A stretch of 64,000 nucleotides of DNA from Acidobacteriota bacterium (lineage in GTDB: Bacteria > Acidobacteriota > Holophagae > Acanthopleuribacterales > Acanthopleuribacteraceae), in contig JAGQSC010000015.1 of the NCBI GenBank assembly GCA_020439745.1, positions 124,001 to 188,000 of the forward strand, given 5' to 3'. Under the pieces are notes generated by a model. That model did not search any database. It had not been told where the DNA came from and was given only the letters and a program-made list of their open reading frames with translations. The first letter of the stretch is position 1, and the number at the start of each line of letters is the position of its first letter. Positions 1-64,000 of the stretch are shown piece by piece. Position numbers and translations under genes: made by a program.

Positions 1-810
1 ACCGGTTACTCACCACAGGCACTCATCAAGGACCCTCGCTTGGTATTCAAGATCATGGAAGCACCCCACCTGAATGAACTTAAGGAACACTATGAGACAC
101 TGGACAACACAAACGTGCTCAAATTAGAACATACCATTCGACATAGAGATGGATCCATTCGCTGGGTATCGTTGACGGCTAAAGTCCTATGCAACGCTGA
201 AGGGCAACCCCATCAAATCGTCGGTATCAGCCATGACATCACTGAACTCAAAATGATGCAGGAGCAACTGGAACGCCTTTCGCGCATTGACGGGCTGACG
301 GGCCTTATGAATCGCCGAGGCATGGATGAGTTTTTGGAGCGAGAGTGGCGCCGGCAACATCGCGCCGACGAGTGGATTTCATTGTTGATGTGCGACGTCG
401 ATCTCTTTAAGTCTTACAACGACAGATATGGCCATCAGGCTGGTGATGCCTGTCTTCGAGTCCTGGCTTGCACCCTTTCATCCTCATTGCAACGTCCCTC
501 AGATATTGCAGCACGTTACGGAGGTGAGGAATTTTGCGTCATTTTGCCGAAGACCAATAGCAAGGGTGCGCGACACATCGCCGAAATCATTCGCAAGAAC
601 GTAGCAGCCCTGAACGTGGAGCACGAGGTTTCTACGTATGGCAAAGTGACCCTGAGTATCGGGGTTAGTAGTTGTCGCGTGCGAACATGTGCCGACTACA
701 ACGTGTTGCTCCAAGCAGCCGATCAGGCTCTATACGCCGCAAAATCCGCCGGACGCAACCAAGTGTGTGAAAAGCCGTTGCGCATTGAAAATGTCACATG
801 GGTTTCATGA
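1..810 (+). CDS. PAS-GGDEF diguanylate cyclase (5' partial)
   Basis: The reading frame is open to the first base of the window, so the N-terminus lies outside; a TTG at 40 is only an internal codon. About the first 80 visible residues are the end of a PAS domain with its PAC tail (GSIRWVS, then QIVGISHDITELK). A coiled linker leads into a full GGDEF domain with the intact signature ARYGGEEFCVILP, which predicts synthesis of cyclic di-GMP from two GTP. I see no transmembrane segment in the visible part. Its last six bases overlap the 3' end of the convergent hybrid kinase gene. Substrate and fold follow from the family; the sensed signal is unknown. Confidence 0.9.
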   Translation, partial: TGYSPQALIKDPRLVFKIMEAPHLNELKEHYETLDNTNVLKLEHTIRHRDGSIRWVSLTAKVLCNAEGQPHQIVGISHDITELKMMQEQLERLSRIDGLTGLMNRRGMDEFLEREWRRQHRADEWISLLMCDVDLFKSYNDRYGHQAGDACLRVLACTLSSSLQRPSDIAARYGGEEFCVILPKTNSKGARHIAEIIRKNVAALNVEHEVSTYGKVTLSIGVSSCRVRTCADYNVLLQAADQALYAAKSAGRNQVCEKPLRIENVTWVS

Positions 811-3399
811 TCTATCTTTGCCATTGCCCCAGTAATCCAGTGCCTGGCGCAAAGCGACGGGGTCAATGGGCTTGCTCAAGAAGTCGTTCATCCCCGCCGC
901 CAAAACCTGGTCGTGGTGTTGCTCCAAAGCATGTGCCGTCAATGCGATCAGGGGAATTTCCGGCTGTCTCACCTGGCTGGTTCCCGACCTGATGTGTGAG
1001 GCAACCTGAATGCCATCCATGACAGGCATCTGGATATCCAAAAGGACCACATCAAACAGGGTTTTACACAAATACTGCAGGGTTTCCAAGCCATTCTCGG
1101 CCAAAGTGACGTTATGCCCCATTCCCTTGAGTATTTCACGTATGACCATCCGATTGATGGGACTGTCTTCGGCTACCAGCACGTCCAGAGACCGCTTGCC
1201 TTTCTTGATTCGAGGCTGGGGTTCAGTCGGTTCAAGCGCCGGTGTCAGTGCCACTAATGCATTCAACAAAACATCCTTGGCTACGGGTTTGCGAATGTAC
1301 ATATCGGCAATATGGTCATCAGACCCACTTGAAGAATCAAGCATGATCGTCTTCTGGACTCTACCTGGAAATTCCAAGCTAATTCGTCGAAGTAGCTGGT
1401 CGCCATCCAGATCGGGCATCAATCGGTCAGTGATCAACAAATCAAAGGCATGCCGGTCGTTCGCAAGGTAATCGAGCAAAGCCTGGCCCGATGCGAAAAA
1501 CACGGGTTGAATGGACCAGATAGATAAAAGATCGGTCAGTATTCGTCCGTGGACTGGGTTGTCATCCACCAATGCAACCTGCAAGTCTGCCATACGTTTG
1601 CGATTCCTTGTGTCCAACTCACGGCCGATTTCCAGCGTCACCTCAATACAAAATTTGGATCCAACCCCCAACTCGCTTTCACACCACACACGACCTCCCA
1701 TCAGCTCAACCAGTTGTCGCACAATGGCTAAGCCCAAGCCCGTGCTTCCATTCAGATTCGCGGCATTACCCACCTGATGAAACAACTGGAAAACCCGACC
1801 GATGTCTTCTTGCGCGATCCCACAACCCGTGTCGCTAACCTCCATTTGGATTCTTGCAGCATGATCCGTTGCGGTGATCAGTCTTGCAGCAACACTCACT
1901 TCCCCGCTGTCCGTAAACTTAATAGCATTGCCAATCAGATTATTGAGCACCTGGCGCAAGCGCGCTGAATCACCGACCAGGACGTCGGGTAAACTGTGGT
2001 CAAACCAAGTATTGAGTTCAATATTCTTACGCAATGCCAGTACACGAAGACCCGCAACGGTTTGTTGCGTTGCCCGCCTGATGTTGAACGGATAGTGTTC
2101 CAGGTTGATTTTCCGGGCTTCGATACGGGAGTAATCTAGGATGTCATTGATAATTTGCATCAAGCTGATTGCTGATTCATGCGCCATGTAGGCAAACTCG
2201 GCTTCTCTTGGGCTTAGCTCTGATGCCACAAGTAGTTCCAGCATGCCCATGACACCATTCAAAGGCGTTCTGATCTCATGGCTCATCTTGGCAAGAAACT
2301 CGGATTTTGCGCGACTTGATGCGACAGCCAGCTGCGCTTCTTCCAGCATGTGTGCTTCGGCCGTTTTGCGATGGGTGATATCTCGACCCACGACCACAAA
2401 TTGAGTCTTACCGCGATCCACAAATTTAGAGATGCGTATCTCCAAAACGATGTCATCACCTGCCTCATTCACGATCTTGACTTCTCGTGGTTTATCAGAA
2501 GCATCGTCGGTCAATTCACGTAATACGCGATCGTCACTGCTCAACAAACTGGAGAAAGATCTTCCTTTTAGGTTGCGCTGTGAAATCTTGAACAGACGAC
2601 TTGCAGACGGATTGCACGAAACCACTTTGCCATCCACATCCAACAACACGATGACGTCGGTCGTGTTGTTGACCAGCAGTTCCATTTGTCGGTCCCGTTC
2701 GTCTAACCTTTGCATCGTGGATCGCAGGCGATGCACATCCTCAGAGTAACCCAGAATCCGAGGCGACGAGGCGTTCGTGACCCGCCATGCACGGTGACTC
2801 ACCCAACGCCAGTCTCCCAATCCATCAAGCATGCGGCATTCGAAGCCAAAAGACTCATTGGGGAGCCGCTCCTGATTGAGCAGATTCCTAATACGATTGC
2901 GATCGTTTGCGTGAATCGTGTCAAAGAATGACTGGTCTTGATACACCAGCTTGTGGGGCGCTCGGCCAAGCATCAAAGCCCAAGCAGGTGACGTAAAGAA
3001 GGTCCCACCCACCAGGTCATACTCCCAAAAGGCATAGTTAATATCGCTTTCACCTTGGTCCTGGCGTCGTACGCCCTCCATAAAGCGGGACACATCGCGA
3101 ACCACACACTGGTACCATTGTCGCCTTCTCTTTTCAACCTTCGACACAGTCCATTCGGTCATGAAACGCAGTTCCTGACCGGTCCTCAAGACGCTGAAGA
3201 AGTGAGCCTCTGTTTCAATTGTCGGCCAGCCTCGATGGTCACCCATGTAATCGAAAATGCTGGTACCGGAAAGTTCATCACGAGAGCAACCGAACATGGC
3301 ACAGGCTCGTTCGTTCGCAAACACAATATTCTGACGTTCGTCCAGTATCAATGCTGCACTGGGAAGACTTAAGCAATCAAATTTCAATGGAGTGCCCAC
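805..3399 (-). CDS. Hybrid sensor histidine kinase, PAS-rich, two receiver domains
   Basis: A protein of about 864 residues with no obvious membrane segment, so probably cytoplasmic. In order: a PAS domain (about 5-110), two further PAS-like regions (about 120-230 and 240-350), a HisKA domain with the phosphoacceptor motif SHEIRTPLNGVMG (His near residue 374), a HATPase_c domain with the G box GLGLAIVRQLVELMGG, then two receivers. Both receivers keep the phosphoacceptor Asp (ITDRLMPDLDG and LLDIQMPVMDG) and the conserved Lys-Pro. Two GTG codons lie in tandem; I chose the second because GGAGGA sits just upstream. It follows the HPt gene after a short gap, so phosphate can plausibly pass from kinase to receivers to HPt. 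Confidence 0.92.
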   Translation of the reverse strand: MGTPLKFDCLSLPSAALILDERQNIVFANERACAMFGCSRDELSGTSIFDYMGDHRGWPTIETEAHFFSVLRTGQELRFMTEWTVSKVEKRRRQWYQCVVRDVSRFMEGVRRQDQGESDINYAFWEYDLVGGTFFTSPAWALMLGRAPHKLVYQDQSFFDTIHANDRNRIRNLLNQERLPNESFGFECRMLDGLGDWRWVSHRAWRVTNASSPRILGYSEDVHRLRSTMQRLDERDRQMELLVNNTTDVIVLLDVDGKVVSCNPSASRLFKISQRNLKGRSFSSLLSSDDRVLRELTDDASDKPREVKIVNEAGDDIVLEIRISKFVDRGKTQFVVVGRDITHRKTAEAHMLEEAQLAVASSRAKSEFLAKMSHEIRTPLNGVMGMLELLVASELSPREAEFAYMAHESAISLMQIINDILDYSRIEARKINLEHYPFNIRRATQQTVAGLRVLALRKNIELNTWFDHSLPDVLVGDSARLRQVLNNLIGNAIKFTDSGEVSVAARLITATDHAARIQMEVSDTGCGIAQEDIGRVFQLFHQVGNAANLNGSTGLGLAIVRQLVELMGGRVWCESELGVGSKFCIEVTLEIGRELDTRNRKRMADLQVALVDDNPVHGRILTDLLSIWSIQPVFFASGQALLDYLANDRHAFDLLITDRLMPDLDGDQLLRRISLEFPGRVQKTIMLDSSSGSDDHIADMYIRKPVAKDVLLNALVALTPALEPTEPQPRIKKGKRSLDVLVAEDSPINRMVIREILKGMGHNVTLAENGLETLQYLCKTLFDVVLLDIQMPVMDGIQVASHIRSGTSQVRQPEIPLIALTAHALEQHHDQVLAAGMNDFLSKPIDPVALRQALDYWGNGKDRS

Positions 3400-3432
3400 C
3401 ACTCCTCCAACGTTACGTTTTGTCAGTTTGTG

Positions 3433-3780
3433 TCAGGGTTGTCCTCGCAAAGTTAGCAATTGGTTCTGAGTACCATCGAAAGCTTCCTTCAATCTAAACA
3501 ACATACGATTGTTCAAGAGTTCTTCATCGCACTCGTAAATCTCTTCCAACTCGCCGCACACCTTGGCTAATCGGTTGGCACCGAGAAACAGGGCCTCACC
3601 CTTGAGTCGGTGGGCTAGGAAACGCATTTGCGTGTAATTATGGATATCGACACTACAGACAAGATCTGCGATGACTTCAGGAGCGTGAGACAAAAACACA
3701 TCGATTAGCTCATCCCTTAGGTGCGATTCGTAATAATTCATGATCACTTGGTCAACCCAGTCTTTCGTGTTACTGCTCAT
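3433..3780 (-). CDS. Histidine phosphotransfer (HPt) domain protein
   Basis: A stand-alone HPt protein of 115 residues. The motif AHRLKGEALFLGA carries the expected phosphoacceptor, His57, followed by Lys-Gly. The frame runs further upstream inside the previous gene, but the ATG at 3780 is preceded by AGGAGGGACCC and gives a normal HPt length, so I place the start there. It overlaps the end of the REC-GGDEF-EAL gene by 11 bases, which suggests translational coupling. It lies between a hybrid kinase and a double-receiver c-di-GMP protein, so its likely role is to relay phosphate between them. That pairing is inferred from position. Confidence 0.88.
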   Translation of the reverse strand: MSSNTKDWVDQVIMNYYESHLRDELIDVFLSHAPEVIADLVCSVDIHNYTQMRFLAHRLKGEALFLGANRLAKVCGELEEIYECDEELLNNRMLFRLKEAFDGTQNQLLTLRGQP

Positions 3781-5980
3781 GGGTCCCTCCTGTTTCCAGC
3801 TCCAAAAACCGTGGACTGAATACTTGGTCTGCGAATTGTGCTTTGAATGACTCAAACCGAACTGGTGGACTGAACAGGTAACCCTGGGCTGTTTGACAGC
3901 CAAGATTCTTCAGGTAACGCATTTGTTCCTGATTTTCCACACCCTCGGCCACAATATTCAGAGACAACCCTTTTGCCAGTGAAACGATGCAAGATGTAAC
4001 GGCCCTTGACCGATTATCATTGACGACGTTTCCCACAAACGAACGATCTATTTTCAAGGTATTTAAGGGAAATTGAGACAGATAAGACAAGGATGAATAC
4101 CCCGTTCCAAAATCATCCATGGACAGACGAAAACCGCACTGGCCCAATGAACCCAGGATATCAAGTGACTGGCTCACATCAGACATTGAACAGGACTCGG
4201 TAATCTCCAACTCCAACGCGTCAAATGGGATGTTTGTTTTCGAAATTGTGGAAGAGAGATCAGAGACCAAAGCATGATCACGGAATTGAACCGGAGAGAT
4301 ATTGATGGAAATAGGAATAGACATGCCCAATTCGCGATTGAGTTGCTTCCAATCGCTACAGGCTTTTTGCGTGACCCACGAACCAATCCGACTGATTGCC
4401 CCGATCCGCTCCGAAATGGGAATAAATACACTGGGAGACACCATCCCACGCTTTGGATGAATCCAGCGCAACAAGGCTTCAACACCTGAAATTTCACCGG
4501 TAGTCAATGAAACTTGTGGCTGGTAGAAAAGTTGTAGTTCATTTCGCTCGGCAGCACCAAAAAGATCGGATTCCAGTTGCAGCATCAGGGTCTCACTGTC
4601 TTCCATCTGCGCATCGTAGGCCACAGGTTTGTGGTCCTTAGCATGGTACAGAGCCATCATGGCGCGACGCAGAGCCGCAGAGCTGTTGAGTTCGTGGCCC
4701 TGCATGATTGCAAAGCCGATGGTGCACTGCCAACGAAATTCATTTCGACCCACATGAATCGGTTTGTCAAGCAATTCACCGATCCACTCTGCGATTCGCA
4801 TGGCCCTTGTCTCTGAATAGGTTTCCAACACGATGGCAAATACGTCTGATTCCACCCGGCCAACCGCCAGAGCCATAGGCAATGCGTCTTCAAGACAGGC
4901 GGCCAATGTCTTTAGAGCTAAATCCGATACCTTTTCTCCATAAGCTTGCGTCAATTTCGCATGGTCGTGGATACGCACCAAAAGCAGCGCCGCACTGCCG
5001 TTTCTATGGCCCACACTTTCAATATGACTCATGATCGATGTCTTGTTGGCAAGGCCGGTGACCGAATCTCGGTGTCGTGCATATTCTGAGGTACGATGAA
5101 GCACATCAACCAGGTTCTTGTAACGAATAAAATTGCGTACACGGGCATTTAACTCTTCCATATTGAATGGTTTACGCACAAAATCTTCCGCGCCAACCTG
5201 CAGTCCCCGCAAAACGGTTTCTCGGTCGGTCTGTCCGGAAATAATCAAAACGGGGATATGTTGATGACGACGCGATTGCTTGATCTGGCTCGTTACTTGA
5301 AAACCATTGAGACCCGGCATTTCGATATCCGTAATCACCACGTCAGGGTCGAAGCGATCGAGTATTTCTATGATCGAGTCTCCCGATCCAAGGGCATGCA
5401 CATCATTGCCCTGAAGCTCCAGGAACTTCTGTACGCTTGCTGAAGTCACCCTATCGTCTTCCAACAATAGAACCCGACCTGTATTGCGTTCAGGTCTTAC
5501 ACATTGGGTTGCACGAAATTGCGTGTGTAATCGAATTGATTCCTTCAATTCAACGCCATTGAACGGCTTAAGTACAAAATCACACCCACCTGCCTCCAAA
5601 ACTTGTTCAATTTCAGACGGTTCATCAAGACCCGACAAAAAAATAATGGGAATATGCGACCACTCTGACGTCGCCTTAATTCGCCGACACAGGTCCATGC
5701 CATTGATATCGTCCATCAACACGTCGAGAATGATGACCTGGAAATTCGAATCGGCGGCCAATATATTCAGGCAATCAGAACCTGAATTCGCCGTGACCAC
5801 TTGGAACTCATCGGCTAGTGCGCGCTCAACCAGGGTCGTGATGAGACGGGAATCGTCCACCGCAAGCACGCGTGCTGCACTTAATACTGGCTTTCCCTGA
5901 ATTGGCATGGCACTCAACTTCTGAAAACAATTTACTTTTTTGAATGTGTGCTCTTTTTTCAGCTGTGTCAAGATTGTCAT
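3770..5980 (-). CDS. Two-receiver response regulator with degenerate GGDEF and intact EAL domain
   Basis: 736 residues. Two receivers come first (about 35-155 and 168-285), with phosphoacceptor Asp in VIILDVLMDD and VVITDIEMPG and Lys-Pro motifs VLKPF and VRKPF. The GGDEF domain (about 300-450) is degenerate: the signature position reads VESDVFAIV, so it should not make c-di-GMP. The EAL domain (about 480-730) keeps EALLRW, EITES, DDFGTGYSS, KIDRSFV and VAEGVE, as in active c-di-GMP phosphodiesterases. The first ATG is used; an ATG at 5908 (MPIQGKP), just before the first receiver, is a possible alternative, and neither has a strong Shine-Dalgarno. Probably a phosphorelay output that lowers c-di-GMP. 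Confidence 0.92.
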   Translation of the reverse strand: MTILTQLKKEHTFKKVNCFQKLSAMPIQGKPVLSAARVLAVDDSRLITTLVERALADEFQVVTANSGSDCLNILAADSNFQVIILDVLMDDINGMDLCRRIKATSEWSHIPIIFLSGLDEPSEIEQVLEAGGCDFVLKPFNGVELKESIRLHTQFRATQCVRPERNTGRVLLLEDDRVTSASVQKFLELQGNDVHALGSGDSIIEILDRFDPDVVITDIEMPGLNGFQVTSQIKQSRRHQHIPVLIISGQTDRETVLRGLQVGAEDFVRKPFNMEELNARVRNFIRYKNLVDVLHRTSEYARHRDSVTGLANKTSIMSHIESVGHRNGSAALLLVRIHDHAKLTQAYGEKVSDLALKTLAACLEDALPMALAVGRVESDVFAIVLETYSETRAMRIAEWIGELLDKPIHVGRNEFRWQCTIGFAIMQGHELNSSAALRRAMMALYHAKDHKPVAYDAQMEDSETLMLQLESDLFGAAERNELQLFYQPQVSLTTGEISGVEALLRWIHPKRGMVSPSVFIPISERIGAISRIGSWVTQKACSDWKQLNRELGMSIPISINISPVQFRDHALVSDLSSTISKTNIPFDALELEITESCSMSDVSQSLDILGSLGQCGFRLSMDDFGTGYSSLSYLSQFPLNTLKIDRSFVGNVVNDNRSRAVTSCIVSLAKGLSLNIVAEGVENQEQMRYLKNLGCQTAQGYLFSPPVRFESFKAQFADQVFSPRFLELETGGTHEQ

Positions 5981-6002
5981 CTTTACAATCTCACTTTAAC
6001 AA

Positions 6003-7079
6003 TCATGGTCCAGGGTTCAAGGAACCGCTTATCCAAATGACCACATGTTCACATGAATTGACGAAGGGAACAGAAAGTACGTGTATCGACACAGGGTCCC
6101 GATCGATTTTCCATTGAAATGAGTAGTCCGATTGTGTCGGGTCGTTGCCCTTGACCTTAGCGAACATCTTGAACAAACCCAGGAGTTCATCGCGGACCGC
6201 ATTGGGCAACGGTACAGACCATATCTCCACCCTGTCTGTCATATACCTCAAATTGGACTGTCCTATTTGCGAACTTGGTTCGATCCTGATTTCCGACGCA
6301 TCGTTCTGATGAGCTTCTTTCAGAATTGCTGAGAGCAGCATGACCAAGTTTACATTGCGCAACGTGTCTTCCGCGTCGTCGGTTTGACCGGTGGTTGCTA
6401 GCACCAGTTCACGTTGGAAGCGGCGAATGAGGGCAGATATTTCGACGCCATTGAAATCGTGTATATGAATTTCCTGTTTCTCGACAGGGTCAGCTTTAGT
6501 GTCTTCACAAAAACCATCAAGCACTTCCGTCACGTCTGCTTCTTCAAACAAATCGAAATCGTCATAACCGAAGTTTTTGCCTACACTAACCGCATCCCAT
6601 GCACCATCAGACTCTGATAAATGGAGTAGCGCCTCAAGATCTACAATTGGATCTGGATTGGGGCATTCGACGGGGTCAATTTGCCGCACGCCTTGCGGAT
6701 AAAAAAAGTAGCTGGCGTACAAGTCCTTACGATTTTCCGTAAAGCCATAAAATCCTTCACCGTTGGCGATGCGATGGTTGTCTGCCAAAACGAGTATGAC
6801 CCGTTCATTGCAGCAGGTGACCCAATACCGCGACATGCGACATCGATCGACAATGACGGGTAAGCCCGACTGAATATCTCTGAACGCTACATACGCCAGT
6901 TCATGAGTTGAGACACTTTGGTCACTGACATTGCCTTCGTATCTCAGATCCAGCGTCTTGGCATCCGGTGAGAAGTTGATAGTTTCGCCCATTCGCGTCT
7001 CGCCGTTCGCAAAGGCAATCTGGGCCTGTTGACGGTACTTTATGTCGGTATTTGACGACATCATTTGGCTTTTCGTCAT
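6003..7079 (-). CDS. GspE/PilB-N-terminal-like protein lacking the ATPase core
   Basis: 358 residues, cytoplasmic by appearance. The N-terminal part (QIAFANGETRMGETINFSP and on to about 160) resembles a small beta-rich domain seen in acidobacterial proteins (DUF6982-like, from memory, uncertain). A low-complexity acidic linker follows. The C-terminal part (about 240-358; NVNLVMLLSAILKEAHQNDA then SEIRIEPSSQ) matches the module that in GspE/PilB/PilT ATPases precedes the nucleotide-binding core (consensus like NxILxxAIxxxASDIHIEP). There is no Walker A, Asp box or Walker B, and the protein stops where the ATPase would begin. GGGAGGGAGAAA precedes the ATG. It shares an ATGA overlap with the 103-residue gene upstream. 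Function unknown; a regulatory paralogue of a pilus motor is possible. Confidence 0.7.
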   Translation of the reverse strand: MTKSQMMSSNTDIKYRQQAQIAFANGETRMGETINFSPDAKTLDLRYEGNVSDQSVSTHELAYVAFRDIQSGLPVIVDRCRMSRYWVTCCNERVILVLADNHRIANGEGFYGFTENRKDLYASYFFYPQGVRQIDPVECPNPDPIVDLEALLHLSESDGAWDAVSVGKNFGYDDFDLFEEADVTEVLDGFCEDTKADPVEKQEIHIHDFNGVEISALIRRFQRELVLATTGQTDDAEDTLRNVNLVMLLSAILKEAHQNDASEIRIEPSSQIGQSNLRYMTDRVEIWSVPLPNAVRDELLGLFKMFAKVKGNDPTQSDYSFQWKIDRDPVSIHVLSVPFVNSCEHVVIWISGSLNPGP

Positions 7080-7387
7080 TTTCTCCCTCCCACGAAATGC
7101 GCGTTCAGGGAACTCTGCAAAAGATCAAAATCTGTTTTCGTCAACACGATTTCCCGCACGACACCAGGTGGAATAAAAGGAACCAGCTCCTCGTTATCGG
7201 TGGCCCCAATCCTTGTTACGGCCGCGTAAAACACATCCTCCTTCTTTCGAAGGGGAATCACTTGGTGTTTCCAAATGAATATCAACGGCCAGCGCCAAAG
7301 CAACAGGTGGTCCAAGGGCTGATCGTCAATCAGTATGTGTTTCGCCCGGTCGTGAATGAGCTTTGCGGTAGGTGTATGTTCCTTCAT
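7076..7387 (-). CDS. Small protein resembling a GspE/MshE N-terminal domain
   Basis: 103 residues with no signal or membrane segment. The stretch from about residue 35 to 100 (HQVIPLRKKEDVFYAAVTRI, then a charged helix and REIVLTKTDFDLLQSSL) has the layout of the N-terminal domain of type II secretion and type IV pilus ATPases: a short strand reading 'PL...', a strand reading 'AV', then helix and strand. The match is weak and made by eye. GAGGTTGAC lies before the ATG. The stop overlaps the next gene's start as ATGA, so the two are very likely co-translated and may form one split assembly. Some MshE-type N-domains bind c-di-GMP, which would fit the neighbours, but I cannot confirm the binding motif here. 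Confidence 0.6.
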   Translation of the reverse strand: MKEHTPTAKLIHDRAKHILIDDQPLDHLLLWRWPLIFIWKHQVIPLRKKEDVFYAAVTRIGATDNEELVPFIPPGVVREIVLTKTDFDLLQSSLNAHFVGGRK

Positions 7388-7457
7388 GTCAACCTCACGC
7401 CAGACATGAAGGCAAATCCCAGGCCAACCCCAATGTGCCTGAAAAATAACGACTTAA

Positions 7458-7478
7458 ATTACCAGCACACAAGGTAAT
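7458..7478. repeat. Inverted repeat ATTACC-N9-GGTAAT
   Basis: Perfect 6-base arms (7458-7463 and 7473-7478) around a 9-base spacer, in the AT-rich gap between the single-domain response regulator and the 103-residue gene. It could be an operator or weak hairpin for the downstream minus-strand operon. No convincing -35/-10 pair was found next to it. Confidence 0.3.
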
Positions 7479-7508
7479 GTAGAAAATTAAACAATAAGAT
7501 GTATGAAA

Positions 7509-7910
7509 CTAGACACGACCAACCGCGAACAGAATCATGCGTTTTAGTTCTGCTTGCGAAAAAGGCTTGCTGACAAACGCATCATCTGGGGCGAGCAGTC
7601 CTCGTTCGAGCATGGTTTCGTAGTTATTGCCTGACATAAACAGACACCGAACATCCGGAAACACCTGTTTCACACGAACGGCCAATTCGCCGCCACTCAT
7701 CCAAGGCATGGTCATGTCGGTAACCAACAAATCAAGATGGCCATCGTAGCTTCCAATCCAAGCCAATGCTTCACGGCAGCATTCAAAAGCATAAACAGCA
7801 TAGCCAAGTGATTCCACTGATTTTGCGACAACTGTCTTGACCAGTTGAGAATCGTCTACAACCAGAGCTACACCCTTTGTTGATTGGTCCAATACCGAAT
7901 GACTTTTCAC
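7509..7910 (-). CDS. Single-domain response regulator (CheY-like)
   Basis: 133 residues consisting only of a receiver domain. Acidic pocket Asp19-Asp20 (LVVDD), phosphoacceptor Asp65 (LLVTDMTMPWMSG), switch Ser93 (FMSG) and Lys115 (VSKPF) are all present, so phosphorylation is expected. There is no output domain, so it would act by protein contact or as a phosphate sink. It starts with GTG and has only a weak purine-rich stretch upstream. It is the first gene, in transcription order, of the minus-strand signalling cluster, separated from the GspE-like pair by about 120 bases. Confidence 0.9.
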   Translation of the reverse strand: MKSHSVLDQSTKGVALVVDDSQLVKTVVAKSVESLGYAVYAFECCREALAWIGSYDGHLDLLVTDMTMPWMSGGELAVRVKQVFPDVRCLFMSGNNYETMLERGLLAPDDAFVSKPFSQAELKRMILFAVGRV

Positions 7911-8271
7911 TCTTTTTGGGTGATCGAACTAGACTAAAGGTACGATAGGCTCGACAGAAGTCAGTCGATCAAAACCCGCCCCTTTGCAACCTTCTGATCA
8001 CAAAATATCATGAATGTCATGATCGAACCAACCCAATACGTGAAACGAGGCTGTCTTTAATTCCCATGAGTATGCTGATTCATGTCTGACCCACAACAGA
8101 TAGGGCCCCATGCGTATCCATGACAACATTTTGATCGCAAGAAACCAGGACTCTGGAGTATCTCTTCTGCTATCTGACCCAATCCATTGAGTCTGCAAAT
8201 TCACATAGAACTTTGTTTGAACGGCTCAGCAGACCGTTCCTTCAATAACTGACGCCAGGAGGGTGTGTCAT
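7911..8271. other. Intergenic region with a perfect short inverted repeat
   Basis: 361 bases between two minus-strand genes, with no convincing coding sequence. It holds the perfect inverted repeat ATCATGA-ATG-TCATGAT at 8007-8023 (7-base arms, 3-base spacer), flanked by an outer GATCA/TGATC pair. No T-rich tail follows on either strand, so an operator is more likely than a terminator. The region should also contain the promoter of the response regulator gene, but I could not place one with confidence. Confidence 0.4.
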
Positions 8272-10347
8272 TTACTCGATCACAGGTGTCGGGTTCTCGT
8301 GTCTGGCTAAATAGACTTGCAAGGCAACCACGAGGTAGATGGCAATGGCAAAAAGGGTAAGGGCTTTGATGCCGAAGCGCATGGAGGTGAATTCTACCAG
8401 TCCGCCGATCACTGCACCCAGAAGGTTCCATCCAAATGCCAGGTCGCTATCCTTTCGCACCTTGAATCGTGCCGCGAAACACAAGGCCGCAAAAAAGATC
8501 GGGCTGCCCGCATAAAGCAAGGACCACCACAGCCTCGCAACCATGTTTTCCACGAGCAATACGTGGGTCGGCATCAAATAGGTTACGGACAAAGAAACGA
8601 TGAGTCCAGTAAATGCGAGCCATAAAGCGACCTGCTTCAATTGGGTCCAAACCGTCGCCGCAAGGATCATCAGCAAAATGGAGCCAAAAACCACGGCGCT
8701 CGTCACCCAGGTGGCGCCCCAAACCAAATTCATTTCGGTGACCAACTTGGTTTCGATCAACAAGAAGGCGGCGCCAAATAGAAACATCTCCAGATCCATG
8801 CGCCGTTGGCTCATGACATCCCGACGCAGCTCACGGGACACAATCAACATACTCACCAAAGCAATCACGGCAAACATCACGATCAAATACACATAAAACC
8901 CACTTAACTGTGGGTATTTCAAATACAAGTAAGGCCAGTCATCACTTGGAGCCACGAGATTAGGCAGTCGTTCAGCCTGTGGCCACTTTTCTTGCGCGCT
9001 CTGCAATCCAAGTTCTTCCACATCCACGTGGGCGAAAGCGGGACCAGCCATGTAGATGGCATTAAACAGACCAAAATGATGGAGACCCGATTTGGGGGGT
9101 TCGCCAAAGACATGTTCCAGCATGTCGTTTAGATGCTGGTCGATAAAGGAATGGCCGACCATGAAAAAGAAGACCATGCCCCCTTGTGGGTTGAGCAAGT
9201 TGCGAGCGGAAGAAACACAATCTTCGGTATAGACGAAATTGTCGAGTCTCACACTGGAAAGGGCGGACAGTCGCGTCATGGAGTCCAGTGTTCCAAACAC
9301 AATCAGATCATAGGATTTCTCACAGTTGTTGATGTAGGACCGGGCATCGGTGTTATAGATCGTGACCCTATCGCTTTGATAGGGGTTGTCGGGATGAAAC
9401 TGCTTGCCAATTCTAATGATTTCAGGGTCAATCTCGACGGCATCGATATGAGTGACGCCTTCATCGAGGAGTACCGCCACATCATTTCCGGTACCTGCAC
9501 CTAAAACCAGTACCCTTTCGGGCGTTTCGATCAACCGATAGGGTAGGTGATATCCCGCTCTTTCTTCCGATTGCGGATCTTGAGTCTGAAGGCCCATGCC
9601 AATTTGGTGCAAGGATCCGTTGGTAAGCACGTACAGACGTCCATCCTGTACACCATAGAACAGCGCATAGTAGGGGCTGTAGGTGAGCGCACGTTCGTTA
9701 GCATAGACAGTTGCCAAGACCAACAGGGCACCCACGCATGCCGTGCCCATATGTTTGAGGTTCGTCAGACGCGACCCCACAAACGCAGCTCCGAGCACGA
9801 AACTGATCGCAAACCAGGTGATGGGGAAAAAGCCCAACCAGGACACGGTGGCAAACAAAACAATTCCGGCAAGGGAACCCAACAAATCCCAACAGTACCC
9901 CCACAAGGCTTTGCCTCGGCCACCATAATCCTGGAGGCGTTTCGCCACGAACTGACCCAATGGCACAAATACCGCCGCATTCATCATGAAGAGCAAGATG
10001 ATCGGCGACCGTATCGACCTTACCACTGGAGCGTTCTGGGGCAAGTCGTAATACAACAACCAGAAATGTTCAGAGGTGGACTCATGGGTGAATGCAATCC
10101 CACTCAGTGCGGTGGCCACGACTACCTGAAGGCACAGGAAAATAGGCCACAGCCATAGAACTGATCTGCGTTTGGCCATCAGCGCACCGATGCCCAAACC
10201 CAAAAACGCGCTGATTAACACCACATTGGGGAAGTAAGCAAGCACGCGAACCTGACTGGGCAGCCAACGAATGAACATCAATTCCTGAAACAAGACCAAG
10301 CAACTAGCCAGTAACAGTTCGGTTGAAGAACCGAGTTTCCGTCTCAT
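8272..10347 (-). CDS. Multi-pass membrane protein with central spermidine-synthase-like domain
   Basis: About 691 residues: a block of hydrophobic helices, a soluble SpeE-like methyltransferase-fold domain (about 265-440), then five or six more helices. The nucleotide-binding loop reads VLVLGAGTGNDVAVLL, followed by the acidic DAVEIDP. The position of the catalytic Asp of true aminopropyltransferases (usual DxxDP) reads IVFGTLDSMTRLS, so polyamine synthesis is doubtful. The frame can extend to a TTG at 10404, but the ATG at 10347 (MRRKLGSS) has GGGGAG about ten bases upstream and is preferred. Membrane/SpeE fusions of this type are widespread, with mostly unknown roles. No speD-like gene is nearby. 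Confidence 0.8.
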   Translation of the reverse strand: MRRKLGSSTELLLASCLVLFQELMFIRWLPSQVRVLAYFPNVVLISAFLGLGIGALMAKRRSVLWLWPIFLCLQVVVATALSGIAFTHESTSEHFWLLYYDLPQNAPVVRSIRSPIILLFMMNAAVFVPLGQFVAKRLQDYGGRGKALWGYCWDLLGSLAGIVLFATVSWLGFFPITWFAISFVLGAAFVGSRLTNLKHMGTACVGALLVLATVYANERALTYSPYYALFYGVQDGRLYVLTNGSLHQIGMGLQTQDPQSEERAGYHLPYRLIETPERVLVLGAGTGNDVAVLLDEGVTHIDAVEIDPEIIRIGKQFHPDNPYQSDRVTIYNTDARSYINNCEKSYDLIVFGTLDSMTRLSALSSVRLDNFVYTEDCVSSARNLLNPQGGMVFFFMVGHSFIDQHLNDMLEHVFGEPPKSGLHHFGLFNAIYMAGPAFAHVDVEELGLQSAQEKWPQAERLPNLVAPSDDWPYLYLKYPQLSGFYVYLIVMFAVIALVSMLIVSRELRRDVMSQRRMDLEMFLFGAAFLLIETKLVTEMNLVWGATWVTSAVVFGSILLMILAATVWTQLKQVALWLAFTGLIVSLSVTYLMPTHVLLVENMVARLWWSLLYAGSPIFFAALCFAARFKVRKDSDLAFGWNLLGAVIGGLVEFTSMRFGIKALTLFAIAIYLVVALQVYLARHENPTPVIE

Positions 10348-10581
10348 GTACCCAAAACTCCCCAGTGTGAATCCGTCATCATAGCAGTTGACTGCCAGAC
10401 TCAACGCGGATTAAGGTGCGGCGATTTGAAGGATCGTCTGCAAATACCAGGGTGCCCGTTTCTTGCTCCTCAGTTCGCTGGGCATGCTAACCGTCAAGGG
10501 ACTCTTGGTTCACAAAACGACACGTGCAGATCATTCATCCCCTAGGTTTGGCCCCTATTGGGGGCTAATTGTCGCGTGCAC

Positions 10582-10815
10582 ATGATCAAATCCAAAAAGG
10601 AGGTTGTATATAAACAGGTACGTGATTCAAAGCCAATTAATGGCCGTATGTCCGCCCTGGCGCAGGGTCCTATGCCCCGGCACTACATGGTATGCGACGT
10701 AGGTACAGCCGATAGCGACGGTACGGAGTACTGGGTTGATGTGAACGATTTCTACGAAACTATTGTTCACGACGAATGGAGCGAGAACTTTTGGTGCTTT
10801 GTCGTTCGCAATTGA
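10582..10815 (+). CDS. Small hypothetical protein
   Basis: 77 residues from ATG 10582 (an in-frame TTG at 10558 would add eight). The composition looks protein-like: a basic start (IKSKKEVVYKQ) and an acidic, aromatic C-terminus (GTEYWVDVNDFYETIVHDEW). I recognise no family, and there is no signal or membrane segment. It is an isolated plus-strand gene between two minus-strand genes. A GC hairpin (GCCCC-TATTG-GGGGC, 10551-10565) lies just upstream and there is no good Shine-Dalgarno before the ATG, so the gene call is tentative. Confidence 0.4.
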   Translation: MIKSKKEVVYKQVRDSKPINGRMSALAQGPMPRHYMVCDVGTADSDGTEYWVDVNDFYETIVHDEWSENFWCFVVRN

Positions 10816-10874
10816 ACAGGACATAAGATGCGTCTATTACCCGGTCACCAATGGTTCAGTTTGAGGGGCATCAA

Positions 10875-11765
10875 CTAGATGAGTCCCAGCAAAAAACGAA
10901 ATGCCATGAGACCGATGGTGAAGCCGAGAATTCCGCCAGCCACATTGGGCGATTTCTGGAAAAAGGCATATCCCGAACGTCTTGTGAGTATGCTTGCAAT
11001 CTGGGCGCACGCAAGTGCAAATAAAATACTTGCCAACCACAAGAACAAGTTAGCCGCTGATGTGACCATCCGCTTGCTTTTTGCCAACACGGTGTCGGAA
11101 TCTTGAATACCGTGTGCCACGAGTCCCAACACACGACCCTCATGCCCCTTCACCTGATGAAGCGTCTGATCTTTTTGAAGCCCAAACAGACTTAAGGTTG
11201 GAGGAATGACTTGAAAACTCACTCTGAAATCTCCTGGTTGCGTGCTGTCTGATATTTGCGTGAATACGAAATAAGGCGGATCGCAGCGCCCGAAGAAACC
11301 ATCAATTTGAGGGAGTTCGGTCAACGTCGACTCATCGCAGGGGAGGTATGGCAAGTCACGGACTTGATCCAAGAAATCGGGATCAATGTTAAAAGAGCCC
11401 ATTTGAATGGACGGGCATTTTAGAAACTGATTGGTGACCAAAGCATCTTGAGGGCTCCAATCATACGTGGTACGCGATCGTCCCTCTGGCTGTTTTTCAA
11501 CCCTCGCAACCATGACTTCGACCGTACGCTTTACGGCCAATGCCTCAACACGCATGCCAAAAAAGTTATCAGCGAACCACTGCTTATTCGTGTCACCCTG
11601 GACATACAATATCTGATCCTCGTAACTGCTAAATAGCGGATGTTGTGGATTGACTTGTTGAAAAGTATTCGCCACCTGGTCCACATCTGCGGCTGCAAGG
11701 TTTCTAGACGCCAAGCTGCGCCAAGTGATCCACATTGAAGCCACCAAACAAACGACAATGACCAT
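10875..11765 (-). CDS. TMEM43-like membrane protein
   Basis: About 296 residues: an N-terminal hydrophobic helix (MVIVVCLVASMWITW), a large extracytoplasmic or lumenal-type domain, and three C-terminal helices (about 245-296). The pattern VQGDTN...RVEALAVKRTVEVM, then YDWSPQDALVTN and a late NP-like region, resembles the TMEM43/DUF1625 family, whose bacterial role is not established. In-frame GTG (11789) and TTG (11777, with GGAGG about six bases before it) are alternative starts; ATG 11765 is reported as the conservative choice. The gene stands alone, with no operon partner close by. Confidence 0.65.
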   Translation of the reverse strand: MVIVVCLVASMWITWRSLASRNLAAADVDQVANTFQQVNPQHPLFSSYEDQILYVQGDTNKQWFADNFFGMRVEALAVKRTVEVMVARVEKQPEGRSRTTYDWSPQDALVTNQFLKCPSIQMGSFNIDPDFLDQVRDLPYLPCDESTLTELPQIDGFFGRCDPPYFVFTQISDSTQPGDFRVSFQVIPPTLSLFGLQKDQTLHQVKGHEGRVLGLVAHGIQDSDTVLAKSKRMVTSAANLFLWLASILFALACAQIASILTRRSGYAFFQKSPNVAGGILGFTIGLMAFRFLLGLI

Positions 11766-11962
11766 GGTTTCTTTCAATGGACCCTCCACCGGACTCGTGA
11801 TTCCTGTTCAGCAACGATACTTAGACTTCCAAGGTTTGCGTGGGAAGATTGTCGCCTATTCGTGGTGCGTGTTCAAAAACAAAGATCATCGGTTTGATCA
11901 CCAGCGACAAAAAAACCGAACCCGTCCATCATGAAACACAGGGATTCTTTGCGTCTCGACGC

Positions 11963-13195
11963 TTATGGGCCTGTGAGACAGTTTTCGTTGACGGCAGATA
12001 CAAATACGTCAACGGATGTGATGGGCCAGTCAGTAAACGCGCTTACGGGGCAACCCTGACGGAAATTGGCCACGATGCTCGCGGTTGCGTTTATGGTGCG
12101 GTAATTCTCTCGTTGATCCAAGACACCCGTAGGCAAGCCCATAAATTGAACCAATGAATTGGAAAAATACGGGTGCCGTGTACACCCACTGGTGCACGGG
12201 TTGGAATACGACATAACCGTTCGATAGGAACCGTTGTGGTAGTGCGCGAAGCTCCATGGGAATGAGCCACCGCTGGGCCAGGCACTGGAATTCTCCGGAT
12301 TGTGCTCACAACCTTGGTTATGACCAAACTCGTGGGCAAAGGAAAGATTCCCCACGGCACAGCCGCGTGCCGTCACTTGAAAGGCGCTGCCGGCAAATCC
12401 GGGTCCCGGATTGCGTTGCACGTAACCAATCCCGCAAGCGCCACCGCCATTATTAACGATCAGAGAGACCATATCGGCGTGATACGTGTTACGCAGGGCA
12501 GCAACGCCAGGATCACTGGCAACCCAATTCAAATCCACGCCCATGTCTCCAGCATCAGCATGGCCTACTTCGGCAGTATGTACCAGTCGCAAACGCGGAT
12601 CGATCTGGCTGTTGGCATAAGCCGTGTTGGTCGCATCAACGGCAGCTTGAATGGTAGCTTCCATGGCTGCCACGCCGCCAGCCGCACTGCGAGCTTGAGC
12701 GGTGTAAACCACCATTACATCAATCAAAGCACCGCTATCCAGTCGCTGCATGAGACTCTGTGATTCTTTGGGTGCCAGCGCAGGTAAAGCACCCCCGCAT
12801 GGGGGATAAGACGCAGGGTCGACCTCCATCAACAGCACACCCGTTTCATCGGGCTCAATCACGAATTGGCGGTGAGGCAGATAAGCAACGCCAGCCGCCC
12901 AAACTCCTTGCGTGGTGAGTAGGAGGTCAGTCTCTACGCCATCCATCGACAATAAGGCGGCATAAGAATTGACACCCGATGGGCGCGTGGTCGCACCTAA
13001 TGATCGGGCTTGGGCTACGTCGCCCGTTGGAAAAGATACCGAAAACGATTGGCCTGGATCACCAAAAACAGTCCAGTCCAACTGCACTCGCCAACTCTGA
13101 ATGGCCTCCGGGGTACGGTTACTGATCGGTACTGCCTGCACAATGAGATCTTGACCCCATGCCAGCACAGAAATACACATCAAAAGAATACGCAC
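11963..13195 (-). CDS. Secreted zinc metalloprotease, reprolysin-like
   Basis: 410 residues with a short N-terminal signal peptide (MRILLMCISVLAWGQ). The catalytic zinc motif HEFGHNQGCEH lies at residues 288-298 and matches the metzincin form HExxHxxGxxH; a candidate Met-turn (RTVMSYSNP) follows about 40 residues later. The middle (IDVMVVYTAQARSAAGGVAA) is typical of bacterial M12B-like proteases. Six or more Cys in the catalytic half suggest disulfides in a secreted protein. The N-terminal 150 residues are probably a propeptide or beta domain. Probably exported to the periplasm or outside to degrade protein; the substrate cannot be told. Confidence 0.88.
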   Translation of the reverse strand: MRILLMCISVLAWGQDLIVQAVPISNRTPEAIQSWRVQLDWTVFGDPGQSFSVSFPTGDVAQARSLGATTRPSGVNSYAALLSMDGVETDLLLTTQGVWAAGVAYLPHRQFVIEPDETGVLLMEVDPASYPPCGGALPALAPKESQSLMQRLDSGALIDVMVVYTAQARSAAGGVAAMEATIQAAVDATNTAYANSQIDPRLRLVHTAEVGHADAGDMGVDLNWVASDPGVAALRNTYHADMVSLIVNNGGGACGIGYVQRNPGPGFAGSAFQVTARGCAVGNLSFAHEFGHNQGCEHNPENSSAWPSGGSFPWSFAHYHNGSYRTVMSYSNPCTSGCTRHPYFSNSLVQFMGLPTGVLDQRENYRTINATASIVANFRQGCPVSAFTDWPITSVDVFVSAVNENCLTGP

Positions 13196-13318
13196 CGAAA
13201 CCTCCAGCCTGCCAATCTAACACGTGTCGCCACAAAGCGGCGTGAAGGGCATCACAAAGCCAGCGATAAGCCCAAATTAGTGGGATGGAGATCCGAATGA
13301 AATGATCGCCGCAAATAG

Positions 13319-13347
13319 GTGACAAGGTGTCATGGGTGCGATAGGAT
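13319..13347 (+). promoter_or_regulatory. Sigma70-type promoter overlapped by two AGG-centred palindromes
   Basis: -35 GTGACA (13319-13324), 17-base spacer, -10 TAGGAT (13342-13347), leading to the DUF805 gene about 28 bases on. Two perfect inverted repeats overlie it: TGACA-AGG-TGTCA (13320-13332) over the -35 and TGCGAT-AGG-ATCGCA (13337-13351) over the -10. Both have the spacer AGG. This suggests a repressible promoter; the binding protein is unknown. Confidence 0.5.
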
Positions 13348-13374
13348 CGCAGCATTCATGTTGAGGTGTATGCT

Positions 13375-13902
13375 GTGGAACCCTATCAGGCGCCGCTCGT
13401 TCAATCAGAATCCGCATATCGCGAAGAACCCCCGCTTTGGTCGCCAAACGGCCGACTGGGTCGATTGAAGTATTTCTGTGCGCCCATCATCCTGGTTTTC
13501 GTTTTCTACATGTTCATGTTCATTGTGGGTATCGTTGGCGCCGTGTTAGGCGAGGACGTGGGCGGCATGGTCGTTGGCATCGTCATGCTGCTTGGCGGCA
13601 TTCCTGTGCTAGCCATGAACTTCATACTGGCAATCAAACGGCTGCACGATCTGGATACCACGGGCTGGGTTTCTCTGCTTCTTCTGGTACCGCTAATCAA
13701 CTTCATTTTGCAGCTGTATTTGTGGTTTGCTCCCGGCCAACCCCACGCCAACCAATATGGCGAAGTCCCGGAACCACCCAGCGCTGGCTGGAAGGTCATA
13801 TTCTGGATTGGGATCGTTTTATTCGCCTTGGGTTTGCTGGCCATTGTGGCAGCCATCGCATTGCCGCTCTATCATGATTTCGTCACGCGCTCGGCCGGTT
13901 AA
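13375..13902 (+). CDS. DUF805 family membrane protein
   Basis: 175 residues. After an N-terminal tail comes NGRLGRLKYFCAPI, two hydrophobic helices, the DUF805 signature AIKRLHDLDTTGWVSLLLLVP, a short loop with NQYGEVPEPPS, and a last helix (about 135-165). The family consists of small inner-membrane proteins of unknown function. GTG at 13375 (VEPYQAP) is chosen because GAGGTG lies six bases upstream and DUF805 proteins often begin with a 'xPYxAP' tail; a GTG at 13366 is the alternative. It is monocistronic and convergent with metH. Confidence 0.85.
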   Translation: MEPYQAPLVQSESAYREEPPLWSPNGRLGRLKYFCAPIILVFVFYMFMFIVGIVGAVLGEDVGGMVVGIVMLLGGIPVLAMNFILAIKRLHDLDTTGWVSLLLLVPLINFILQLYLWFAPGQPHANQYGEVPEPPSAGWKVIFWIGIVLFALGLLAIVAAIALPLYHDFVTRSAG

Positions 13903-13920
13903 GCTCGGTTTTGCAGGCGT

Positions 13921-13948
13921 TCCTGTCTCATGAGTGAGGCGGACAGGA
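13921..13948. terminator. Possible bidirectional terminator hairpin between DUF805 gene and metH
   Basis: TCCTGTC (13921-13927) pairs with GACAGGA (13942-13948) around a 14-base loop, followed by a second GC-rich small inverted repeat (ACAC-GGGCC-GTGT). It sits between two convergent stop codons. There is no clear T-run, so the call is weak. Confidence 0.3.
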
Positions 13949-13968
13949 CACGGGCCGTGTTGTCTGAC

Positions 13969-16900
13969 TTAAGAAGAACGAGTTGCAGTGGCACCGACGG
14001 CCAAAATCGATGCCAGTCGCTGCGCCACAATCACTGAGTCCTCGCCACGTCTTCGGGCATAGTCGGCAACTTGATCGGCGCCAATGCGGCCCACGCCAAA
14101 GTATTGGGCTTGTGGGTGAGCGAAGTAGAAGCCAGACACGGACGAGACAGGCACCATGGCATAGCTCTCAGTTAATTCGACACCGATACTCTGTGAGACG
14201 TTCAGTAGCTTCCAAATATCTCTTTTCAATGCGTGATCGGGACAGGCGGGATATCCGGGTGCCGGGCGTATGCCTCGATAACGTTCACGAATGAGCGCAT
14301 CGTTGTCCAATGCTTCATCGGGTGCATAACCCCACAGTTCCTTCCTAACACGTTCGTGAAGGTGTTCGGCAAAGGCCTCAGCTAACCGATCGGCCAGCGC
14401 TTTCAAAAGGATAGCGCTGTAATCGTCGTGCTCTTTTTCAAAGGCTCGCACATGTTCGTCGATTCCGAATCCCGTGGAAACCGCGAAACAGCCAAGGTAG
14501 TCACTGTTGCCTGAAGCTGCTATGAAGTCGGCAAGCGACAGATTGGCTTTCTGTTTATCACCTTGTTGACGGAGTTGAGGCAAACATATTTCGTCAGGAC
14601 CAACGAAAAGGTCGTCACCCTCTGAATAGGCTTCAAAAAAGCCTATTACGGCCCGTGCTTCCAACCAACGGTCATCCATCAATTGACGCAACATACATTG
14701 GGCATCGTCGAACAATTTTCGTGCCTGTTCCCCTTGTCTTGGGTGTTTGAGGATTTCCGGGTATCTACCTTTCAACTCCCATGCAGCGAAAAACGGTGTC
14801 CAATCAATACGTTTAGCGATTTCTTCCAAATCGTAGTCCAGATAGACGCGGGTCCCCAAAAATGATGGTTGGGTCATCGAGTATGGATTGCAAACCAGCT
14901 TGCGGTTACGTGCCTCAGCGAGGGTTAAGAGTGGCTTTTGATTATCTTTAGCCAAGTAATCATCACGGCGCACCTGGTAGGCATGCTTGGTTTCTTGCAC
15001 ATAGTTGTCGCGCTGTTCGCCAAGCAGCTTTTGCACCACGGTCACCGCCCGTGACGCATCGTGGACATGAATGACCGGGGCCGAATAGACAGGATCGATT
15101 TTCACGGCCGTATGGGCGACAGAAGTGGTCGCACCCCCAATTAAGAGTGGGATCATGAGGCCTTGTCGACTCATTTCACGCGCAACCCCTACCATTTCCT
15201 CGAGAGACGGAGTGATGAGTCCCGACAATCCGATCAAATCTGCCTGGTGAGACTTCGCGGTTTCAATGATGCGTTCAGCGGGTACCATGACCCCTAAATC
15301 GATGACCCGGTAGCCATTGCATTGAAGGACGACACCGACAATATTTTTGCCGATGTCGTGCACATCGCCTTTGACGGTGGCTAGCACAACCACGCCCTGA
15401 TTGGAGGCTTCATGACCTCCCTCTTCCATAAATGGTATCAGGTAGGCAACCGCTTTCTTCATAACCCGTGCCGATTTCACCACCTGAGGCAGGAACATTT
15501 CGCCCTTGCCAAACAGGTCACCCACCACACTCATGCCGGCCATCAGCGGGCCCTCAATCACATCCAGTGGGCGGTCGACTTCAGTACGTGCCTGTTCCGT
15601 ATCCTGCTCGATATAGGCATCGATGCCATGCACCAATGCATGGGAGAGTCGCGCCTGTACATTCCAAGATCGCCATTCCTGGCTGGCACCGACCCTATCT
15701 TGCCGGTCGTGAGTGGCATATTGATGGGCGACTTCCAAAAGCCGTTCTCCGGCATCGGCACGCCTTGCCAAGATGACGTCTTCCACACGGTTCCGCAGAT
15801 CAGGGTCCAGATCCTCGTAAATGGCTAGTTGCCCGGCATTGACAATCCCCATGGTCATGCCACGTTGAATGGCATGGAAGAGGAATACTGAATGCATGGC
15901 CTCGCGCACAAAATCGTTGCCTCGGAAGGCAAAGGATACGTTGCTTACACCACCACTGATGTTTGCATCAGGGTACTTTTCCTTAATCATCTGGATTGCG
16001 TCCAAAAAAGCTTTGGCCAGCGTATCGTGCTCGGCAAGCCCCGTGGCCACGGCAAAGATGTTTGGGTCGAAAATGACGTCTTCGAAGGGGAAACCCACCT
16101 CATCCCGCAACAGCCGCAGTGCGCGTTCATAAATCGCAACCTTACGCGCTGCGGTTTCAGCTTGACCCTGTTCATCGAAGGCCATGACCACAATGGCTGC
16201 GCCTAAATCCATCACCTGACGAGCACGGGAGACAAACGTATCCTCTCCATCCTTGAGACTCAGCGAATTGACAATTCCCTTACCCTGGATGTGCTTGAGA
16301 CCTGTGATCAACACCCGCCAATCCGATGAATCAACCATGACCGGTACCCGTGCAATCTCGGGTTCTGAAGCGATGGTATTGAGAAATCGAGCCATGGCCT
16401 CACAACCATCGAGCATCCCCTCGTCCATATTGACGTCGATGATTTGCGCACCGTTGATCACCTGATCACGGGCTACCTCCACTGCTGCCTGGTAGTCACC
16501 GCGAAGGATCAGTTTTCGGAAGCGCGACGAACCAGTTATGTTCGTTCGTTCGCCCACATTAATGAACAGGCGAGAGGCATCTAGAATGCAGGGCTCCAAG
16601 CCGGATAGGCGCGCCACGGGACGCACTTCGGGCACAACTCTTGGCTCAATGGATTGCACGGCCTTTTGGATCGCAGCGATGAATTCCGGACTGGTACCGC
16701 AACAGCCCCCAACCAGATTGACCAGGCCTGATTCAGCGAATTCGCGCAGAATCCGAGCCATACGTTCTGGTGTTTCGTCGTAACCGCCGAAGGCGTTGGG
16801 CAGTCCCGCATTGGGGTGAACCGACACAAAGGTGTCCGCCAACTTGCTGAGCTCTGCCACGTATGGCCTCAGTTGGTCGGCTCCCAGGGCGCAGTTCAGT

Positions 16901-17613
16901 CCCACAATGAGCGGTTGGGCATGGCGCACCGCGTACCAAAACGCTTCTAACGTCTGCCCGGAAAGCACGCGACCTGAGGCGTCGGTAATCGTACCCGATA
17001 TCATCATCGGTACATCTGAGTTCCGCTCCCGTATTTCCGCACGACACGCAAATATGGCTGCCTTGGCATTTAACGTGTCGAAAATAGTTTCGATGAGTAG
17101 CACGTCGGCTCCGCCATCCAGTAAGCCGCGAGCAGCTTCGCGATAGGTGTCTGCGAGTTCATCAAATGTGACATTGCGAAACTCGGGCCGATTCACATCA
17201 GGGGAGAGTGAGCACGTGCGACTGGTGGGTCCCAACACGCCAAACACAAATCGCGGTCGGCTGGGGTCCTGGGCTGAGCATGCATCAGCCACTTCGCGGG
17301 CTATCGCCGCGCCGGAACGATTGAGTTCGTACACATGTGCGGATAAGCCGTAGTCCGATTGAGAAACGGATGTCGCGTTGAATGTATTGGTTTCAACGAT
17401 ATCTGCGCCTGCTTCAAAATACTGGCGATGAATCGCGGCAACCACATCGGGACGCGTTAGGTTCAACACGTCGTTGTTCCCTCTTAAATCAAGGTGATGT
17501 TTGCGAAATCGATCCCCTCTGAAATCTGACTCCGTCAATCCAAAGCCTTGAATCATGGTACCCATGGCGCCATCTAGCACCAGGATGCGTTCCTTAAGTA
17601 ATTGTCGAATCAT
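13969..17613 (-). CDS. metH: Cobalamin-dependent methionine synthase
   Basis: 1214 residues, the full length of four-module MetH. It transfers the methyl group of methyltetrahydrofolate to homocysteine through cobalamin. In order: homocysteine/zinc module ([10 protein letters not shown] at the start; zinc ligands in GLNCALGAD and GGCCGTSPE), pterin-binding module ([11 protein letters not shown]), B12 module with DVHDIGKNI (cobalt-ligand His about residue 752), and AdoMet reactivation module ([18 protein letters not shown]). The frame extends upstream, but ATG 17613 (MIRQLLKER) begins one base after the regulator's stop and gives the usual N-terminus. It is probably co-transcribed with, and controlled by, the ArsR-methyltransferase gene. 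Confidence 0.97.
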
Positions 17614-17614
17614 G

Positions 17615-18526
17615 TTAAGCCACACCGGCCGATGTCTGTTGTTTGTTGCCACAAGCAACCCACAAATCAATCCGTGGGCCCTGAACCGTGCGGGCCTCGC
17701 CTATTTGAACGGAACGCTCATTAAACCACGCACGCAGAGCCACGGGATCCATGCCGTTCTCGCCCAATCGTTCAATAATGACCACCCTTCCATGGGGCCG
17801 CAAAAGGCGAGAAATCTCGCCAATTACCTCAGTGGGCTCGTCAGCATGAATCAACACGCGGTCCAGACATATCGTATCGAAACTCTGATTGGGAAAGTGC
17901 AAGTGGTGCATGTCGCCCAATCTGACAGCCACGTGGTCTGCAATGCCTGCTTGTTGAATTTGAGCTCTTGCCACACGGAGCATCTGCGGTGAGATGTCAA
18001 TACCAACGGCGTGTGTGGCGCGCTTGGCCAAATACTGCAGCATACCGCCCGTACCAGTCCCAATTTCCAGCAATTCTCCCAAAGCCGACGTTCCAAGGAT
18101 CTGGTTCACAGCGGATTCGATGTCTTTGATCGGAGGTTGTTCTTTGCGCGCGGTCGCCAATTCGCGTTCCAACTGCTGCATAATGGCGTCGGCTTCGCGA
18201 GCGCGGTTCTGTAACTCTTCATCCACACGCGATCGGTCCAACAGGAACAACGAGTCATCCTCAGGGACCAACTTCAGAATGGCTTGAGCAATGTCCCGTC
18301 CTGGTCTTTGCCTTGCCATACGGAAATAGGCGAAAGTTTGCTCTCGAAAACGTTCCAACACGCCCGCATCGCACAGCAGTTTCAGGTGCCGAGACACTCT
18401 GGGCTGACTTTGGCCTAGCACCCGTGTTAGTTCGGTCACTGTAAGCTCAGCATGGGCACAAATGGCCAGTAGCCGCAGCCTTGTCGGTTCAGCCAATGCG
18501 CGCAGCGCATCCAATAGTGGACTCAC
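17615..18526 (-). CDS. ArsR-family regulator fused to SAM-dependent methyltransferase (SahR-like)
   Basis: 303 residues. The N-terminal winged helix (about 1-85: [15 protein letters not shown], then [15 protein letters not shown]) is ArsR-type. The C-terminal part (about 140-295) is a class I methyltransferase with [16 protein letters not shown] and a [10 protein letters not shown] acidic strand. No metal-binding Cys cluster is seen in the winged helix, so metal sensing is unlikely. GTG 18526 is chosen because GGAGG lies six bases before it. The stop is one base from metH. ArsR-methyltransferase proteins beside SAM-cycle genes are known as SahR (S-adenosylhomocysteine-sensing); assigning that role here is inference from architecture and neighbour. 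Confidence 0.88.
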
Positions 18527-18543
18527 GGTCAACCTCCGGCCCC

Positions 18544-18572
18544 ATGTTGGCACGGTGCGAACTTCATGTCAA
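18544..18572 (-). promoter_or_regulatory. Predicted promoter of the ArsR-methyltransferase/metH operon
   Basis: On the minus strand a perfect -35 TTGACA (plus 18567-18572) is followed after 17 bases by CAACAT (plus 18544-18549), a weak -10. The -35 shares its first two bases with the end of the perfect palindrome, so a protein bound there would block RNA polymerase. Predicted transcription start is near 18537, giving a very short leader. Confidence 0.5.
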
Positions 18573-18592
18573 TATAAAGAACTCTTTATATT
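18571..18592. promoter_or_regulatory. Perfect 10-2-10 palindrome, candidate ArsR-family operator
   Basis: AATATAAAGA and TCTTTATATT form perfect 10-base arms around AC. Inverted repeats of this form, AT-rich and with a two-base centre, are the usual ArsR/SmtB operators. It abuts the -35 of the regulator gene and overlaps the stop codon of the membrane-protein gene upstream, so autoregulation together with metH control is likely. A 9/10 match to one half (CCTTTATATT) also occurs at 19672-19681. Confidence 0.65.
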
Positions 18593-19373
18593 AATCGAGT
18601 GATGCCATTCGTCGCAGCTCCAATTGGCGGAAACGAGATTGGCATCCCACCCACACACCCATTCCAAGACACAAACCCAAAGCACCCACCGCCAATGATG
18701 GACCCGAGGTGGTCGTCCCCCAAGCCAGCAGACTCGATACCAGCCCAATCAAGCCAATCGCCAGCATCCCCAGTCCCGATGCCAAAGCCAACCATCGCGC
18801 CCGACCCAAGCCGAGCGAGACACCAGCAATTGCACCCAATATGCCCAACATGGAGCCAAGAATCGCAACCCAACCTCCGCCCAACCTCATGCTGCTGCTG
18901 GTCAGGGTTATGGGACCCGCCACCATATGACCACTCCCAATCGCTACCAAGTTGAGCTCAAGTTGCACAGGTGCGGGCACCTTGCCCATCGTGTCAAAAG
19001 GCAACACAAATTGGTGATCCTGCAGCTCTCCCTGCAACTTACCCATCGGTCCAGAAGCAGCAAGCGTACGTGTAAAGTACCGCGACCCATCCGCAAACAC
19101 GCTCCACATTTCGAGGAAGGCCTCTCCTTCAAAGGAGCCGTCTAGTTCACCGGATAATCGATATTGCGTCCCCTTTATCTCTGGATTTTGCCAAACAAGC
19201 AGCGGATACGAGGCGTCTTGATCAAATTCAAGTCGCACCCAGGTTACCCCATCGTGGTCCATTAAGGTGCCGTTCTGCAGGGCACCTATCTGCTGAGCAC
19301 GTACCCAAAAATCCGGTTCTCCGTTGGATTCGTTCAAATCACTCCAGCAAAGCATCATCCATATGGCGATCAT
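18591..19373 (-). CDS. Membrane protein paired with DUF2089 regulator
   Basis: 260 residues. A short hydrophobic N-terminus (MIAIWMMLCW) looks like a signal or anchor, then an extracytoplasmic beta-rich domain (about 20-175), then four Gly/Leu-rich helices (about 175-250). ATG 19373 is preceded by AAAGGAGCGACA. It overlaps the end of the DUF2089 gene by 35 bases, so the two are probably co-translated. I know no function; small HTH protein plus membrane protein is the layout of regulator/anti-regulator pairs, which is inference. Confidence 0.65.
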   Translation of the reverse strand: MIAIWMMLCWSDLNESNGEPDFWVRAQQIGALQNGTLMDHDGVTWVRLEFDQDASYPLLVWQNPEIKGTQYRLSGELDGSFEGEAFLEMWSVFADGSRYFTRTLAASGPMGKLQGELQDHQFVLPFDTMGKVPAPVQLELNLVAIGSGHMVAGPITLTSSSMRLGGGWVAILGSMLGILGAIAGVSLGLGRARWLALASGLGMLAIGLIGLVSSLLAWGTTTSGPSLAVGALGLCLGMGVWVGCQSRFRQLELRRMASLD

Positions 19374-19662
19374 TGTCGCTCCTTTCAAGGCGGTACAAAG
19401 TGAGCACATTGCGAAAGACCTCGCGATCCATCTTCCCTTCCGCGAACGCGGTTCTCAGCGCTCGCTCCAAAGGCGACCTATTTTGAAAACGCTCCCATAT
19501 TTCAATCTTCGAGATCAATCGATCGAGACGCAGCCTGACGGTTGGATAGGACACGCCATAATCAGCCGCCACCTGCTTCAGTGAGCCGGAAGCCAAAACA
19601 AACCTGCGGATAAAGGCCAAGTCCTCTGCATCCAGTCCATCGAGCCAGGGCGCATCGTGCAT
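19339..19662 (-). CDS. DUF2089-family helix-turn-helix protein
   Basis: 107 residues. Nearly the first half (WLDGLDAEDLAFIRRFVLAS, then VAADYGVSYPTVRLRLDRLI) is the helix-turn-helix region of the DUF2089 family, read here without the family's usual N-terminal zinc ribbon. The rest is helical and charged. The start is ATG 19662, directly after an in-frame GTG, with AAGGTGG upstream. It is the first gene of a two-gene unit with a membrane protein, under a good sigma70-type promoter. Probably a transcription regulator; target unknown. Confidence 0.75.
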   Translation of the reverse strand: MHDAPWLDGLDAEDLAFIRRFVLASGSLKQVAADYGVSYPTVRLRLDRLISKIEIWERFQNRSPLERALRTAFAEGKMDREVFRNVLTLYRLERSDNDRHMDDALLE

Positions 19663-19690
19663 CACGAACCACCTTTATATTTCTTAAACC

Positions 19691-19719
19691 AATATGCGTT
19701 ATGAAATTAATAATGTCAA
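19691..19719 (-). promoter_or_regulatory. Sigma70-type promoter for the DUF2089 operon
   Basis: On the minus strand: -35 TTGACA (plus 19714-19719), exact 17-base AT-rich spacer, -10 CATATT (plus 19691-19696). The predicted start site is near 19684 with AAGGTGG then following before the ATG. The consensus -35 and ideal spacing make this one of the best promoters in the window. Confidence 0.65.
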
Positions 19720-19737
19720 ATTATTTTTTAACTTAAT

Positions 19738-20568
19738 TCAAGTTCCGTCACCCACGCGGATGGGTAATGGTCTTGCCGTCACACATTCATCCAGGGGTAC
19801 TGGCGTCAACAACTCACCGTTTATCAGTGCCTTGTACACTCCGAGATCATTCAAAAAATCTCCACTTCCATTCACTGGCTGATTGGAAATGGAAATGGAT
19901 ATGTGACCGTCTTGGGGCTTGATGCGTAGCGGCTCCAGCGCCGGCGTTTCTGGCGACCAAGACTTGAATGCCATCACGAATTCCGTGTCTTGCCGAACCA
20001 AAAGGCTCACCTTCGCGCCCACTGCCACCGGTTGGCTGTGATCGCCGCATTGATACACACAGCCAGGACTGGTCACAGCTTCCCAGGTGCCAAATGCAAG
20101 TTGCATGCGCATCTGCAAGACTTGCGGCAAATTAGCGGGGACCGACTCTTCAAGAACCTCAACGGCCTCTGCGCCTGGTGCGGTCGGCACTAACGTGTTG
20201 AGTGACTTCGCCATCGCATCATCCATATCACACGGGTAAGAACAAAGCGGAGTCAGGTTGGCACTGTATGGACTCACGAGCCTGTTCCCATCCAGTAAAA
20301 CCTGGTGACCATCCAAAATCCTGGCGGTCGCGCCCTCGACGACACCCATGTCCACATCCACGCGAGTCTGATAGAGATCATTTCGAGACGCATCGGAATG
20401 TCTGGCAATGAGCACAAACATCTCGTCCTCATGAACGGACACGAGGACCGATCCCTCGAACACGATATCTACTTCAAAACTCGGCGGTTCTGGCATAGTA
20501 GATTGAGGGTTTGAATCACCACAAGCAATCATGCCAACCAGTAGGATGGCTGCAATGCATCTAATCAT
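19738..20568 (-). CDS. Predicted lipoprotein of unknown function
   Basis: 276 residues. The N-terminus MIRCIAAILLVGMIAC is a lipoprotein signal with the modified Cys at position 16 followed by GDSN, so an anchor in the outer or inner membrane facing the periplasm is expected. Four further Cys in two close pairs (CSYPCD and CVYQCGD) could form disulfides. The rest is beta-rich with no family I recognise. ATG 20568 is chosen over 20589 because GAGG lies seven bases upstream and the signal peptide is then of normal length. It is transcribed toward the DUF2089 promoter and ends before it. Confidence 0.7.
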   Translation of the reverse strand: MIRCIAAILLVGMIACGDSNPQSTMPEPPSFEVDIVFEGSVLVSVHEDEMFVLIARHSDASRNDLYQTRVDVDMGVVEGATARILDGHQVLLDGNRLVSPYSANLTPLCSYPCDMDDAMAKSLNTLVPTAPGAEAVEVLEESVPANLPQVLQMRMQLAFGTWEAVTSPGCVYQCGDHSQPVAVGAKVSLLVRQDTEFVMAFKSWSPETPALEPLRIKPQDGHISISISNQPVNGSGDFLNDLGVYKALINGELLTPVPLDECVTARPLPIRVGDGT

Positions 20569-20655
20569 ACCCAGTCCTCGGTTATTCATTCTTATCCCTT
20601 GTCATAACAACTTACCAGCATAGAACGTTCACTTCCAAGGTTGCATTGACTTAAG

Positions 20656-22395
20656 ATGATTGGAGACATTGGACGGCGCCTCATGTGGATTGTTTCCAGC
20701 TTTTTTTTGATTCTTCAGCCCGATTCGTTGGTGAAGGCTGCAGCCCTCGGTGATTTGGAAGCGGTCAAATCCATGTACCGCGGGGTCGTTGATGCCGAAA
20801 CCTGCGACCCAATCCCTGAATTCAATATGGATCTTAGCGATTTTTTGTTCGATGAAGAGATATGTGGCAATGCGCTCATGGCGGCGGTCGCGCACGGGCG
20901 TGCCGACGTGGTTGCCTGGCTGATTGAACAGAGATTTCCGCTTGATACCGCCCAAAACGAAGGCCTCCGCGCGGTGGACCTTGCGGCCGCATTACCCCAG
21001 CAAGATTGTCTCATCCTTCTTTTGAAAGCTAGGGCCGACGTGAGTAAGGGCCCGTTCTTTGTGTCACCCATTGAGATTGCGGCCATCAGTGAAAACTTGG
21101 AGGCAGCTCGGCTGCTACTTCAATACGGCGCGCCCATCGACGATACTCAAATTCCCGTGGTCTGGTTTTCCGTAGAGCTAGGAGCCAGATGGATCGAATT
21201 GATCAGTGACCAGAATGCCGATCTGGACGCACAAGTCATTGACGGTCGCTCCATTCTAGAGATGGCTACGAGCAATGAGGACGAAAAGCTCGTGCAAGCC
21301 CTTTTGAGCCACGGTGCCGACGTCGACCGTTTTGGAACGGATGCCCTGTGCTACGCTCCCCCTTCGTTGATCGATCTCTTAATCGACTATGGCGCGGCGG
21401 TGAACAAGGTGGGCCGCGAAGGATATACACCTTTGATTTTTGCGGTCATGGTGGATGACATTGACCGCGTCCGCACCTTACTTGCCCGTGGAGCACGTGT
21501 CGATGGTAAGGGCAAGAATGGGCTAAAACCCATTGTGGTGGCGCGATCCATTCCCGTCGCCGATTTGCTCTTGGACCACAAGGCACGTCTATCCGATGCA
21601 GATGCATTCGGTGACACGTTGCTTCATCACGCGGCATGGGAGGGCAAGGAGGAAGTATTCAAATGGGCTGTCTCCAAAGGATTGCAACCCAACACACCCA
21701 ATCAATTCGGCCTCACGGCGGCCGATATCCAAACCCTTATTTCTTGTCTTTATTTAGGATCTGGGGACAAAAGCCAGTTGCGGCCCAGAATCGCAACTTG
21801 GCTCACGGCGATTCGGGCATTGGCAGATAGCCAATCGGAATTGAACCTTCCTGACGACAATATGTTGCATTACCCCCCATTTGCCGATTTGTTTGCCCTC
21901 ATGTTGCGTCAGTACGGCAGCTCTGAGTCCTTGGAAATGCTCGTCGATCAGGGACTCACCTACAAAGACTTCCCTGTCCCGGACCTTCTAATCCGCACGG
22001 TGGCACGCATGACGCCCCGCACCTTGCGTTTATTTGTCCGCGCTGGTTGGGACATCAATGCACAAGACAACGACGGCGAGACCCTTTTGATGGCAGCCGT
22101 ATCGGATTTCCGAATCGATTTGGTAGAAACCGCCATCGCCCTAAAGGCAGACGTGAACATGAAATCAGATCTCGGCGAAACTGCACTCCATAAGGTTCAA
22201 CCCTTTCGCATTTTCGGCGACGAGAATGATGAAGACCTTGAAAAGAAGAGATACGACATTGCCCGGATGTTGTTAATGGCGGGCGCCGATCCAAATGCGA
22301 AAAACATCATTGGCATGGATGTAGTTACCAACACACGATTGTTTGGTACATGTAAGGATTGTCCCATCGTTGAACTCATTCGGCGTTTTCAATAG
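20656..22395 (+). CDS. Ankyrin-repeat protein with N-terminal signal or anchor
   Basis: 579 residues. A hydrophobic N-terminus (LMWIVSSFFLILQPDSL) suggests export or membrane anchoring; ATG 20683 is an alternative start that removes the charged nine-residue lead. About ten ankyrin units follow, for example HGRADVVAWLIEQ, ENLEAARLLLQYGAPIDD, EDEKLVQALLSHGADVD, DDIDRVRTLLARGARVDG and YDIARMLLMAGADPNA. There is no catalytic domain, so a protein-binding role is likely. Its 3' end overlaps the convergent glycosyltransferase gene by 20 bases. Confidence 0.85.
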   Translation: MIGDIGRRLMWIVSSFFLILQPDSLVKAAALGDLEAVKSMYRGVVDAETCDPIPEFNMDLSDFLFDEEICGNALMAAVAHGRADVVAWLIEQRFPLDTAQNEGLRAVDLAAALPQQDCLILLLKARADVSKGPFFVSPIEIAAISENLEAARLLLQYGAPIDDTQIPVVWFSVELGARWIELISDQNADLDAQVIDGRSILEMATSNEDEKLVQALLSHGADVDRFGTDALCYAPPSLIDLLIDYGAAVNKVGREGYTPLIFAVMVDDIDRVRTLLARGARVDGKGKNGLKPIVVARSIPVADLLLDHKARLSDADAFGDTLLHHAAWEGKEEVFKWAVSKGLQPNTPNQFGLTAADIQTLISCLYLGSGDKSQLRPRIATWLTAIRALADSQSELNLPDDNMLHYPPFADLFALMLRQYGSSESLEMLVDQGLTYKDFPVPDLLIRTVARMTPRTLRLFVRAGWDINAQDNDGETLLMAAVSDFRIDLVETAIALKADVNMKSDLGETALHKVQPFRIFGDENDEDLEKKRYDIARMLLMAGADPNAKNIIGMDVVTNTRLFGTCKDCPIVELIRRFQ

Positions 22396-24205
22396 GGCGT
22401 TGTTCGACCAATATCAACGTTTGGTCTGGCGCCAAAAGGTGAACCGCGCGTTGATGGACGAGTAGGTTAAAAAAACGCCCGTCGTGTAACGGAATAGAGG
22501 CGGCCCGATACTCTTCAAGCACTTGCAAAAAGGAAGAGTCGGACGCATCCGGCCATGGCCATGGGTAAAGAATTTCCGCCAAATCGGGGTGATGGATGCC
22601 CAACTGGCTAATGGGAAACGGATCAACGAAGCGGAAGCCCCAAATGTAAACATCGGGAGACAGATCGACCAAGTCGCTTGTTTGAAACAGGTTAAATGCT
22701 GGAGGATGGGGACGATGGGCAATTTCGGCATTAACGAGGCCACTCAGGTCTTCGACGGGACCAGGGTATAGCGCCGCTATTCGCAAATAATCGGACTGGC
22801 CCACTCGCGGCAAGCTGGAAAAGGCATGCTCAAGGGCGTCGGCCACCTGATGATCGATCTCTGCGTGTGAAGAGTCCCAAGCGTAATTAATTAAGGAAAC
22901 AGGCTGGATCAGACTCTGAAGACCATAGGGTGTACCCAATTTGCGGCAAAGTGCTTTGCGACTGGAATTTACAACTACATGGCGACTCATAAGTAGTAGG
23001 AGAATCGCCGCGACAGCCCACTTCCAGCGACCGTTTTTCAGTCCAAGCAACGTTAGCGATGTGCCTGCGGCGGCCCCGGGCATCATGTGCACCGCCAAGC
23101 GCCAACCGGTGTAATGATCATCACCCCCACTAAGTATGATCAGTCCCAGTACACCCATGGGTGCCAGCATAAACCACCAAGAAAACTGAGCGTCCTCCGC
23201 CCGTTGCCAAGCCCTTCTCCACCAACACACGCCAAATGCTGACATAAACATACCCAGCAAGACTCGACCAGGCCAAGGTGATTGATCGACGGAAATAGCT
23301 TGCTTGACTGGAACGTGATCGACCCAGAATGGATATTTGTTCAGCGATTTGCCCATGGGCAGTCTGCCCTGGCCTGGCCCTTGCCACAGATACTCCACGC
23401 CCTTTTTCACGCTTTGGAGTGAGACGCCAGCCGTCTTTACGTAGACAGGATTGGGAAGTGGATGTTCATAAACTGCCCAATGTATCAGGAAATAGCCCCA
23501 ACATACGACTACCCACGCCCATACAGCGGCGGGTTGAACGCTCTTCAAGCCGGGGGTCCATCGATCCAACCAACTGCGGGCCCATGTGTTTCGATGGGCC
23601 AATACCAATCCATGAAGCACGACTGTGACCAAGAACCCCTCTGGACGCGTCCAACTCATCCAGGATGCGCCGAGTCCCAAAAGAAGATTTCGGGCAAGGC
23701 CCCATGATTTTCCAGAGAAGATCACGGCCACGCACCAAGATGACACCAACACTGCCAACCCCATGGTCATCATATCCATAGTGGTGTGCACCCAATAGGC
23801 CATGAAAGGTGCGCCTGCAACAAATACCCCACCCACCAGCCAAGTGAGCAGCCAGCTCCAGTCTCTCCTGGTTCGGTGATGGAGAAGAGGCAGTAGGAAC
23901 ACCAACACAAGAGAGGTCATCCCGGCAAAGAGGCACCATGCCCAAGCTACTTGCAAAGGGTCCCTATCTGTGAGTCCGGAAAGAACCCAGACAATCAGCA
24001 GGTGGCCAAAGCTCGTGTATCCGTCGACTGCCGGCTCCCCAGGATTCCACGACAAGGAACCAAAGTGCAAAGCGTTTTGTACATATCGCGTATATACGAA
24101 TGCGTCGTCCAGAATCAGTCGTGGTGCGGCGCCAACATTGGCCAGGAACACCAGGAGCAGCCCTGCAGCTGCGAAGATCAATAGGAGTCGGCGGTTAGCC
24201 GCCAT
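22376..24205 (-). CDS. GT-C-type membrane glycosyltransferase
   Basis: 609 residues with roughly nine to ten membrane helices in the first two thirds and a soluble C-terminal part. After the first helix comes a conserved acidic pair, Asp33-Asp34 (LILDDAFVYTRY), then WNPGEPAVDGYTSF, the pattern of polyprenyl-phosphate-sugar-dependent GT-C enzymes such as AftB-like arabinofuranosyltransferases. It would transfer a sugar from a lipid carrier on the outer face of the inner membrane; donor and acceptor are unknown. Its start overlaps the end of the ThyX-like gene by 11 bases. Confidence 0.75.
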   Translation of the reverse strand: MAANRRLLLIFAAAGLLLVFLANVGAAPRLILDDAFVYTRYVQNALHFGSLSWNPGEPAVDGYTSFGHLLIVWVLSGLTDRDPLQVAWAWCLFAGMTSLVLVFLLPLLHHRTRRDWSWLLTWLVGGVFVAGAPFMAYWVHTTMDMMTMGLAVLVSSWCVAVIFSGKSWGLARNLLLGLGASWMSWTRPEGFLVTVVLHGLVLAHRNTWARSWLDRWTPGLKSVQPAAVWAWVVVCWGYFLIHWAVYEHPLPNPVYVKTAGVSLQSVKKGVEYLWQGPGQGRLPMGKSLNKYPFWVDHVPVKQAISVDQSPWPGRVLLGMFMSAFGVCWWRRAWQRAEDAQFSWWFMLAPMGVLGLIILSGGDDHYTGWRLAVHMMPGAAAGTSLTLLGLKNGRWKWAVAAILLLLMSRHVVVNSSRKALCRKLGTPYGLQSLIQPVSLINYAWDSSHAEIDHQVADALEHAFSSLPRVGQSDYLRIAALYPGPVEDLSGLVNAEIAHRPHPPAFNLFQTSDLVDLSPDVYIWGFRFVDPFPISQLGIHHPDLAEILYPWPWPDASDSSFLQVLEEYRAASIPLHDGRFFNLLVHQRAVHLLAPDQTLILVEQRPIENAE

Positions 24206-25856
24206 GAGCGTCGAGTTGAGACTCTTTCACGCGTTGTCTTGCCTCAGATGCACCGCGTGACCAATAGGAAGGATCATGATTCACGAACAACATACGTTCT
24301 GCGCGTTCGGGAAAACGACTGGCCAATGCGCGATGCATGGCTTGACTGGCTTTGCGGTAGTTGGGATGGCCTTGAACGGTGGTACGCAACTCTAACATAT
24401 GCATCAATGCCCGGTCGTTCATCGAGACCATCCACCGCAGTCGATGTCCCTGCAGGTAGGCGTACGAGCGACACCTGGGAACATGCGCATCCAGGTCGGC
24501 AAACAGGGATTCTGCAATAGACACAGCCTTTTCAGCCTCTTCTTTGAGACCCGCATCCTCTATTTCTTCTGGCCATTGGAAGCCCAGATCGGGAATGAGG
24601 TCTTGGTATTGAATGGTTCCCATTCGATGGCGCATCAAGTCTTTGTAAACGGCCCATTCTGTGACCATTTCGATGTTGTGCGGATAGCCGTATTCAATCC
24701 CTCGCTCCGGTCGATCACGCCGCGCCGCACGCTCACCGTAATAGGCTTGCCAGATCTTCGCAATGAAGTCCCCACCTTTTTCGGCCAAAGCGTTGCGCAG
24801 CCGATCAAAACCGCAGCGCACGTAGGGGTATATCATGGACGCGGTCATGCTTAGGTCCATTTCGCGATTGATGGCGTGGCGCAATGTTTCTGGCGATTGA
24901 ATGCCTTGTTGAAAGGCGAATTGATAATCCGGCTCTACCAAGAGGCAGTACTCAAAGGACTTACCTTGTTTCAGATTGAGCTGCGCAGCGATGGAAGCTA
25001 CCTTTTCGCGACAGTCAATCAGGTAATCCAGTCTACGTGCGCGCTTGACGTAATGGGGTATGACTTTGCTCAGTTCCTCAAAAGCGGCTGCTCCCAACGC
25101 CCGCGCTTCGGTTAAATTTGAGCTCAGCATTTTACTGATCAAATGCTGAAAAAACCGACCGTTCCCAAACAGGCCGACATTGGCACGGGTGGCCAAGGGA
25201 AGAAAAGCCCGCAATACATCGCACGCCTTGGTCTTGATATCCATGCGATAAGTCTTCTGAAAATTCTTGATATCGCGATCATCATCAAGTTTTGATAGCG
25301 GCTCTTCGCCATGGCCGCGTATGTCATAAATCGCCTCGTGAAGTGGTTTTAGCCGTTCCAAGTGAGCAACAAGTGGACCCCACATGCTTCCATAGGCCTC
25401 AAACAGGGCGTCCATCTGCGCGACGTAATGTGATTTGTGATGACCCTCCAACTCAACGGGTACATGATAGGGGAAGGTACCGTCTAGGCCGCGAAAGTCG
25501 TATCGCACGTAACGTGTTGATTGTTCAATGGGCGAACCGCCTATTCGGCGATGTTCAATCTCCTTGGTGGCGAGCATGGATATGGATTCAAATGAAAGAT
25601 GACTCCCCTCTAGTTCCCCGACAGAGTCATCCCCGTACGCAATCAACACCCGATCAATCAAGCTTGAAGCCTTTTTGGCATTGAGTTTGTCTTCTTTGAC
25701 AAACTCGCGGAGCAAGGTCTCACGCAGTCCTGTTTCGGCGCGACTATAACGGGCCATGACAGCACCTACAATTCCTTGTAGATTTTGAATTGCAAACACC
25801 TGATCATCCAGATTGGTTACGTAGGACTTCAGCAAGTCCCTTTGTTCGTCTGCCAC
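24195..25856 (-). CDS. Double-length ThyX-like (FAD-dependent thymidylate synthase family) protein
   Basis: 553 residues, about twice a normal ThyX. The N-terminal half carries a ThyX-like motif in the form EHRRIGGSPIEQSTRYVRYD, in which the first Arg of the canonical RHR is Glu. The C-terminal half has LMRHRMGTIQYQDL, an RHR without the usual downstream Ser. It looks like a two-domain fusion in which each half keeps part of the active site. True ThyX makes dTMP from dUMP using methylenetetrahydrofolate and FADH2; activity here is uncertain. GTG 25856 is chosen because GGGGGAG lies just before it; the frame opens from an ATG at 25874. Confidence 0.75.
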   Translation of the reverse strand: MADEQRDLLKSYVTNLDDQVFAIQNLQGIVGAVMARYSRAETGLRETLLREFVKEDKLNAKKASSLIDRVLIAYGDDSVGELEGSHLSFESISMLATKEIEHRRIGGSPIEQSTRYVRYDFRGLDGTFPYHVPVELEGHHKSHYVAQMDALFEAYGSMWGPLVAHLERLKPLHEAIYDIRGHGEEPLSKLDDDRDIKNFQKTYRMDIKTKACDVLRAFLPLATRANVGLFGNGRFFQHLISKMLSSNLTEARALGAAAFEELSKVIPHYVKRARRLDYLIDCREKVASIAAQLNLKQGKSFEYCLLVEPDYQFAFQQGIQSPETLRHAINREMDLSMTASMIYPYVRCGFDRLRNALAEKGGDFIAKIWQAYYGERAARRDRPERGIEYGYPHNIEMVTEWAVYKDLMRHRMGTIQYQDLIPDLGFQWPEEIEDAGLKEEAEKAVSIAESLFADLDAHVPRCRSYAYLQGHRLRWMVSMNDRALMHMLELRTTVQGHPNYRKASQAMHRALASRFPERAERMLFVNHDPSYWSRGASEARQRVKESQLDAHGG

Positions 25857-26001
25857 GGTTACTCCCCCAAACATCTTGTTCGCCCTATATTCTAGCCGTT
25901 TTTTGTCGGATCGCCAGCAGTCGCCTTTTGGGAATGAAACCAGGAGCCAGTCTCTGTTCGACTAACGGGAAGGATGATTTTTAACGGGAACCGGATTCAG
26001 T

Positions 26002-26007
26002 TATAGT
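26002..26007 (+). promoter_or_regulatory. -10-like TATAGT just before the rhomboid start codon
   Basis: TATAGT ends six bases before the ATG, which would put transcription start at or next to the A of the start codon. There is no Shine-Dalgarno in the gap. The -35 region (TTTTAA/TTAACG) is poor. It suggests a leaderless mRNA, but the evidence is one hexamer. Confidence 0.3.
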
Positions 26008-26013
26008 GGCCCT

Positions 26014-26676
26014 ATGATTGATGAACACAACCCCCAGGAACAAATGCGGCATGAAATGCAGATGGAACGTCTGTTGATCAAAGACAGAGTGATTGTGTCG
26101 CTGCTTTTCGTCACCGTCATTTGGACGGTCAAAGTTGCGGAAGTCCTGTTTGGCCTTAACTTAAGTCAGTACGGCGTACTACCTAGACATCTGGACGGCT
26201 TGTGGGGTCTGTTGCTCATGCCGTTGTTACACGCAGATTTCGGCCATGTTGGGGCAAACTCGGTGCCTTCATTTGTATTGATTCTTGCCACACTCCAATT
26301 TTACCCTAAGGTTGCAGGGCGAGTCATTGTGGGCACTTCCGTTACCAGTGCCGGATTAGTCTGGGTATTCGCCCGACCAGCTATGCATATCGGCGCCAGC
26401 GGATTGATCTATGCGTTGGCTGCATTTCTGTTCTTCAGTGGTATCTTTCGTCGGGAAACGAAAGCCATCGCAGTGGCCATGTTGGTGGCCATGCTATATG
26501 GCAGTATGGTGTGGGGTGTGTTACCCATCTACCCTGATGTTTCATGGGAAGGTCACCTGTTTGGTGGCGTTGCGGGTGGACTTTTTGCTTACCGCTACCG
26601 CTGGACAGATCGTGCGATAGAAACGGATGAAGAGTGGGATGATCAGGAAGCAACCTCTCCATACAATACGCACTGA
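26014..26676 (+). CDS. Rhomboid family intramembrane serine protease
   Basis: 220 residues with about six membrane helices. Catalytic Ser129 lies in HIGASGLIYAL and catalytic His181 in WEGHLFGGVAGG, the standard rhomboid dyad; the first-helix region HADFGHVGANS supplies the conserved His/Asn loop. It should cleave membrane proteins within or near the bilayer; the substrate is unknown. The cytoplasmic N-terminus is charged and the C-terminus acidic. There is no clear ribosome binding site, see the -10-like element upstream. Its 3' end overlaps the convergent TPR-GGDEF gene. Confidence 0.9.
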   Translation: MIDEHNPQEQMRHEMQMERLLIKDRVIVSLLFVTVIWTVKVAEVLFGLNLSQYGVLPRHLDGLWGLLLMPLLHADFGHVGANSVPSFVLILATLQFYPKVAGRVIVGTSVTSAGLVWVFARPAMHIGASGLIYALAAFLFFSGIFRRETKAIAVAMLVAMLYGSMVWGVLPIYPDVSWEGHLFGGVAGGLFAYRYRWTDRAIETDEEWDDQEATSPYNTH

Positions 26677-28751
26677 TTTCGACCCGCCTCTTTGGCGCGA
26701 TATAAGGCATCATCGGCACAGGCGATCAGTCGATCAATCGTCAAAGGGTTGCACGTCGTTTGGTCAAGCACACCTATGCTCACGGTTACGCCGGCCTCTT
26801 CAAATTCGGGAAACCGCATTTCTTCGATGGCGATGCGTATTTTTTCGGCTACTCGATAGGCTTGGTCCCGGCGCGTGTTGGTGAGCACGACGGCAAATTC
26901 TTCACCGCCATATCGCGTGATCACGTCCTCTACTCGAACGATTCTCTTCATGCGTGCTGCCACGGCCGCCAACACGCGATCCCCGCAAAGATGCCCAAAT
27001 CTATCGTTGATCCGCTTGAAATGGTCCACATCGATCATGAGCAACGACAGGTCAAACACGTGACGCCTGACCTTTGCAATTTCGCGCTCCAAGAACGTCA
27101 TCAGGTACGAGCGGTTATACACTTTCGTCAATGGATCTGTGATTGAGGCAACATACAATTCTTCGTTCTTACCTGCTAATTCATGGGTTCGTTGTTGCAG
27201 ATGTTCATTCATTTCCTTTAGGTCATCGCTCTGTACTTGGATTTGGTCATTGAGTTGCTGGAGTTTTCGATTGGTGTTTTTGCTCTCCCGGTAGCGGGTG
27301 AACAGCAGTATTCCGCTAAGTATCATGAAACCCAGCAGCGCATAGCCACCACGGCGCAACGTCTTCTGCCGATTCAGCTCCAAATTGTTCAACTCATTTT
27401 CTCGCCGCAGTAACTCGATCTCTCTCTGTTTGGCGTCAATCGCATATTGGGTCTGTAGATCTGCGATCTTTTGCGTGACTTCGCTATTAACCAACTCCTC
27501 ATTTAAGTCGAAAGCGCGCGACATCATCTTCATGCCGCGTTCGTAATTGCCTATGTCACCTTCAAGAGACGCCAGGGCCACTAGGGAATCACGGATCAAG
27601 GGCTTCGTGCCTAGTTCTTCGGACAAGGCCAAGGCGTCTTCAATCATCTTTTTGCTACCTTGCAGATCGTCTTTGATCCGCATCACCTGGCCAAGCGCCA
27701 TCATGTTGCTCACCATCTCTGCAGCTCCGCCTATTTCTCGATTCAACGATAATGCGTCACGCAACAAAGACTCTGCTTCATCCACCTTGTCCTGCTCCAA
27801 AAAGATGGAACCTATCTGCGCTTTCGCATTGGCGATACCAGCCATATCCCCTAGCGCCTCCACCACGGACAAGGACTCATAAAGATAAGTCAAAGCCTGG
27901 TCGCCTTTTCCCCATTCAGCGTAAGTGGTTCCCAAATTGTTGAGCGCCCGACCCACGCCCGATTGCTCATTTCGAGCGCGCCACATGTCGAGCGCCTGAA
28001 GATGGTATTTGATCGCACGTTCATAGTCGCCCAGGTGTTTGTAGATGATGCCCACATTTCCATACGACTGGGCCAGTCCACTTTGGTCGTCTATTTTCTG
28101 TCTGATCTCAATGGAACGCAGCTGATAGTCCAATGCATCGATATAGTTGCCCAAGTTCTTATGAACGATGCCTATGTTGTTGAGCGATTGTGAGACACCT
28201 TTCTGGTCTTCGATCATTTCCCGCAATTCCAATGCGCGAAAATAGTAATCCATGGCCTCGGAGTACTGGCCTAGCTTCTTGTACAAAACTCCAATGTCAT
28301 TTAGCGACTGAGCCATTTGATGCTGATCCGAATGATCATTCGCTCGCTGAAAGACTTCCTGTTCAACGGCCATAGCCTGTTGATATTGACCCCGGGCGTA
28401 GTGCAAGTGCGAGAGCCTCGCAAGCCCTTCAGACTCTAGTTTCCAGAATCCCAGTTCCGCGGCCTTGGCGATGGCCCTGCGAAACACGAGCTCGGCCGAC
28501 TGATCCTCCTTGAATTGTTGGAGCGCGTCGCCTTGAATGACCAACGCTTCGATCCATTTGTCTTGCTGATCGAGTTCGCGCGCCAATTGTTGTGCCTCTG
28601 CTGCCAACAAACGAGACCGAATTGGATCTCCTGATTCCAACAGAGCTTTTGATGACGCGATTAACTCGGTGAGTCGCTCGCTCGTTTTTGCTGGATTGAG
28701 GTCGTCACCGTCCGGACTCTGAAGGATAAGGAACAGCAGCAGACCCAACAC
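26643..28751 (-). CDS. TPR-repeat diguanylate cyclase
   Basis: About 702 residues: a short hydrophobic N-terminus acting as signal, then about nine TPR units (for example YSEAMDYYFRALELREMIED and YERAIKYHLQALDMWRARNE) that should lie in the periplasm, a helical linker, one membrane helix (GGYALLGFMILSGILLF), a coiled coil, and a cytoplasmic GGDEF domain with intact TRYGGEEFAVVL. It should make c-di-GMP in response to a periplasmic signal or partner. GTG 28751 is chosen because GGGAGG lies about eight bases upstream; the frame extends to 28847 without a good start. Confidence 0.88.
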   Translation of the reverse strand: MLGLLLFLILQSPDGDDLNPAKTSERLTELIASSKALLESGDPIRSRLLAAEAQQLARELDQQDKWIEALVIQGDALQQFKEDQSAELVFRRAIAKAAELGFWKLESEGLARLSHLHYARGQYQQAMAVEQEVFQRANDHSDQHQMAQSLNDIGVLYKKLGQYSEAMDYYFRALELREMIEDQKGVSQSLNNIGIVHKNLGNYIDALDYQLRSIEIRQKIDDQSGLAQSYGNVGIIYKHLGDYERAIKYHLQALDMWRARNEQSGVGRALNNLGTTYAEWGKGDQALTYLYESLSVVEALGDMAGIANAKAQIGSIFLEQDKVDEAESLLRDALSLNREIGGAAEMVSNMMALGQVMRIKDDLQGSKKMIEDALALSEELGTKPLIRDSLVALASLEGDIGNYERGMKMMSRAFDLNEELVNSEVTQKIADLQTQYAIDAKQREIELLRRENELNNLELNRQKTLRRGGYALLGFMILSGILLFTRYRESKNTNRKLQQLNDQIQVQSDDLKEMNEHLQQRTHELAGKNEELYVASITDPLTKVYNRSYLMTFLEREIAKVRRHVFDLSLLMIDVDHFKRINDRFGHLCGDRVLAAVAARMKRIVRVEDVITRYGGEEFAVVLTNTRRDQAYRVAEKIRIAIEEMRFPEFEEAGVTVSIGVLDQTTCNPLTIDRLIACADDALYRAKEAGRNQCVLYGEVAS

Positions 28752-29090
28752 CCGAACCACCTCCCATTCGATATGACGGGCAGTGATCGCGGGGGGCCGC
28801 CGAGACGGCACCCACGAACTCCTCTTCGACCGATAACCATGGAGCAAATTCCATTCCAGTCGACGGCACTTTCAACCTGTCGGTGAACCCCTTCAAAAGC
28901 AGTGTCTTACGAAGTGGCGCAGCAACCCAGTGCGCTGGAACTGACAATCAGCGTCAGTCGACAGGATGTACTGACACTGATTGTCGTGTTGGTCGCTGCG
29001 GAACCCATACATGTTGGTCTAGAATTCGTGCAACAACCCACCTGTCACAGCGTATGCTGCTGGAGGGGGAAAGAGGTGAATAGGAGAGGT
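28752..29090. other. Divergent intergenic region between TPR-GGDEF gene and RND operon
   Basis: 339 bases that separate two divergent start codons, so both promoters should be here. Its main feature is the long inverted repeat at 28943-28985. TAGAAT at 29020-29025 is a possible -10 for the RND operon, but no acceptable -35 lies at the right distance. I see no coding sequence with a credible start in it. Confidence 0.4.
28943..28985. repeat. Long inverted repeat upstream of RND operon
   Basis: Arms of 16 bases (28943-28958 and 28970-28985) match at 15 positions around an 11-base centre; the first arm starts GACAATCAG and the second ends CTGATTGTC. It lies about 105 bases upstream of the adaptor gene. 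It could be an operator for a dimeric or tetrameric repressor of the pump, or a hairpin in a leader transcript. Confidence 0.55.
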
Positions 29091-30149
29091 ATGCGCGGAA
29101 CTCTATTAATGGTATTGGCACTGAGCCTGTGGACATGCATAGCGCCAAACGAACATACAGGACGACCCCAACGAGAAACCGAGCGTATCTCGGTGGCCGT
29201 CCAAAGCATTCAGCGCGGTGATGCCGCGTCCATTTACGCTACAACAGCGACCCTCGAATCCGAATCAAAAACCGAGGTAAGGGCCAGAGCCGCTGGGGTG
29301 GTCAAAGAGATATTTGTGGAAGAAGGTGATCTGGTCGAATCAGGACAACTGTTACTGAGTCTTGACGACAGCGATCAGGCATTGCGCTTGCGAAAAGCCG
29401 AAATCACACTTGCCGAATCCAAAACGGAACAAGAGCGGAGAAGTAAGATGGTTGCATCGGGAATTCTGTCCCCAGAGGAATTCGAACAAACCGAGAACCA
29501 GCTACGCCAGAACGAGACCGAGCTTGAATTAGCTCAGCTAGCATTGTCATACACGCGTGTGGAGGCACCCTTTGACGGCGTCATTACTCAGCGTTTGGTT
29601 GATCTAGGTGCCAATGTAAACAGTGGGACGGATCTCTTTCACGTCATGGACGTGAATCCTTTACTGGCGAAAGTCTACATTCCAGCGCAACGGATGGGCA
29701 CCATTTCCATTGGTCAACCCATCAACCTGCACATTGCTAGCAGCGAGGAAGACCTGACGGGTCAGGTGAAGTTGATCAGTCCAGTCGTGGACCCGGTCAC
29801 AGGAACGATCAAGGTGACCGTTGAAATACATACTTATCCAGCACACATTCGACCGGGCGACTTTGCTGATGTTCGCGTGATCACCGCCATCAATACCAAC
29901 GCCATGTTGGTACCCAGCAACGCTGTCGTTGAGGATCAAGGTTCTAAACATGTCTTTATCGCCCAGGAGGGACGCGCATTCAAGCGCTTGGTCACCGTGG
30001 GATACACCGACCGGGGCCTCACCGAGATTCAATCGGGCTTGGAGGGCGACGAGTGGGTGGTTGTCAAGGGTCAGCGCAACCTCAAAGACGGCGTTGAGAT
30101 TGAAGTGTTGGAAGGCGCGCCCACGGCGATGGCTGAGGCTCAACTTTGA
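29091..30149 (+). CDS. RND efflux periplasmic adaptor (membrane fusion protein)
   Basis: 352 residues. The N-terminus MRGTLLMVLALSLWTC is hydrophobic and ends in a Cys, possibly lipidated although the residue before the Cys is atypical. The lipoyl-like half domains (RARAAGVVKEIFVEEGDLVE and VEAPFDGVITQRLVDLGANV) flank a short alpha-helical hairpin (about 90-150), followed by beta-barrel and membrane-proximal domains. It should link an inner-membrane RND pump to an outer-membrane channel. ATG 29091 has AGGAGAGGT before it; GTG 29076 is possible. Its TGA overlaps the permease's TTG start. Confidence 0.9.
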   Translation: MRGTLLMVLALSLWTCIAPNEHTGRPQRETERISVAVQSIQRGDAASIYATTATLESESKTEVRARAAGVVKEIFVEEGDLVESGQLLLSLDDSDQALRLRKAEITLAESKTEQERRSKMVASGILSPEEFEQTENQLRQNETELELAQLALSYTRVEAPFDGVITQRLVDLGANVNSGTDLFHVMDVNPLLAKVYIPAQRMGTISIGQPINLHIASSEEDLTGQVKLISPVVDPVTGTIKVTVEIHTYPAHIRPGDFADVRVITAINTNAMLVPSNAVVEDQGSKHVFIAQEGRAFKRLVTVGYTDRGLTEIQSGLEGDEWVVVKGQRNLKDGVEIEVLEGAPTAMAEAQL

Positions 30150-33100
30150 TCACATCTCTGGTGGCCAGTTCGGTTCGACGCCGCGTTAGCGTTCTCATGA
30201 TTTGCATCGCAGTGTTGGCATTTGGAATGGTCAGTTTGCTGCGATTACCGATTAATCTGCTACCAGATATCAGCTATCCCTCGTTAACCGTTCAAACCGA
30301 GTATCCCAACGCGGCTCCGGGAGAAGTTGAAAACCTTGTGACGAAACCGGTTGAGGACGCTGTGGGCGTTTTGCAAGGCTTGCGAGAGATTCACTCCGTA
30401 TCACGTGCTGGAGTCAGTGAAGTTACGCTGGAGTTCGGTTGGGGCAGTGACATGGACAAGCTTGCCATGGATGTACGCGAAAAGATTGACCGACTCATCC
30501 TTCCCGATGAAACGGAAAACCCCATTGTTCTCCGATACGATCCTGCATTAGACCCCATTATGCGCGTCGCCCTTTCAGGTGCTCGCGATCTCCGATTCTT
30601 AAGGACGATCTCGGACCAGAAACTCAAAGACGAATTTGGGAAGCTCGAAGGAGTGGCGTCAGCTCAAGTGAAAGGTGGCGAAGAGGAAGAAATTCAGGTC
30701 GATATCAACCAGGGTCGACTGTCGGCGATGGGATTAACCCCGGCGGACTTGGCGCAGGCATTGTCTGGTGCGAATATCAATCGACCGGGTGGTTCTCTCA
30801 AAAGCGAGACCAGTCAATTCATGGTTCGCACCCTTAACGAGTACGACAGTATCGGCGAAATAGGTGACGTGATCATCACGCGACCGGGAGATGCACCGGT
30901 TCGGTTGCGCGAAGTGGCGCAGGTTTCCATGGGCTCAAAGGATCGCGAAGAAATCACGCGCGTCAACGGCCAGGAATGTGTGATTCTCGAAATCTTCAAG
31001 GAAGCGGATGCCAATACCGTTGCCGTTTCAGATCAGGTACAAGCAGCCCTCAAGTGGCTGCCCAAGTACCTGGAAGGAGATATGAAACTCACGGTCCTTT
31101 TTGACCAGTCTAGATTTATCCGACAGTCCATCGCAGAAGTGAGACAGGCGCTATTGATTGGTGGCCTCTTAGCGATTGTGATCTTGTTCGTATTTCTAAG
31201 AGACACATTAACCACCCTCGTCATTGCAACCTCTATCCCGATCTCGGTGGTCGCCACGTTTATTCTGATGCACGCGCTCGACGTATCCATCAACATCATG
31301 TCGCTAGGTGGTTTGACCTTGGGCATTGGCATGCTGGTTGACAGTTCAATTGTGGTGCTGGAATCCATTCACCGTTTTCGCGAACAGGGATTGTCGGCCG
31401 TCCAAGCAGCCGTCAAAGGCACTACTCACGTGGGTGGCGCGGTGATCGCCTCGATATTGACAACGATTGCCGTATTCTTTCCTATCGTCTTTGTGGAAGG
31501 CATTGCAGGCCAACTATTTAGGGAACAGGCGCTCACAGTCACGTTCAGCCTAATCGCATCGCTTTTGGTGTCCATTTCGCTTATTCCCATGCTTGCTTCG
31601 TTAAGGAGAAATACCAAGCCATCGGAGTCCGTGAAGCAACCCCTTTGGGTCCAGTTCTATGAGCGTTTGCTTCGAGCAGCACTTCGCAAGAAATGGCTCA
31701 TGATTGCCACCGTGCTGGCGCTGTTTGCTTTCACGCTCTCCCTATCAGATCGCCTGGGGCGCGAGTTGATTCCAGCCTTGGCAGAGGGTGAGTTTCATTT
31801 TGAAGTCACCATGCCCGAAGGCACATCACTACCTGCTACTAACCTGCAGCTCCAACAAATGGAAGCCACTGCCAGAAAAGACGAGAGGCTCGACCTGATC
31901 TACAGTTCCGTCGGTACTCGTTCTGTTTCTGGCGGCCTCAGTCTAAAAACCAAAGATGAAAACCTAGCGCAACTCAATTTGGTGCTTAAAGACCGATCCG
32001 ATGATCAGTTACAAAGTGAGGTAGAAGCAGCATTGAGGGACGCCTTTGCGAATCTGACGGATGTCGATATTCGGTTGGCGCGACCCAGTTTCTTCAGTTT
32101 GAAGACACCATTAGAGATCCATCTTTTTGGCGAGGATCTGGACTTACTCAAAACCACATCGTCCCAGCTCACAGAAGCCCTATCTGCGATCCCTGGACTG
32201 ACCGATCTGAGGGCATCGCTCGAGTCGGGAAATCCCGAACTGAACGTTGTTTTTGATCGCAACCGATTGGCCCACTTGGGGCTGACGATTGACGAGGTAT
32301 CCACCACTTTGCAGAGTCGGGTGGATGGTGTGATTGTTTCGCGCTTTAAGGAAGATGATCGGCTCATTGATATTCGGCTGCGCAATCGAATTGACGATCG
32401 AGACTCCATCAGCGATATTCACAACATGGTCGTGGCCGCAATCAACGGACAGCCGGTAACACTACAAGCTGTGGCCAATATCGACTCTGGCCGTGGGCCC
32501 AGTGAAATCCACCGAATCAGTCAAAGCCGCGTGGCGATTGTGTCCGCAGAAGTTACGGGTCGATCGCTGGGTGCCGTGATGAATGATGTACGAGCCGTGA
32601 TTGATCAATCACAGGTGCCCATTGGGGTCGCAGAGCCACAATTCGGTGGGCAGAACCGTGAAATGGAAGAGTCGTTTGAAAGTCTCATGGCTGCGTTGCT
32701 CTTGTCCATTTTCCTTGTGTACTTGGTGATGGCGGCCACCTTTGAAAACTTGATTCATCCGTTCATCATCATGTTTACGATTCCATTCGCTCTGATCGGC
32801 GCCATTTGGGGTCTATTGCTGGCAGATATTTCGCTGAGTATTATTGCGTTGCTGGGCGTCATTTTCCTCGTAGGTGTGATTGTGAATAACGCAATCGTGA
32901 TGGTCGATGCCGTGAACCAGTTCCGTCGGGATGGCATGCAGAAACTCGAAGCTGTGGTTCAAGCGGCTTGTATTCGCCTTCGTCCAATTGTCATGACGAC
33001 CTTGACCACGGTGCTGGGACTGCTCCCCATGGCAATCGGATTTGGTGAAGGCGCCGAATTGCGGCAGCCATTGGCGGTGGTCGTCACCATGGGCCTGACT

Positions 33101-33247
33101 GTGGGCACCTTTCTAACCCTGTTCATCATTCCAGCAGCATATGTGATTGTGCCTTCGAATGTTCGTTTGGCGACAGAGGACCGGGAATTGGATGAATGGT
33201 TGCTCAAGGCTGATCAGGGACCGATCACGGAAGGAGGCCTCTCGTGA
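30146..33247 (+). CDS. RND efflux permease (first of tandem pair)
   Basis: 1033 residues, the normal length for AcrB-type proton-driven exporters, with twelve expected helices and two large periplasmic loops. The fourth-helix motif reads GIGMLVDSSIVVLES: the first of the two AcrB proton-relay Asp is kept and the second is Ser, as in SwrC-like members. In the tenth helix GVIVNNAIVMVDAV replaces the AcrB Lys region. The start is TTG, overlapping the adaptor's stop (TTGA), with GAGG seven bases upstream. The substrate range cannot be told from sequence. Confidence 0.92.
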   Translation: MITSLVASSVRRRVSVLMICIAVLAFGMVSLLRLPINLLPDISYPSLTVQTEYPNAAPGEVENLVTKPVEDAVGVLQGLREIHSVSRAGVSEVTLEFGWGSDMDKLAMDVREKIDRLILPDETENPIVLRYDPALDPIMRVALSGARDLRFLRTISDQKLKDEFGKLEGVASAQVKGGEEEEIQVDINQGRLSAMGLTPADLAQALSGANINRPGGSLKSETSQFMVRTLNEYDSIGEIGDVIITRPGDAPVRLREVAQVSMGSKDREEITRVNGQECVILEIFKEADANTVAVSDQVQAALKWLPKYLEGDMKLTVLFDQSRFIRQSIAEVRQALLIGGLLAIVILFVFLRDTLTTLVIATSIPISVVATFILMHALDVSINIMSLGGLTLGIGMLVDSSIVVLESIHRFREQGLSAVQAAVKGTTHVGGAVIASILTTIAVFFPIVFVEGIAGQLFREQALTVTFSLIASLLVSISLIPMLASLRRNTKPSESVKQPLWVQFYERLLRAALRKKWLMIATVLALFAFTLSLSDRLGRELIPALAEGEFHFEVTMPEGTSLPATNLQLQQMEATARKDERLDLIYSSVGTRSVSGGLSLKTKDENLAQLNLVLKDRSDDQLQSEVEAALRDAFANLTDVDIRLARPSFFSLKTPLEIHLFGEDLDLLKTTSSQLTEALSAIPGLTDLRASLESGNPELNVVFDRNRLAHLGLTIDEVSTTLQSRVDGVIVSRFKEDDRLIDIRLRNRIDDRDSISDIHNMVVAAINGQPVTLQAVANIDSGRGPSEIHRISQSRVAIVSAEVTGRSLGAVMNDVRAVIDQSQVPIGVAEPQFGGQNREMEESFESLMAALLLSIFLVYLVMAATFENLIHPFIIMFTIPFALIGAIWGLLLADISLSIIALLGVIFLVGVIVNNAIVMVDAVNQFRRDGMQKLEAVVQAACIRLRPIVMTTLTTVLGLLPMAIGFGEGAELRQPLAVVVTMGLTVGTFLTLFIIPAAYVIVPSNVRLATEDRELDEWLLKADQGPITEGGLS

Positions 33248-36200
33248 CGTTACCTGAACTCGCTGTCCGGCGTCCCATCACCACATCCATGGTCCTTGTG
33301 ACCTTTCTGGTCATTGGGGCTATTGCGATTTTCAAGTTGCCGTTGGCGTTTATGCCCGACGTGGAGGACCGCGAGATCTACGTCATCGCCAACTATCCTG
33401 ATGCCTCGCCTCAGGCCATCGAGCGGATGATTGTTCGCCCGCTTGAAGACGCCCTGAGTTCCATGCCCGGTTTGACACAACTGTGGTCGCGATGCGATGG
33501 CGAAGGGGCGCGCGTCAATCTAACGTTCTCATGGAACGTAGATATGGATATCGCTCGAACAGAGATCCGGGAACGGCTCGACCGAGCTCGAGACGAGCTA
33601 CCGGAGGATATGGATCGAATTCTCATTTCGCCCAATTGGAATGCGCGGGTTTCCGGTGAAAGCATCCTAGAAGCCCGCATATCATCTGGTCGGGATTTGA
33701 GCCACAACTACCCATTATTGGAACGCAAGATTATCAAGCCACTAGAGCGTTTGCCCGGCGTGGCTTCCGTCTCCCTGGATGGTGTCAATCCCCGTGAAGT
33801 CAAAGTGAACTTGAGTCTTTCCGCATTGAAAGCACACCAGCTAACCGCCAGGGATGTCTATCGAGGTCTTTTAGCCAACAACGCCGATCGTTCCCTGGGC
33901 GTTTTGCGTAATGAAGCGTTCAAATACACCCTGCGTGCTCATGGCTCTTTCGATTCGCTGGAGACTATTAAGTCCTTGCCCATCGCCGGCACGCAATTGA
34001 GATTACGCGACATTGCCGAAATCAGTTACGAAGAACCACCCCTGGAGTACGGTCGTCACTTGGAAGGCAAATTTGCCGTGGGTTTGAATATTTCAAAAGA
34101 GTCCAGTGCCAATACTGTGGAGGTGTGCGCCGCCGTCCGAGATGCCCTTGAAAAAATGGGCGACGATCCGGAGTTGCAAGGTATTGAGTTCCTGGTATGG
34201 GAGGACCAGGGAAAAGAAATCACACATACCATTAACGACCTCAAACAAACGGGACTCATCGGCGCTTTTCTAGCCGCTTTGGTCCTGTATTTGTTTCTGA
34301 AGCGTTTTTCAACCACAGTTGTCGCCGTGGCCTGTATTCCATTCAGCTTGATCACGGCCTGCGGCGTGATCTGGTTTCAAGGCAGTACCCTCAATACAAT
34401 TTCGCTGATGGGGTTGATCGTTGGCATCGGCATGCTGGTAGACAACGCAGTGGTGGTCATCGAAAACATAGACCGTTATCAAAAGATGGGCTTGAAATCG
34501 CGAATAGCCACTTTGCTTGGTGCTCGAGAAGTGAGCGTAGCGGTGATCGCAGCAACGTTGACATCCATCATCGTTTTTCTGCCTCTTATGTTCAACAAAC
34601 CCAATGAAATGAACCTGATGCTGCGGGAGTTGGCGTTCACCGTTTGCATCACGCTTGCGGCCTCTCTCTTCATTAGCCAAACCCTGATCCCGTTGACGGC
34701 TTCGAAATTTGTATCGACACATCGCACACGAGCGAAAGGCCCTTGGATGCATGCTACCGAGAACGTGTACGTACGCATTCTCAATTTCACGCTTAACCAC
34801 CGGTGGATTGCACCTGTGGTTGGTTTGGCGGTGCTGGCCTCTGTCTATTTTCCCGCCACACAAATTGACTGGAACTTTGAATCAAATAGGTCCGAAATGT
34901 TCGTCGGAATGGACTACCGATTCAGCGAAAATCTCCCTCTGGATGAAAAAGAGAGAATCGTGTCCGAGGTGGAAAAGGCACTGGCTGTTCACAAAAAAGA
35001 CCTACACGTCGGATCCATTTACAGTTGGTGGAGCGACCGCTGGTCACTGACACGACTCTACATGGAAGATGGCTATACAACCGAAGAACATATGAATGCT
35101 GTTCGCAAAGCGCTGCCCGATATCCTGCCAAAGGTCGCTGGCGTCAAGCTCCAAGTTCAAGACAACGGCAAACCCTGGAAACGCAATGATGGCAAAAGAA
35201 TCGGTTTTCAACTGCGAGGCCCGGATTCCGAAGAGCTTGCACGTATTGCCGAAGAGGCCAAGGAAATCCTTGCATCCATCCCCGACCTATTTGACGCCTA
35301 CGCAGCCCTGGATGGCGACACATACGAGATGCATGCAGTCGTCGATCGAGACCGAGCCCATGCACTGGGCGTGGACTTGCGATCTCCTGCGGAGTTGGTC
35401 GAACTCACCTTCAGAGGTCGACGTTTACCCCGATTCAAAGGACCTGAAGGTGAAGTGGAGATGCGATTGACCTTGGATGATCGGGATACTCACAGCCTGG
35501 AAGACTTAAGGGGTTTATCACTGACCAATCAAGTAGGGTCCAGATTACCGCTGGAAAGCATCACCGATTTCAATGAGACGAAGGCACCCGCCCAAATCCA
35601 ACGAAGCGGCAAGATCACGAGCACTTGGGTGGGTGCACGATACGACACCGGTAAGAAGGAAGAACACATTCAAACGGCTCAAGAGGCATTGTCCAAAATG
35701 GATTTGCCTTATGGATACAGCTTTGATTTCAATTCATTTCGCAGAGAGCGGCAAGAGTCGATGCAGGACTTCTGGATAAACCTCTTGCTGTCACTATTAT
35801 TGATTTTTGCCGTCATGGCTGGCCTATTCGAGTCCGTCTCTCAAGCTTTGTCACTGATGGTTTCATTACCCTTTGCACTATCAGGTGCCTTTTGGACGCT
35901 TTACGGCACTGGTACCGATTTTGACAGTCCTGCCATGGTGGGACTGCTGTTATTACTTGGCATCGTGGTGAACAACGGCATTGTCATGGTGGAACACATT
36001 AATCAATATCGACGAAAAGGTTTCAGTCGCAGAGAAGCGATGCTACGTGGCGGCCGAGAACGTTTGCGACCGATCTTGATGACCGTTGCTACAACGCTCA
36101 TGAGCCTTGTCCCCATCGTGATTCAGAAACCCGCCTTGGCAGGTGTCTACTACTACTCCATGGCTTTTGTCATTATGGGCGGTCTAGCGCTTTCCACTGT

Positions 36201-36342
36201 CCTCACGACCTTGTTCTTACCGACGACTGTTTGCATCATCGAAGACTTCATCAGTTGGGTTTATCGAAAGTCAAAATGGGTACTTAGGCTCTGGGCAGGT
36301 ATTCAGGAGCCTTTCTTGACAAATACAGACCAATCCGCGTAG
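33244..36342 (+). CDS. RND efflux permease (second of tandem pair)
   Basis: 1032 residues, same fold as the preceding permease but clearly diverged. The fourth-helix motif is GIGMLVDNAVVVIENIDR, with Asn at the second Asp position; the tenth helix has GIVVNNGIVMVEHI. The start is GTG overlapping the previous stop as GTGA. Two permeases behind one adaptor suggest either a heteromeric pump, as in MdtBC, or two pumps sharing an adaptor. No TolC-like gene is in the operon, so the outer-membrane channel must come from elsewhere. Confidence 0.92.
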   Translation: MTLPELAVRRPITTSMVLVTFLVIGAIAIFKLPLAFMPDVEDREIYVIANYPDASPQAIERMIVRPLEDALSSMPGLTQLWSRCDGEGARVNLTFSWNVDMDIARTEIRERLDRARDELPEDMDRILISPNWNARVSGESILEARISSGRDLSHNYPLLERKIIKPLERLPGVASVSLDGVNPREVKVNLSLSALKAHQLTARDVYRGLLANNADRSLGVLRNEAFKYTLRAHGSFDSLETIKSLPIAGTQLRLRDIAEISYEEPPLEYGRHLEGKFAVGLNISKESSANTVEVCAAVRDALEKMGDDPELQGIEFLVWEDQGKEITHTINDLKQTGLIGAFLAALVLYLFLKRFSTTVVAVACIPFSLITACGVIWFQGSTLNTISLMGLIVGIGMLVDNAVVVIENIDRYQKMGLKSRIATLLGAREVSVAVIAATLTSIIVFLPLMFNKPNEMNLMLRELAFTVCITLAASLFISQTLIPLTASKFVSTHRTRAKGPWMHATENVYVRILNFTLNHRWIAPVVGLAVLASVYFPATQIDWNFESNRSEMFVGMDYRFSENLPLDEKERIVSEVEKALAVHKKDLHVGSIYSWWSDRWSLTRLYMEDGYTTEEHMNAVRKALPDILPKVAGVKLQVQDNGKPWKRNDGKRIGFQLRGPDSEELARIAEEAKEILASIPDLFDAYAALDGDTYEMHAVVDRDRAHALGVDLRSPAELVELTFRGRRLPRFKGPEGEVEMRLTLDDRDTHSLEDLRGLSLTNQVGSRLPLESITDFNETKAPAQIQRSGKITSTWVGARYDTGKKEEHIQTAQEALSKMDLPYGYSFDFNSFRRERQESMQDFWINLLLSLLLIFAVMAGLFESVSQALSLMVSLPFALSGAFWTLYGTGTDFDSPAMVGLLLLLGIVVNNGIVMVEHINQYRRKGFSRREAMLRGGRERLRPILMTVATTLMSLVPIVIQKPALAGVYYYSMAFVIMGGLALSTVLTTLFLPTTVCIIEDFISWVYRKSKWVLRLWAGIQEPFLTNTDQSA

Positions 36343-36372
36343 GCTCCCTGAAAAACGGCGACAGGAGCCAGG

Positions 36373-37743
36373 ATGACCGAAGAGCAACTTAAGCACGAAG
36401 AAACCGCCTCAGAACAGTCCATGTCGGAAGAAGAGAGCTCTAGCCCGATTGCAACGATCCTCGCGATTGTTGTGGGTTTGGGCCTTGTCGCACTGTTTTT
36501 TTGGTACAAATGGGGTCGACTGGCTGACTACGAGAGAATCATCGAATTGGCCCGGCAAGAACCTAACAAATACGAGCCGGCAGACAAGTGGTTACGCAAG
36601 AACTGGGATGACCGATACGCACCCATGGTTGTTGAGCTGGCTTCGTTCCTAAGTCTGTCCAAGCAGGAGGCTTCCCTACAAGCTAAAGATCGCGTGATCG
36701 CTCTACTAAGAGACACAACAGGCACCGAGCAAGGTGATGATGTGGGTGCATGGCAGCGATGGGTTTGGCAACAGAACTACCCTCAACACGAGAAATACAA
36801 GCTCTTCAAAGGCTATCTGTTTCGCATGATCGACGAGAATTACCTTGCCCTGCTACTCAACGACATCGAACCTGTCATTCCCTTGCCTCAGATCACCGCA
36901 GACGAAATGGTTGCCTTAAGACCTGCGTTGGAGTTCCCGGCCTACAACACAGAAGGGACCGGATTAGAAGATTCAGACAAGGTACACGGAATCATCGTAG
37001 ACGGTATCGCGCGGGCCTACCCTCACAGGATCTTGGCTGTACATGAACTCATACGCGACGATATCAATGGTCAACCAATTGCAATCAGCTACTGTCATAT
37101 CAACATGGGTGTCTTTGGTTTTCACACAACCGTGAATGGCGAGCCTGTGACTCTGGGAAATTCAGGACTCGTCTACCAAGGTTCAAAACTGTTGTATGAC
37201 GAGGCCACTTACAGTCTATGGCGTGTTATGGACGGCCATGCTGTGACCGGAAGCATGGGTCAGGCTCAAGCGATGTTAACGTCCATACCCGTAGTCACCA
37301 CCACGTGGGCTGCATGGCGCGCCATGTACCCCGACTCAACCGTGATTGGATTTGACACTGGGTTTACATTTGAATACGCCGAACCTGATGGCCCGCCGAT
37401 ACGGGCCAAGAAGCATCCTGTCATTGATCTGTCAGACAAGTTACCAAGTGACCAGATGGTTGTAGGTATTGATCAAGGTGGTTTTTTGGCGGTACCTCTT
37501 GATCACTTGGCACCAGGCGTGACCTTTCTGAAAGAGCAGTCTTCGGCGATCTATTTGGACGAAGCTGGTGGTATCCGTGTGTTTGGACCGCTTCCCAATT
37601 TGGATGAGGTCTCCGATTCATCCGCCATTGATGCGCCCCTCATGACCGCCAAAATTGTCACCTGGAAATCGTGGTATGCCGCACATCCGGACACCCTATT
37701 ATGGACGCCGCACGAAGAAGAGGCGGAGTCCCAGCAGAACTAA
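36373..37743 (+). CDS. DUF3179-domain membrane-anchored protein
   Basis: 456 residues. A charged N-terminal tail precedes one membrane helix (about 27-44: ATILAIVVGLGLVALFFW), so the rest is probably periplasmic. Residues about 175-440 are the DUF3179 domain: VDGIARAYPHRILAVHELI, ISYCHINMG, SGLVYQGSKLLYDEATYSLW and TTTWAAWRAMYPDSTVIG. The usual YCPLC pair is reduced here to a single Cys (YCHIN). AGGAG lies before the ATG. It follows the RND operon by 30 bases and is probably co-transcribed; a link to efflux is only positional. Confidence 0.85.
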   Translation: MTEEQLKHEETASEQSMSEEESSSPIATILAIVVGLGLVALFFWYKWGRLADYERIIELARQEPNKYEPADKWLRKNWDDRYAPMVVELASFLSLSKQEASLQAKDRVIALLRDTTGTEQGDDVGAWQRWVWQQNYPQHEKYKLFKGYLFRMIDENYLALLLNDIEPVIPLPQITADEMVALRPALEFPAYNTEGTGLEDSDKVHGIIVDGIARAYPHRILAVHELIRDDINGQPIAISYCHINMGVFGFHTTVNGEPVTLGNSGLVYQGSKLLYDEATYSLWRVMDGHAVTGSMGQAQAMLTSIPVVTTTWAAWRAMYPDSTVIGFDTGFTFEYAEPDGPPIRAKKHPVIDLSDKLPSDQMVVGIDQGGFLAVPLDHLAPGVTFLKEQSSAIYLDEAGGIRVFGPLPNLDEVSDSSAIDAPLMTAKIVTWKSWYAAHPDTLLWTPHEEEAESQQN

Positions 37744-38291
37744 GACCGCCATAGGCACAATGTCACGACTGCCAGCGTGCGGTCTGCCCAACTGCTCCCC
37801 GTCCATTGAAGGTAGTGGACCCTATAAAGTGCGTCAATAAAACCGGTGTCGCGACCGCGTTGTGCCAAGGCAAGTCGGTCCCAGTCCAACGTCACAGTCA
37901 CACCACGGTCCGTTTGAAAGACGTTCTCACTCTGTGATTGAATCGCGCCATACCGTTCCGGGTTGCGGGTTAGTGCATCCGTGACCAAAATGCGGGCGGA
38001 TTCGCTGTCGAAAGGCCAATCGTGGCCCGTAGATGGGTCGAAATGATGCCAACCAAACTCATCTCTTGCGAGCAGGTGTCGTCCCAATTTGGTTTGAACC
38101 AGACGTATTTCCTGATAAGTATCTTGAACAATCGCATCGGTTTGCGTCAAAGGATAGGTAACAATCGAAAGCTGTTCGTATGCGCCGGCATATCCTGGCT
38201 TCACCAGAAAAACGAGTCCGGTAGCAAGCCACAACAACAAGGGCACACTAAGCAGTACGCCGACATAACGATGAACCCGCAACACCTTCAT
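37740..38291 (-). CDS. PepSY-type membrane protein, possibly truncated at the C-terminus
   Basis: 183 residues. The N-terminus VLRVHRYVGVLLSVPLLLWL is the first helix of PepSY-associated membrane proteins, followed by a periplasmic PepSY-like domain and the conserved RVHYLQWTG. The protein ends only about a dozen residues into what should be the second helix (TLAVVTLCLWRS), so the gene looks cut short. Its stop overlaps the convergent DUF3179 gene by four bases. It lies five bases downstream of the acyl-CoA-binding protein gene on the same strand and may be co-transcribed with it. Confidence 0.65.
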   Translation of the reverse strand: MKVLRVHRYVGVLLSVPLLLWLATGLVFLVKPGYAGAYEQLSIVTYPLTQTDAIVQDTYQEIRLVQTKLGRHLLARDEFGWHHFDPSTGHDWPFDSESARILVTDALTRNPERYGAIQSQSENVFQTDRGVTVTLDWDRLALAQRGRDTGFIDALYRVHYLQWTGSSWADRTLAVVTLCLWRS

Positions 38292-38295
38292 GGTG

Positions 38296-38556
38296 TCAGT
38301 CTTGTGATTGGAGCTCTGCTACCAAATCGATGTATGCCTGTTTGGCGTCTTCGGACGACATCCCTTCTAGATCAGCCCAGGCATTGTACTTGGCCCGCGC
38401 TTTGAAATCGAAAGCACTGGGCGGCTCGCCTTCAACGTCACCCACCGAAGCCTGTTTGAAAAGTGCGTAAAGGCGAAGAAGCGTTGCATTATCTGGTCTT
38501 CGTGATAACGACTGGACAGCCTCCGCAGCAGCGTTAAATTTGTGATCCATAGACAT
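38296..38556 (-). CDS. Acyl-CoA-binding protein
   Basis: 86 residues, the size and pattern of the four-helix ACBP family: LLRLYALFKQASVGDVEGE, FDFKARAKYNAWADLEGMS and AKQAYIDLVAEL contain the Tyr, Lys and Trp positions used to bind the CoA moiety. It should bind medium to long-chain acyl-CoA in the cytoplasm. Such proteins are common in eukaryotes and patchy in bacteria. GGAGG lies seven bases before the ATG, and an extended -10 promoter lies about 25 bases upstream. Confidence 0.93.
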   Translation of the reverse strand: MSMDHKFNAAAEAVQSLSRRPDNATLLRLYALFKQASVGDVEGEPPSAFDFKARAKYNAWADLEGMSSEDAKQAYIDLVAELQSQD

Positions 38557-38577
38557 GAGCGATCCTCCAAAAAGGGA

Positions 38578-38586
38578 ATCATAGCA
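38578..38586 (-). promoter_or_regulatory. Extended -10 promoter for the ACBP gene
   Basis: On the minus strand this reads TGCTATGAT: an extended -10 TG plus TATGAT, one mismatch from consensus. The predicted start is near 38571, with GGAGG and the ATG following. No good -35 is present, as expected for extended -10 promoters. Confidence 0.45.
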
Positions 38587-38640
38587 CTGTTCGATTGAGC
38601 ATAGCCTTGATACTATGAGCCTTAATCAAAAGGGGGTATC

Positions 38641-40158
38641 TTGCCTGGAATTGTTGCTGCAGGTCATCAGGAAACTGCATCTGCGGCTGCCGAAGTTCTG
38701 AAATCCGGCGGCAATGCATTCGACGCAGCCATAGCGGCCTTCTGGACCGCGTGCGTGGTAGAACCGGCACTGACCTCGCCCGCCGGAGGTGGCTTCCTAC
38801 TTGCGCGCCCTGCTGGCGAATCTTCCCGTCTCTATGATTTCTTCGTGCAGACTCCCCAATCGAAACGCGCCTCACAGGAGCTTCATTTCTTTGAAGTTTC
38901 GGCCAACTTTGGCAAAGTTACTCAAGACTTTCATATCGGCATGGGTTCGGTGGCCACGCCCGGGAACACCATGGGCATGTTTAAGGTTCACAGCGATCTC
39001 GGCAGCATGCCGATGTCGGAACTGGTAGGTTTTGCAGCTCAGCTTGCTCGGGACGGATTTGCTATTGACCCCTTTCAATCATTTGTGTTGGACGTCATCC
39101 ACCCCATCTATTTGGCGTCACCGGGGGCGCGTCGCATTTTCGCAAGTGAGCAACGAGACGGCCATACCAAACAGCCCGGTGAACACATTGCCAACCCCGA
39201 ATTTGCTGATTTTCTGGAACAGCTAGCACGTGATGGCTACCCCTTTTTCTATGAAGGCGAACTCGCTGAAGAGATGGACCGGATGTCACGGCACTCCGGC
39301 GGACATCTCTCAAAAACTGATCTTTCCGACTACCAGGTTATTGTGCGCGACCCTCTAACGCATCACATAGGCAAATCGCTCTTGACGACCAATCCCTTGC
39401 CATCATCGGGAGGTGCATTAATCGCATTTGGCATGAGTTGCGTCAAACCTCTTTTGTCGGGCCAGATTTTCGGATCCACGGAACACCTCACGGCACTCGC
39501 AGAGACCATGGCCGCCACGGAACTGGCACGAAAATTTGCATCCCATGATCTACACCGGCTCCTCGATCCCGTTGCCATCCAAGCGTTTCGCGATCAAGTA
39601 CATAGCCGAGCGGCATCGTTTAAGGGCACCACACACATAAGCATTGCCGACGGGTTCGGCAATCTTGCTTCGGTCACTACGAGCAATGGCGAAGGCAGTG
39701 GCGATTTGATTCCTGGTTGCGGGTTTATGTTCAACAACATGCTCGGCGAAGAGGATTTGAACCCAATGGGTTTCCATAACTGGACAGTCAATCAGCGCAT
39801 GACTTCCATGATGGCGCCGAGTTTCGTCGACACTCCGAACCAGACGATTGTGCTGGGTTCCGGCGGATCTAACCGAATTCGCACAGCTATTCTGCAGGTT
39901 CTTGTGAATTTACTGGAATATGACATGTCCATCGAGGAAGCCGTTTGCGCCCCCCGACTGCACTATGAAAAAGAAAAATTGGATATTGAGCCCGGTCTAT
40001 CTGGCACGCAAAACCTCATTGCCCGCTATAAAAATCATTTTTGCTGGCCACAACAGAATCTTTTCTTTGGCGGTACACACGCTGTCGTCACTGCAGGTCA
40101 CTCGTTTTCGGGCGCTGGCGATCCCAGGCGCAATGGTGTGGTAATCACCATTCCCTGA
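38641..40158 (+). CDS. Gamma-glutamyltransferase family protein, no signal peptide
   Basis: 505 residues. The N-terminus (GHQETASAAAEVLKSGGNAF) and the autocleavage site KGTTHISIADGFGNLAS are those of the Ntn-hydrolase gamma-glutamyltransferase family; Thr330 would become the nucleophile of the small subunit after self-processing. Members move or hydrolyse the gamma-glutamyl group of glutathione and related compounds. Unlike classical periplasmic GGT, it starts directly at the enzyme domain with no signal peptide, so it is probably cytoplasmic. The start is TTG with GGGGG five bases upstream. Monocistronic and divergent from the ACBP gene. Confidence 0.88.
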   Translation: MPGIVAAGHQETASAAAEVLKSGGNAFDAAIAAFWTACVVEPALTSPAGGGFLLARPAGESSRLYDFFVQTPQSKRASQELHFFEVSANFGKVTQDFHIGMGSVATPGNTMGMFKVHSDLGSMPMSELVGFAAQLARDGFAIDPFQSFVLDVIHPIYLASPGARRIFASEQRDGHTKQPGEHIANPEFADFLEQLARDGYPFFYEGELAEEMDRMSRHSGGHLSKTDLSDYQVIVRDPLTHHIGKSLLTTNPLPSSGGALIAFGMSCVKPLLSGQIFGSTEHLTALAETMAATELARKFASHDLHRLLDPVAIQAFRDQVHSRAASFKGTTHISIADGFGNLASVTTSNGEGSGDLIPGCGFMFNNMLGEEDLNPMGFHNWTVNQRMTSMMAPSFVDTPNQTIVLGSGGSNRIRTAILQVLVNLLEYDMSIEEAVCAPRLHYEKEKLDIEPGLSGTQNLIARYKNHFCWPQQNLFFGGTHAVVTAGHSFSGAGDPRRNGVVITIP

Positions 40159-40254
40159 CCCCCCTACTAAGACATTGACTTGTGACACGCGAAAGGAGTA
40201 CTTTCACTGCCACGGCTTTGCGTCGCAGATGTTTGATTGAGTGGAGCATCCCTA

Positions 40255-40899
40255 TTGAATTCGATTTTGCTGGATGATTCCACGGAACTTCTGTCTTCGA
40301 AAAGCTTAGATGAACTTTCTAGTCGAGGTTGGTGTGTCCAACACACCCATTTTGACCATGCGCCGACGCATGACCTACTAAACGCAAGTTTGGATGCGTA
40401 TCGAGCCAACCTTTTCGAGCCAGCTGGAGTGGGTGCCGGCTCACAAAACACGATCAAACATCAGATAAGAAGCGATTACTCACGCTGGTGGGATCCTACC
40501 AATCCAACACCGCTTCAAGAAAACTTTCTCCTACAGATGACCCGTATTCAGCGACAACTCAATCGCGCTATGTTTCTCGGAATCCACGACTTGGAACTCC
40601 ACAGCACCATTTACCCTTCGGGAGGTCATTATGAAGCCCATCTGGACCAGTTCCAAGGTCGAAACAACCGCTTGATTTCTATGGTCTATTACCTCAATCC
40701 CCAATGGCAGCCAGAATGGGGCGGACAACTGCGTATGCACTTAGAGCATACGTTGATAGACATAGAACCAATCGCTGGTAACCTCGTCCTGTTTCTCAGC
40801 GATAGTATCGTCCACGAAGTTCTGCCTACCTTACACCAACGGCACGCCATCACCGGTTGGTTCCGCAATCGTCCCTGGCCCCTTTCCTATTTCACGTGA
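40255..40899 (+). CDS. 2-oxoglutarate/Fe(II)-dependent oxygenase, prolyl-4-hydroxylase type
   Basis: 214 residues. The jelly-roll iron site is visible: His129-x-Asp131 (EAHLDQF), distal His187 (IVHEVLP) and the 2-oxoglutarate-binding Arg in RHAITGWFRNR. YPSGGHYEAHLD and WQPEWGGQLRM are typical of the SM-20/P4H group. It should hydroxylate a protein or small molecule; the target is unknown. TTG 40255 is chosen because GGAG lies eight bases upstream; a TTG at 40237 is possible. It ends directly against the convergent YchJ-like gene with no spacer. Confidence 0.87.
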   Translation: MNSILLDDSTELLSSKSLDELSSRGWCVQHTHFDHAPTHDLLNASLDAYRANLFEPAGVGAGSQNTIKHQIRSDYSRWWDPTNPTPLQENFLLQMTRIQRQLNRAMFLGIHDLELHSTIYPSGGHYEAHLDQFQGRNNRLISMVYYLNPQWQPEWGGQLRMHLEHTLIDIEPIAGNLVLFLSDSIVHEVLPTLHQRHAITGWFRNRPWPLSYFT

Positions 40900-41343
40900 T
40901 TAGGTAGCGCAGCAACGCTTAAATTTTTTCCCGGACCCACAGGGACAGGTTTCATTGCGAGCAATGCTCCATTGGTGGAAATCCGGTTCACCCGATACAT
41001 ATTGCCAGTTACCGCCAAGGCACTGAAAATAGGACTTCTCAGTGTGAACTGTGAGCACATTGTCCTCAATGTAGCGCGCCCTGAAGGCCACCCATCCTTC
41101 CGTCTGCCTCATTTCACTACTCAGTATCTCCAGACCCAGCCATCTACGTCTCATGCTGCTCAAATGACGAATAGGATGTGCGGGAGCGGTCCGGTTAAGG
41201 TAGGGAACATTTCCGGTCACAAATGCTGTATATCGAGAACGCATCAACTCCTCTGCCGACCGAGCTCCGTTTGCCATGGCGCGAGCACAACAATCGGCAA
41301 GTGGTTTGCCTGAGCCGCAAGGACAATCAGCTGGCACCCACAT
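40900..41343 (-). CDS. YchJ-like protein with two SEC-C zinc motifs
   Basis: 147 residues. An N-terminal SEC-C motif (CPCGSGKPLADCC) and a C-terminal one (CPCGSGKKFKRCC) bracket a domain with RSAEELMRSRYTAFV, the signature of the YchJ/NTF2-like family. Zinc binding by the Cys clusters is expected; the role of YchJ is not firmly known. The frame runs 32 codons further into the upstream gene; ATG 41343 with AAGGGG just before it fits the usual family start. It overlaps the VWFA gene's end by 17 bases. Confidence 0.88.
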   Translation of the reverse strand: MWVPADCPCGSGKPLADCCARAMANGARSAEELMRSRYTAFVTGNVPYLNRTAPAHPIRHLSSMRRRWLGLEILSSEMRQTEGWVAFRARYIEDNVLTVHTEKSYFQCLGGNWQYVSGEPDFHQWSIARNETCPCGSGKKFKRCCAT

Positions 41344-42625
41344 ACCCCTTGCGATGTTGGAGCTCCACACCCTTTCGTTTACACTTGATCTTGATTTTCC
41401 TGAACTTGCCCGGTTTTGTGGACGGACTGGTATAGCCAATCACATAAAAGAACCTGTTTTGACTGACACTTTCGGCGGTAAATTCAGCCAGATTACTCAA
41501 CTGGTGAAAACTGCCTCCTGAATCATCTGCGAGTTTCCCAAGCCCACTCCCCATATCGTGTTCGTAGGTTTGGTAGGTCTGTTCCATTTGGCTCCCTGCG
41601 GAGCTGGCATATTCGGCAGAGAAACTGCGGCTCCTCGCTATGCCGGTATTGAATATATCCAGCGTGTGGAAGATCACGCGGTTTCGCACAAATGCATGAA
41701 CGACGCGCTCATATTCATCGCGAACGGAATAGCCGGCCATGACCGTGCCCGGCCGAGTAACGTCATCGTTAACCCGATGCACGCGGTTCAGATAAATCTG
41801 GGCCAGTTGTTGCGGGGCCATGGGTGTATCCACACTGAAACCAGGCGACACCAAGTACATGATCTTTAAACCTTCAGTATCTTGAAAGTGGTACAGCAGA
41901 CTTTCGATCTGGTTAATCACGCGCAAGGCCCTCAATTCTTGTTCATCCATCACCTGGCCAAGCGTTTCCATGATGCATGCCACGGCACGTCCCTCACCAA
42001 AGCGAGTGCAGCGTTCAAATGCTTCTTCAATGTCGGCCAGACTCTTGGGCCCGGGGATCAAGGTAGACAGATTGCCATACGGTCCACCCACTTGACGAGA
42101 AGATGAGGTTGCGGAACGTGATTGGCGGTCATAATTACGGTCTTCAGCGCGGTAAACATACTCATCGAACTGTTCCAATGCACGGTTGGCATCCGTTACG
42201 AACCCCTTGGTGATGGCACCATTCTGAAGACTATACAAATTGAGCGACACCTTTTGATCTCCCAAAGCGACAAGAAACTCACGAACTTGACCAAAAGCCA
42301 TTTTCACATCCAAGTGCTCGGCGTCATCGATGTCCATAGCCACGATGACCTGAGGCACAGTCTGTTTGGGAATCTCTTCATCTTCGGAAATTTCCGGTTC
42401 TCGTGATAGCACGTCCCCGCGTAGATCCAAAACATCAAAGGACTCAATCTTCACTTGTTTACGATTCTCCACGACCTCGAAATCCTCAGCGGTGAGATCG
42501 GTCACCAGCTCGCCTTTTCGGGTCGTAGCCAGCACATCCAACACAACATACTCTACGCGAAACCGTTCATTGACAACCAAATCATCGTTTTGATACCCAC
42601 AGACGAAACAAGCTAAGATGAACAT
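41327..42625 (-). CDS. VWFA-related exported protein (acidobacterial type)
   Basis: 432 residues with a short hydrophobic N-terminus. The first domain (VEYVVLDVLATTRKGELVTD then LTAEDFEVVENRKQVKIESF) and the ending (FYVIGYTSPSTKPGKFRKIK, GVELQHRKGYVG) are characteristic of the VWFA-related family frequent in Acidobacteria. The VWA core (about 95-370) has the strand VIVAMDIDDAEH in place of a full DxSxS metal site, so metal-dependent adhesion may be lost. ATG 42625 follows AAGGAGTTTCC. The function of the family is unknown, probably periplasmic protein binding. Supports assignment to Acidobacteriota. Confidence 0.82.
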   Translation of the reverse strand: MFILACFVCGYQNDDLVVNERFRVEYVVLDVLATTRKGELVTDLTAEDFEVVENRKQVKIESFDVLDLRGDVLSREPEISEDEEIPKQTVPQVIVAMDIDDAEHLDVKMAFGQVREFLVALGDQKVSLNLYSLQNGAITKGFVTDANRALEQFDEYVYRAEDRNYDRQSRSATSSSRQVGGPYGNLSTLIPGPKSLADIEEAFERCTRFGEGRAVACIMETLGQVMDEQELRALRVINQIESLLYHFQDTEGLKIMYLVSPGFSVDTPMAPQQLAQIYLNRVHRVNDDVTRPGTVMAGYSVRDEYERVVHAFVRNRVIFHTLDIFNTGIARSRSFSAEYASSAGSQMEQTYQTYEHDMGSGLGKLADDSGGSFHQLSNLAEFTAESVSQNRFFYVIGYTSPSTKPGKFRKIKIKCKRKGVELQHRKGYVGAS

Positions 42626-42697
42626 GGAAACTCCTTGAAAAAGCAAACGGCTTCAAGCGACATAAGTTTGGACAGACCCTCACTTAGGAGGCAAAAC

Positions 42698-43291
42698 ATG
42701 TGCCATACAACGATTCACAGGTTTTGGTTCAACCAAATCGACGAGAGCGGCCACATTCCCGACACGACGGCCAGAAGATGGTTTGTGAAAGATGCTGATT
42801 TCGACCATGAGATCACCCATCGATTTTCGGTATTGCATCGACAGGCGATATCGGGGTCATTAGATCATTGGGCCGAAACTATTCGCGGCCGGTTATGTCT
42901 CATCCTGGTGCTGGATCAGTTCTCACGAAATATGTACCGAAACTCAGCAAAAGCATTTGCTTCAGATGCCAAGGCATTGGCGCTTACGAAGCAAGGACTC
43001 GAGTCACGTCATGACTTGGCACTAAGCGCTAATGAACGCGCCTTTTTTTACTTGCCACTGGAACATAGTGAGTCTCAACAGGACCAAATCACAAGCGTTA
43101 CCTGTTTCACACGACTTGCGCGGAATGCGCCAGTGAATGCAGCTCGTATGTCCTCATATTTGGACTATGCCCGCAGACATCAGGACATCATCAACCGATT
43201 TGGCAGGTTCCCCCACCGAAATCAGGTCCTTGGTCGCGCTTCAACCCCTGAAGAGCAGGCGTATCTAGCCCAACCCGGCTCTGGTTTTTGA
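42698..43291 (+). CDS. DUF924 family protein
   Basis: 197 residues, soluble. It begins with the DUF924 pattern IHRFWFNQ, then RWFVKDADFDHEI, LILVLDQFSRNMYRNSAKAF, FFYLPLEHSESQQDQ and a final FGRFPHRNQVLGRAST. All family blocks are present in order and the length is normal. The fold is helical and TPR-like; the biochemical role is unknown. ATG 42698 has AGGAGG seven bases upstream, better than the TTG at 42635. It is divergent from the VWFA gene and nearly abuts the convergent gene downstream. Confidence 0.9.
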   Translation: MCHTTIHRFWFNQIDESGHIPDTTARRWFVKDADFDHEITHRFSVLHRQAISGSLDHWAETIRGRLCLILVLDQFSRNMYRNSAKAFASDAKALALTKQGLESRHDLALSANERAFFYLPLEHSESQQDQITSVTCFTRLARNAPVNAARMSSYLDYARRHQDIINRFGRFPHRNQVLGRASTPEEQAYLAQPGSGF

Positions 43292-43294
43292 GTG

Positions 43295-44029
43295 CTATTC
43301 AGCCACCAGAGTCGACCAGTCTACAGCGGCTGGAGACTCAAAAACGCTGTCCGGTAAGGCGGCATAGACCGCCACGTCGGTATGTTTGTATTTGCCCCGG
43401 TCGTCGGAAAGCAGAATCGCGCCCATCTTCTTCCAATTGGCCCAAGGAGTCATGAAACGAGGTTCCTCGGCTTGGGCTGTTTCGAAGAATGACCAAGCTT
43501 CTACCAGACCCGAGTCCTGCGCAATCCAAACGTGGTATTTGTTTTCCGGAGTGACACCTACGTCTTCGAAGGTCATTTGAATGACATCAGCGGTTCGGCC
43601 ATCCTCCATGGTCTGTTCGCCTACATACTTGAGTGTCACACCGCTGTCTTTGAGTTTATAGGGCATAACCAGCCAGTATGCGTCATTAATCCACATCTCA
43701 TATCCCTGGACAAGGGCAGCCTCTAGTTCGGCACCTTCCAATGGTTGACCACCTTTGAAGGCCTTACCTTCTCGGTTATGGACATTCATTAATATGACCA
43801 CGTCGTCGGTCTCCACGCGAATGCGTCCGGTCCATTTATCCCAAACATGCGCTCTTCGTCCAAAGAAGTTCCAACGCAAGAAGCGGGTTTGGTCCCAGGC
43901 TTCATACCCACCCATGGCTTTCATCGTCGCTTCAGCCAGATTGACCGCTTTTGCATCTGAGCCTGCGCGATTGAAGCCTGCGGCATCTGGATGATCGTTC
44001 AACATAAAGACAAGACATAACAGAATCAT
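43295..44029 (-). CDS. Predicted exported protein, LolA-like fold suspected
   Basis: 244 residues with a short hydrophobic N-terminus (MILLCLVFML). The body (LAEATMKAMGGYEAWDQTRF, then FFGRRAHVWDKWTGRIRVE and VGEQTMEDGRTADVIQMTF) has the repeated beta-strand texture of lipoprotein-sorting-like proteins and resembles DUF6503 (from memory, uncertain). I cannot give a function. ATG 44029 is preceded by GGGAG; the frame opens two codons earlier with GTG. It is divergent from the 2-phosphoglycerate-kinase-like gene. Confidence 0.6.
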   Translation of the reverse strand: MILLCLVFMLNDHPDAAGFNRAGSDAKAVNLAEATMKAMGGYEAWDQTRFLRWNFFGRRAHVWDKWTGRIRVETDDVVILMNVHNREGKAFKGGQPLEGAELEAALVQGYEMWINDAYWLVMPYKLKDSGVTLKYVGEQTMEDGRTADVIQMTFEDVGVTPENKYHVWIAQDSGLVEAWSFFETAQAEEPRFMTPWANWKKMGAILLSDDRGKYKHTDVAVYAALPDSVFESPAAVDWSTLVAE

Positions 44030-44092
44030 GGTCACACTCCCTTGGCTATTCTACCTTCAAAACCATGTCATACGTGAATTAGGGGCAAGAGA

Positions 44093-44098
44093 TATAAT
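44093..44098 (+). promoter_or_regulatory. Consensus -10 (TATAAT) before the 2PGK-like gene
   Basis: A perfect TATAAT with predicted transcription start near 44105 and GGAG then ATG 44118 following. The -35 position (around 44069-44075, CATACG) is poor. The element argues for the start at 44118 rather than upstream ATGs in the same frame. Confidence 0.45.
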
Positions 44099-44117
44099 GA
44101 ACTTCGTCGGAGTACGC

Positions 44118-45272
44118 ATGGCAAAAGCAAAAAAGCTGATGGTGCAAAACATCGAAGAACAGAGCACAATGCCCTTTCTGCGCGGTATCTTAACCCGCTC
44201 ACTTCAGGGTGCAGGACTTCGTTTTGACGATGCCTATGCCCTTTCTTCACAAATAAGAAACCATCTGCAACATAAAGGTGAAATCACAAGCCAGGCATTG
44301 CGCACCCATGTTCTTGAATGTCTGACCGAGCAATTTCCAGACCATGTCAACAATTATCAACGGCATTCGGGGAAACCTGCCCTGGTCGTTTTGGATCGAG
44401 ACGAGCAGCCGCACCCATTTTCCAAAAACCATTTGGCCATGTCGCTGGAACTGTGCGCTATTCCACCCAACCAGACCTATGAAATCGCGGCAAGAATTGA
44501 ACGAGATCTAAAGAAATCGGGTCGTTTTCAATGGAAATCGACAGAAATCGCAGAGATTATGGAAGCCGACCTCCGAAGCAACGTCAGTGGCGAAGCCGCG
44601 GACCGTTATGCGACGTCACTCGAGTTTTCCCGAAGTGGGAGACCTCTGGTCATCTTACTTGGAGGGACTACCGGCTGCGGCAAATCGACACTGGGCTCTG
44701 AAATCGCGCATCGCTTGAACATTGTCCGTACTCAGTCGACAGACATGTTGCGTGAAGTCATGAGATTGATGATCCCGTCGCGACTCATGCCATCGCTTCA
44801 CTGTTCTTCATTTAACGCATGGGAAGCCCTTCCCTACAGGGCTCACGCAGACCCTGAAGATGCGTTGGTGGAGGGCTACCTCACGCAGTCGCATCAGGTG
44901 AGTGTAGGCATTGAAGCCGTGATACAGCGTGCTCGAAGAGAACGAATCTCTGTGATCATCGAAGGTGTCCATGTTCATCCGAGATTTATCGCGTCGCTTA
45001 CCGACGTGGATGACGCGGTCATCATTCCCATGATCGTTGCTGTATTGCGAAAAAAGTCACTGCGCGGGCGGCTAAAGGGTCGGGGTCAGCAGGTTGCGTC
45101 CCGTCGGTCGGAACGTTATCTCAAGTATTTCGATTCAATTTGGACCCTGCAATCATTTCTGCTCGATGAGTCGGACCGATTCCAAATACCGATGGTCGCC
45201 AATGATGATCAAGCGACAGCCGTTGCAGATATCATGGAACTTATTGCAGTTCGGCTGCTTCAGGAACGCTAA
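44118..45272 (+). CDS. 2-phosphoglycerate kinase-like P-loop protein with tandem ATP-cone-like domains
   Basis: 384 residues. Two helical ATP-cone-like units occupy the first 150 residues (MPFLRGILTRSLQGAGLRFD and HPFSKNHLAMSLELCAIPPN align with each other). A kinase domain follows with Walker A GGTTGCGKST (182-191), TQSTDMLREVMRLMIPSR, LHCSSFNAWEAL, VSVGIEAVIQRARRERISV and IIEGVHVHPRFI. The whole matches archaeal 2-phosphoglycerate kinase, which makes 2,3-bisphosphoglycerate for cyclic 2,3-diphosphoglycerate. Activity in a bacterium is inference. GGAG precedes ATG 44118. Its end overlaps the convergent deacetylase gene by 32 bases. Confidence 0.8.
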   Translation: MAKAKKLMVQNIEEQSTMPFLRGILTRSLQGAGLRFDDAYALSSQIRNHLQHKGEITSQALRTHVLECLTEQFPDHVNNYQRHSGKPALVVLDRDEQPHPFSKNHLAMSLELCAIPPNQTYEIAARIERDLKKSGRFQWKSTEIAEIMEADLRSNVSGEAADRYATSLEFSRSGRPLVILLGGTTGCGKSTLGSEIAHRLNIVRTQSTDMLREVMRLMIPSRLMPSLHCSSFNAWEALPYRAHADPEDALVEGYLTQSHQVSVGIEAVIQRARRERISVIIEGVHVHPRFIASLTDVDDAVIIPMIVAVLRKKSLRGRLKGRGQQVASRRSERYLKYFDSIWTLQSFLLDESDRFQIPMVANDDQATAVADIMELIAVRLLQER

Positions 45273-46602
45273 CTGGCTGTCGTTCATGGCGAACTTGGGA
45301 TGTAACGACGGCATTGCTGGCCATCAGATCTTCCAGACAGTCGCTCACCGTGGAGAACTGGTAACCGCGGGCTCGCGCTTTGTCGATAAAATCGGCCAGC
45401 ATGTGATAAGGACGATCTTGGTCCGGTCGCCTTGACCCCAAATGGAAAAGTATTATTTTCCCGGTCATTGGGTCCCGGTCCAATTTCTGGAGCAGGCGTT
45501 TCTCCAACGCATCTGGACGCCAATAATATCGAGAATCCTGTTTTTCTAACCAATCCAGGCTGTCGAATCCTCGCGACCAGCCTATATGAAAGTAACCCGA
45601 AGCATAGGCCCAACTCCGAATGGATTTGTTGTGCTCGCCATAGGGCGCACGCCAGAAGGGTTTTAGTTGTTGTTGGGTCACGGATTCAAAAATCTCGCTT
45701 GTCTGGCGTAGCTCTCGTTCCAGAATATCGGGATTCAGATCGGGCAATGTGCGATGGGTTTGGTCTGCGCCGTATTGCGTTAAGTGACGATGGCTCCACG
45801 TATGGTTGCCAATTTCGTGACCTGACCCCAAAATTGCCAGGGTCTTTTCAGGGTATCTCTGTATGAATTGACCCGTTAAGAAAACCGTTGCGCGTACATT
45901 TTTTTCTGCCAGAACGGCCATGATCGGATCGACGCAATTGGCCAAGTGATCACCGTCAAACGTCAACACAATGCGTCTCGTTCTACCTGTGACCTCTTCC
46001 AAATGATATTTTGTATATGGGTTCTCCCCTGTGAAATGGCGGGCAAGACCTTTTGCTGGAGATGATCTCTGACTCACCACTTCAACTGAATCCGGTGGTT
46101 CCACGGGTTCGGACATCGCTTCCGTGTCTGTATCTGGGATTTCCTTAGGGTCTAGTACCAACCTTGGCCTGGCGTTTGGCATTCCGGTGGGCAGTTGCAT
46201 CGCTTGCCAGGGGTCGTGTTGGATTGCCGTGGAATCGGCCACATTTGGTTCACTTACAAGTTGAGACGGACTCATTTCCCGCTGTTCCATGGGGGGCGTT
46301 TGCACGTCGATCGCCATCTCGCGGGCCACTCTCTCGGCGCGCGACAAAGTATTTGCAGCCGCGCTTCGATCAACCATGTAGGCCATCAGCAAACCCAGAG
46401 TGCCGATGATCAGGGCCGTTGGCATGGCATATTCATGAATGCGTTGCCGCCTCCGAGTTCTTTGCACCACCTGGCGAGCGCAAACTGGGCACAGTCCCCT
46501 ACGCTCCGTTTGTTCGCAGCAATTTTCGCAAACGCCACCCCCACAAGCCGAACACTCTCGGCGCGTAAATAGAGTTGGGTGGATGACGCATGTATGGCGC
46601 AT
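45241..46602 (-). CDS. Polysaccharide deacetylase with N-terminal B-box-like zinc finger
   Basis: 453 residues. A Cys/His-rich N-terminus (CVIHP, CSACGGGVCENCC, CPVCARQ) forms a B-box-like zinc finger, followed by a membrane helix (about 60-77) and a proline-rich linker, so the catalytic domain is periplasmic. The NodB domain (about 205-425) has motif 1 as LTFDGDH (214-218 core) where the usual form is TFDDG, then HTWSH (267-271), RAPYGEHN and IILFHLG. It should remove acetyl groups from a cell-wall or surface glycan. The altered motif 1 may change metal binding. Confidence 0.87.
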   Translation of the reverse strand: MRHTCVIHPTLFTRRECSACGGGVCENCCEQTERRGLCPVCARQVVQRTRRRQRIHEYAMPTALIIGTLGLLMAYMVDRSAAANTLSRAERVAREMAIDVQTPPMEQREMSPSQLVSEPNVADSTAIQHDPWQAMQLPTGMPNARPRLVLDPKEIPDTDTEAMSEPVEPPDSVEVVSQRSSPAKGLARHFTGENPYTKYHLEEVTGRTRRIVLTFDGDHLANCVDPIMAVLAEKNVRATVFLTGQFIQRYPEKTLAILGSGHEIGNHTWSHRHLTQYGADQTHRTLPDLNPDILERELRQTSEIFESVTQQQLKPFWRAPYGEHNKSIRSWAYASGYFHIGWSRGFDSLDWLEKQDSRYYWRPDALEKRLLQKLDRDPMTGKIILFHLGSRRPDQDRPYHMLADFIDKARARGYQFSTVSDCLEDLMASNAVVTSQVRHERQPVSVPEAAELQ

Positions 46603-46656
46603 GGGAATACGTCTATCTTATCACTGGTGCTGGCAGGTATGTCCGGTTGTTTCTGT

Positions 46657-47610
46657 TTAAAGGTCTGCCGGCTTGGTCACGACACGTTCGACCAAGTATT
46701 CAGCTTCTAATTCCGTAAGAAATTCGTCTAGTCTAGCCTCCATGCGGGGTTCTCTCAATTTCGTGAGGATAGACTCCTTCACGTCGTCTATGGGCATTGG
46801 TTTCGTTTCAGTCTTGTTGAGCACCTTGATGATGAAATAGGCCGTATCTGTTTCCAGTAAATCTGATACATCGCCAATTGCCATACGCTTTACGGAGTCC
46901 TCAATCACGTAGTGCAAATCACCATATTGGACCTCGCCGAGATCGCCGCCACCGTCTCGAGACGAAGAGTCACTGTACTGCATGGCCGCTTCGGCAAAAG
47001 GTGTCCCAGACCGAATTGAGTCTAGGCACGCCAGGGCTTTGATGCGTGCAGCCGCCGGTGACTCGTCTTTGAGCGTCACAATTTCGGCAATTCGATATTT
47101 GGCGGGCTCCATGTACTCACTCTGGTTCTCCGTGTAGTACTTAGCCACTTCAGAGTCTTCAATATCTATGGCGTTCACAACTTGTGATTGGATCACGCGT
47201 TGAGCGCTTTCGCTGCGTCTTTCTGAATCGATGTACTCGTCGAGCGTCATACCCGTCTGTTCCATCAAGATACGCTCGAATTCTTCGTCGGATAGTCCAT
47301 TAGATTCCTTGATACTCTGCATGCGGGAATCCATGGCGTCTTGCGAAATTGATAGGCCCAAATCCACAGATTTCTCGTACAACAACAACTGCTCTTTCGC
47401 TAATCGGACGACATCCTCCCAAAGGTTTTCCAACTGTTGGTTCAGGTCAGGGCCCGCATATTGATCGATCAGCAACTTCCTGCGTTGCTTGTATGTCAAT
47501 AGAAGTTCGCGTTCGGTAATGATCTTGTCATTTACCTTCAAAGCCACACGATCCACGATACGTGCGTCGCCCTCCCAATTGACCAGGAATAACATCCAAA
47601 TGAGCGTCAT
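46657..47610 (-). CDS. SurA-like periplasmic peptidyl-prolyl isomerase
   Basis: 317 residues with a hydrophobic N-terminus as probable signal. A SurA N-terminal helical domain (VALKVNDKIITERELLLTYK onward) is followed by a parvulin PPIase domain (about 185-285: YRIAEIVTLKD, FAEAAMQYSDSSSRDGGGDL, GDVSDLLETDTAYFIIKVL). It should help fold outer-membrane proteins. Its start overlaps the stop of the related lipoprotein gene by four bases (ATGA), so the two are probably made together. Confidence 0.85.
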   Translation of the reverse strand: MTLIWMLFLVNWEGDARIVDRVALKVNDKIITERELLLTYKQRRKLLIDQYAGPDLNQQLENLWEDVVRLAKEQLLLYEKSVDLGLSISQDAMDSRMQSIKESNGLSDEEFERILMEQTGMTLDEYIDSERRSESAQRVIQSQVVNAIDIEDSEVAKYYTENQSEYMEPAKYRIAEIVTLKDESPAAARIKALACLDSIRSGTPFAEAAMQYSDSSSRDGGGDLGEVQYGDLHYVIEDSVKRMAIGDVSDLLETDTAYFIIKVLNKTETKPMPIDDVKESILTKLREPRMEARLDEFLTELEAEYLVERVVTKPADL

Positions 47611-48536
47611 GTTTCGTCTCCATGTTCCGAAGGTCGCACATAGGAAAACGGCAATGACTGCAGTTCTTGTTTCACGACCACACTTTTTTGCATTTGATCT
47701 TTGACAGCATCAAAACGTTTTCGCGATTCTTCTTCTTCTAGTTTTTCTTTGATGCGCGCGTACGCATCATCCAGTGATTCTTCCACCTCTGGAATCAATG
47801 ATTCGAGGTACAGCACATGATACTGGACCAGATCTCCATATGCCACTTCAATCACTGGTGAATACTGTCCCTGTCTCATTTTCACCAATGCACTCTGGAA
47901 AGAGTCGGGGTACTCTGACAAGGGTAACTCGGCCGGAATTCTATAGGCTTCATTCTCTGAATAGTTGGGCGCAAGCTCCGTGAAAACACCCTTCGTTTTC
48001 TTCAACTCTGCCCGAAAGGATTCGGCTCGTTCATGATCAGATGTTTGAACATGCCTGATGCGGTAAAGAGTTGGATGAAGGAACTCATCAGGATGATTGT
48101 CATAATAAGCCTGGATCGCGTCGTCTTCAATTTGGATTCGGTCGATGATCTCGCGTTGCAAAAAACGTTGAATCACCATTCTTCTCCGAATCTCCATACG
48201 CCACAATTCTTGCCTTCGCGGCTCGCGCAGATTGAACGTCATTCCGGGCATTTGTTGACCGATGAACGTATCTACCTGGTCATCTCCAATGTAGATTCCC
48301 AGTTGATTCGCGAAAGCTTCCAGGCATAAATCGCGTATGAACGCGTCATAAACCCGAGAAAGCACGTCTGAATCATCGGTCTTTCCCAACTCGGGATAGG
48401 CCTGTTCCAGATAAAATTCGAATTCACTGATCAGCACATCGCGAGATCCCACACGAGCAATGGTTGGCTCGTTTTCAGGGACTGATTCCCTTTGCGTCGA
48501 ACAACCAGCCAGCATTAATATCAGCAACCAACGCAT
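47607..48536 (-). CDS. SurA/PpiC-like lipoprotein
   Basis: 309 residues. MRWLLILMLAGC is a short lipoprotein signal with Cys12 as the lipidated residue. A SurA-N-like helical region (ARVGSRDVLISEFEFYLEQ) leads into a parvulin-like domain (about 150-250: YRIRHVQTSDH, ELAPNYSENEAYRIPAELPL, GQYSPVIEVAYGDLVQYHVL). Several usual parvulin active-site residues are not obvious, so it may be a chaperone without isomerase activity. It is the first gene of the coupled pair with the SurA-like gene. It is probably membrane-anchored and periplasmic. Confidence 0.8.
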   Translation of the reverse strand: MRWLLILMLAGCSTQRESVPENEPTIARVGSRDVLISEFEFYLEQAYPELGKTDDSDVLSRVYDAFIRDLCLEAFANQLGIYIGDDQVDTFIGQQMPGMTFNLREPRRQELWRMEIRRRMVIQRFLQREIIDRIQIEDDAIQAYYDNHPDEFLHPTLYRIRHVQTSDHERAESFRAELKKTKGVFTELAPNYSENEAYRIPAELPLSEYPDSFQSALVKMRQGQYSPVIEVAYGDLVQYHVLYLESLIPEVEESLDDAYARIKEKLEEEESRKRFDAVKDQMQKSVVVKQELQSLPFSYVRPSEHGDET

Positions 48537-48595
48537 AAGACCTCAGGCTCCAAAACGCCAAACCCTATCATATTTAGGACTGGCAAGACAGCATT

Positions 48596-49426
48596 TCACT
48601 CGTGGGTCTGATCTTCGGTGACGCGTGTGGGTTGAATGGCTACGTCAAGTGGCACAAGTTCACTCAACGCCAATTGCCAATGCAATGTGCGCGAACCGAC
48701 ATCACTGATAGGCTTGCCAAGGGGTCTCCAGACATTATGGTCGGCCAACACTCTGTCGGTCCACGCCGCGGCGTCCTTGCGATTGAATCCCATCTTAGTG
48801 TGCCAACGCGTCAACAGTTGTTTGAACGAATCTGACCAGGGTTGGGCCTGCGACTCAATAGCTGCGCGAAGAAACACACGGTCCGTTTCACGTGTTGTCC
48901 CCGGCAGAGGGACCCATACGTAGCGCAACACCATCGGTTGTGTGTGCCAGGACTCATCGAAAGACATGGAAACGTACAGTGTGGGCACCAGTGCCGCCTG
49001 AATCTCGTTTCGCTTCAACATCCGTGTAATCTCAGTATCCGTGGTGTACAAAACGACTTCCAATGTCATGTTTGGAAGGCCCAACCATTCCGCCACGGTT
49101 TCCATGGGAAGCGCATCACTACAAGCCCAAGAGAATGCCTCGGGAACAGCCAGCCTTATTCGTACCTCTCCTTCGGTTTCTTCAGACAAAGGAAGAAAGC
49201 CCAGAGTCCACTCCAATTGAGCGACTGCCGCCAGCATATCTTCATTGTCGCGATTCCATGCCACATCCAGCGCATATAAGGCAGCCTCGCGATCGTTCAC
49301 CGGCTTGAGAAACTCTCCGTGATTCTCGATGTAGGTCTGCATCGGCAGGCTGCCCATGGAGTTGGCGGGCAGCCAGATTGGAACTTCGAGCTGAACCAGC
49401 AGTGCACACAAGACGGAAAGTGTCAA
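48596..49426 (-). CDS. Exported protein of unknown function
   Basis: 276 residues. The TTG start at 49426 comes two bases after the GWxTD protein's stop, with GGGGGA just before it, and opens with a signal-like helix (TLSVLCALLVQLEVPIWLP). The body has a strand-helix pattern (MTLEVVLYTTDTEITRMLKR, IQAALVPTLYVSMSF) that could be a periplasmic substrate-binding fold, but no family is recognised. It is coupled to the GWxTD/VWA gene and may be its partner. The frame can extend upstream within that gene, which I reject. Confidence 0.6.
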   Translation of the reverse strand: MTLSVLCALLVQLEVPIWLPANSMGSLPMQTYIENHGEFLKPVNDREAALYALDVAWNRDNEDMLAAVAQLEWTLGFLPLSEETEGEVRIRLAVPEAFSWACSDALPMETVAEWLGLPNMTLEVVLYTTDTEITRMLKRNEIQAALVPTLYVSMSFDESWHTQPMVLRYVWVPLPGTTRETDRVFLRAAIESQAQPWSDSFKQLLTRWHTKMGFNRKDAAAWTDRVLADHNVWRPLGKPISDVGSRTLHWQLALSELVPLDVAIQPTRVTEDQTHE

Positions 49427-49427
49427 T

Positions 49428-51989
49428 TCAATCCCCCAGTGGGTTGGTTTTTCGAACCTTGACTTCGGACTTCGTCCGAATCGCAACCCCATCATCTTTG
49501 GCAACGATTTCAATATGCTGCATTTCGTCAGATATGGGCAAGTTAAGAATCATGCCAAACTGCGTTTGAATGGCATTTTGAATATCACTCGCATACTCTT
49601 GAATCAATGTGCGATCAGACTTGAACACGCGGTAGTGGAAGCCGCCTGATTCTTCAGACAGCATCTTGATCACACCTTCATGGATGCTGGACTGGCGTAT
49701 TTTGGTGCCGATCGTCTGGCGTCGTGCGTCTTTGTCCGCAAAAAATCGCGTTAACCCGATGGCCCTTGCAAATCGTTCACCCCGACCCATGTCTTTGGTA
49801 ATAAAAGCCGTTTCGTCATCTGATACTTGGGGATTGTTATCCACCCAAAGGCTATAGATCACCACTTCGTTTTCCCGGGCATAAGATAGCATACCGTTCT
49901 TGGGAATCATGCCATCCAGGCTGATGCCGTCTGAAACCAGCACAATGACCTTGCGGCCGGGATATTGTAGGAGTGCGTGAATGGCGGCGGCACAAGCATC
50001 GTACAGATAAGTGGTGTTCTCTTCGTAGATCTTGTCGCCATCGCTAGGATTGGGTCGCTGGATCGGGACCGAGTCTGCGACTGCGTGCAAGATCCCCTTT
50101 GAACTGGTGGGCAGGTTGTACTGGTCATAGTTGTCGCTAAATGCCACGATGAAGCCCTGGTCTTCGGGACGAATGGTATTGATGAAATGCTTGAGTGCTT
50201 TGATGTTGCCTTTGAATGACTCACGCATGCTGTACGAGCTATCAACAAGGAAACAATATGTGATTGGCTCCTCGAGTTTGAATACGTCCATGGGTTCCCA
50301 TGCTTCACCATCCACGGTGACACTTAATCCGCCGAGGTCAAGATCCGTCACAAAGTTAAGGTTGCGGTCATACGCGTTAAAGGTCACATGCATGGCGCGT
50401 GTCTTAATTTGCTCATCCGCGCGCAGTGGGTTCAGTTTCAAGGACGATCTGCTTATCCCTAGCCCGTCCTCAATCTCTACGGACAGTGTGTTGCGACCAG
50501 AGATTGAGAGAAAATCATCGTCGAGATCAATGCGCCATGGAGCCTCGTGCCGCTCGAACTTGGGCACACCGTTTAACAGAAGTGTCATCCGCGACACATC
50601 ACTGCGCTGTGGCTGTATGGCTACAGTGTGGAGTGAAACCGCATCTGTAGATTGTGGCAGGCGCCACTCGAATCTCGGATCCCGATTATCGGAGCCTGTG
50701 TTTCCTTGCCACACGCCGCTTCGGTACACTGAGGTTTTCCCTCCGTGTTCCCATAACACTTCGATGTCGGAGCACGACACACCCCTTGGTAAGTCGACCG
50801 CGTGCACCCATTTCATTTGATCGTCCGACTGTTGCATCGTCTGTAGCCTTGCATTGAGATTCTGACCCGAGGCCCGGAACCGCACGGTCGGCTGCGCGAC
50901 CCCGTAAAAGACTTGCATCACATAAACCGAACTAGGTGGTCGTCGAAAAGCATTGCGGATAGGCAGATGTAAGTTATCAAAAACTAAAAGGCGAGGCTGG
51001 AAAAATCCCTCTAGTGGAATGTCTTTGAGTTGATCCGCCAAAAGCAAGGATGAGGCTGTTCCGGCCTGACCCAGTCGTGGCACATCAAGCCACCGCCTGA
51101 CGACAGATTGTCGACCATCACTATCCATCACGCGCAAGACCATTTGATACTGGTCAGGTTCCAGCATGATAAAGAAATTTTCATACTGATCGTTGACGGC
51201 ATTGACCTTTTGCTTGAAATCCACCACTTTGTTTTCATACGGATCAAAAGCCGTCAGATTGAATTCAGCACCCTTGCCAGATGTATCGTGCAAGGTTATG
51301 CCCACCAGGACCCGTGTCTTGTTTAGGTCGCCCTTGAAGAAATCATAGCTGAGCGTGAGGTCCAAGTCGTAGCTATCTTCGATGGTGATGTTCTCAATGT
51401 CCTTTGTGGCGCCAATGTTCGGAATTGAGATCCGGAAAGGCTGCAACCGATACGATTCAGCGCGATCGCGAATCTGACTCATGCGCAACTGTTCCATCTT
51501 TTCTTCGTGATCGGCAGACGCGTCAAGTCGATAGGTTCGTTCAGATATGCCCAGGATAAAACGGAACCGAACATCGGGTTCTCGATAGATCCAGATCTCC
51601 TCGTACCCACTTACTTCACCGGCGGCAGTCAAACGATTTTGCTCAACCTCATCAGGCTCGCCCAACAATAGGAAAATTTGGCCGCGGGCCGTCTTCGTTC
51701 CGGCTACTGATCCTTCATCAAAACGTGATGCCTGGTCACGACGCTGGAAGTATTCCGTTTTGTACACATTGCCAGGTTGTTCGGGATAAGGATCGCGTTT
51801 GAACCAAAAAATTGCCTCAAAGTAGTCTTTATCGCTGTACTGTTTGAGACCCTGGTACATGTCTTTTTCGTGCTGTGTAATCAACGGTGCCACTAGATCG
51901 AGGAAGGAATCGCTTCCCTGGAGTTTCAAGGGTTGACCCGAAACAAATACACAAGCTGCCAAAACGGCGCTACAGACTAAGGACTTCAT
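49428..51989 (-). CDS. GWxTD-like and VWFA-related exported protein
   Basis: 853 residues with a signal peptide (MKSLVCSAVLAACVFVSG). The N-terminal region (YFEAIFWFKRDPYPEQPGN, YFQRRDQASRFDE, RGQIFLLLGEPDEVEQN) matches the GWxTD domain found in Acidobacteria and Bacteroidota. A long beta-rich middle follows. From about residue 500 comes a VWFA-related region with a strand-plus-metal-site motif ITYCFLVDSSYSMRESFKG (DxSxS intact) and KVIVLVSDGISLDGM. It is probably a large periplasmic or surface binding protein. It heads a minus-strand pair with the 276-residue gene. Confidence 0.82.
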   Translation of the reverse strand: MKSLVCSAVLAACVFVSGQPLKLQGSDSFLDLVAPLITQHEKDMYQGLKQYSDKDYFEAIFWFKRDPYPEQPGNVYKTEYFQRRDQASRFDEGSVAGTKTARGQIFLLLGEPDEVEQNRLTAAGEVSGYEEIWIYREPDVRFRFILGISERTYRLDASADHEEKMEQLRMSQIRDRAESYRLQPFRISIPNIGATKDIENITIEDSYDLDLTLSYDFFKGDLNKTRVLVGITLHDTSGKGAEFNLTAFDPYENKVVDFKQKVNAVNDQYENFFIMLEPDQYQMVLRVMDSDGRQSVVRRWLDVPRLGQAGTASSLLLADQLKDIPLEGFFQPRLLVFDNLHLPIRNAFRRPPSSVYVMQVFYGVAQPTVRFRASGQNLNARLQTMQQSDDQMKWVHAVDLPRGVSCSDIEVLWEHGGKTSVYRSGVWQGNTGSDNRDPRFEWRLPQSTDAVSLHTVAIQPQRSDVSRMTLLLNGVPKFERHEAPWRIDLDDDFLSISGRNTLSVEIEDGLGISRSSLKLNPLRADEQIKTRAMHVTFNAYDRNLNFVTDLDLGGLSVTVDGEAWEPMDVFKLEEPITYCFLVDSSYSMRESFKGNIKALKHFINTIRPEDQGFIVAFSDNYDQYNLPTSSKGILHAVADSVPIQRPNPSDGDKIYEENTTYLYDACAAAIHALLQYPGRKVIVLVSDGISLDGMIPKNGMLSYARENEVVIYSLWVDNNPQVSDDETAFITKDMGRGERFARAIGLTRFFADKDARRQTIGTKIRQSSIHEGVIKMLSEESGGFHYRVFKSDRTLIQEYASDIQNAIQTQFGMILNLPISDEMQHIEIVAKDDGVAIRTKSEVKVRKTNPLGD

Positions 51990-52043
51990 GCCTCACCTTT
52001 CCTAAAAATCCCTATTAAAGCACAGCTCCCGCCGCCTTTATCT

Positions 52044-52835
52044 TCAGATGACACCAAAGTCGAGCAACACCAATGCCAGGTTTTCGTCGGTGAGCACTTC
52101 AGCCTCTTTAATAACGTTCATGTCACCAAGATCGACGCACTCATAACTTGTGCCTCTGCACTGAAGCGTGTGCGGATCTATTTTGCTCATTGACCCACAG
52201 ACCACTAGGTTTTGGTCTTCCAAACAGTGATAAGCCACACTGTATTCGAAAGCGGATTGAATCGTCCGCAGCTGGTGCCCAGCCAAGTCATTACAAGCCT
52301 CGGACCATACATTCCAGATCACCCATCCATTGGGTTCGAGACAGGCTTTGAGTTCCAACATAAACTCCCTTGTGCACAAATGCGGAGGCATCATTTGGGC
52401 GCCATAGCAATCCATTGTGATCAGATCATAAGCATTGCCTGTCTGCTGCACATAGGTCCTTATTTCATCGCACAACACATCCATTTTCCTGGGTAATCGA
52501 AAGAACCGATGCGCCAGTTCCACAACCTGGGCATTTTGCTCCACGACCGTCAATTCGCTGTAGGGGTGGCTTCGCATGAGTAGTTGCGCCGTGCTTCCGG
52601 CGCCAAGTCCAGCGACCAACGCACTCTTCCAAGGCCGTAACTCACTGACCACGTGCATCAATGCCACGTATTCAAAAACGGCATAATCAGGATCATCAAG
52701 AGCAAAAGCGCCCTGAAGCGACTCCCCAAATTGAAGGTAGCGATGACGTTCGGGATAGACGTCCACAACCCGAATGTCAGTTTCAGGACTGCGATATCTG
52801 GTGCGGATCCTCTTGATTCCCGGCAAATGTGACAT
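52044..52835 (-). CDS. Spermidine synthase-like protein
   Basis: 263 residues, soluble. The nucleotide-binding loop is ALVAGLGAGSTAQLLM, then LTVVEQNAQVVELAH and YDLITMDCYGAQMMPPHLCT with EFMLELKACLEPNGW, the SpeE-like order. The catalytic region (MDCYGAQ) lacks the DxxDP of true aminopropyltransferases, so the reaction is uncertain. ATG 52835, after GAGGTGATTG, is preferred to the adjoining TTG. It is divergent from the TPR/kinase operon. Confidence 0.75.
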   Translation of the reverse strand: MSHLPGIKRIRTRYRSPETDIRVVDVYPERHRYLQFGESLQGAFALDDPDYAVFEYVALMHVVSELRPWKSALVAGLGAGSTAQLLMRSHPYSELTVVEQNAQVVELAHRFFRLPRKMDVLCDEIRTYVQQTGNAYDLITMDCYGAQMMPPHLCTREFMLELKACLEPNGWVIWNVWSEACNDLAGHQLRTIQSAFEYSVAYHCLEDQNLVVCGSMSKIDPHTLQCRGTSYECVDLGDMNVIKEAEVLTDENLALVLLDFGVI

Positions 52836-52858
52836 CAATCACCTCACAGCCTCTCGCC

Positions 52859-52887
52859 TTCTCAACCACTGACGCCTCGCATATAAT
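52859..52887 (+). promoter_or_regulatory. Promoter of the TPR/kinase/glycosyltransferase operon
   Basis: -10 TATAAT (52882-52887), perfect; -35 TTCTCA (52859-52864) with four of six consensus bases; spacer of 17. The predicted start is near 52894, leaving a leader of about 27 bases before ATG 52921. Confidence 0.55.
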
Positions 52888-52920
52888 ATCCCATCCCAAA
52901 CGCTACCACGCGGGACGTCC

Positions 52921-53250
52921 ATGTCGTTTATTGATCTGTTCAAAAACAAACGAAATTACTCCGAAGACGAATGGATTCGCCCTTACTCACAACGGGTGAA
53001 GGAAGCCCTGCGCCAAGGCAATTTACCCACCGCCATAGCCTACCTGACGAAAGCAAACGAACTGGCACCGGAAAGATTGGATGTCTTGTTAATGCGCGCC
53101 CAAATTTATCAATACGGTTTGGGTGATTTTACCGCCGCGCTCAAGGATTACCGAGCCATCCTCCTGCAACTCGAAAACGAACCGGACCGGGAACTGGCCT
53201 CAAAATGTAAGGCGGGTATGAAAGACATGATGGGAGAATCCGAGTCGTGA
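52921..53250 (+). CDS. Small TPR protein
   Basis: 109 residues, soluble. Two helical TPR-like units (RVKEALRQGNLPTAIAYLTK and VLLMRAQIYQYGLGDFTAAL) follow a charged N-terminus. No enzyme domain. It is the first gene of an operon that continues through a TPR-kinase and glycosyl enzymes, so it is likely an adaptor. Its stop overlaps a tiny GTG-started frame that ends just before the kinase gene. Confidence 0.8.
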   Translation: MSFIDLFKNKRNYSEDEWIRPYSQRVKEALRQGNLPTAIAYLTKANELAPERLDVLLMRAQIYQYGLGDFTAALKDYRAILLQLENEPDRELASKCKAGMKDMMGESES

Positions 53251-53321
53251 AGCTGCTCGTCACAACGTTTGGATTCTGGTATGGTGTAAACGACGTCATT
53301 ATTCAGTCTGTGAAGGGCTAG
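53247..53321 (+). CDS. Possible 24-residue ORF bridging two operon genes
   Basis: A GTG overlapping the previous stop (GTGA) opens a frame of 24 codons (MKLLVTTFGFWYGV, then NDVIIQSVKG) that stops two bases before the kinase ATG. It could carry ribosomes from one gene to the next, or be chance. No independent Shine-Dalgarno is apparent. Confidence 0.2.
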   Translation: MKLLVTTFGFWYGVNDVIIQSVKG

Positions 53322-53323
53322 CC

Positions 53324-55540
53324 ATGGGAAATTGGGCGCGCCAGGCTAGGCAGGCGCTGAGCCAAAAGGAATACATGCGGGCAGGCGATTTCTTCAAGCT
53401 CGACGGGAATTATCGAGCCGCAGTGAAGGCCTATGTCAAGGGCGGGATTTTCGGCAAGGCTGCACAGATTTATGAGAACTTAGGCAAGCCCAAAAAAGCC
53501 GAGAAGCTACTCCTAAAGAGTGGGACACCCACAGAACTGGCGGATTTCCATATCCGACAAGGCAATCCTCAGTCGGCCGTCGAAATATACCTAAAGAATG
53601 GGATGGAATACGACGCGGCCGAGCTATATGAACGCCTGAATATGACGGATCGTGCGGCAGCGATCTTCCAAAAACTTGGCTTCTACGAAAAGGCCGGGGT
53701 CATGTATGGGCGCCTGAACATCCACGACAAGGCCATCCACTGTCTTAGCCTGGCCGTGAAACAACTATTGGCTCTGGGCACACCAGACGCAAAGGCTCGC
53801 ATTCAAAAATACCAAGATTGGATCGCCAATTTCTGTGTGGCGGACAACCGATTCCAACAAGCCGCCGAAATCTTTGAGGAGTTGGCTCAATTCGAAAAAG
53901 CGGCCAAGTGTTATACGAAAGCCGAGATGTTTGTTCAGGCAGCCAATAACTACGTAAAGGTGGGCCGTAGACTGGACGCAGAGCGCGTTTTGGCGAAGAG
54001 CCCAGACCCAAGTGCACGGGCCATGCTGGGTAAACTGGCTCACGAATCCGGTGATTATCAAAAAGCGGTCGAGCACCTCAAAGGGACGGGTCAATACGCG
54101 GAACTGGCTCAGTCACATGAGCAACTGGGTAATTACAAAGAAGCTGCAGAGCTGTTTGAAAAGGCTTCAGACATGCAAAGAGCTGGAGAGCTCTATGCGA
54201 AGGCTGGTGACCACCAACGAGCCGCTTTGATCTTTGAACAGCTGGGTGAATTCGATCAAGCAGCCCAAAACTATGAGGTCCAACAAAACTTTCGCCACGC
54301 CGCGAAGCTATATCACATGGCCAAACAGCCCTATAAGACAGGGTTCTGTTATTACAAGATCGGAAAGTTTGAAGAGTCATTAGAAGAGTTACAACGGGTG
54401 GAGTCCATAGACCCTAACTATCTCGACGCCAAGAACATCATGGCGAGAATCTTCTTTAAGCAAGGTTACTATTCGGTTGCGACCAAGGTGCTTGAGGAAC
54501 TCACAAGTAAAACGACACTTTCTGATGACAATTTGAGTACCTATTACCTACTGGCACGTTGTTTGGAAGAGTTGCAGGAATTCAAAGAAGCGGCCCGCTA
54601 TTACGAACGGATCTGTTCGCACAAGGTCACGTACCGCGATGTGCGCAATCGTGTAGAAAAGCTGAACAAACATCTTGGTCGTTCGCGATCTAATCCCACA
54701 TTCGAGGATTCGGCAACACCCACCAATCTACAAGTGGGCGATATCATTGCCGACCGCTTCCGCATCGTATCGGAAATTGGGAAAGGCGGCATGGGTTTCA
54801 TTTATAAAGTACGAGATCTCGCACTCGACCGCGATGTGGCATTGAAGATGTTACTCAGTAACCGCGGCAGTTTTGAAGAACTCAAAACCGAGCTTATCAA
54901 TGCCCGCGACCTGACCCATCAATACATCATCAAGGTATTCGATATTGGGGAGTGGAAAGGCGTCTTTTACTTCACCATGGAACTGGTTGAAGGAGAAACG
55001 CTCAAGGCATACATCGAGCGATCAAATGGCGGAGAAATCGAAGAGAAACTGAAGTTGCTGGTGAAGATTTGCGAGGGTCTCAGTTCCGCCCACCAGAAGG
55101 GCATTATTCATAGGGATATCAAACCGCAGAATATTCTCATTAATGCCGAAATGGAGCCCAAAATACTGGACTTCGGTATTGCACGACGGGTCACGGACGA
55201 GGGTAAGAACCAAGGCATCAGCGGCAGTCCCAAATACATGGCACCCGAGCAGATACAAAACACCGGCGCAGACCCGAGGACTGATATTTATGCCATTGGC
55301 ATCATCATGTTCTACATGTTCACCAAAACGGAACCTTTTACTGGAAAGGACGCCAATCAAATCCTGCTCATGCAAATCAATCGGCCATTGCCTGATCCCG
55401 CGAGCGTCAACCCAACCGTACCCTATTGGCTTACCGAGATTATTCGCAGATGCTGCCAGAAAAACAAAGACATGCGTTACAACGACATGGAAGAGTTGAT
55501 CAACGAGTTGAACTTGAACATCATGGATCTGAACGCGTGA
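53324..55540 (+). CDS. TPR-repeat protein with C-terminal Ser/Thr protein kinase
   Basis: 738 residues. The first 450 are TPR/TPR-like helical repeats (for example GNYRAAVKAYVKGGIFGKAA and GNYKEAAELFEKASDMQRAG). The kinase domain (about 472-735) has a glycine loop GKGGMGFIYKV, Lys508 in VALKM, HRDIKPQN (from 596) and DFG (616), so it should be active. Bacterial kinases of this type usually put the catalytic domain first; here repeats lead. No membrane helix, so cytoplasmic. AAGGGC lies before the ATG. It overlaps the next gene as GTGA. Confidence 0.93.
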   Translation: MGNWARQARQALSQKEYMRAGDFFKLDGNYRAAVKAYVKGGIFGKAAQIYENLGKPKKAEKLLLKSGTPTELADFHIRQGNPQSAVEIYLKNGMEYDAAELYERLNMTDRAAAIFQKLGFYEKAGVMYGRLNIHDKAIHCLSLAVKQLLALGTPDAKARIQKYQDWIANFCVADNRFQQAAEIFEELAQFEKAAKCYTKAEMFVQAANNYVKVGRRLDAERVLAKSPDPSARAMLGKLAHESGDYQKAVEHLKGTGQYAELAQSHEQLGNYKEAAELFEKASDMQRAGELYAKAGDHQRAALIFEQLGEFDQAAQNYEVQQNFRHAAKLYHMAKQPYKTGFCYYKIGKFEESLEELQRVESIDPNYLDAKNIMARIFFKQGYYSVATKVLEELTSKTTLSDDNLSTYYLLARCLEELQEFKEAARYYERICSHKVTYRDVRNRVEKLNKHLGRSRSNPTFEDSATPTNLQVGDIIADRFRIVSEIGKGGMGFIYKVRDLALDRDVALKMLLSNRGSFEELKTELINARDLTHQYIIKVFDIGEWKGVFYFTMELVEGETLKAYIERSNGGEIEEKLKLLVKICEGLSSAHQKGIIHRDIKPQNILINAEMEPKILDFGIARRVTDEGKNQGISGSPKYMAPEQIQNTGADPRTDIYAIGIIMFYMFTKTEPFTGKDANQILLMQINRPLPDPASVNPTVPYWLTEIIRRCCQKNKDMRYNDMEELINELNLNIMDLNA

Positions 55541-56226
55541 AACGCTGCGTAGTTGTATACGTGAAGTTCCCAAAAACGGGCGAAGTCAAAACCCGATTGG
55601 GCAATGACCTAGGGATGGAGCAAGCTTGCGAGCTATATCGCGATGTGGCCGAACGATTGATCACCGAGGTTTACCCCATTGGTGACGCCTATCAATTGGT
55701 CATTTTCTGCGACCCGAGTCACGCCATCGAGGACTACCAGAATTGGTTGGGGCACCCATTCACGTTCCATCATCAAGTGGGCGATCACTTGGGACTCCGT
55801 TTACAGAACACGGTCAAGCAAATGATTGAAGACGGCTTCGATAAGATCATAATTGTCGGATCCGATTGTCTCGGATTCGATGAGGAAACCCTTTCAACTT
55901 GGTTCTCGCACTTGGATCAACGAGACCTACTTCTCGGACCCACGGCAGATGGGGGTTATTACCTGATTGGCATGAGCCGCAACCACCCGGGCGTATTCCA
56001 CAACATCCCCTGGAGCACGGATGGCGTTATGACAGCAACCCTCAATCGCATTGAGGATCTAGGCCTGAGCTATTGGATGCTGGAAGAGCGGTTTGACCTT
56101 GATACCCTCGAAGATTTGACCGCCTTCCGCGAGTCACTTCCGGAAAACCACTATTTGGCCCACAAGATTGACAGATTGGTGCTTGAGCGTCTTGCCGCAC
56201 TTAAGGGTAACGACGATCTGGAGTAA
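55537..56226 (+). CDS. DUF2064 / TIGR04282-type glycosyltransferase-like protein
   Basis: 229 residues. The N-terminal pattern VVVYVKFPKTGEVKTRLGND, then IIIVGSDCLGF and LLLGPTADGGYYLIGM, with WSTDGVMTATL, matches the nucleotide-sugar-transferase-like family DUF2064 (TIGR04282). The GSDC and DGGYY motifs are conserved nucleotide-sugar contacts in the GT-A fold. GTG 55537 overlaps the kinase stop. These proteins often sit beside family 2 glycosyltransferases, as here. Substrate unknown. Confidence 0.87.
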   Translation: MKRCVVVYVKFPKTGEVKTRLGNDLGMEQACELYRDVAERLITEVYPIGDAYQLVIFCDPSHAIEDYQNWLGHPFTFHHQVGDHLGLRLQNTVKQMIEDGFDKIIIVGSDCLGFDEETLSTWFSHLDQRDLLLGPTADGGYYLIGMSRNHPGVFHNIPWSTDGVMTATLNRIEDLGLSYWMLEERFDLDTLEDLTAFRESLPENHYLAHKIDRLVLERLAALKGNDDLE

Positions 56227-56242
56227 GTCCAACCTCAGTTTG

Positions 56243-57373
56243 ATGCTGGCCGCGATCATCTTTGCAGTCTCACTTTATCTGCAAGCGGTTATAGGCTATT
56301 TTGCGGCCCTAATCATGCTTTGTGCCGTCACCCGTGATGACGCACCGCGGCTCGCAAAGTTTCTGACCATGATCCTCTTCCTGGTTGCGCTCCCCGATCT
56401 TTCTGACGACTATCACCGGTATTTGTGGGAAGGATATCTGGGCCTGAAGGGATATTCGCCCTACCTATATGCCCCCGCCACATTGGCCGATATCGTTAAA
56501 CACCCGTCTGGTCCCCTGGTCAACAACCCTCATTTGACAGCGATCTACCCGCCTTTAGCTCAATGGATGTTTCGATTAGGAGCTTTTGTTCATCCATCCA
56601 TTTGGGGCTGGAAATGCATCATTGCCTTGTCGTTTTTGGTTTCCTATGCCTTTGATCGGTCCACCCTGAAACTGGCGTTTGTCCCCATCGTTTTGTTCGA
56701 AGGCTTCTGGAACAATCACTTGGACGTACTAGGGGTGATCCTCCTTTGGCATCTCCCCAAGGCACTTGAGCGCAAGCAACCTGCGTTGGCCGGAGCCCTT
56801 CTGGGACTGGTGTGTGCCTTGAAAATCGTTCCTATTCTTTGGTTGCCCTTCATGTTCACATCTCTATTGCCCCAGATGAGACGACAATTTCTCGCGTCAT
56901 TCGCTTTGGCTGCCATGACACCCTGGCTTTTCCATGCGGATGAAGGATTTCAGCTTTGGACCAGCTTTCTCGTTTACACCAAGACCTGGTCGTTCAATAA
57001 CCTGCTCTATCACTGCATGCAACTATTCGCAACAACACACGTTGCACGCATAGCCTTGATTTCCGGATTCGTCGTCGTTTATGTCGCGATCTTCTTCAGT
57101 GAAAAGAGCTGGCGCACAAAAGCCCTGCTCAGCTGGTTGGCCCTGATATGTTTCAGTCCCACTTTTTATCCTTGGTACTTACTTTGGCTGGTACCACTGG
57201 TGACACACACCAAGCACATCAATGGCTTGTACGCCTGTTCCTTTCTGTCTTACGCGGTCCTCCTCGGATTTCGCAAGCACGGAGTGTGGCAAGAATCATG
57301 GTGGTGGCTTGTGCCTGAGTGGATCGGTCTGGGGTTATTTGCGTTCATTGTCGTAAAAGAAGAGCTCCAATGA
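56243..57373 (+). CDS. GT-C-like multi-pass membrane glycosyltransferase
   Basis: About 376 residues and nine to ten hydrophobic helices from the start. An acidic/aromatic region after the second helix (DLSDDYHRYLWEGYLGLKGY, then SPYLYAP and YPPLAQW) has the DD/DxD-like loop expected of polyprenyl-sugar-dependent GT-C enzymes. It should move a sugar across or onto a lipid carrier at the inner membrane; donor unknown. The start is uncertain: ATG 56243 fits the first helix, but the frame is open upstream to 56168 inside the previous gene. It overlaps the next gene as ATGA. Confidence 0.75.
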   Translation: MLAAIIFAVSLYLQAVIGYFAALIMLCAVTRDDAPRLAKFLTMILFLVALPDLSDDYHRYLWEGYLGLKGYSPYLYAPATLADIVKHPSGPLVNNPHLTAIYPPLAQWMFRLGAFVHPSIWGWKCIIALSFLVSYAFDRSTLKLAFVPIVLFEGFWNNHLDVLGVILLWHLPKALERKQPALAGALLGLVCALKIVPILWLPFMFTSLLPQMRRQFLASFALAAMTPWLFHADEGFQLWTSFLVYTKTWSFNNLLYHCMQLFATTHVARIALISGFVVVYVAIFFSEKSWRTKALLSWLALICFSPTFYPWYLLWLVPLVTHTKHINGLYACSFLSYAVLLGFRKHGVWQESWWWLVPEWIGLGLFAFIVVKEELQ

Positions 57374-58059
57374 CAAATATCGACGTCTTAATACCCGCTC
57401 GCAACGAAGAACAGGCGCTTCCCCTGGTGGTCGCGGCGCTTCCCGCGAAGTTTATTCGACAGATCTATGTCGTCGACAACGGATCCACCGACAAAACAGC
57501 CCAAATTGCCCATGACCTAGGCTGTAGAGTTGTATCCTGTCCGGTGGCCGGTTACGGTCGCGCCTGTCTTGCAGGTCTCGCTGAAATGGCCAGCAATCCT
57601 CCCGACATCGTGGTGTTTTTGGATGGCGATTTCTCCGATAACCCCCAGGAATTGACGCGCTTGATCGGCCCTATTGTCTCGGGTTCAGCGGATCTCGTTT
57701 TGGGATCGCGCGTCATGGGCCAGGCGGCCAAGGGCAGCCTCACGTTTGTTCAGAGGTTCGGCAACGCTCTAGCAACCCAAATGATGGCTTGGCTCTGGGG
57801 CCACCGCTACACAGACCTGGGTCCGTTCAGGGCTATCTCATGGCGGGCACTCCAACTTCTGGACATGGAAGATGTGAATTACGGCTGGACCATTGAGATG
57901 CAGATCAAGGCCTTGCAGCAAAAACTAGCCATCATCGAAATGGGCGTGAGCTATCGGCAGAGAATTGGCAAGTCCAAGATTTCTGGTACCATTTCCGGCA
58001 GTGTGAAGGCTGGTACCAAAATCATCTGGACCATCCTTAAATATAGATGGCGAAGGTAA
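57370..58059 (+). CDS. Glycosyltransferase family 2 protein
   Basis: 229 residues. The GT2 fold begins DVLIPARNEEQALPLVVAAL, followed by YVVDNGSTDKTAQIA, the DxD-type motif VVFLDGDFSDNPQEL and LVLGSRVMG; the C-terminal part (YGWTIEMQIKAL, YRQRIGKSKISG) is like polyprenol-phosphate-hexose synthases but without membrane helices. It should transfer a sugar from a nucleotide donor, possibly to a lipid carrier used by the GT-C neighbour. ATG 57370 overlaps the previous stop as ATGA. Confidence 0.9.
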   Translation: MTNIDVLIPARNEEQALPLVVAALPAKFIRQIYVVDNGSTDKTAQIAHDLGCRVVSCPVAGYGRACLAGLAEMASNPPDIVVFLDGDFSDNPQELTRLIGPIVSGSADLVLGSRVMGQAAKGSLTFVQRFGNALATQMMAWLWGHRYTDLGPFRAISWRALQLLDMEDVNYGWTIEMQIKALQQKLAIIEMGVSYRQRIGKSKISGTISGSVKAGTKIIWTILKYRWRR

Positions 58060-58062
58060 GAA

Positions 58063-58743
58063 GTGGACGGTTTCAATCTATCCATGCTCTTTTTCCTGGG
58101 ACTGATTGGCGTGGCCGTTTTGGCCGCCTTGATCTTTCGCGGGATTCGATCTGTGGGTTCCAAAGCGTTGACAAGGCGGTTTCAACAATTTCAAGACGAT
58201 GGCAACCTGAACCATCTCATGTCCTGGCTCGCCGAAAACGAGTCGTCAAGAATGATTGAGCTTCTGGAATTCCTTGAAGCACACGAAGCCTATGAAGTGG
58301 CGAGCGATATTTGGTATCAGTGCCGGGAAAAAAACGGGAGATCGGTTCGGCTGACCATGCTCCGCATGCTCAGTCATCTGAACAATGACGAGCTGGCCGT
58401 ACCCATTGCGCAACAACTGTTGAACGATTACCCAAATGACGACGCGGTACTCGATGCTTACTTCGGCGCTTTGCTCGATGCGGGTCATCATTCCGAAGTC
58501 AAACCAAGGCTTGAACATCGCATATCGCAAAAAGTAAAGGGGACCGCATTTCAGGGACACCTCGCCCACTTGCTGGCGCTCGAAGGAAAAAAAGATGAGG
58601 CGCGTGTCATTTGGCAAGCTGTTGAACTGCAGCAACGCAACCTCGCCATCAACACGCTTGCACCCGCCACCAAGAAACTCCTGCAGCAACAACACCATCG
58701 CACTCGGGAAAAAATGAGTCTCTTCGATATCCGCTGGAAATAA
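58063..58743 (+). CDS. Membrane-anchored TPR-like protein
   Basis: 226 residues. One N-terminal membrane helix (about 7-25: SMLFFLGLIGVAVLAALIF) and a helical repeat region with LLNDYPNDDAVLDAYFGALL and HLAHLLALEGKKDEARVIWQ, reminiscent of LapB/YciM-type repeats but without a visible rubredoxin Cys motif. GTG start three bases after the GT2 stop. It is the last gene of the operon and may scaffold the glycan enzymes at the membrane. Confidence 0.75.
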   Translation: MDGFNLSMLFFLGLIGVAVLAALIFRGIRSVGSKALTRRFQQFQDDGNLNHLMSWLAENESSRMIELLEFLEAHEAYEVASDIWYQCREKNGRSVRLTMLRMLSHLNNDELAVPIAQQLLNDYPNDDAVLDAYFGALLDAGHHSEVKPRLEHRISQKVKGTAFQGHLAHLLALEGKKDEARVIWQAVELQQRNLAINTLAPATKKLLQQQHHRTREKMSLFDIRWK

Positions 58744-58745
58744 CG

Positions 58746-59126
58746 TTAAACTTCGAGTGGCTCTGCGATCTCCACAATCGAATACATATTATCGGGGCTC
58801 ACATAAACCACAAGGTCCTCAGCCCTGATCATGTGAAGCGAGAGGTCCCAAGCGGAGGCGCGGTGCATGGCCTCGACGCTGTCGGGCGGATCCACGATTG
58901 CATGATAGCCGGAACGACTGACACATACTTGGTCGAGCTGATCCGATCCCAAATGGCACAAAGCGCATTGACCTGACCAAATCAGGTGGCGTTTGTACGT
59001 GTAGTAACGGGCGTCATCAGGTACTTCACGGCGGGTGATACCCGACGCCTCAAACCCATCGAGCACGATGCCATCTTTATCTACAATCACAACCGTCTCT
59101 TTCAAGACATCCACGACAACCCGCAT
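58746..59126 (-). CDS. Hypothetical protein with one CxxCH motif
   Basis: 126 residues, no signal peptide or membrane helix. It opens with a beta-rich stretch (MRVVVDVLKETVVIVDKDGI) and contains CALCH followed ten residues later by another Cys. A CxxCH normally marks covalent haem, but without an export signal a zinc or other cytoplasmic role is more likely. No family recognised. It converges with the TPR gene two bases away and is divergent from the DUF2231-like gene. Confidence 0.6.
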   Translation of the reverse strand: MRVVVDVLKETVVIVDKDGIVLDGFEASGITRREVPDDARYYTYKRHLIWSGQCALCHLGSDQLDQVCVSRSGYHAIVDPPDSVEAMHRASAWDLSLHMIRAEDLVVYVSPDNMYSIVEIAEPLEV

Positions 59127-59170
59127 GGCACCTCCACGTGCTATCCTATCGCGCCTGAAGGAAGAAGCCT

Positions 59171-59581
59171 ATGCCCACACATGCTGTATTGGTCCATTTG
59201 CCCATTGGGCTGTGGACGTTTGGTACATTGATTCTATGCATCGCTGTTATCGGGCCCCATTCCAGTTATCGTCAGCCCGCCTGGATCATCTTATTGATTG
59301 CAACAATCGCCGCAATCGCCAGCGCTTCAACCGGACAATCTGACCTTATGCGACTCAACCCATCGGGCCAGAGTCTCTTCGTGCAACATCAACGTTGGGG
59401 CAATGCCCTGCCGTGGCTTATGGGCACAACCCTGGTATTGAGAATCCACACACAACTCGCTCGAAAGAACGTTCCAGAAACCTGGTGGACCATTCCCTGT
59501 ATTTTGATCACCGCATCGCTTTGGTGGACCGCCTATTTGGGTACTTGGGCCCTTTTCCAAGGCGCGTTGCGCCTCACTTGA
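59171..59581 (+). CDS. DUF2231-like membrane protein
   Basis: 136 residues and four membrane helices. It opens with AVLVHLPIGLWTFGTLILC, the 'HxxLVHxPIA' start of the DUF2231 family, then a helix with SASTGQSDLMRLN and FVQHQRWGNALPW, whose His are the conserved ones. The family is found in inner membranes and often near redox genes; no function is established. ATG follows GGAAGAAGCCT. Confidence 0.78.
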   Translation: MPTHAVLVHLPIGLWTFGTLILCIAVIGPHSSYRQPAWIILLIATIAAIASASTGQSDLMRLNPSGQSLFVQHQRWGNALPWLMGTTLVLRIHTQLARKNVPETWWTIPCILITASLWWTAYLGTWALFQGALRLT

Positions 59582-59605
59582 AGTTCCTTGTAAATTCCCA
59601 ACTTT

Positions 59606-59634
59606 TTGCCTTGCAGCCAATGGCTCGTTATGGT
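59606..59634 (+). promoter_or_regulatory. Predicted promoter of the tRNA-tuf operon
   Basis: -35 TTGCCT (59606-59611), 17-base spacer, -10 TATGGT (59629-59634), about 50 bases before the first tRNA. Both hexamers match four of six consensus positions. There is no competing pair in the gap. Confidence 0.45.
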
Positions 59635-59685
59635 AGCGTATGGGTCTTGCTGTGCCGAATCTGAAAGGATGAGGCGCAGGCTCGT

Positions 59686-59771
59686 GGGGAAATTCCAGAG
59701 TGGCCAAATGGGGCAGACTGTAAATCTGCTGGCGTACGCCTTCGGTGGTTCGAATCCGCCTTTCCCCACCA
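59686..59771 (+). tRNA. tRNA-Tyr (GTA)
   Basis: Acceptor GGGGAAA pairs with TTTCCCC; the anticodon arm GCAGACTGTAAATCTGC gives anticodon GTA; a long variable arm and the T loop GGTTCGAATCC are present, and CCA is encoded at the 3' end. Length 86 fits a class II tRNA. It is the first of three tRNAs before tuf. Confidence 0.97.
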
Positions 59772-59777
59772 CTTAAA

Positions 59778-59854
59778 GCGGGAATAGCTCAGTTGGCTAG
59801 AGCATTAGCCTTCCAAGCTAAGGGTCGCGGGTTCGAATCCCGTTTCCCGCTCCA
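59778..59854 (+). tRNA. tRNA-Gly (TCC)
   Basis: Acceptor GCGGGAA pairs with TTCCCGC; the anticodon loop CTTCCAA within TTAGC/GCTAA gives anticodon TCC, reading GGA and GGG; T loop GGGTTCGAATCCC; CCA encoded. It lies six bases after tRNA-Tyr and is probably processed from one transcript with it. Confidence 0.97.
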
Positions 59855-59866
59855 AGCTTATTCAGA

Positions 59867-59941
<75 letters not shown>

Positions 59942-59989
59942 CTGAATTATCCGACAAATAACTGAGACAGGTGTTAGGAGCACGGCATC

Positions 59990-61174
59990 ATGGGAAAAGA
60001 AAAATTTGATCGCAGTAAGCCGCACGTCAACATTGGCACGATTGGCCACGTTGACCACGGTAAAACAACGCTGACCGCAGCAATTACAAAAATTCTTTCT
60101 GAGAAGGGTCTGGCTAATTTCGCGGCCTACGATCAGATTGACAACGCGCCCGAAGAGCGTGAGCGTGGGATCACCATCAACACGGCCCACGTTGAGTACC
60201 AAACGCTGAACCGCCACTACGCACACGTAGACTGCCCGGGTCACGCTGACTATGTAAAGAACATGATCACTGGTGCCGCTCAGATGGACGGCGCGATTCT
60301 GGTTGTGTCGGCCGCCGATGGCCCCATGCCTCAGACGCGCGAACACATTCTGCTTGCCCGCCAGGTGCAGGTACCTTACATCGTTGTCTTTATGAATAAG
60401 ACCGACCAGGTAGACGACCCCGAATTGCTTGAACTCGTTGAAATGGAAGTTCGTGACCTGCTTTCAAGCTACGAATTCCCAGGCGACGACATCCCCATCG
60501 TCATGGGTTCTGCATTGAAGGCCTTGGAAGGCGATGCCGACCAAGTCGCTAAGATCGAAGATCTGATGACTGCCGTTGACGAGTACATCCCCACTCCGGA
60601 ACGCGCGCTCGACAAGCCCTTCCTGATGCCGATCGAAGATATCTTCTCGATCTCAGGTCGCGGTACTGTTGTCACCGGCCGTATCGAGCAAGGTGTTGTT
60701 ACCGTTGGCGAGGAAATCGAAATCGTTGGCATCCGCGACACGCAAAAGAAAGTGGTTACGGGCGTTGAAATGTTCCGCAAACTGCTTGACCGCGGTGAAG
60801 CAGGCGACAACGTGGGTCTGTTGCTGCGCGGTACTGACAAGAAAGACGTCGAGCGCGGTCAAGTCTGCGCTAAAGCCGGTTCCATCAAGCCGTTCACTGA
60901 GTTCAAGGGCGAAGTGTACATCTTGAGCAAGGATGAAGGCGGCCGACATACACCGTTCTTCAACGGCTATCGTCCTCAATTCTATTTCCGCACCACGGAC
61001 GTTACCGGTGTAGCCACTCTGCCCGAAGGTACTGAGATGGTTATGCCTGGCGACAACCTGGAGATGAGTGTCAAGCTGATCACCCCCATCGCCATGGATA
61101 AGGGCCTGCGATTCGCGATTCGCGAAGGCGGCAAAACTATCGGCGCTGGTACCGTAACCGACATCATCGCATAA
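59990..61174 (+). CDS. tuf: Translation elongation factor Tu
   Basis: 394 residues, full length. It delivers aminoacyl-tRNA to the ribosome with GTP. GTPase motifs: GHVDHGKTT (P-loop, residues 19-27), RGITI switch [13 protein letters not shown] (in place of the usual NKCD, still NKxD) and SALKALEG; beta-barrel domains 2 and 3 follow, ending [16 protein letters not shown] lies before the ATG. It is inside the tRNA-tuf-tRNA cluster, so co-transcription with the tRNAs is expected. Confidence 0.98.
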
Positions 61175-61189
61175 TTTCATAGCACACAT

Positions 61190-61225
61190 CCCCTCGTTGG
61201 CGGTCACTCGCCAACGGGGGCTTTC
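61190..61225 (+). terminator. Terminator-like hairpin after tuf
   Basis: The stem CCCC-T-CGTTGGCG (61190-61202) pairs with CGCCAACG-GGGG (61209-61220) around a six-base loop, followed by CTTTC, a short T-tract. It lies between tuf and tRNA-Trp and may attenuate or end transcription, or mark a processing point. Confidence 0.6.
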
Positions 61226-61233
61226 ACGTCTAA

Positions 61234-61309
61234 AGGGGCATAGCTCAGTTGGTAGAGCGACGGTCTCCAAAACCGTAGGCCGCGGGTTCGAGTCCTGCTG
61301 CCCCTGCCA
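61234..61309 (+). tRNA. tRNA-Trp (CCA)
   Basis: Acceptor AGGGGCA pairs with TGCCCCT; anticodon loop CTCCAAA within ACGGT/ACCGT gives anticodon CCA; T arm CGGGTTCGAGTCCTG; G discriminator and encoded CCA. It sits between tuf and secE as in many bacteria. Confidence 0.97.
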
Positions 61310-61332
61310 TCCAGATTTTTCGGAGACACACC

Positions 61333-61515
61333 GTGGCAAACGCAAAAGAATTCATGATCGAATGCACCAAGGAACTGAAGAAGGTTCACTGGCCCGAAAA
61401 GCCAACCGTGATGCAGACCAGTCTCATAGTTGCCGTGTGTACGGGCATCTTCGCAGCCTATCTTTATCTGGTAGACCTGGGCCTCGCCCAAGTGTTCAAA
61501 GCACTGATCTACTGA
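61333..61515 (+). CDS. secE: Preprotein translocase subunit SecE
   Basis: 60 residues, the short one-helix form. The amphipathic helix ECTKELKKVHWPEKPTVMQT is the SecE signature, followed by one membrane helix (about 29-47). It forms the SecYEG channel with SecY. GTG start after GGAGACACACC. Followed by nusG, the conserved order. Confidence 0.96.
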   Translation: MANAKEFMIECTKELKKVHWPEKPTVMQTSLIVAVCTGIFAAYLYLVDLGLAQVFKALIY

Positions 61516-61546
61516 GCGAAGCAAGAAAGTAAGGGAGCGACGACCC

Positions 61547-62083
61547 ATGTCCGAAACACCAATGCGGTGGTACATCGTTCATACGTATTCAGGTTACGAA
61601 GACAAAGTCAAAGAAAGCCTGGAACAGCGCTTTGAGGCACTCGACAAGATGAACCTCTTAGGTCAGGTATTGATACCCACCGAAAGCGTGATGGAAATGA
61701 AGAACGGGAAGAAGGTGGTGACCACCAAGAAACTCTTCCCCGGTTACATCTATATACAGATGGAACTCACTGACGATGGCTGGCACGTGGTCAAAAACAC
61801 ACCGCGCGTCACTGGATTCATTGGCGGTCGTAACCCGGCACCACTATCGGATGAAGAAATAGAGTCCATCCTGAATCAGGTTCAGATGGCCCAAGAGAAA
61901 CCCAAGCCAAAGTACTCCTTTGAGCAGGGAGAAAAGATCAAAATCATCGACGGACCATTTTCGAATTTCATTGGTTCTGTCGATGAGGTAAATGCAGATA
62001 AGGGAACGCTGAAGGTCATGGTGACGATCTTCGGGCGATCAACGCCCGTCGAACTCAGCTTCCACGAAGTCGAAAAGATTTGA
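61547..62083 (+). CDS. nusG: Transcription termination/antitermination factor NusG
   Basis: 178 residues. The NGN domain opens [20 protein letters not shown] and contains [20 protein letters not shown]; the KOW domain (about 120-178: [20 protein letters not shown], then [19 protein letters not shown]) follows. It binds RNA polymerase and Rho or S10. Standard length; AAGGGAGCGACGACCC precedes the ATG. Confidence 0.97.
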
Positions 62084-62092
62084 GGTTAAGCC

Positions 62093-62521
62093 ATGGCAAA
62101 GAAAATCACAGGTTACATCAAACTCCAACTTCCTAGCTCGCAGGCCACGCCAGCCCCACCAGTGGGCCCGGCACTCGGCCAGCATGGCGTGAACATCATG
62201 GAGTTCGTCAAAGCGTTCAATGCTCGTACCGCCCAAAACCCCGGCCTTATCGTGCCCGTGGTGATCACGGTGTACGCCGACCGCTCATTTACATTTGATA
62301 TCAAAACACCACCAGCCGGCGTTTTGATCAAGAAGGCGCTGGGTCTCGCCAGCGGTTCAGCTGAGCCCAACAAGAAAAAAGTGGGCAAGCTCACTCAAGC
62401 ACAAATCACTGACATAGCTCAGACAAAAATGCCCGATTTGAACACGACCGACATCGAAGCCGCAAAGCGCATGATCGCAGGATCAGCGCGTTCCATGGGT
62501 GTCGAGGTTGAGCGCGCTTAA
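62093..62521 (+). CDS. rplK: 50S ribosomal protein L11
   Basis: 142 residues. [40 protein letters not shown] and [11 protein letters not shown] identify L11, part of the GTPase-associated stalk base that binds 23S rRNA. It starts nine bases after nusG with AGGT before the ATG. Confidence 0.98.
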
Positions 62522-62529
62522 TTGGGAAT

Positions 62530-62562
62530 CTGTTGCGGTGGTCACCACTCCTACAGCAACAG
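62530..62562 (+). promoter_or_regulatory. Hairpin in the rplK-rplA gap
   Basis: CTGTTGC (62530-62536) pairs with GCAACAG (62556-62562), with a small inner GTGG-TCA-CCAC stem. No T-run follows, so it is not a simple terminator. It may be a ribosomal-protein binding site or an RNA-processing or stability element. Confidence 0.4.
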
Positions 62563-62597
62563 TATCACCGAGTGGGAGAGTCTAAGAAGGAGGTTGT

Positions 62598-63296
62598 ATG
62601 CCCCGTAGAAGCAAAAGGTATCAGAATTCTGCCTCCAAACTTGGTGCTCGTCCTTATGATCTCACCGAAGGGATCGATCTGTTAAAGAATATGGACTCAG
62701 CCAAGTTTGATGAGACTGTAGAATTGGCCATGAGGCTAGGCGTTGACCCACGTCGCGCCGACCAAATGGTCCGCGGTACCGTGCAGCTGCCTCACGGAAC
62801 AGGTAAAACCAAGCGCGTCTTGGTGATTGCCGACGGAGAGCGGCTGAATGAGGCGAAGGAAGCGGGTGCCGACATCGTTGCCGGAGAGGAAATCGTCGAC
62901 CAGATTCTGGGCGGGTTCCTTGACTTCGATGCTGTCGTCGCGACGCCTCCAACCATGCGTTTCGTCGGGAAACTTGGCAAGGTGTTGGGTCCACGAGGAT
63001 TAATGCCGAACCCTAAAACGGGTACGGTGACCATGGATGTCGCAAACGCTGTCCAGGAGATCAAGGCCGGTAAAGTGGCCTATAAGGTCGACAAGACAGG
63101 CATCGTTCACGCACCCATCGGCAAAAAATCATTCAGCAGCCAACAACTAGTCGAGAACGCGAACGCCCTGATCGCCAGCGTTACCCGGGCCAAGCCCAGC
63201 GGTGCCAAAGGCAAATACATCAAGAGTATCCACCTCAGTTCAACCATGAGTCCTGGCGTCGAAATCGATGCCATGGCAACTGCGGTTGTAGCGTAA
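62598..63296 (+). CDS. rplA: 50S ribosomal protein L1
   Basis: 232 residues. It opens [20 protein letters not shown] and has [40 protein letters not shown] and [20 protein letters not shown], the L1 signatures. It binds 23S rRNA near the E site and in other bacteria represses its own operon. AAGGAGG lies seven bases before the ATG. Confidence 0.98.
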
Positions 63297-63306
63297 GGAG
63301 CACCCT

Positions 63307-63825
63307 ATGGATAAGCAAACCAAACGCGACATCGTCGATCAACTCAAGGCTGAACTCCAGGGAGTCGATTCGATCTTCCTGTGTAATTTCAAGGGCATGA
63401 CGGTCGAAAAAGACACGAACTTGCGCCGCGACATCCGCGCGCATGGTTCCACCTATCGCGTCGTCAAGAATACGCTGTTGAAACTGGCATTTGCCGATTC
63501 GGAATTTGCACAGCTCAACGATCAACTCGTCGGCAACACGGCCATGGCATATCACGAAGAGGATATCGTCGGCCTTGCCAAACTGATTGCCAAAGCGGCG
63601 AAGGACAACGAAAAGTTTGAATTCAAAGCTGGCATCGTTCAGGGTCAAGTCATTGATCTAAAGCAATTGGAAACCCTCGCTAACCTGCCCTCCAAAGAGC
63701 AGTTGGTTTCCAAGCTGATGTATCTGATGAACTACCCGATCCAAGGTCTTGCCACCGCTTTGAACGGAATCGTTCGAAACTTCGTGGTTGTGCTCGACCA
63801 GGTAAAACAACAAAAAGAACAATAA
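63307..63825 (+). CDS. rplJ: 50S ribosomal protein L10
   Basis: 172 residues. VDQLKAELQGVDSIFLCNFK, RAHGSTYRVVKNTLLKLAF and the C-terminal helix that carries L7/L12 dimers (about 135-172) identify L10. The gap to rplA is only ten bases (with a GGAG), so the long L10 leader found before rplJ in many bacteria is not present here. Confidence 0.97.
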   Translation: MDKQTKRDIVDQLKAELQGVDSIFLCNFKGMTVEKDTNLRRDIRAHGSTYRVVKNTLLKLAFADSEFAQLNDQLVGNTAMAYHEEDIVGLAKLIAKAAKDNEKFEFKAGIVQGQVIDLKQLETLANLPSKEQLVSKLMYLMNYPIQGLATALNGIVRNFVVVLDQVKQQKEQ

Positions 63826-63854
63826 ACTGAAGGGTTTGAGAAGGAGTTGGAACC

Positions 63855-64000
63855 ATGGCTACGTTGACCAAAACCGAACTCATTGAACAGATCAAGGGCA
63901 TGACCGTCCTTGAACTCGCTGAATTGGTGAAGGCACTTGAAGAAGAATTTGGTGTATCTGCTGCAGCTGCGACTGTAGCTGCACCCGCAGCAGCTGCTGG
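63855..64000 (+). CDS. rplL: 50S ribosomal protein L7/L12 (3' partial)
   Basis: The 48 complete codons in the window read [20 protein letters not shown], then [17 protein letters not shown] and an Ala-rich hinge, the L7/L12 N-terminal dimerisation domain. The gene runs past the window end. AAGGAG precedes the ATG. Confidence 0.96.

Follow-up and report, generated by a model that had tools for sequence, protein, structure and literature searches.

A question is raised by the genome of a probable acidobacterium in which metH is directly preceded by a gene that joins an ArsR-type winged helix to a methyltransferase-like domain: which genes does the fusion protein control, through which DNA code and in response to which kind of ligand? 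We find it probable, at roughly 0.83, that the protein is a SahR-family repressor with DNA specificity of the alphaproteobacterial type, that it controls both its own sahR–metH operon and a metF operon, and that a SAM/SAH-type ligand alters its DNA binding. The assignment to the SahR family is made by architecture, operator and regulon, and it carries no claim that the protein senses SAH. The acidobacterial host, part of the original prediction, agrees with the gene content of the window (the whole stretch of DNA analysed, 64,000 nucleotides), since two of its proteins match TIGR03436 acidobact_VWFA, one of them above the cut-off.

The sahR–metH operon and its palindrome

Read along the minus strand, the locus consists of an open reading frame (18591–19409), a palindrome, a TTGACA hexamer, sahR, one spacer base and metH (Table 1). 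The predicted fusion one base 5' of metH is borne out by both the domain matches and the coordinates. The sahR product matches HTH_5/ArsR (3.1e-10, residues 14–58) and Methyltransf_11 (1.8e-23, residues 153–250) in searches against Pfam/NCBIfam, the winged helix spanning residues ~1–72 and the sensor residues ~95–303, and metH reaches 1951 bits against the methionine synthase equivalog. A single base, 17614, lies between the sahR stop codon (17615–17617) and the metH ATG (17611–17613); with this 1-bp gap, and with the gene order kept in a congener, metH is probably co-transcribed with sahR. The most likely sahR start is the GTG at 18526, with its GGAGG upstream.

Table 1. Coordinates within the window of the sahR–metH operon and its control elements
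Feature	Position	Strand	Basis or remarks
sahR	17615..18526	-	ArsR-type winged helix + class I methyltransferase-like sensor; 303 aa; GTG start
metH, cobalamin-dependent methionine synthase	13969..17613	-	NF007024/TIGR02082 above cut-off
Ribosome-binding site GGAGG for sahR	18533..18537	-	Sequence, 6 nt 5' of GTG
Probable -10 element CAACAT	18544..18549	-	17 bp from -35; same hexamer and same spacing in congener
-35 element TTGACA	18567..18572	-	TT common to operator; kept at 4/4 operator sites in two species
Operator, perfect 10-bp arms, AATATAAAGA-AC-TCTTTATATT	18571..18592		Sequence; second genomic copy; congener; alphaproteobacterial match

Two small genes occupy the region upstream of sahR (18591–19665), one for a 272-aa protein of unknown function and one for a DUF2089/sigma-like HTH protein; the congener carries both in identical order. 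We know of no link between either of them and methionine.

The perfect palindrome was found exactly where it had been predicted. The consensus -35 hexamer said to abut it is also present, but it overlaps the palindrome rather than adjoining it, sharing its last two T's. The -10 element of this promoter is weak, and in the congener the spacer between the two hexamers has diverged while CAACAT is kept. Although the palindrome is the sole perfect 10-bp-arm inverted repeat in the window, sequence of the same dinucleotide composition is expected to contain ~1.2 such repeats per 64 kb with spacers of up to 8 bases, and 0.25 with a 2-base spacer. Because of this chance expectation, the palindrome alone is weak evidence, and we rejected it as an argument by itself. 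Two of its bases also belong to the stop codon (18591–18593) of the open reading frame upstream, as might be seen if it were a fortuitous inverted repeat or that gene's terminator and not an operator. We give that reading almost no credence: the arms are A+T-rich, no T-run follows, and the same motif recurs at metF, in the congener and in alphaproteobacteria. What is very hard to ascribe to chance is the position of the one other copy in the genome, in front of metF, together with the retention of both copies in the congener.

The metF operon and conservation in a congener

The whole genome (5.135 Mb in 65 contigs, about 97% complete) was scanned for the motif with as many as 3 mismatches allowed. 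It contains two copies, one at sahR–metH and one at metF; the reversed-pattern control returned 0, and for a 20-mer version of the scan the corresponding control returned 1 match. The original prediction had anticipated hits at ahcY, metK or metF; the scan delivered metF and no unrelated genes. The second operator, AATATAAAGACATTTTTATGTT, differs at 2 positions and lies directly 5' of metF, which is followed by the homoserine O-succinyltransferase gene metX, metB and a fused aspartokinase/homoserine dehydrogenase gene (AK/HSD), with gaps of 9, -11 and -4 bp; cysH comes 287 bp beyond AK/HSD. The metF promoter is of textbook form, TTGACA-N17-TATGAT, again with its TT common to the operator, and the likely metF start is at MHVSFEFF, preceded by GAGG.

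The same arrangement is found in one congener, whose single sahR ortholog is 66% identical. It retains the sahR–metH pair and the metF-metX-metB-AK/HSD operon, each with its operator (1 mismatch in one operator and 3 in the other), and at all four sites in the two species the first two bases of TTGACA lie inside the operator, in the same register. In five other genomes of the family the ArsR–methyltransferase fusion is absent, and metH has no such neighbour. Apparent motif matches in genomes G002 and G006 of this family proved on inspection to lie away from methionine genes, and the many matches in some other members of the class were equalled by reversed-pattern controls.

Taking dimerization, DNA binding, repression and ligand response from what is described for the ArsR and SahR families, we envision that a SahR dimer would bind the palindrome and, since the -35 hexamer begins inside the operator, would block RNA polymerase at its own sahR–metH promoter. 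An identical block would act at one further genomic place, the metF-metX-metB-AK/HSD operon. SahR, under autoregulation, could thereby set methionine supply at the level of methyl-THF, homocysteine and methionine synthase, and a SAM/SAH-type ligand held in the methyltransferase-like domain may alter DNA binding, through either release or engagement. Release induced by SAH, as described for Desulfovibrio SahR, would be the default expectation.

This regulon also bears on a quite different identity for the protein, that of an arsenic-type ArsR or a regulator of the ArsR–ArsM enzyme kind standing beside metH by chance. Its HTH does belong to the ArsR family, and its methyltransferase domain weakly matches ArsM models; yet these matches fall far below the cut-offs (NF008823, 45.8 bits against 263), and regulon, operator, the adjoining metH and the context of the ortholog all belong to the SAM cycle, leaving the arsenic identity extremely improbable.

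The SahR-family regulon proposed here differs from the usual one in its extent. According to PMC4239095, ahcY and metK belong to the core SahR regulon in Proteobacteria, present in more than 70% of genomes with SahR, and so usual and not universal. Here metK adjoins ahcY in each of the two species, and their leader has no SahR site within 6 mismatches in either; searches with Rfam gave no riboswitch match at metK–ahcY, metF or sahR. The missing ahcY/metK sites make the protein an atypical SahR member without excluding its membership. The metK–ahcY leader of the window's genome contains an inverted repeat, GTCGACAAT...ATTGTCGAC (sequence L084, ~1390–1500).

Resemblance to alphaproteobacterial SahR

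The best full-length relatives of the protein are found in Pseudomonadota, at 36–44% identity and up to 208 bits. Among 299 sampled Pseudomonadota genomes, 64 contain homologues at E <=1e-20, most of them within the same range of identity. A scan of contigs with a peptide pattern from the protein gave four loci, none of them true relatives (a Magnetospirillum arsenic ArsR operon and methyltransferase-only matches); two of the genomes concerned were used further as named alphaproteobacteria. SahR has been described in alphaproteobacteria (PMC4239095 and PMC8877191), and comparison with known SahR motifs, suggested along with the original prediction, gives agreement with the motif 5' of alphaproteobacterial SAM-cycle genes: the window operator is identical to it at 18 of 20 positions. 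In Mesorhizobium carmichaelinearum the 20-mer occurs, with 1–3 mismatches, 5' of bhmT, ahcY, metH and sahR-metF, and in Magnetospirillum moscoviense 5' of ahcY and sahR-metF; reported SahR targets in rhizobia include bhmT, ahcY, metH and sahR (PMC8877191). A fifth M. carmichaelinearum site with 2 mismatches (sequence L087, ~1501–1520) has an IS110-type transposase gene beside it and an adenosine-kinase-like gene upstream, and is not near any recognised target. Matches of at least 17/20 stand upstream of 35 of 39 Pseudomonadota sahR genes (30 from the sampled genomes, the others from named records), and none was seen in shuffles. The sahR-metF arrangement is also seen in named Rhizobium, Sinorhizobium, Sphingomonas and Novosphingobium records.

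The protein side of this DNA code is preserved as well. The alphaproteobacterial-type recognition helix is kept (Q39, S40, Q41, P42, R43, S45, R46, H47, L48 and K49), together with R59 and E62, and Q39, S40 and P42 are seen in none of 29 other homologues from the host's own phylum. In the best tree the window protein is nested in a Pseudomonadota clade (100/99), but a place just outside that clade, at its base, is not rejected (p-AU 0.107 and 0.35). A p-AU of 0.013, obtained with the window and phylum sequences constrained together, was discarded, as that constraint also held Leptospira apart. Horizontal transfer from within the alphaproteobacteria would be the natural explanation, suggested by the best tree, the recognition helix, the operator and the presence in one genus only, but it is not significant by AU test and we make no claim of it.

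In the literature that we found, descriptions of SahR regulons are confined to Proteobacteria, and the locus had been predicted to extend the circuit to an acidobacterium. A SahR-family case is probably present here; the prediction proved too modest, since about a quarter of the phylum as sampled has related genes, of a different subtype, beside ahcY, metH or metK. Matches at E <=1e-15 are found in 68 of 297 genomes, the window's included, and nearly all are full-length ArsR–methyltransferase proteins at ~25–35% identity. Every one of the 29 phylum loci inspected adjoins ahcY, metH and/or metK, and the homologues form subfamilies with candidate operators of their own. Control of the SAM cycle by SahR-like proteins is thus probably widespread in the phylum, the window's genus standing apart in its use of the alphaproteobacterial code. 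The significance of the locus lies partly in this: an operator code of alphaproteobacteria would be in use in one genus of another phylum, beside a phylum-wide SahR-like family with other operators.

For these subfamilies, of which we found no description in the literature searched, the candidate operators are ATCyATnnATGTAGATTyATgGAT just upstream of 11 metH-linked genes, ATCGACaaATCnGGATnngATGAT just upstream of 7 ahcY-linked genes and ATCCGGATTTACGGAT just upstream of 7 other ahcY-linked genes. In Leptospira interrogans (records L097 and L130, upstream of 5947 and 2947), ahcY and metH come after a sahR-like gene, and this gene is preceded by a perfect palindrome, ATATCAAGATATCTTGATAT, with half-sites spaced as in the window and TCAAG in place of TAAAG.

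The sensor domain and comparison with known systems

The two halves of the protein have fared differently. With the Pseudomonadota set the DNA-binding domain shares 57% identity, inside the range among the set's own members, whereas the sensor is 28% identical to the sensors of that set, well below the lowest mean of any set member against the rest, 38.7%. Between the two congeneric species the sensor is 58% identical and the HTH 92%. The sensor retains GxGxG, the SAM-binding motif, and D177 of the nucleoside site. It has lost H256, a histidine conserved in 39/39 Pseudomonadota and 29/29 phylum homologues, along with H226, F116 and the element H..E.LR....H.HR.LGF; every one of the 68 other homologues examined, drawn from two phyla, has an element, including a histidine, that is missing here. 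Because the losses are seen in both congeners they are not a sequencing artefact, and because of them we treat a response to SAH as putative. An AlphaFold model from the single sequence had a pLDDT of 37 and was not used.

One reading of this divergence is that repressor and operators are the same and the effector has changed, the protein no longer responding to SAH and SAM or another ligand serving as co-repressor, as proposed for SamR, so that methionine synthesis comes under end-product feedback. We regard it as a substantial minority possibility. It fits a regulon that covers methionine formation from aspartate/homoserine plus methyl-THF and leaves out ahcY, as in SamR, and it fits the loss, in both species, of elements otherwise invariant while the DNA-binding domain is conserved. 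However, the SamR regulon keeps metK, which here also lacks a site; metX-metB-hom is found in some ordinary SahR regulons too, according to PMC4239095; GxGxG and D177 are kept, and SAH may still bind; and the missing elements may have had a role in catalysis or stability and not in specificity. Alternatively, the sensor may have degenerated, leaving a ligand-blind autorepressor that sets a constant metH/metF level. Fast sensor divergence between the two species would follow from this, but an open frame, the SAM-binding motif and a length of 303/307 aa are conserved and the match to Methyltransf_11 is strong, and we consider such degeneration unlikely.

Within the SahR-family reading, we offer as a tentative and somewhat doubtful proposal that, in this genus, a SahR with DNA specificity of the alphaproteobacterial type kept its operator and had its sensor rebuilt for a different ligand such as SAM, with ahcY and metK falling outside the regulon. 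If true, a relief valve of the SAM cycle would have become an end-product control of methionine synthesis. A conserved DNA-binding domain joined to a diverged sensor makes the protein a clean test case for the use, and re-use, of methyltransferase folds in sensing SAM or SAH.

Set beside known systems, the protein shares architecture and SAM-cycle role with Desulfovibrio SahR, the experimentally tested SAH-responsive regulator (PMC4239095 and PMC8877191); compared by description, operators of the delta and gamma types are unlike those of the alpha type (PMC4239095). SamR of Xanthomonadales, a predicted regulator, is likewise metH-linked, with a regulon of metF, metB, metX2 and hom and not ahcY, a composition that led Leyn et al. 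to argue for SAM as the ligand of SamR; it differs in a 24-bp operator of other sequence, in including metK and in being ~30% identical to SahR (PMC4239095). The SamR-type 24-bp operator, which shares ATC-N10-GAT with the gamma SahR motif, is not what the window has: its operator is ATATAAAGA-NN-TCTTTATAT. Other SahR-like genes of the phylum have the same architecture; they are 27–35% identical and differ in recognition helix and in candidate operator. From alphaproteobacterial SahR, with its sahR-metF operons, the window's sahR differs by its pairing with metH, the lack of an ahcY/metK site and a strongly diverged sensor from which a conserved element is gone. With that same SahR of Rhizobiales and Rhodospirillales it has in common the ArsR and methyltransferase domains, the recognition helix, the operator ATATAAAGATATCTTTATAT, predicted autoregulation, and metH and metF as targets.
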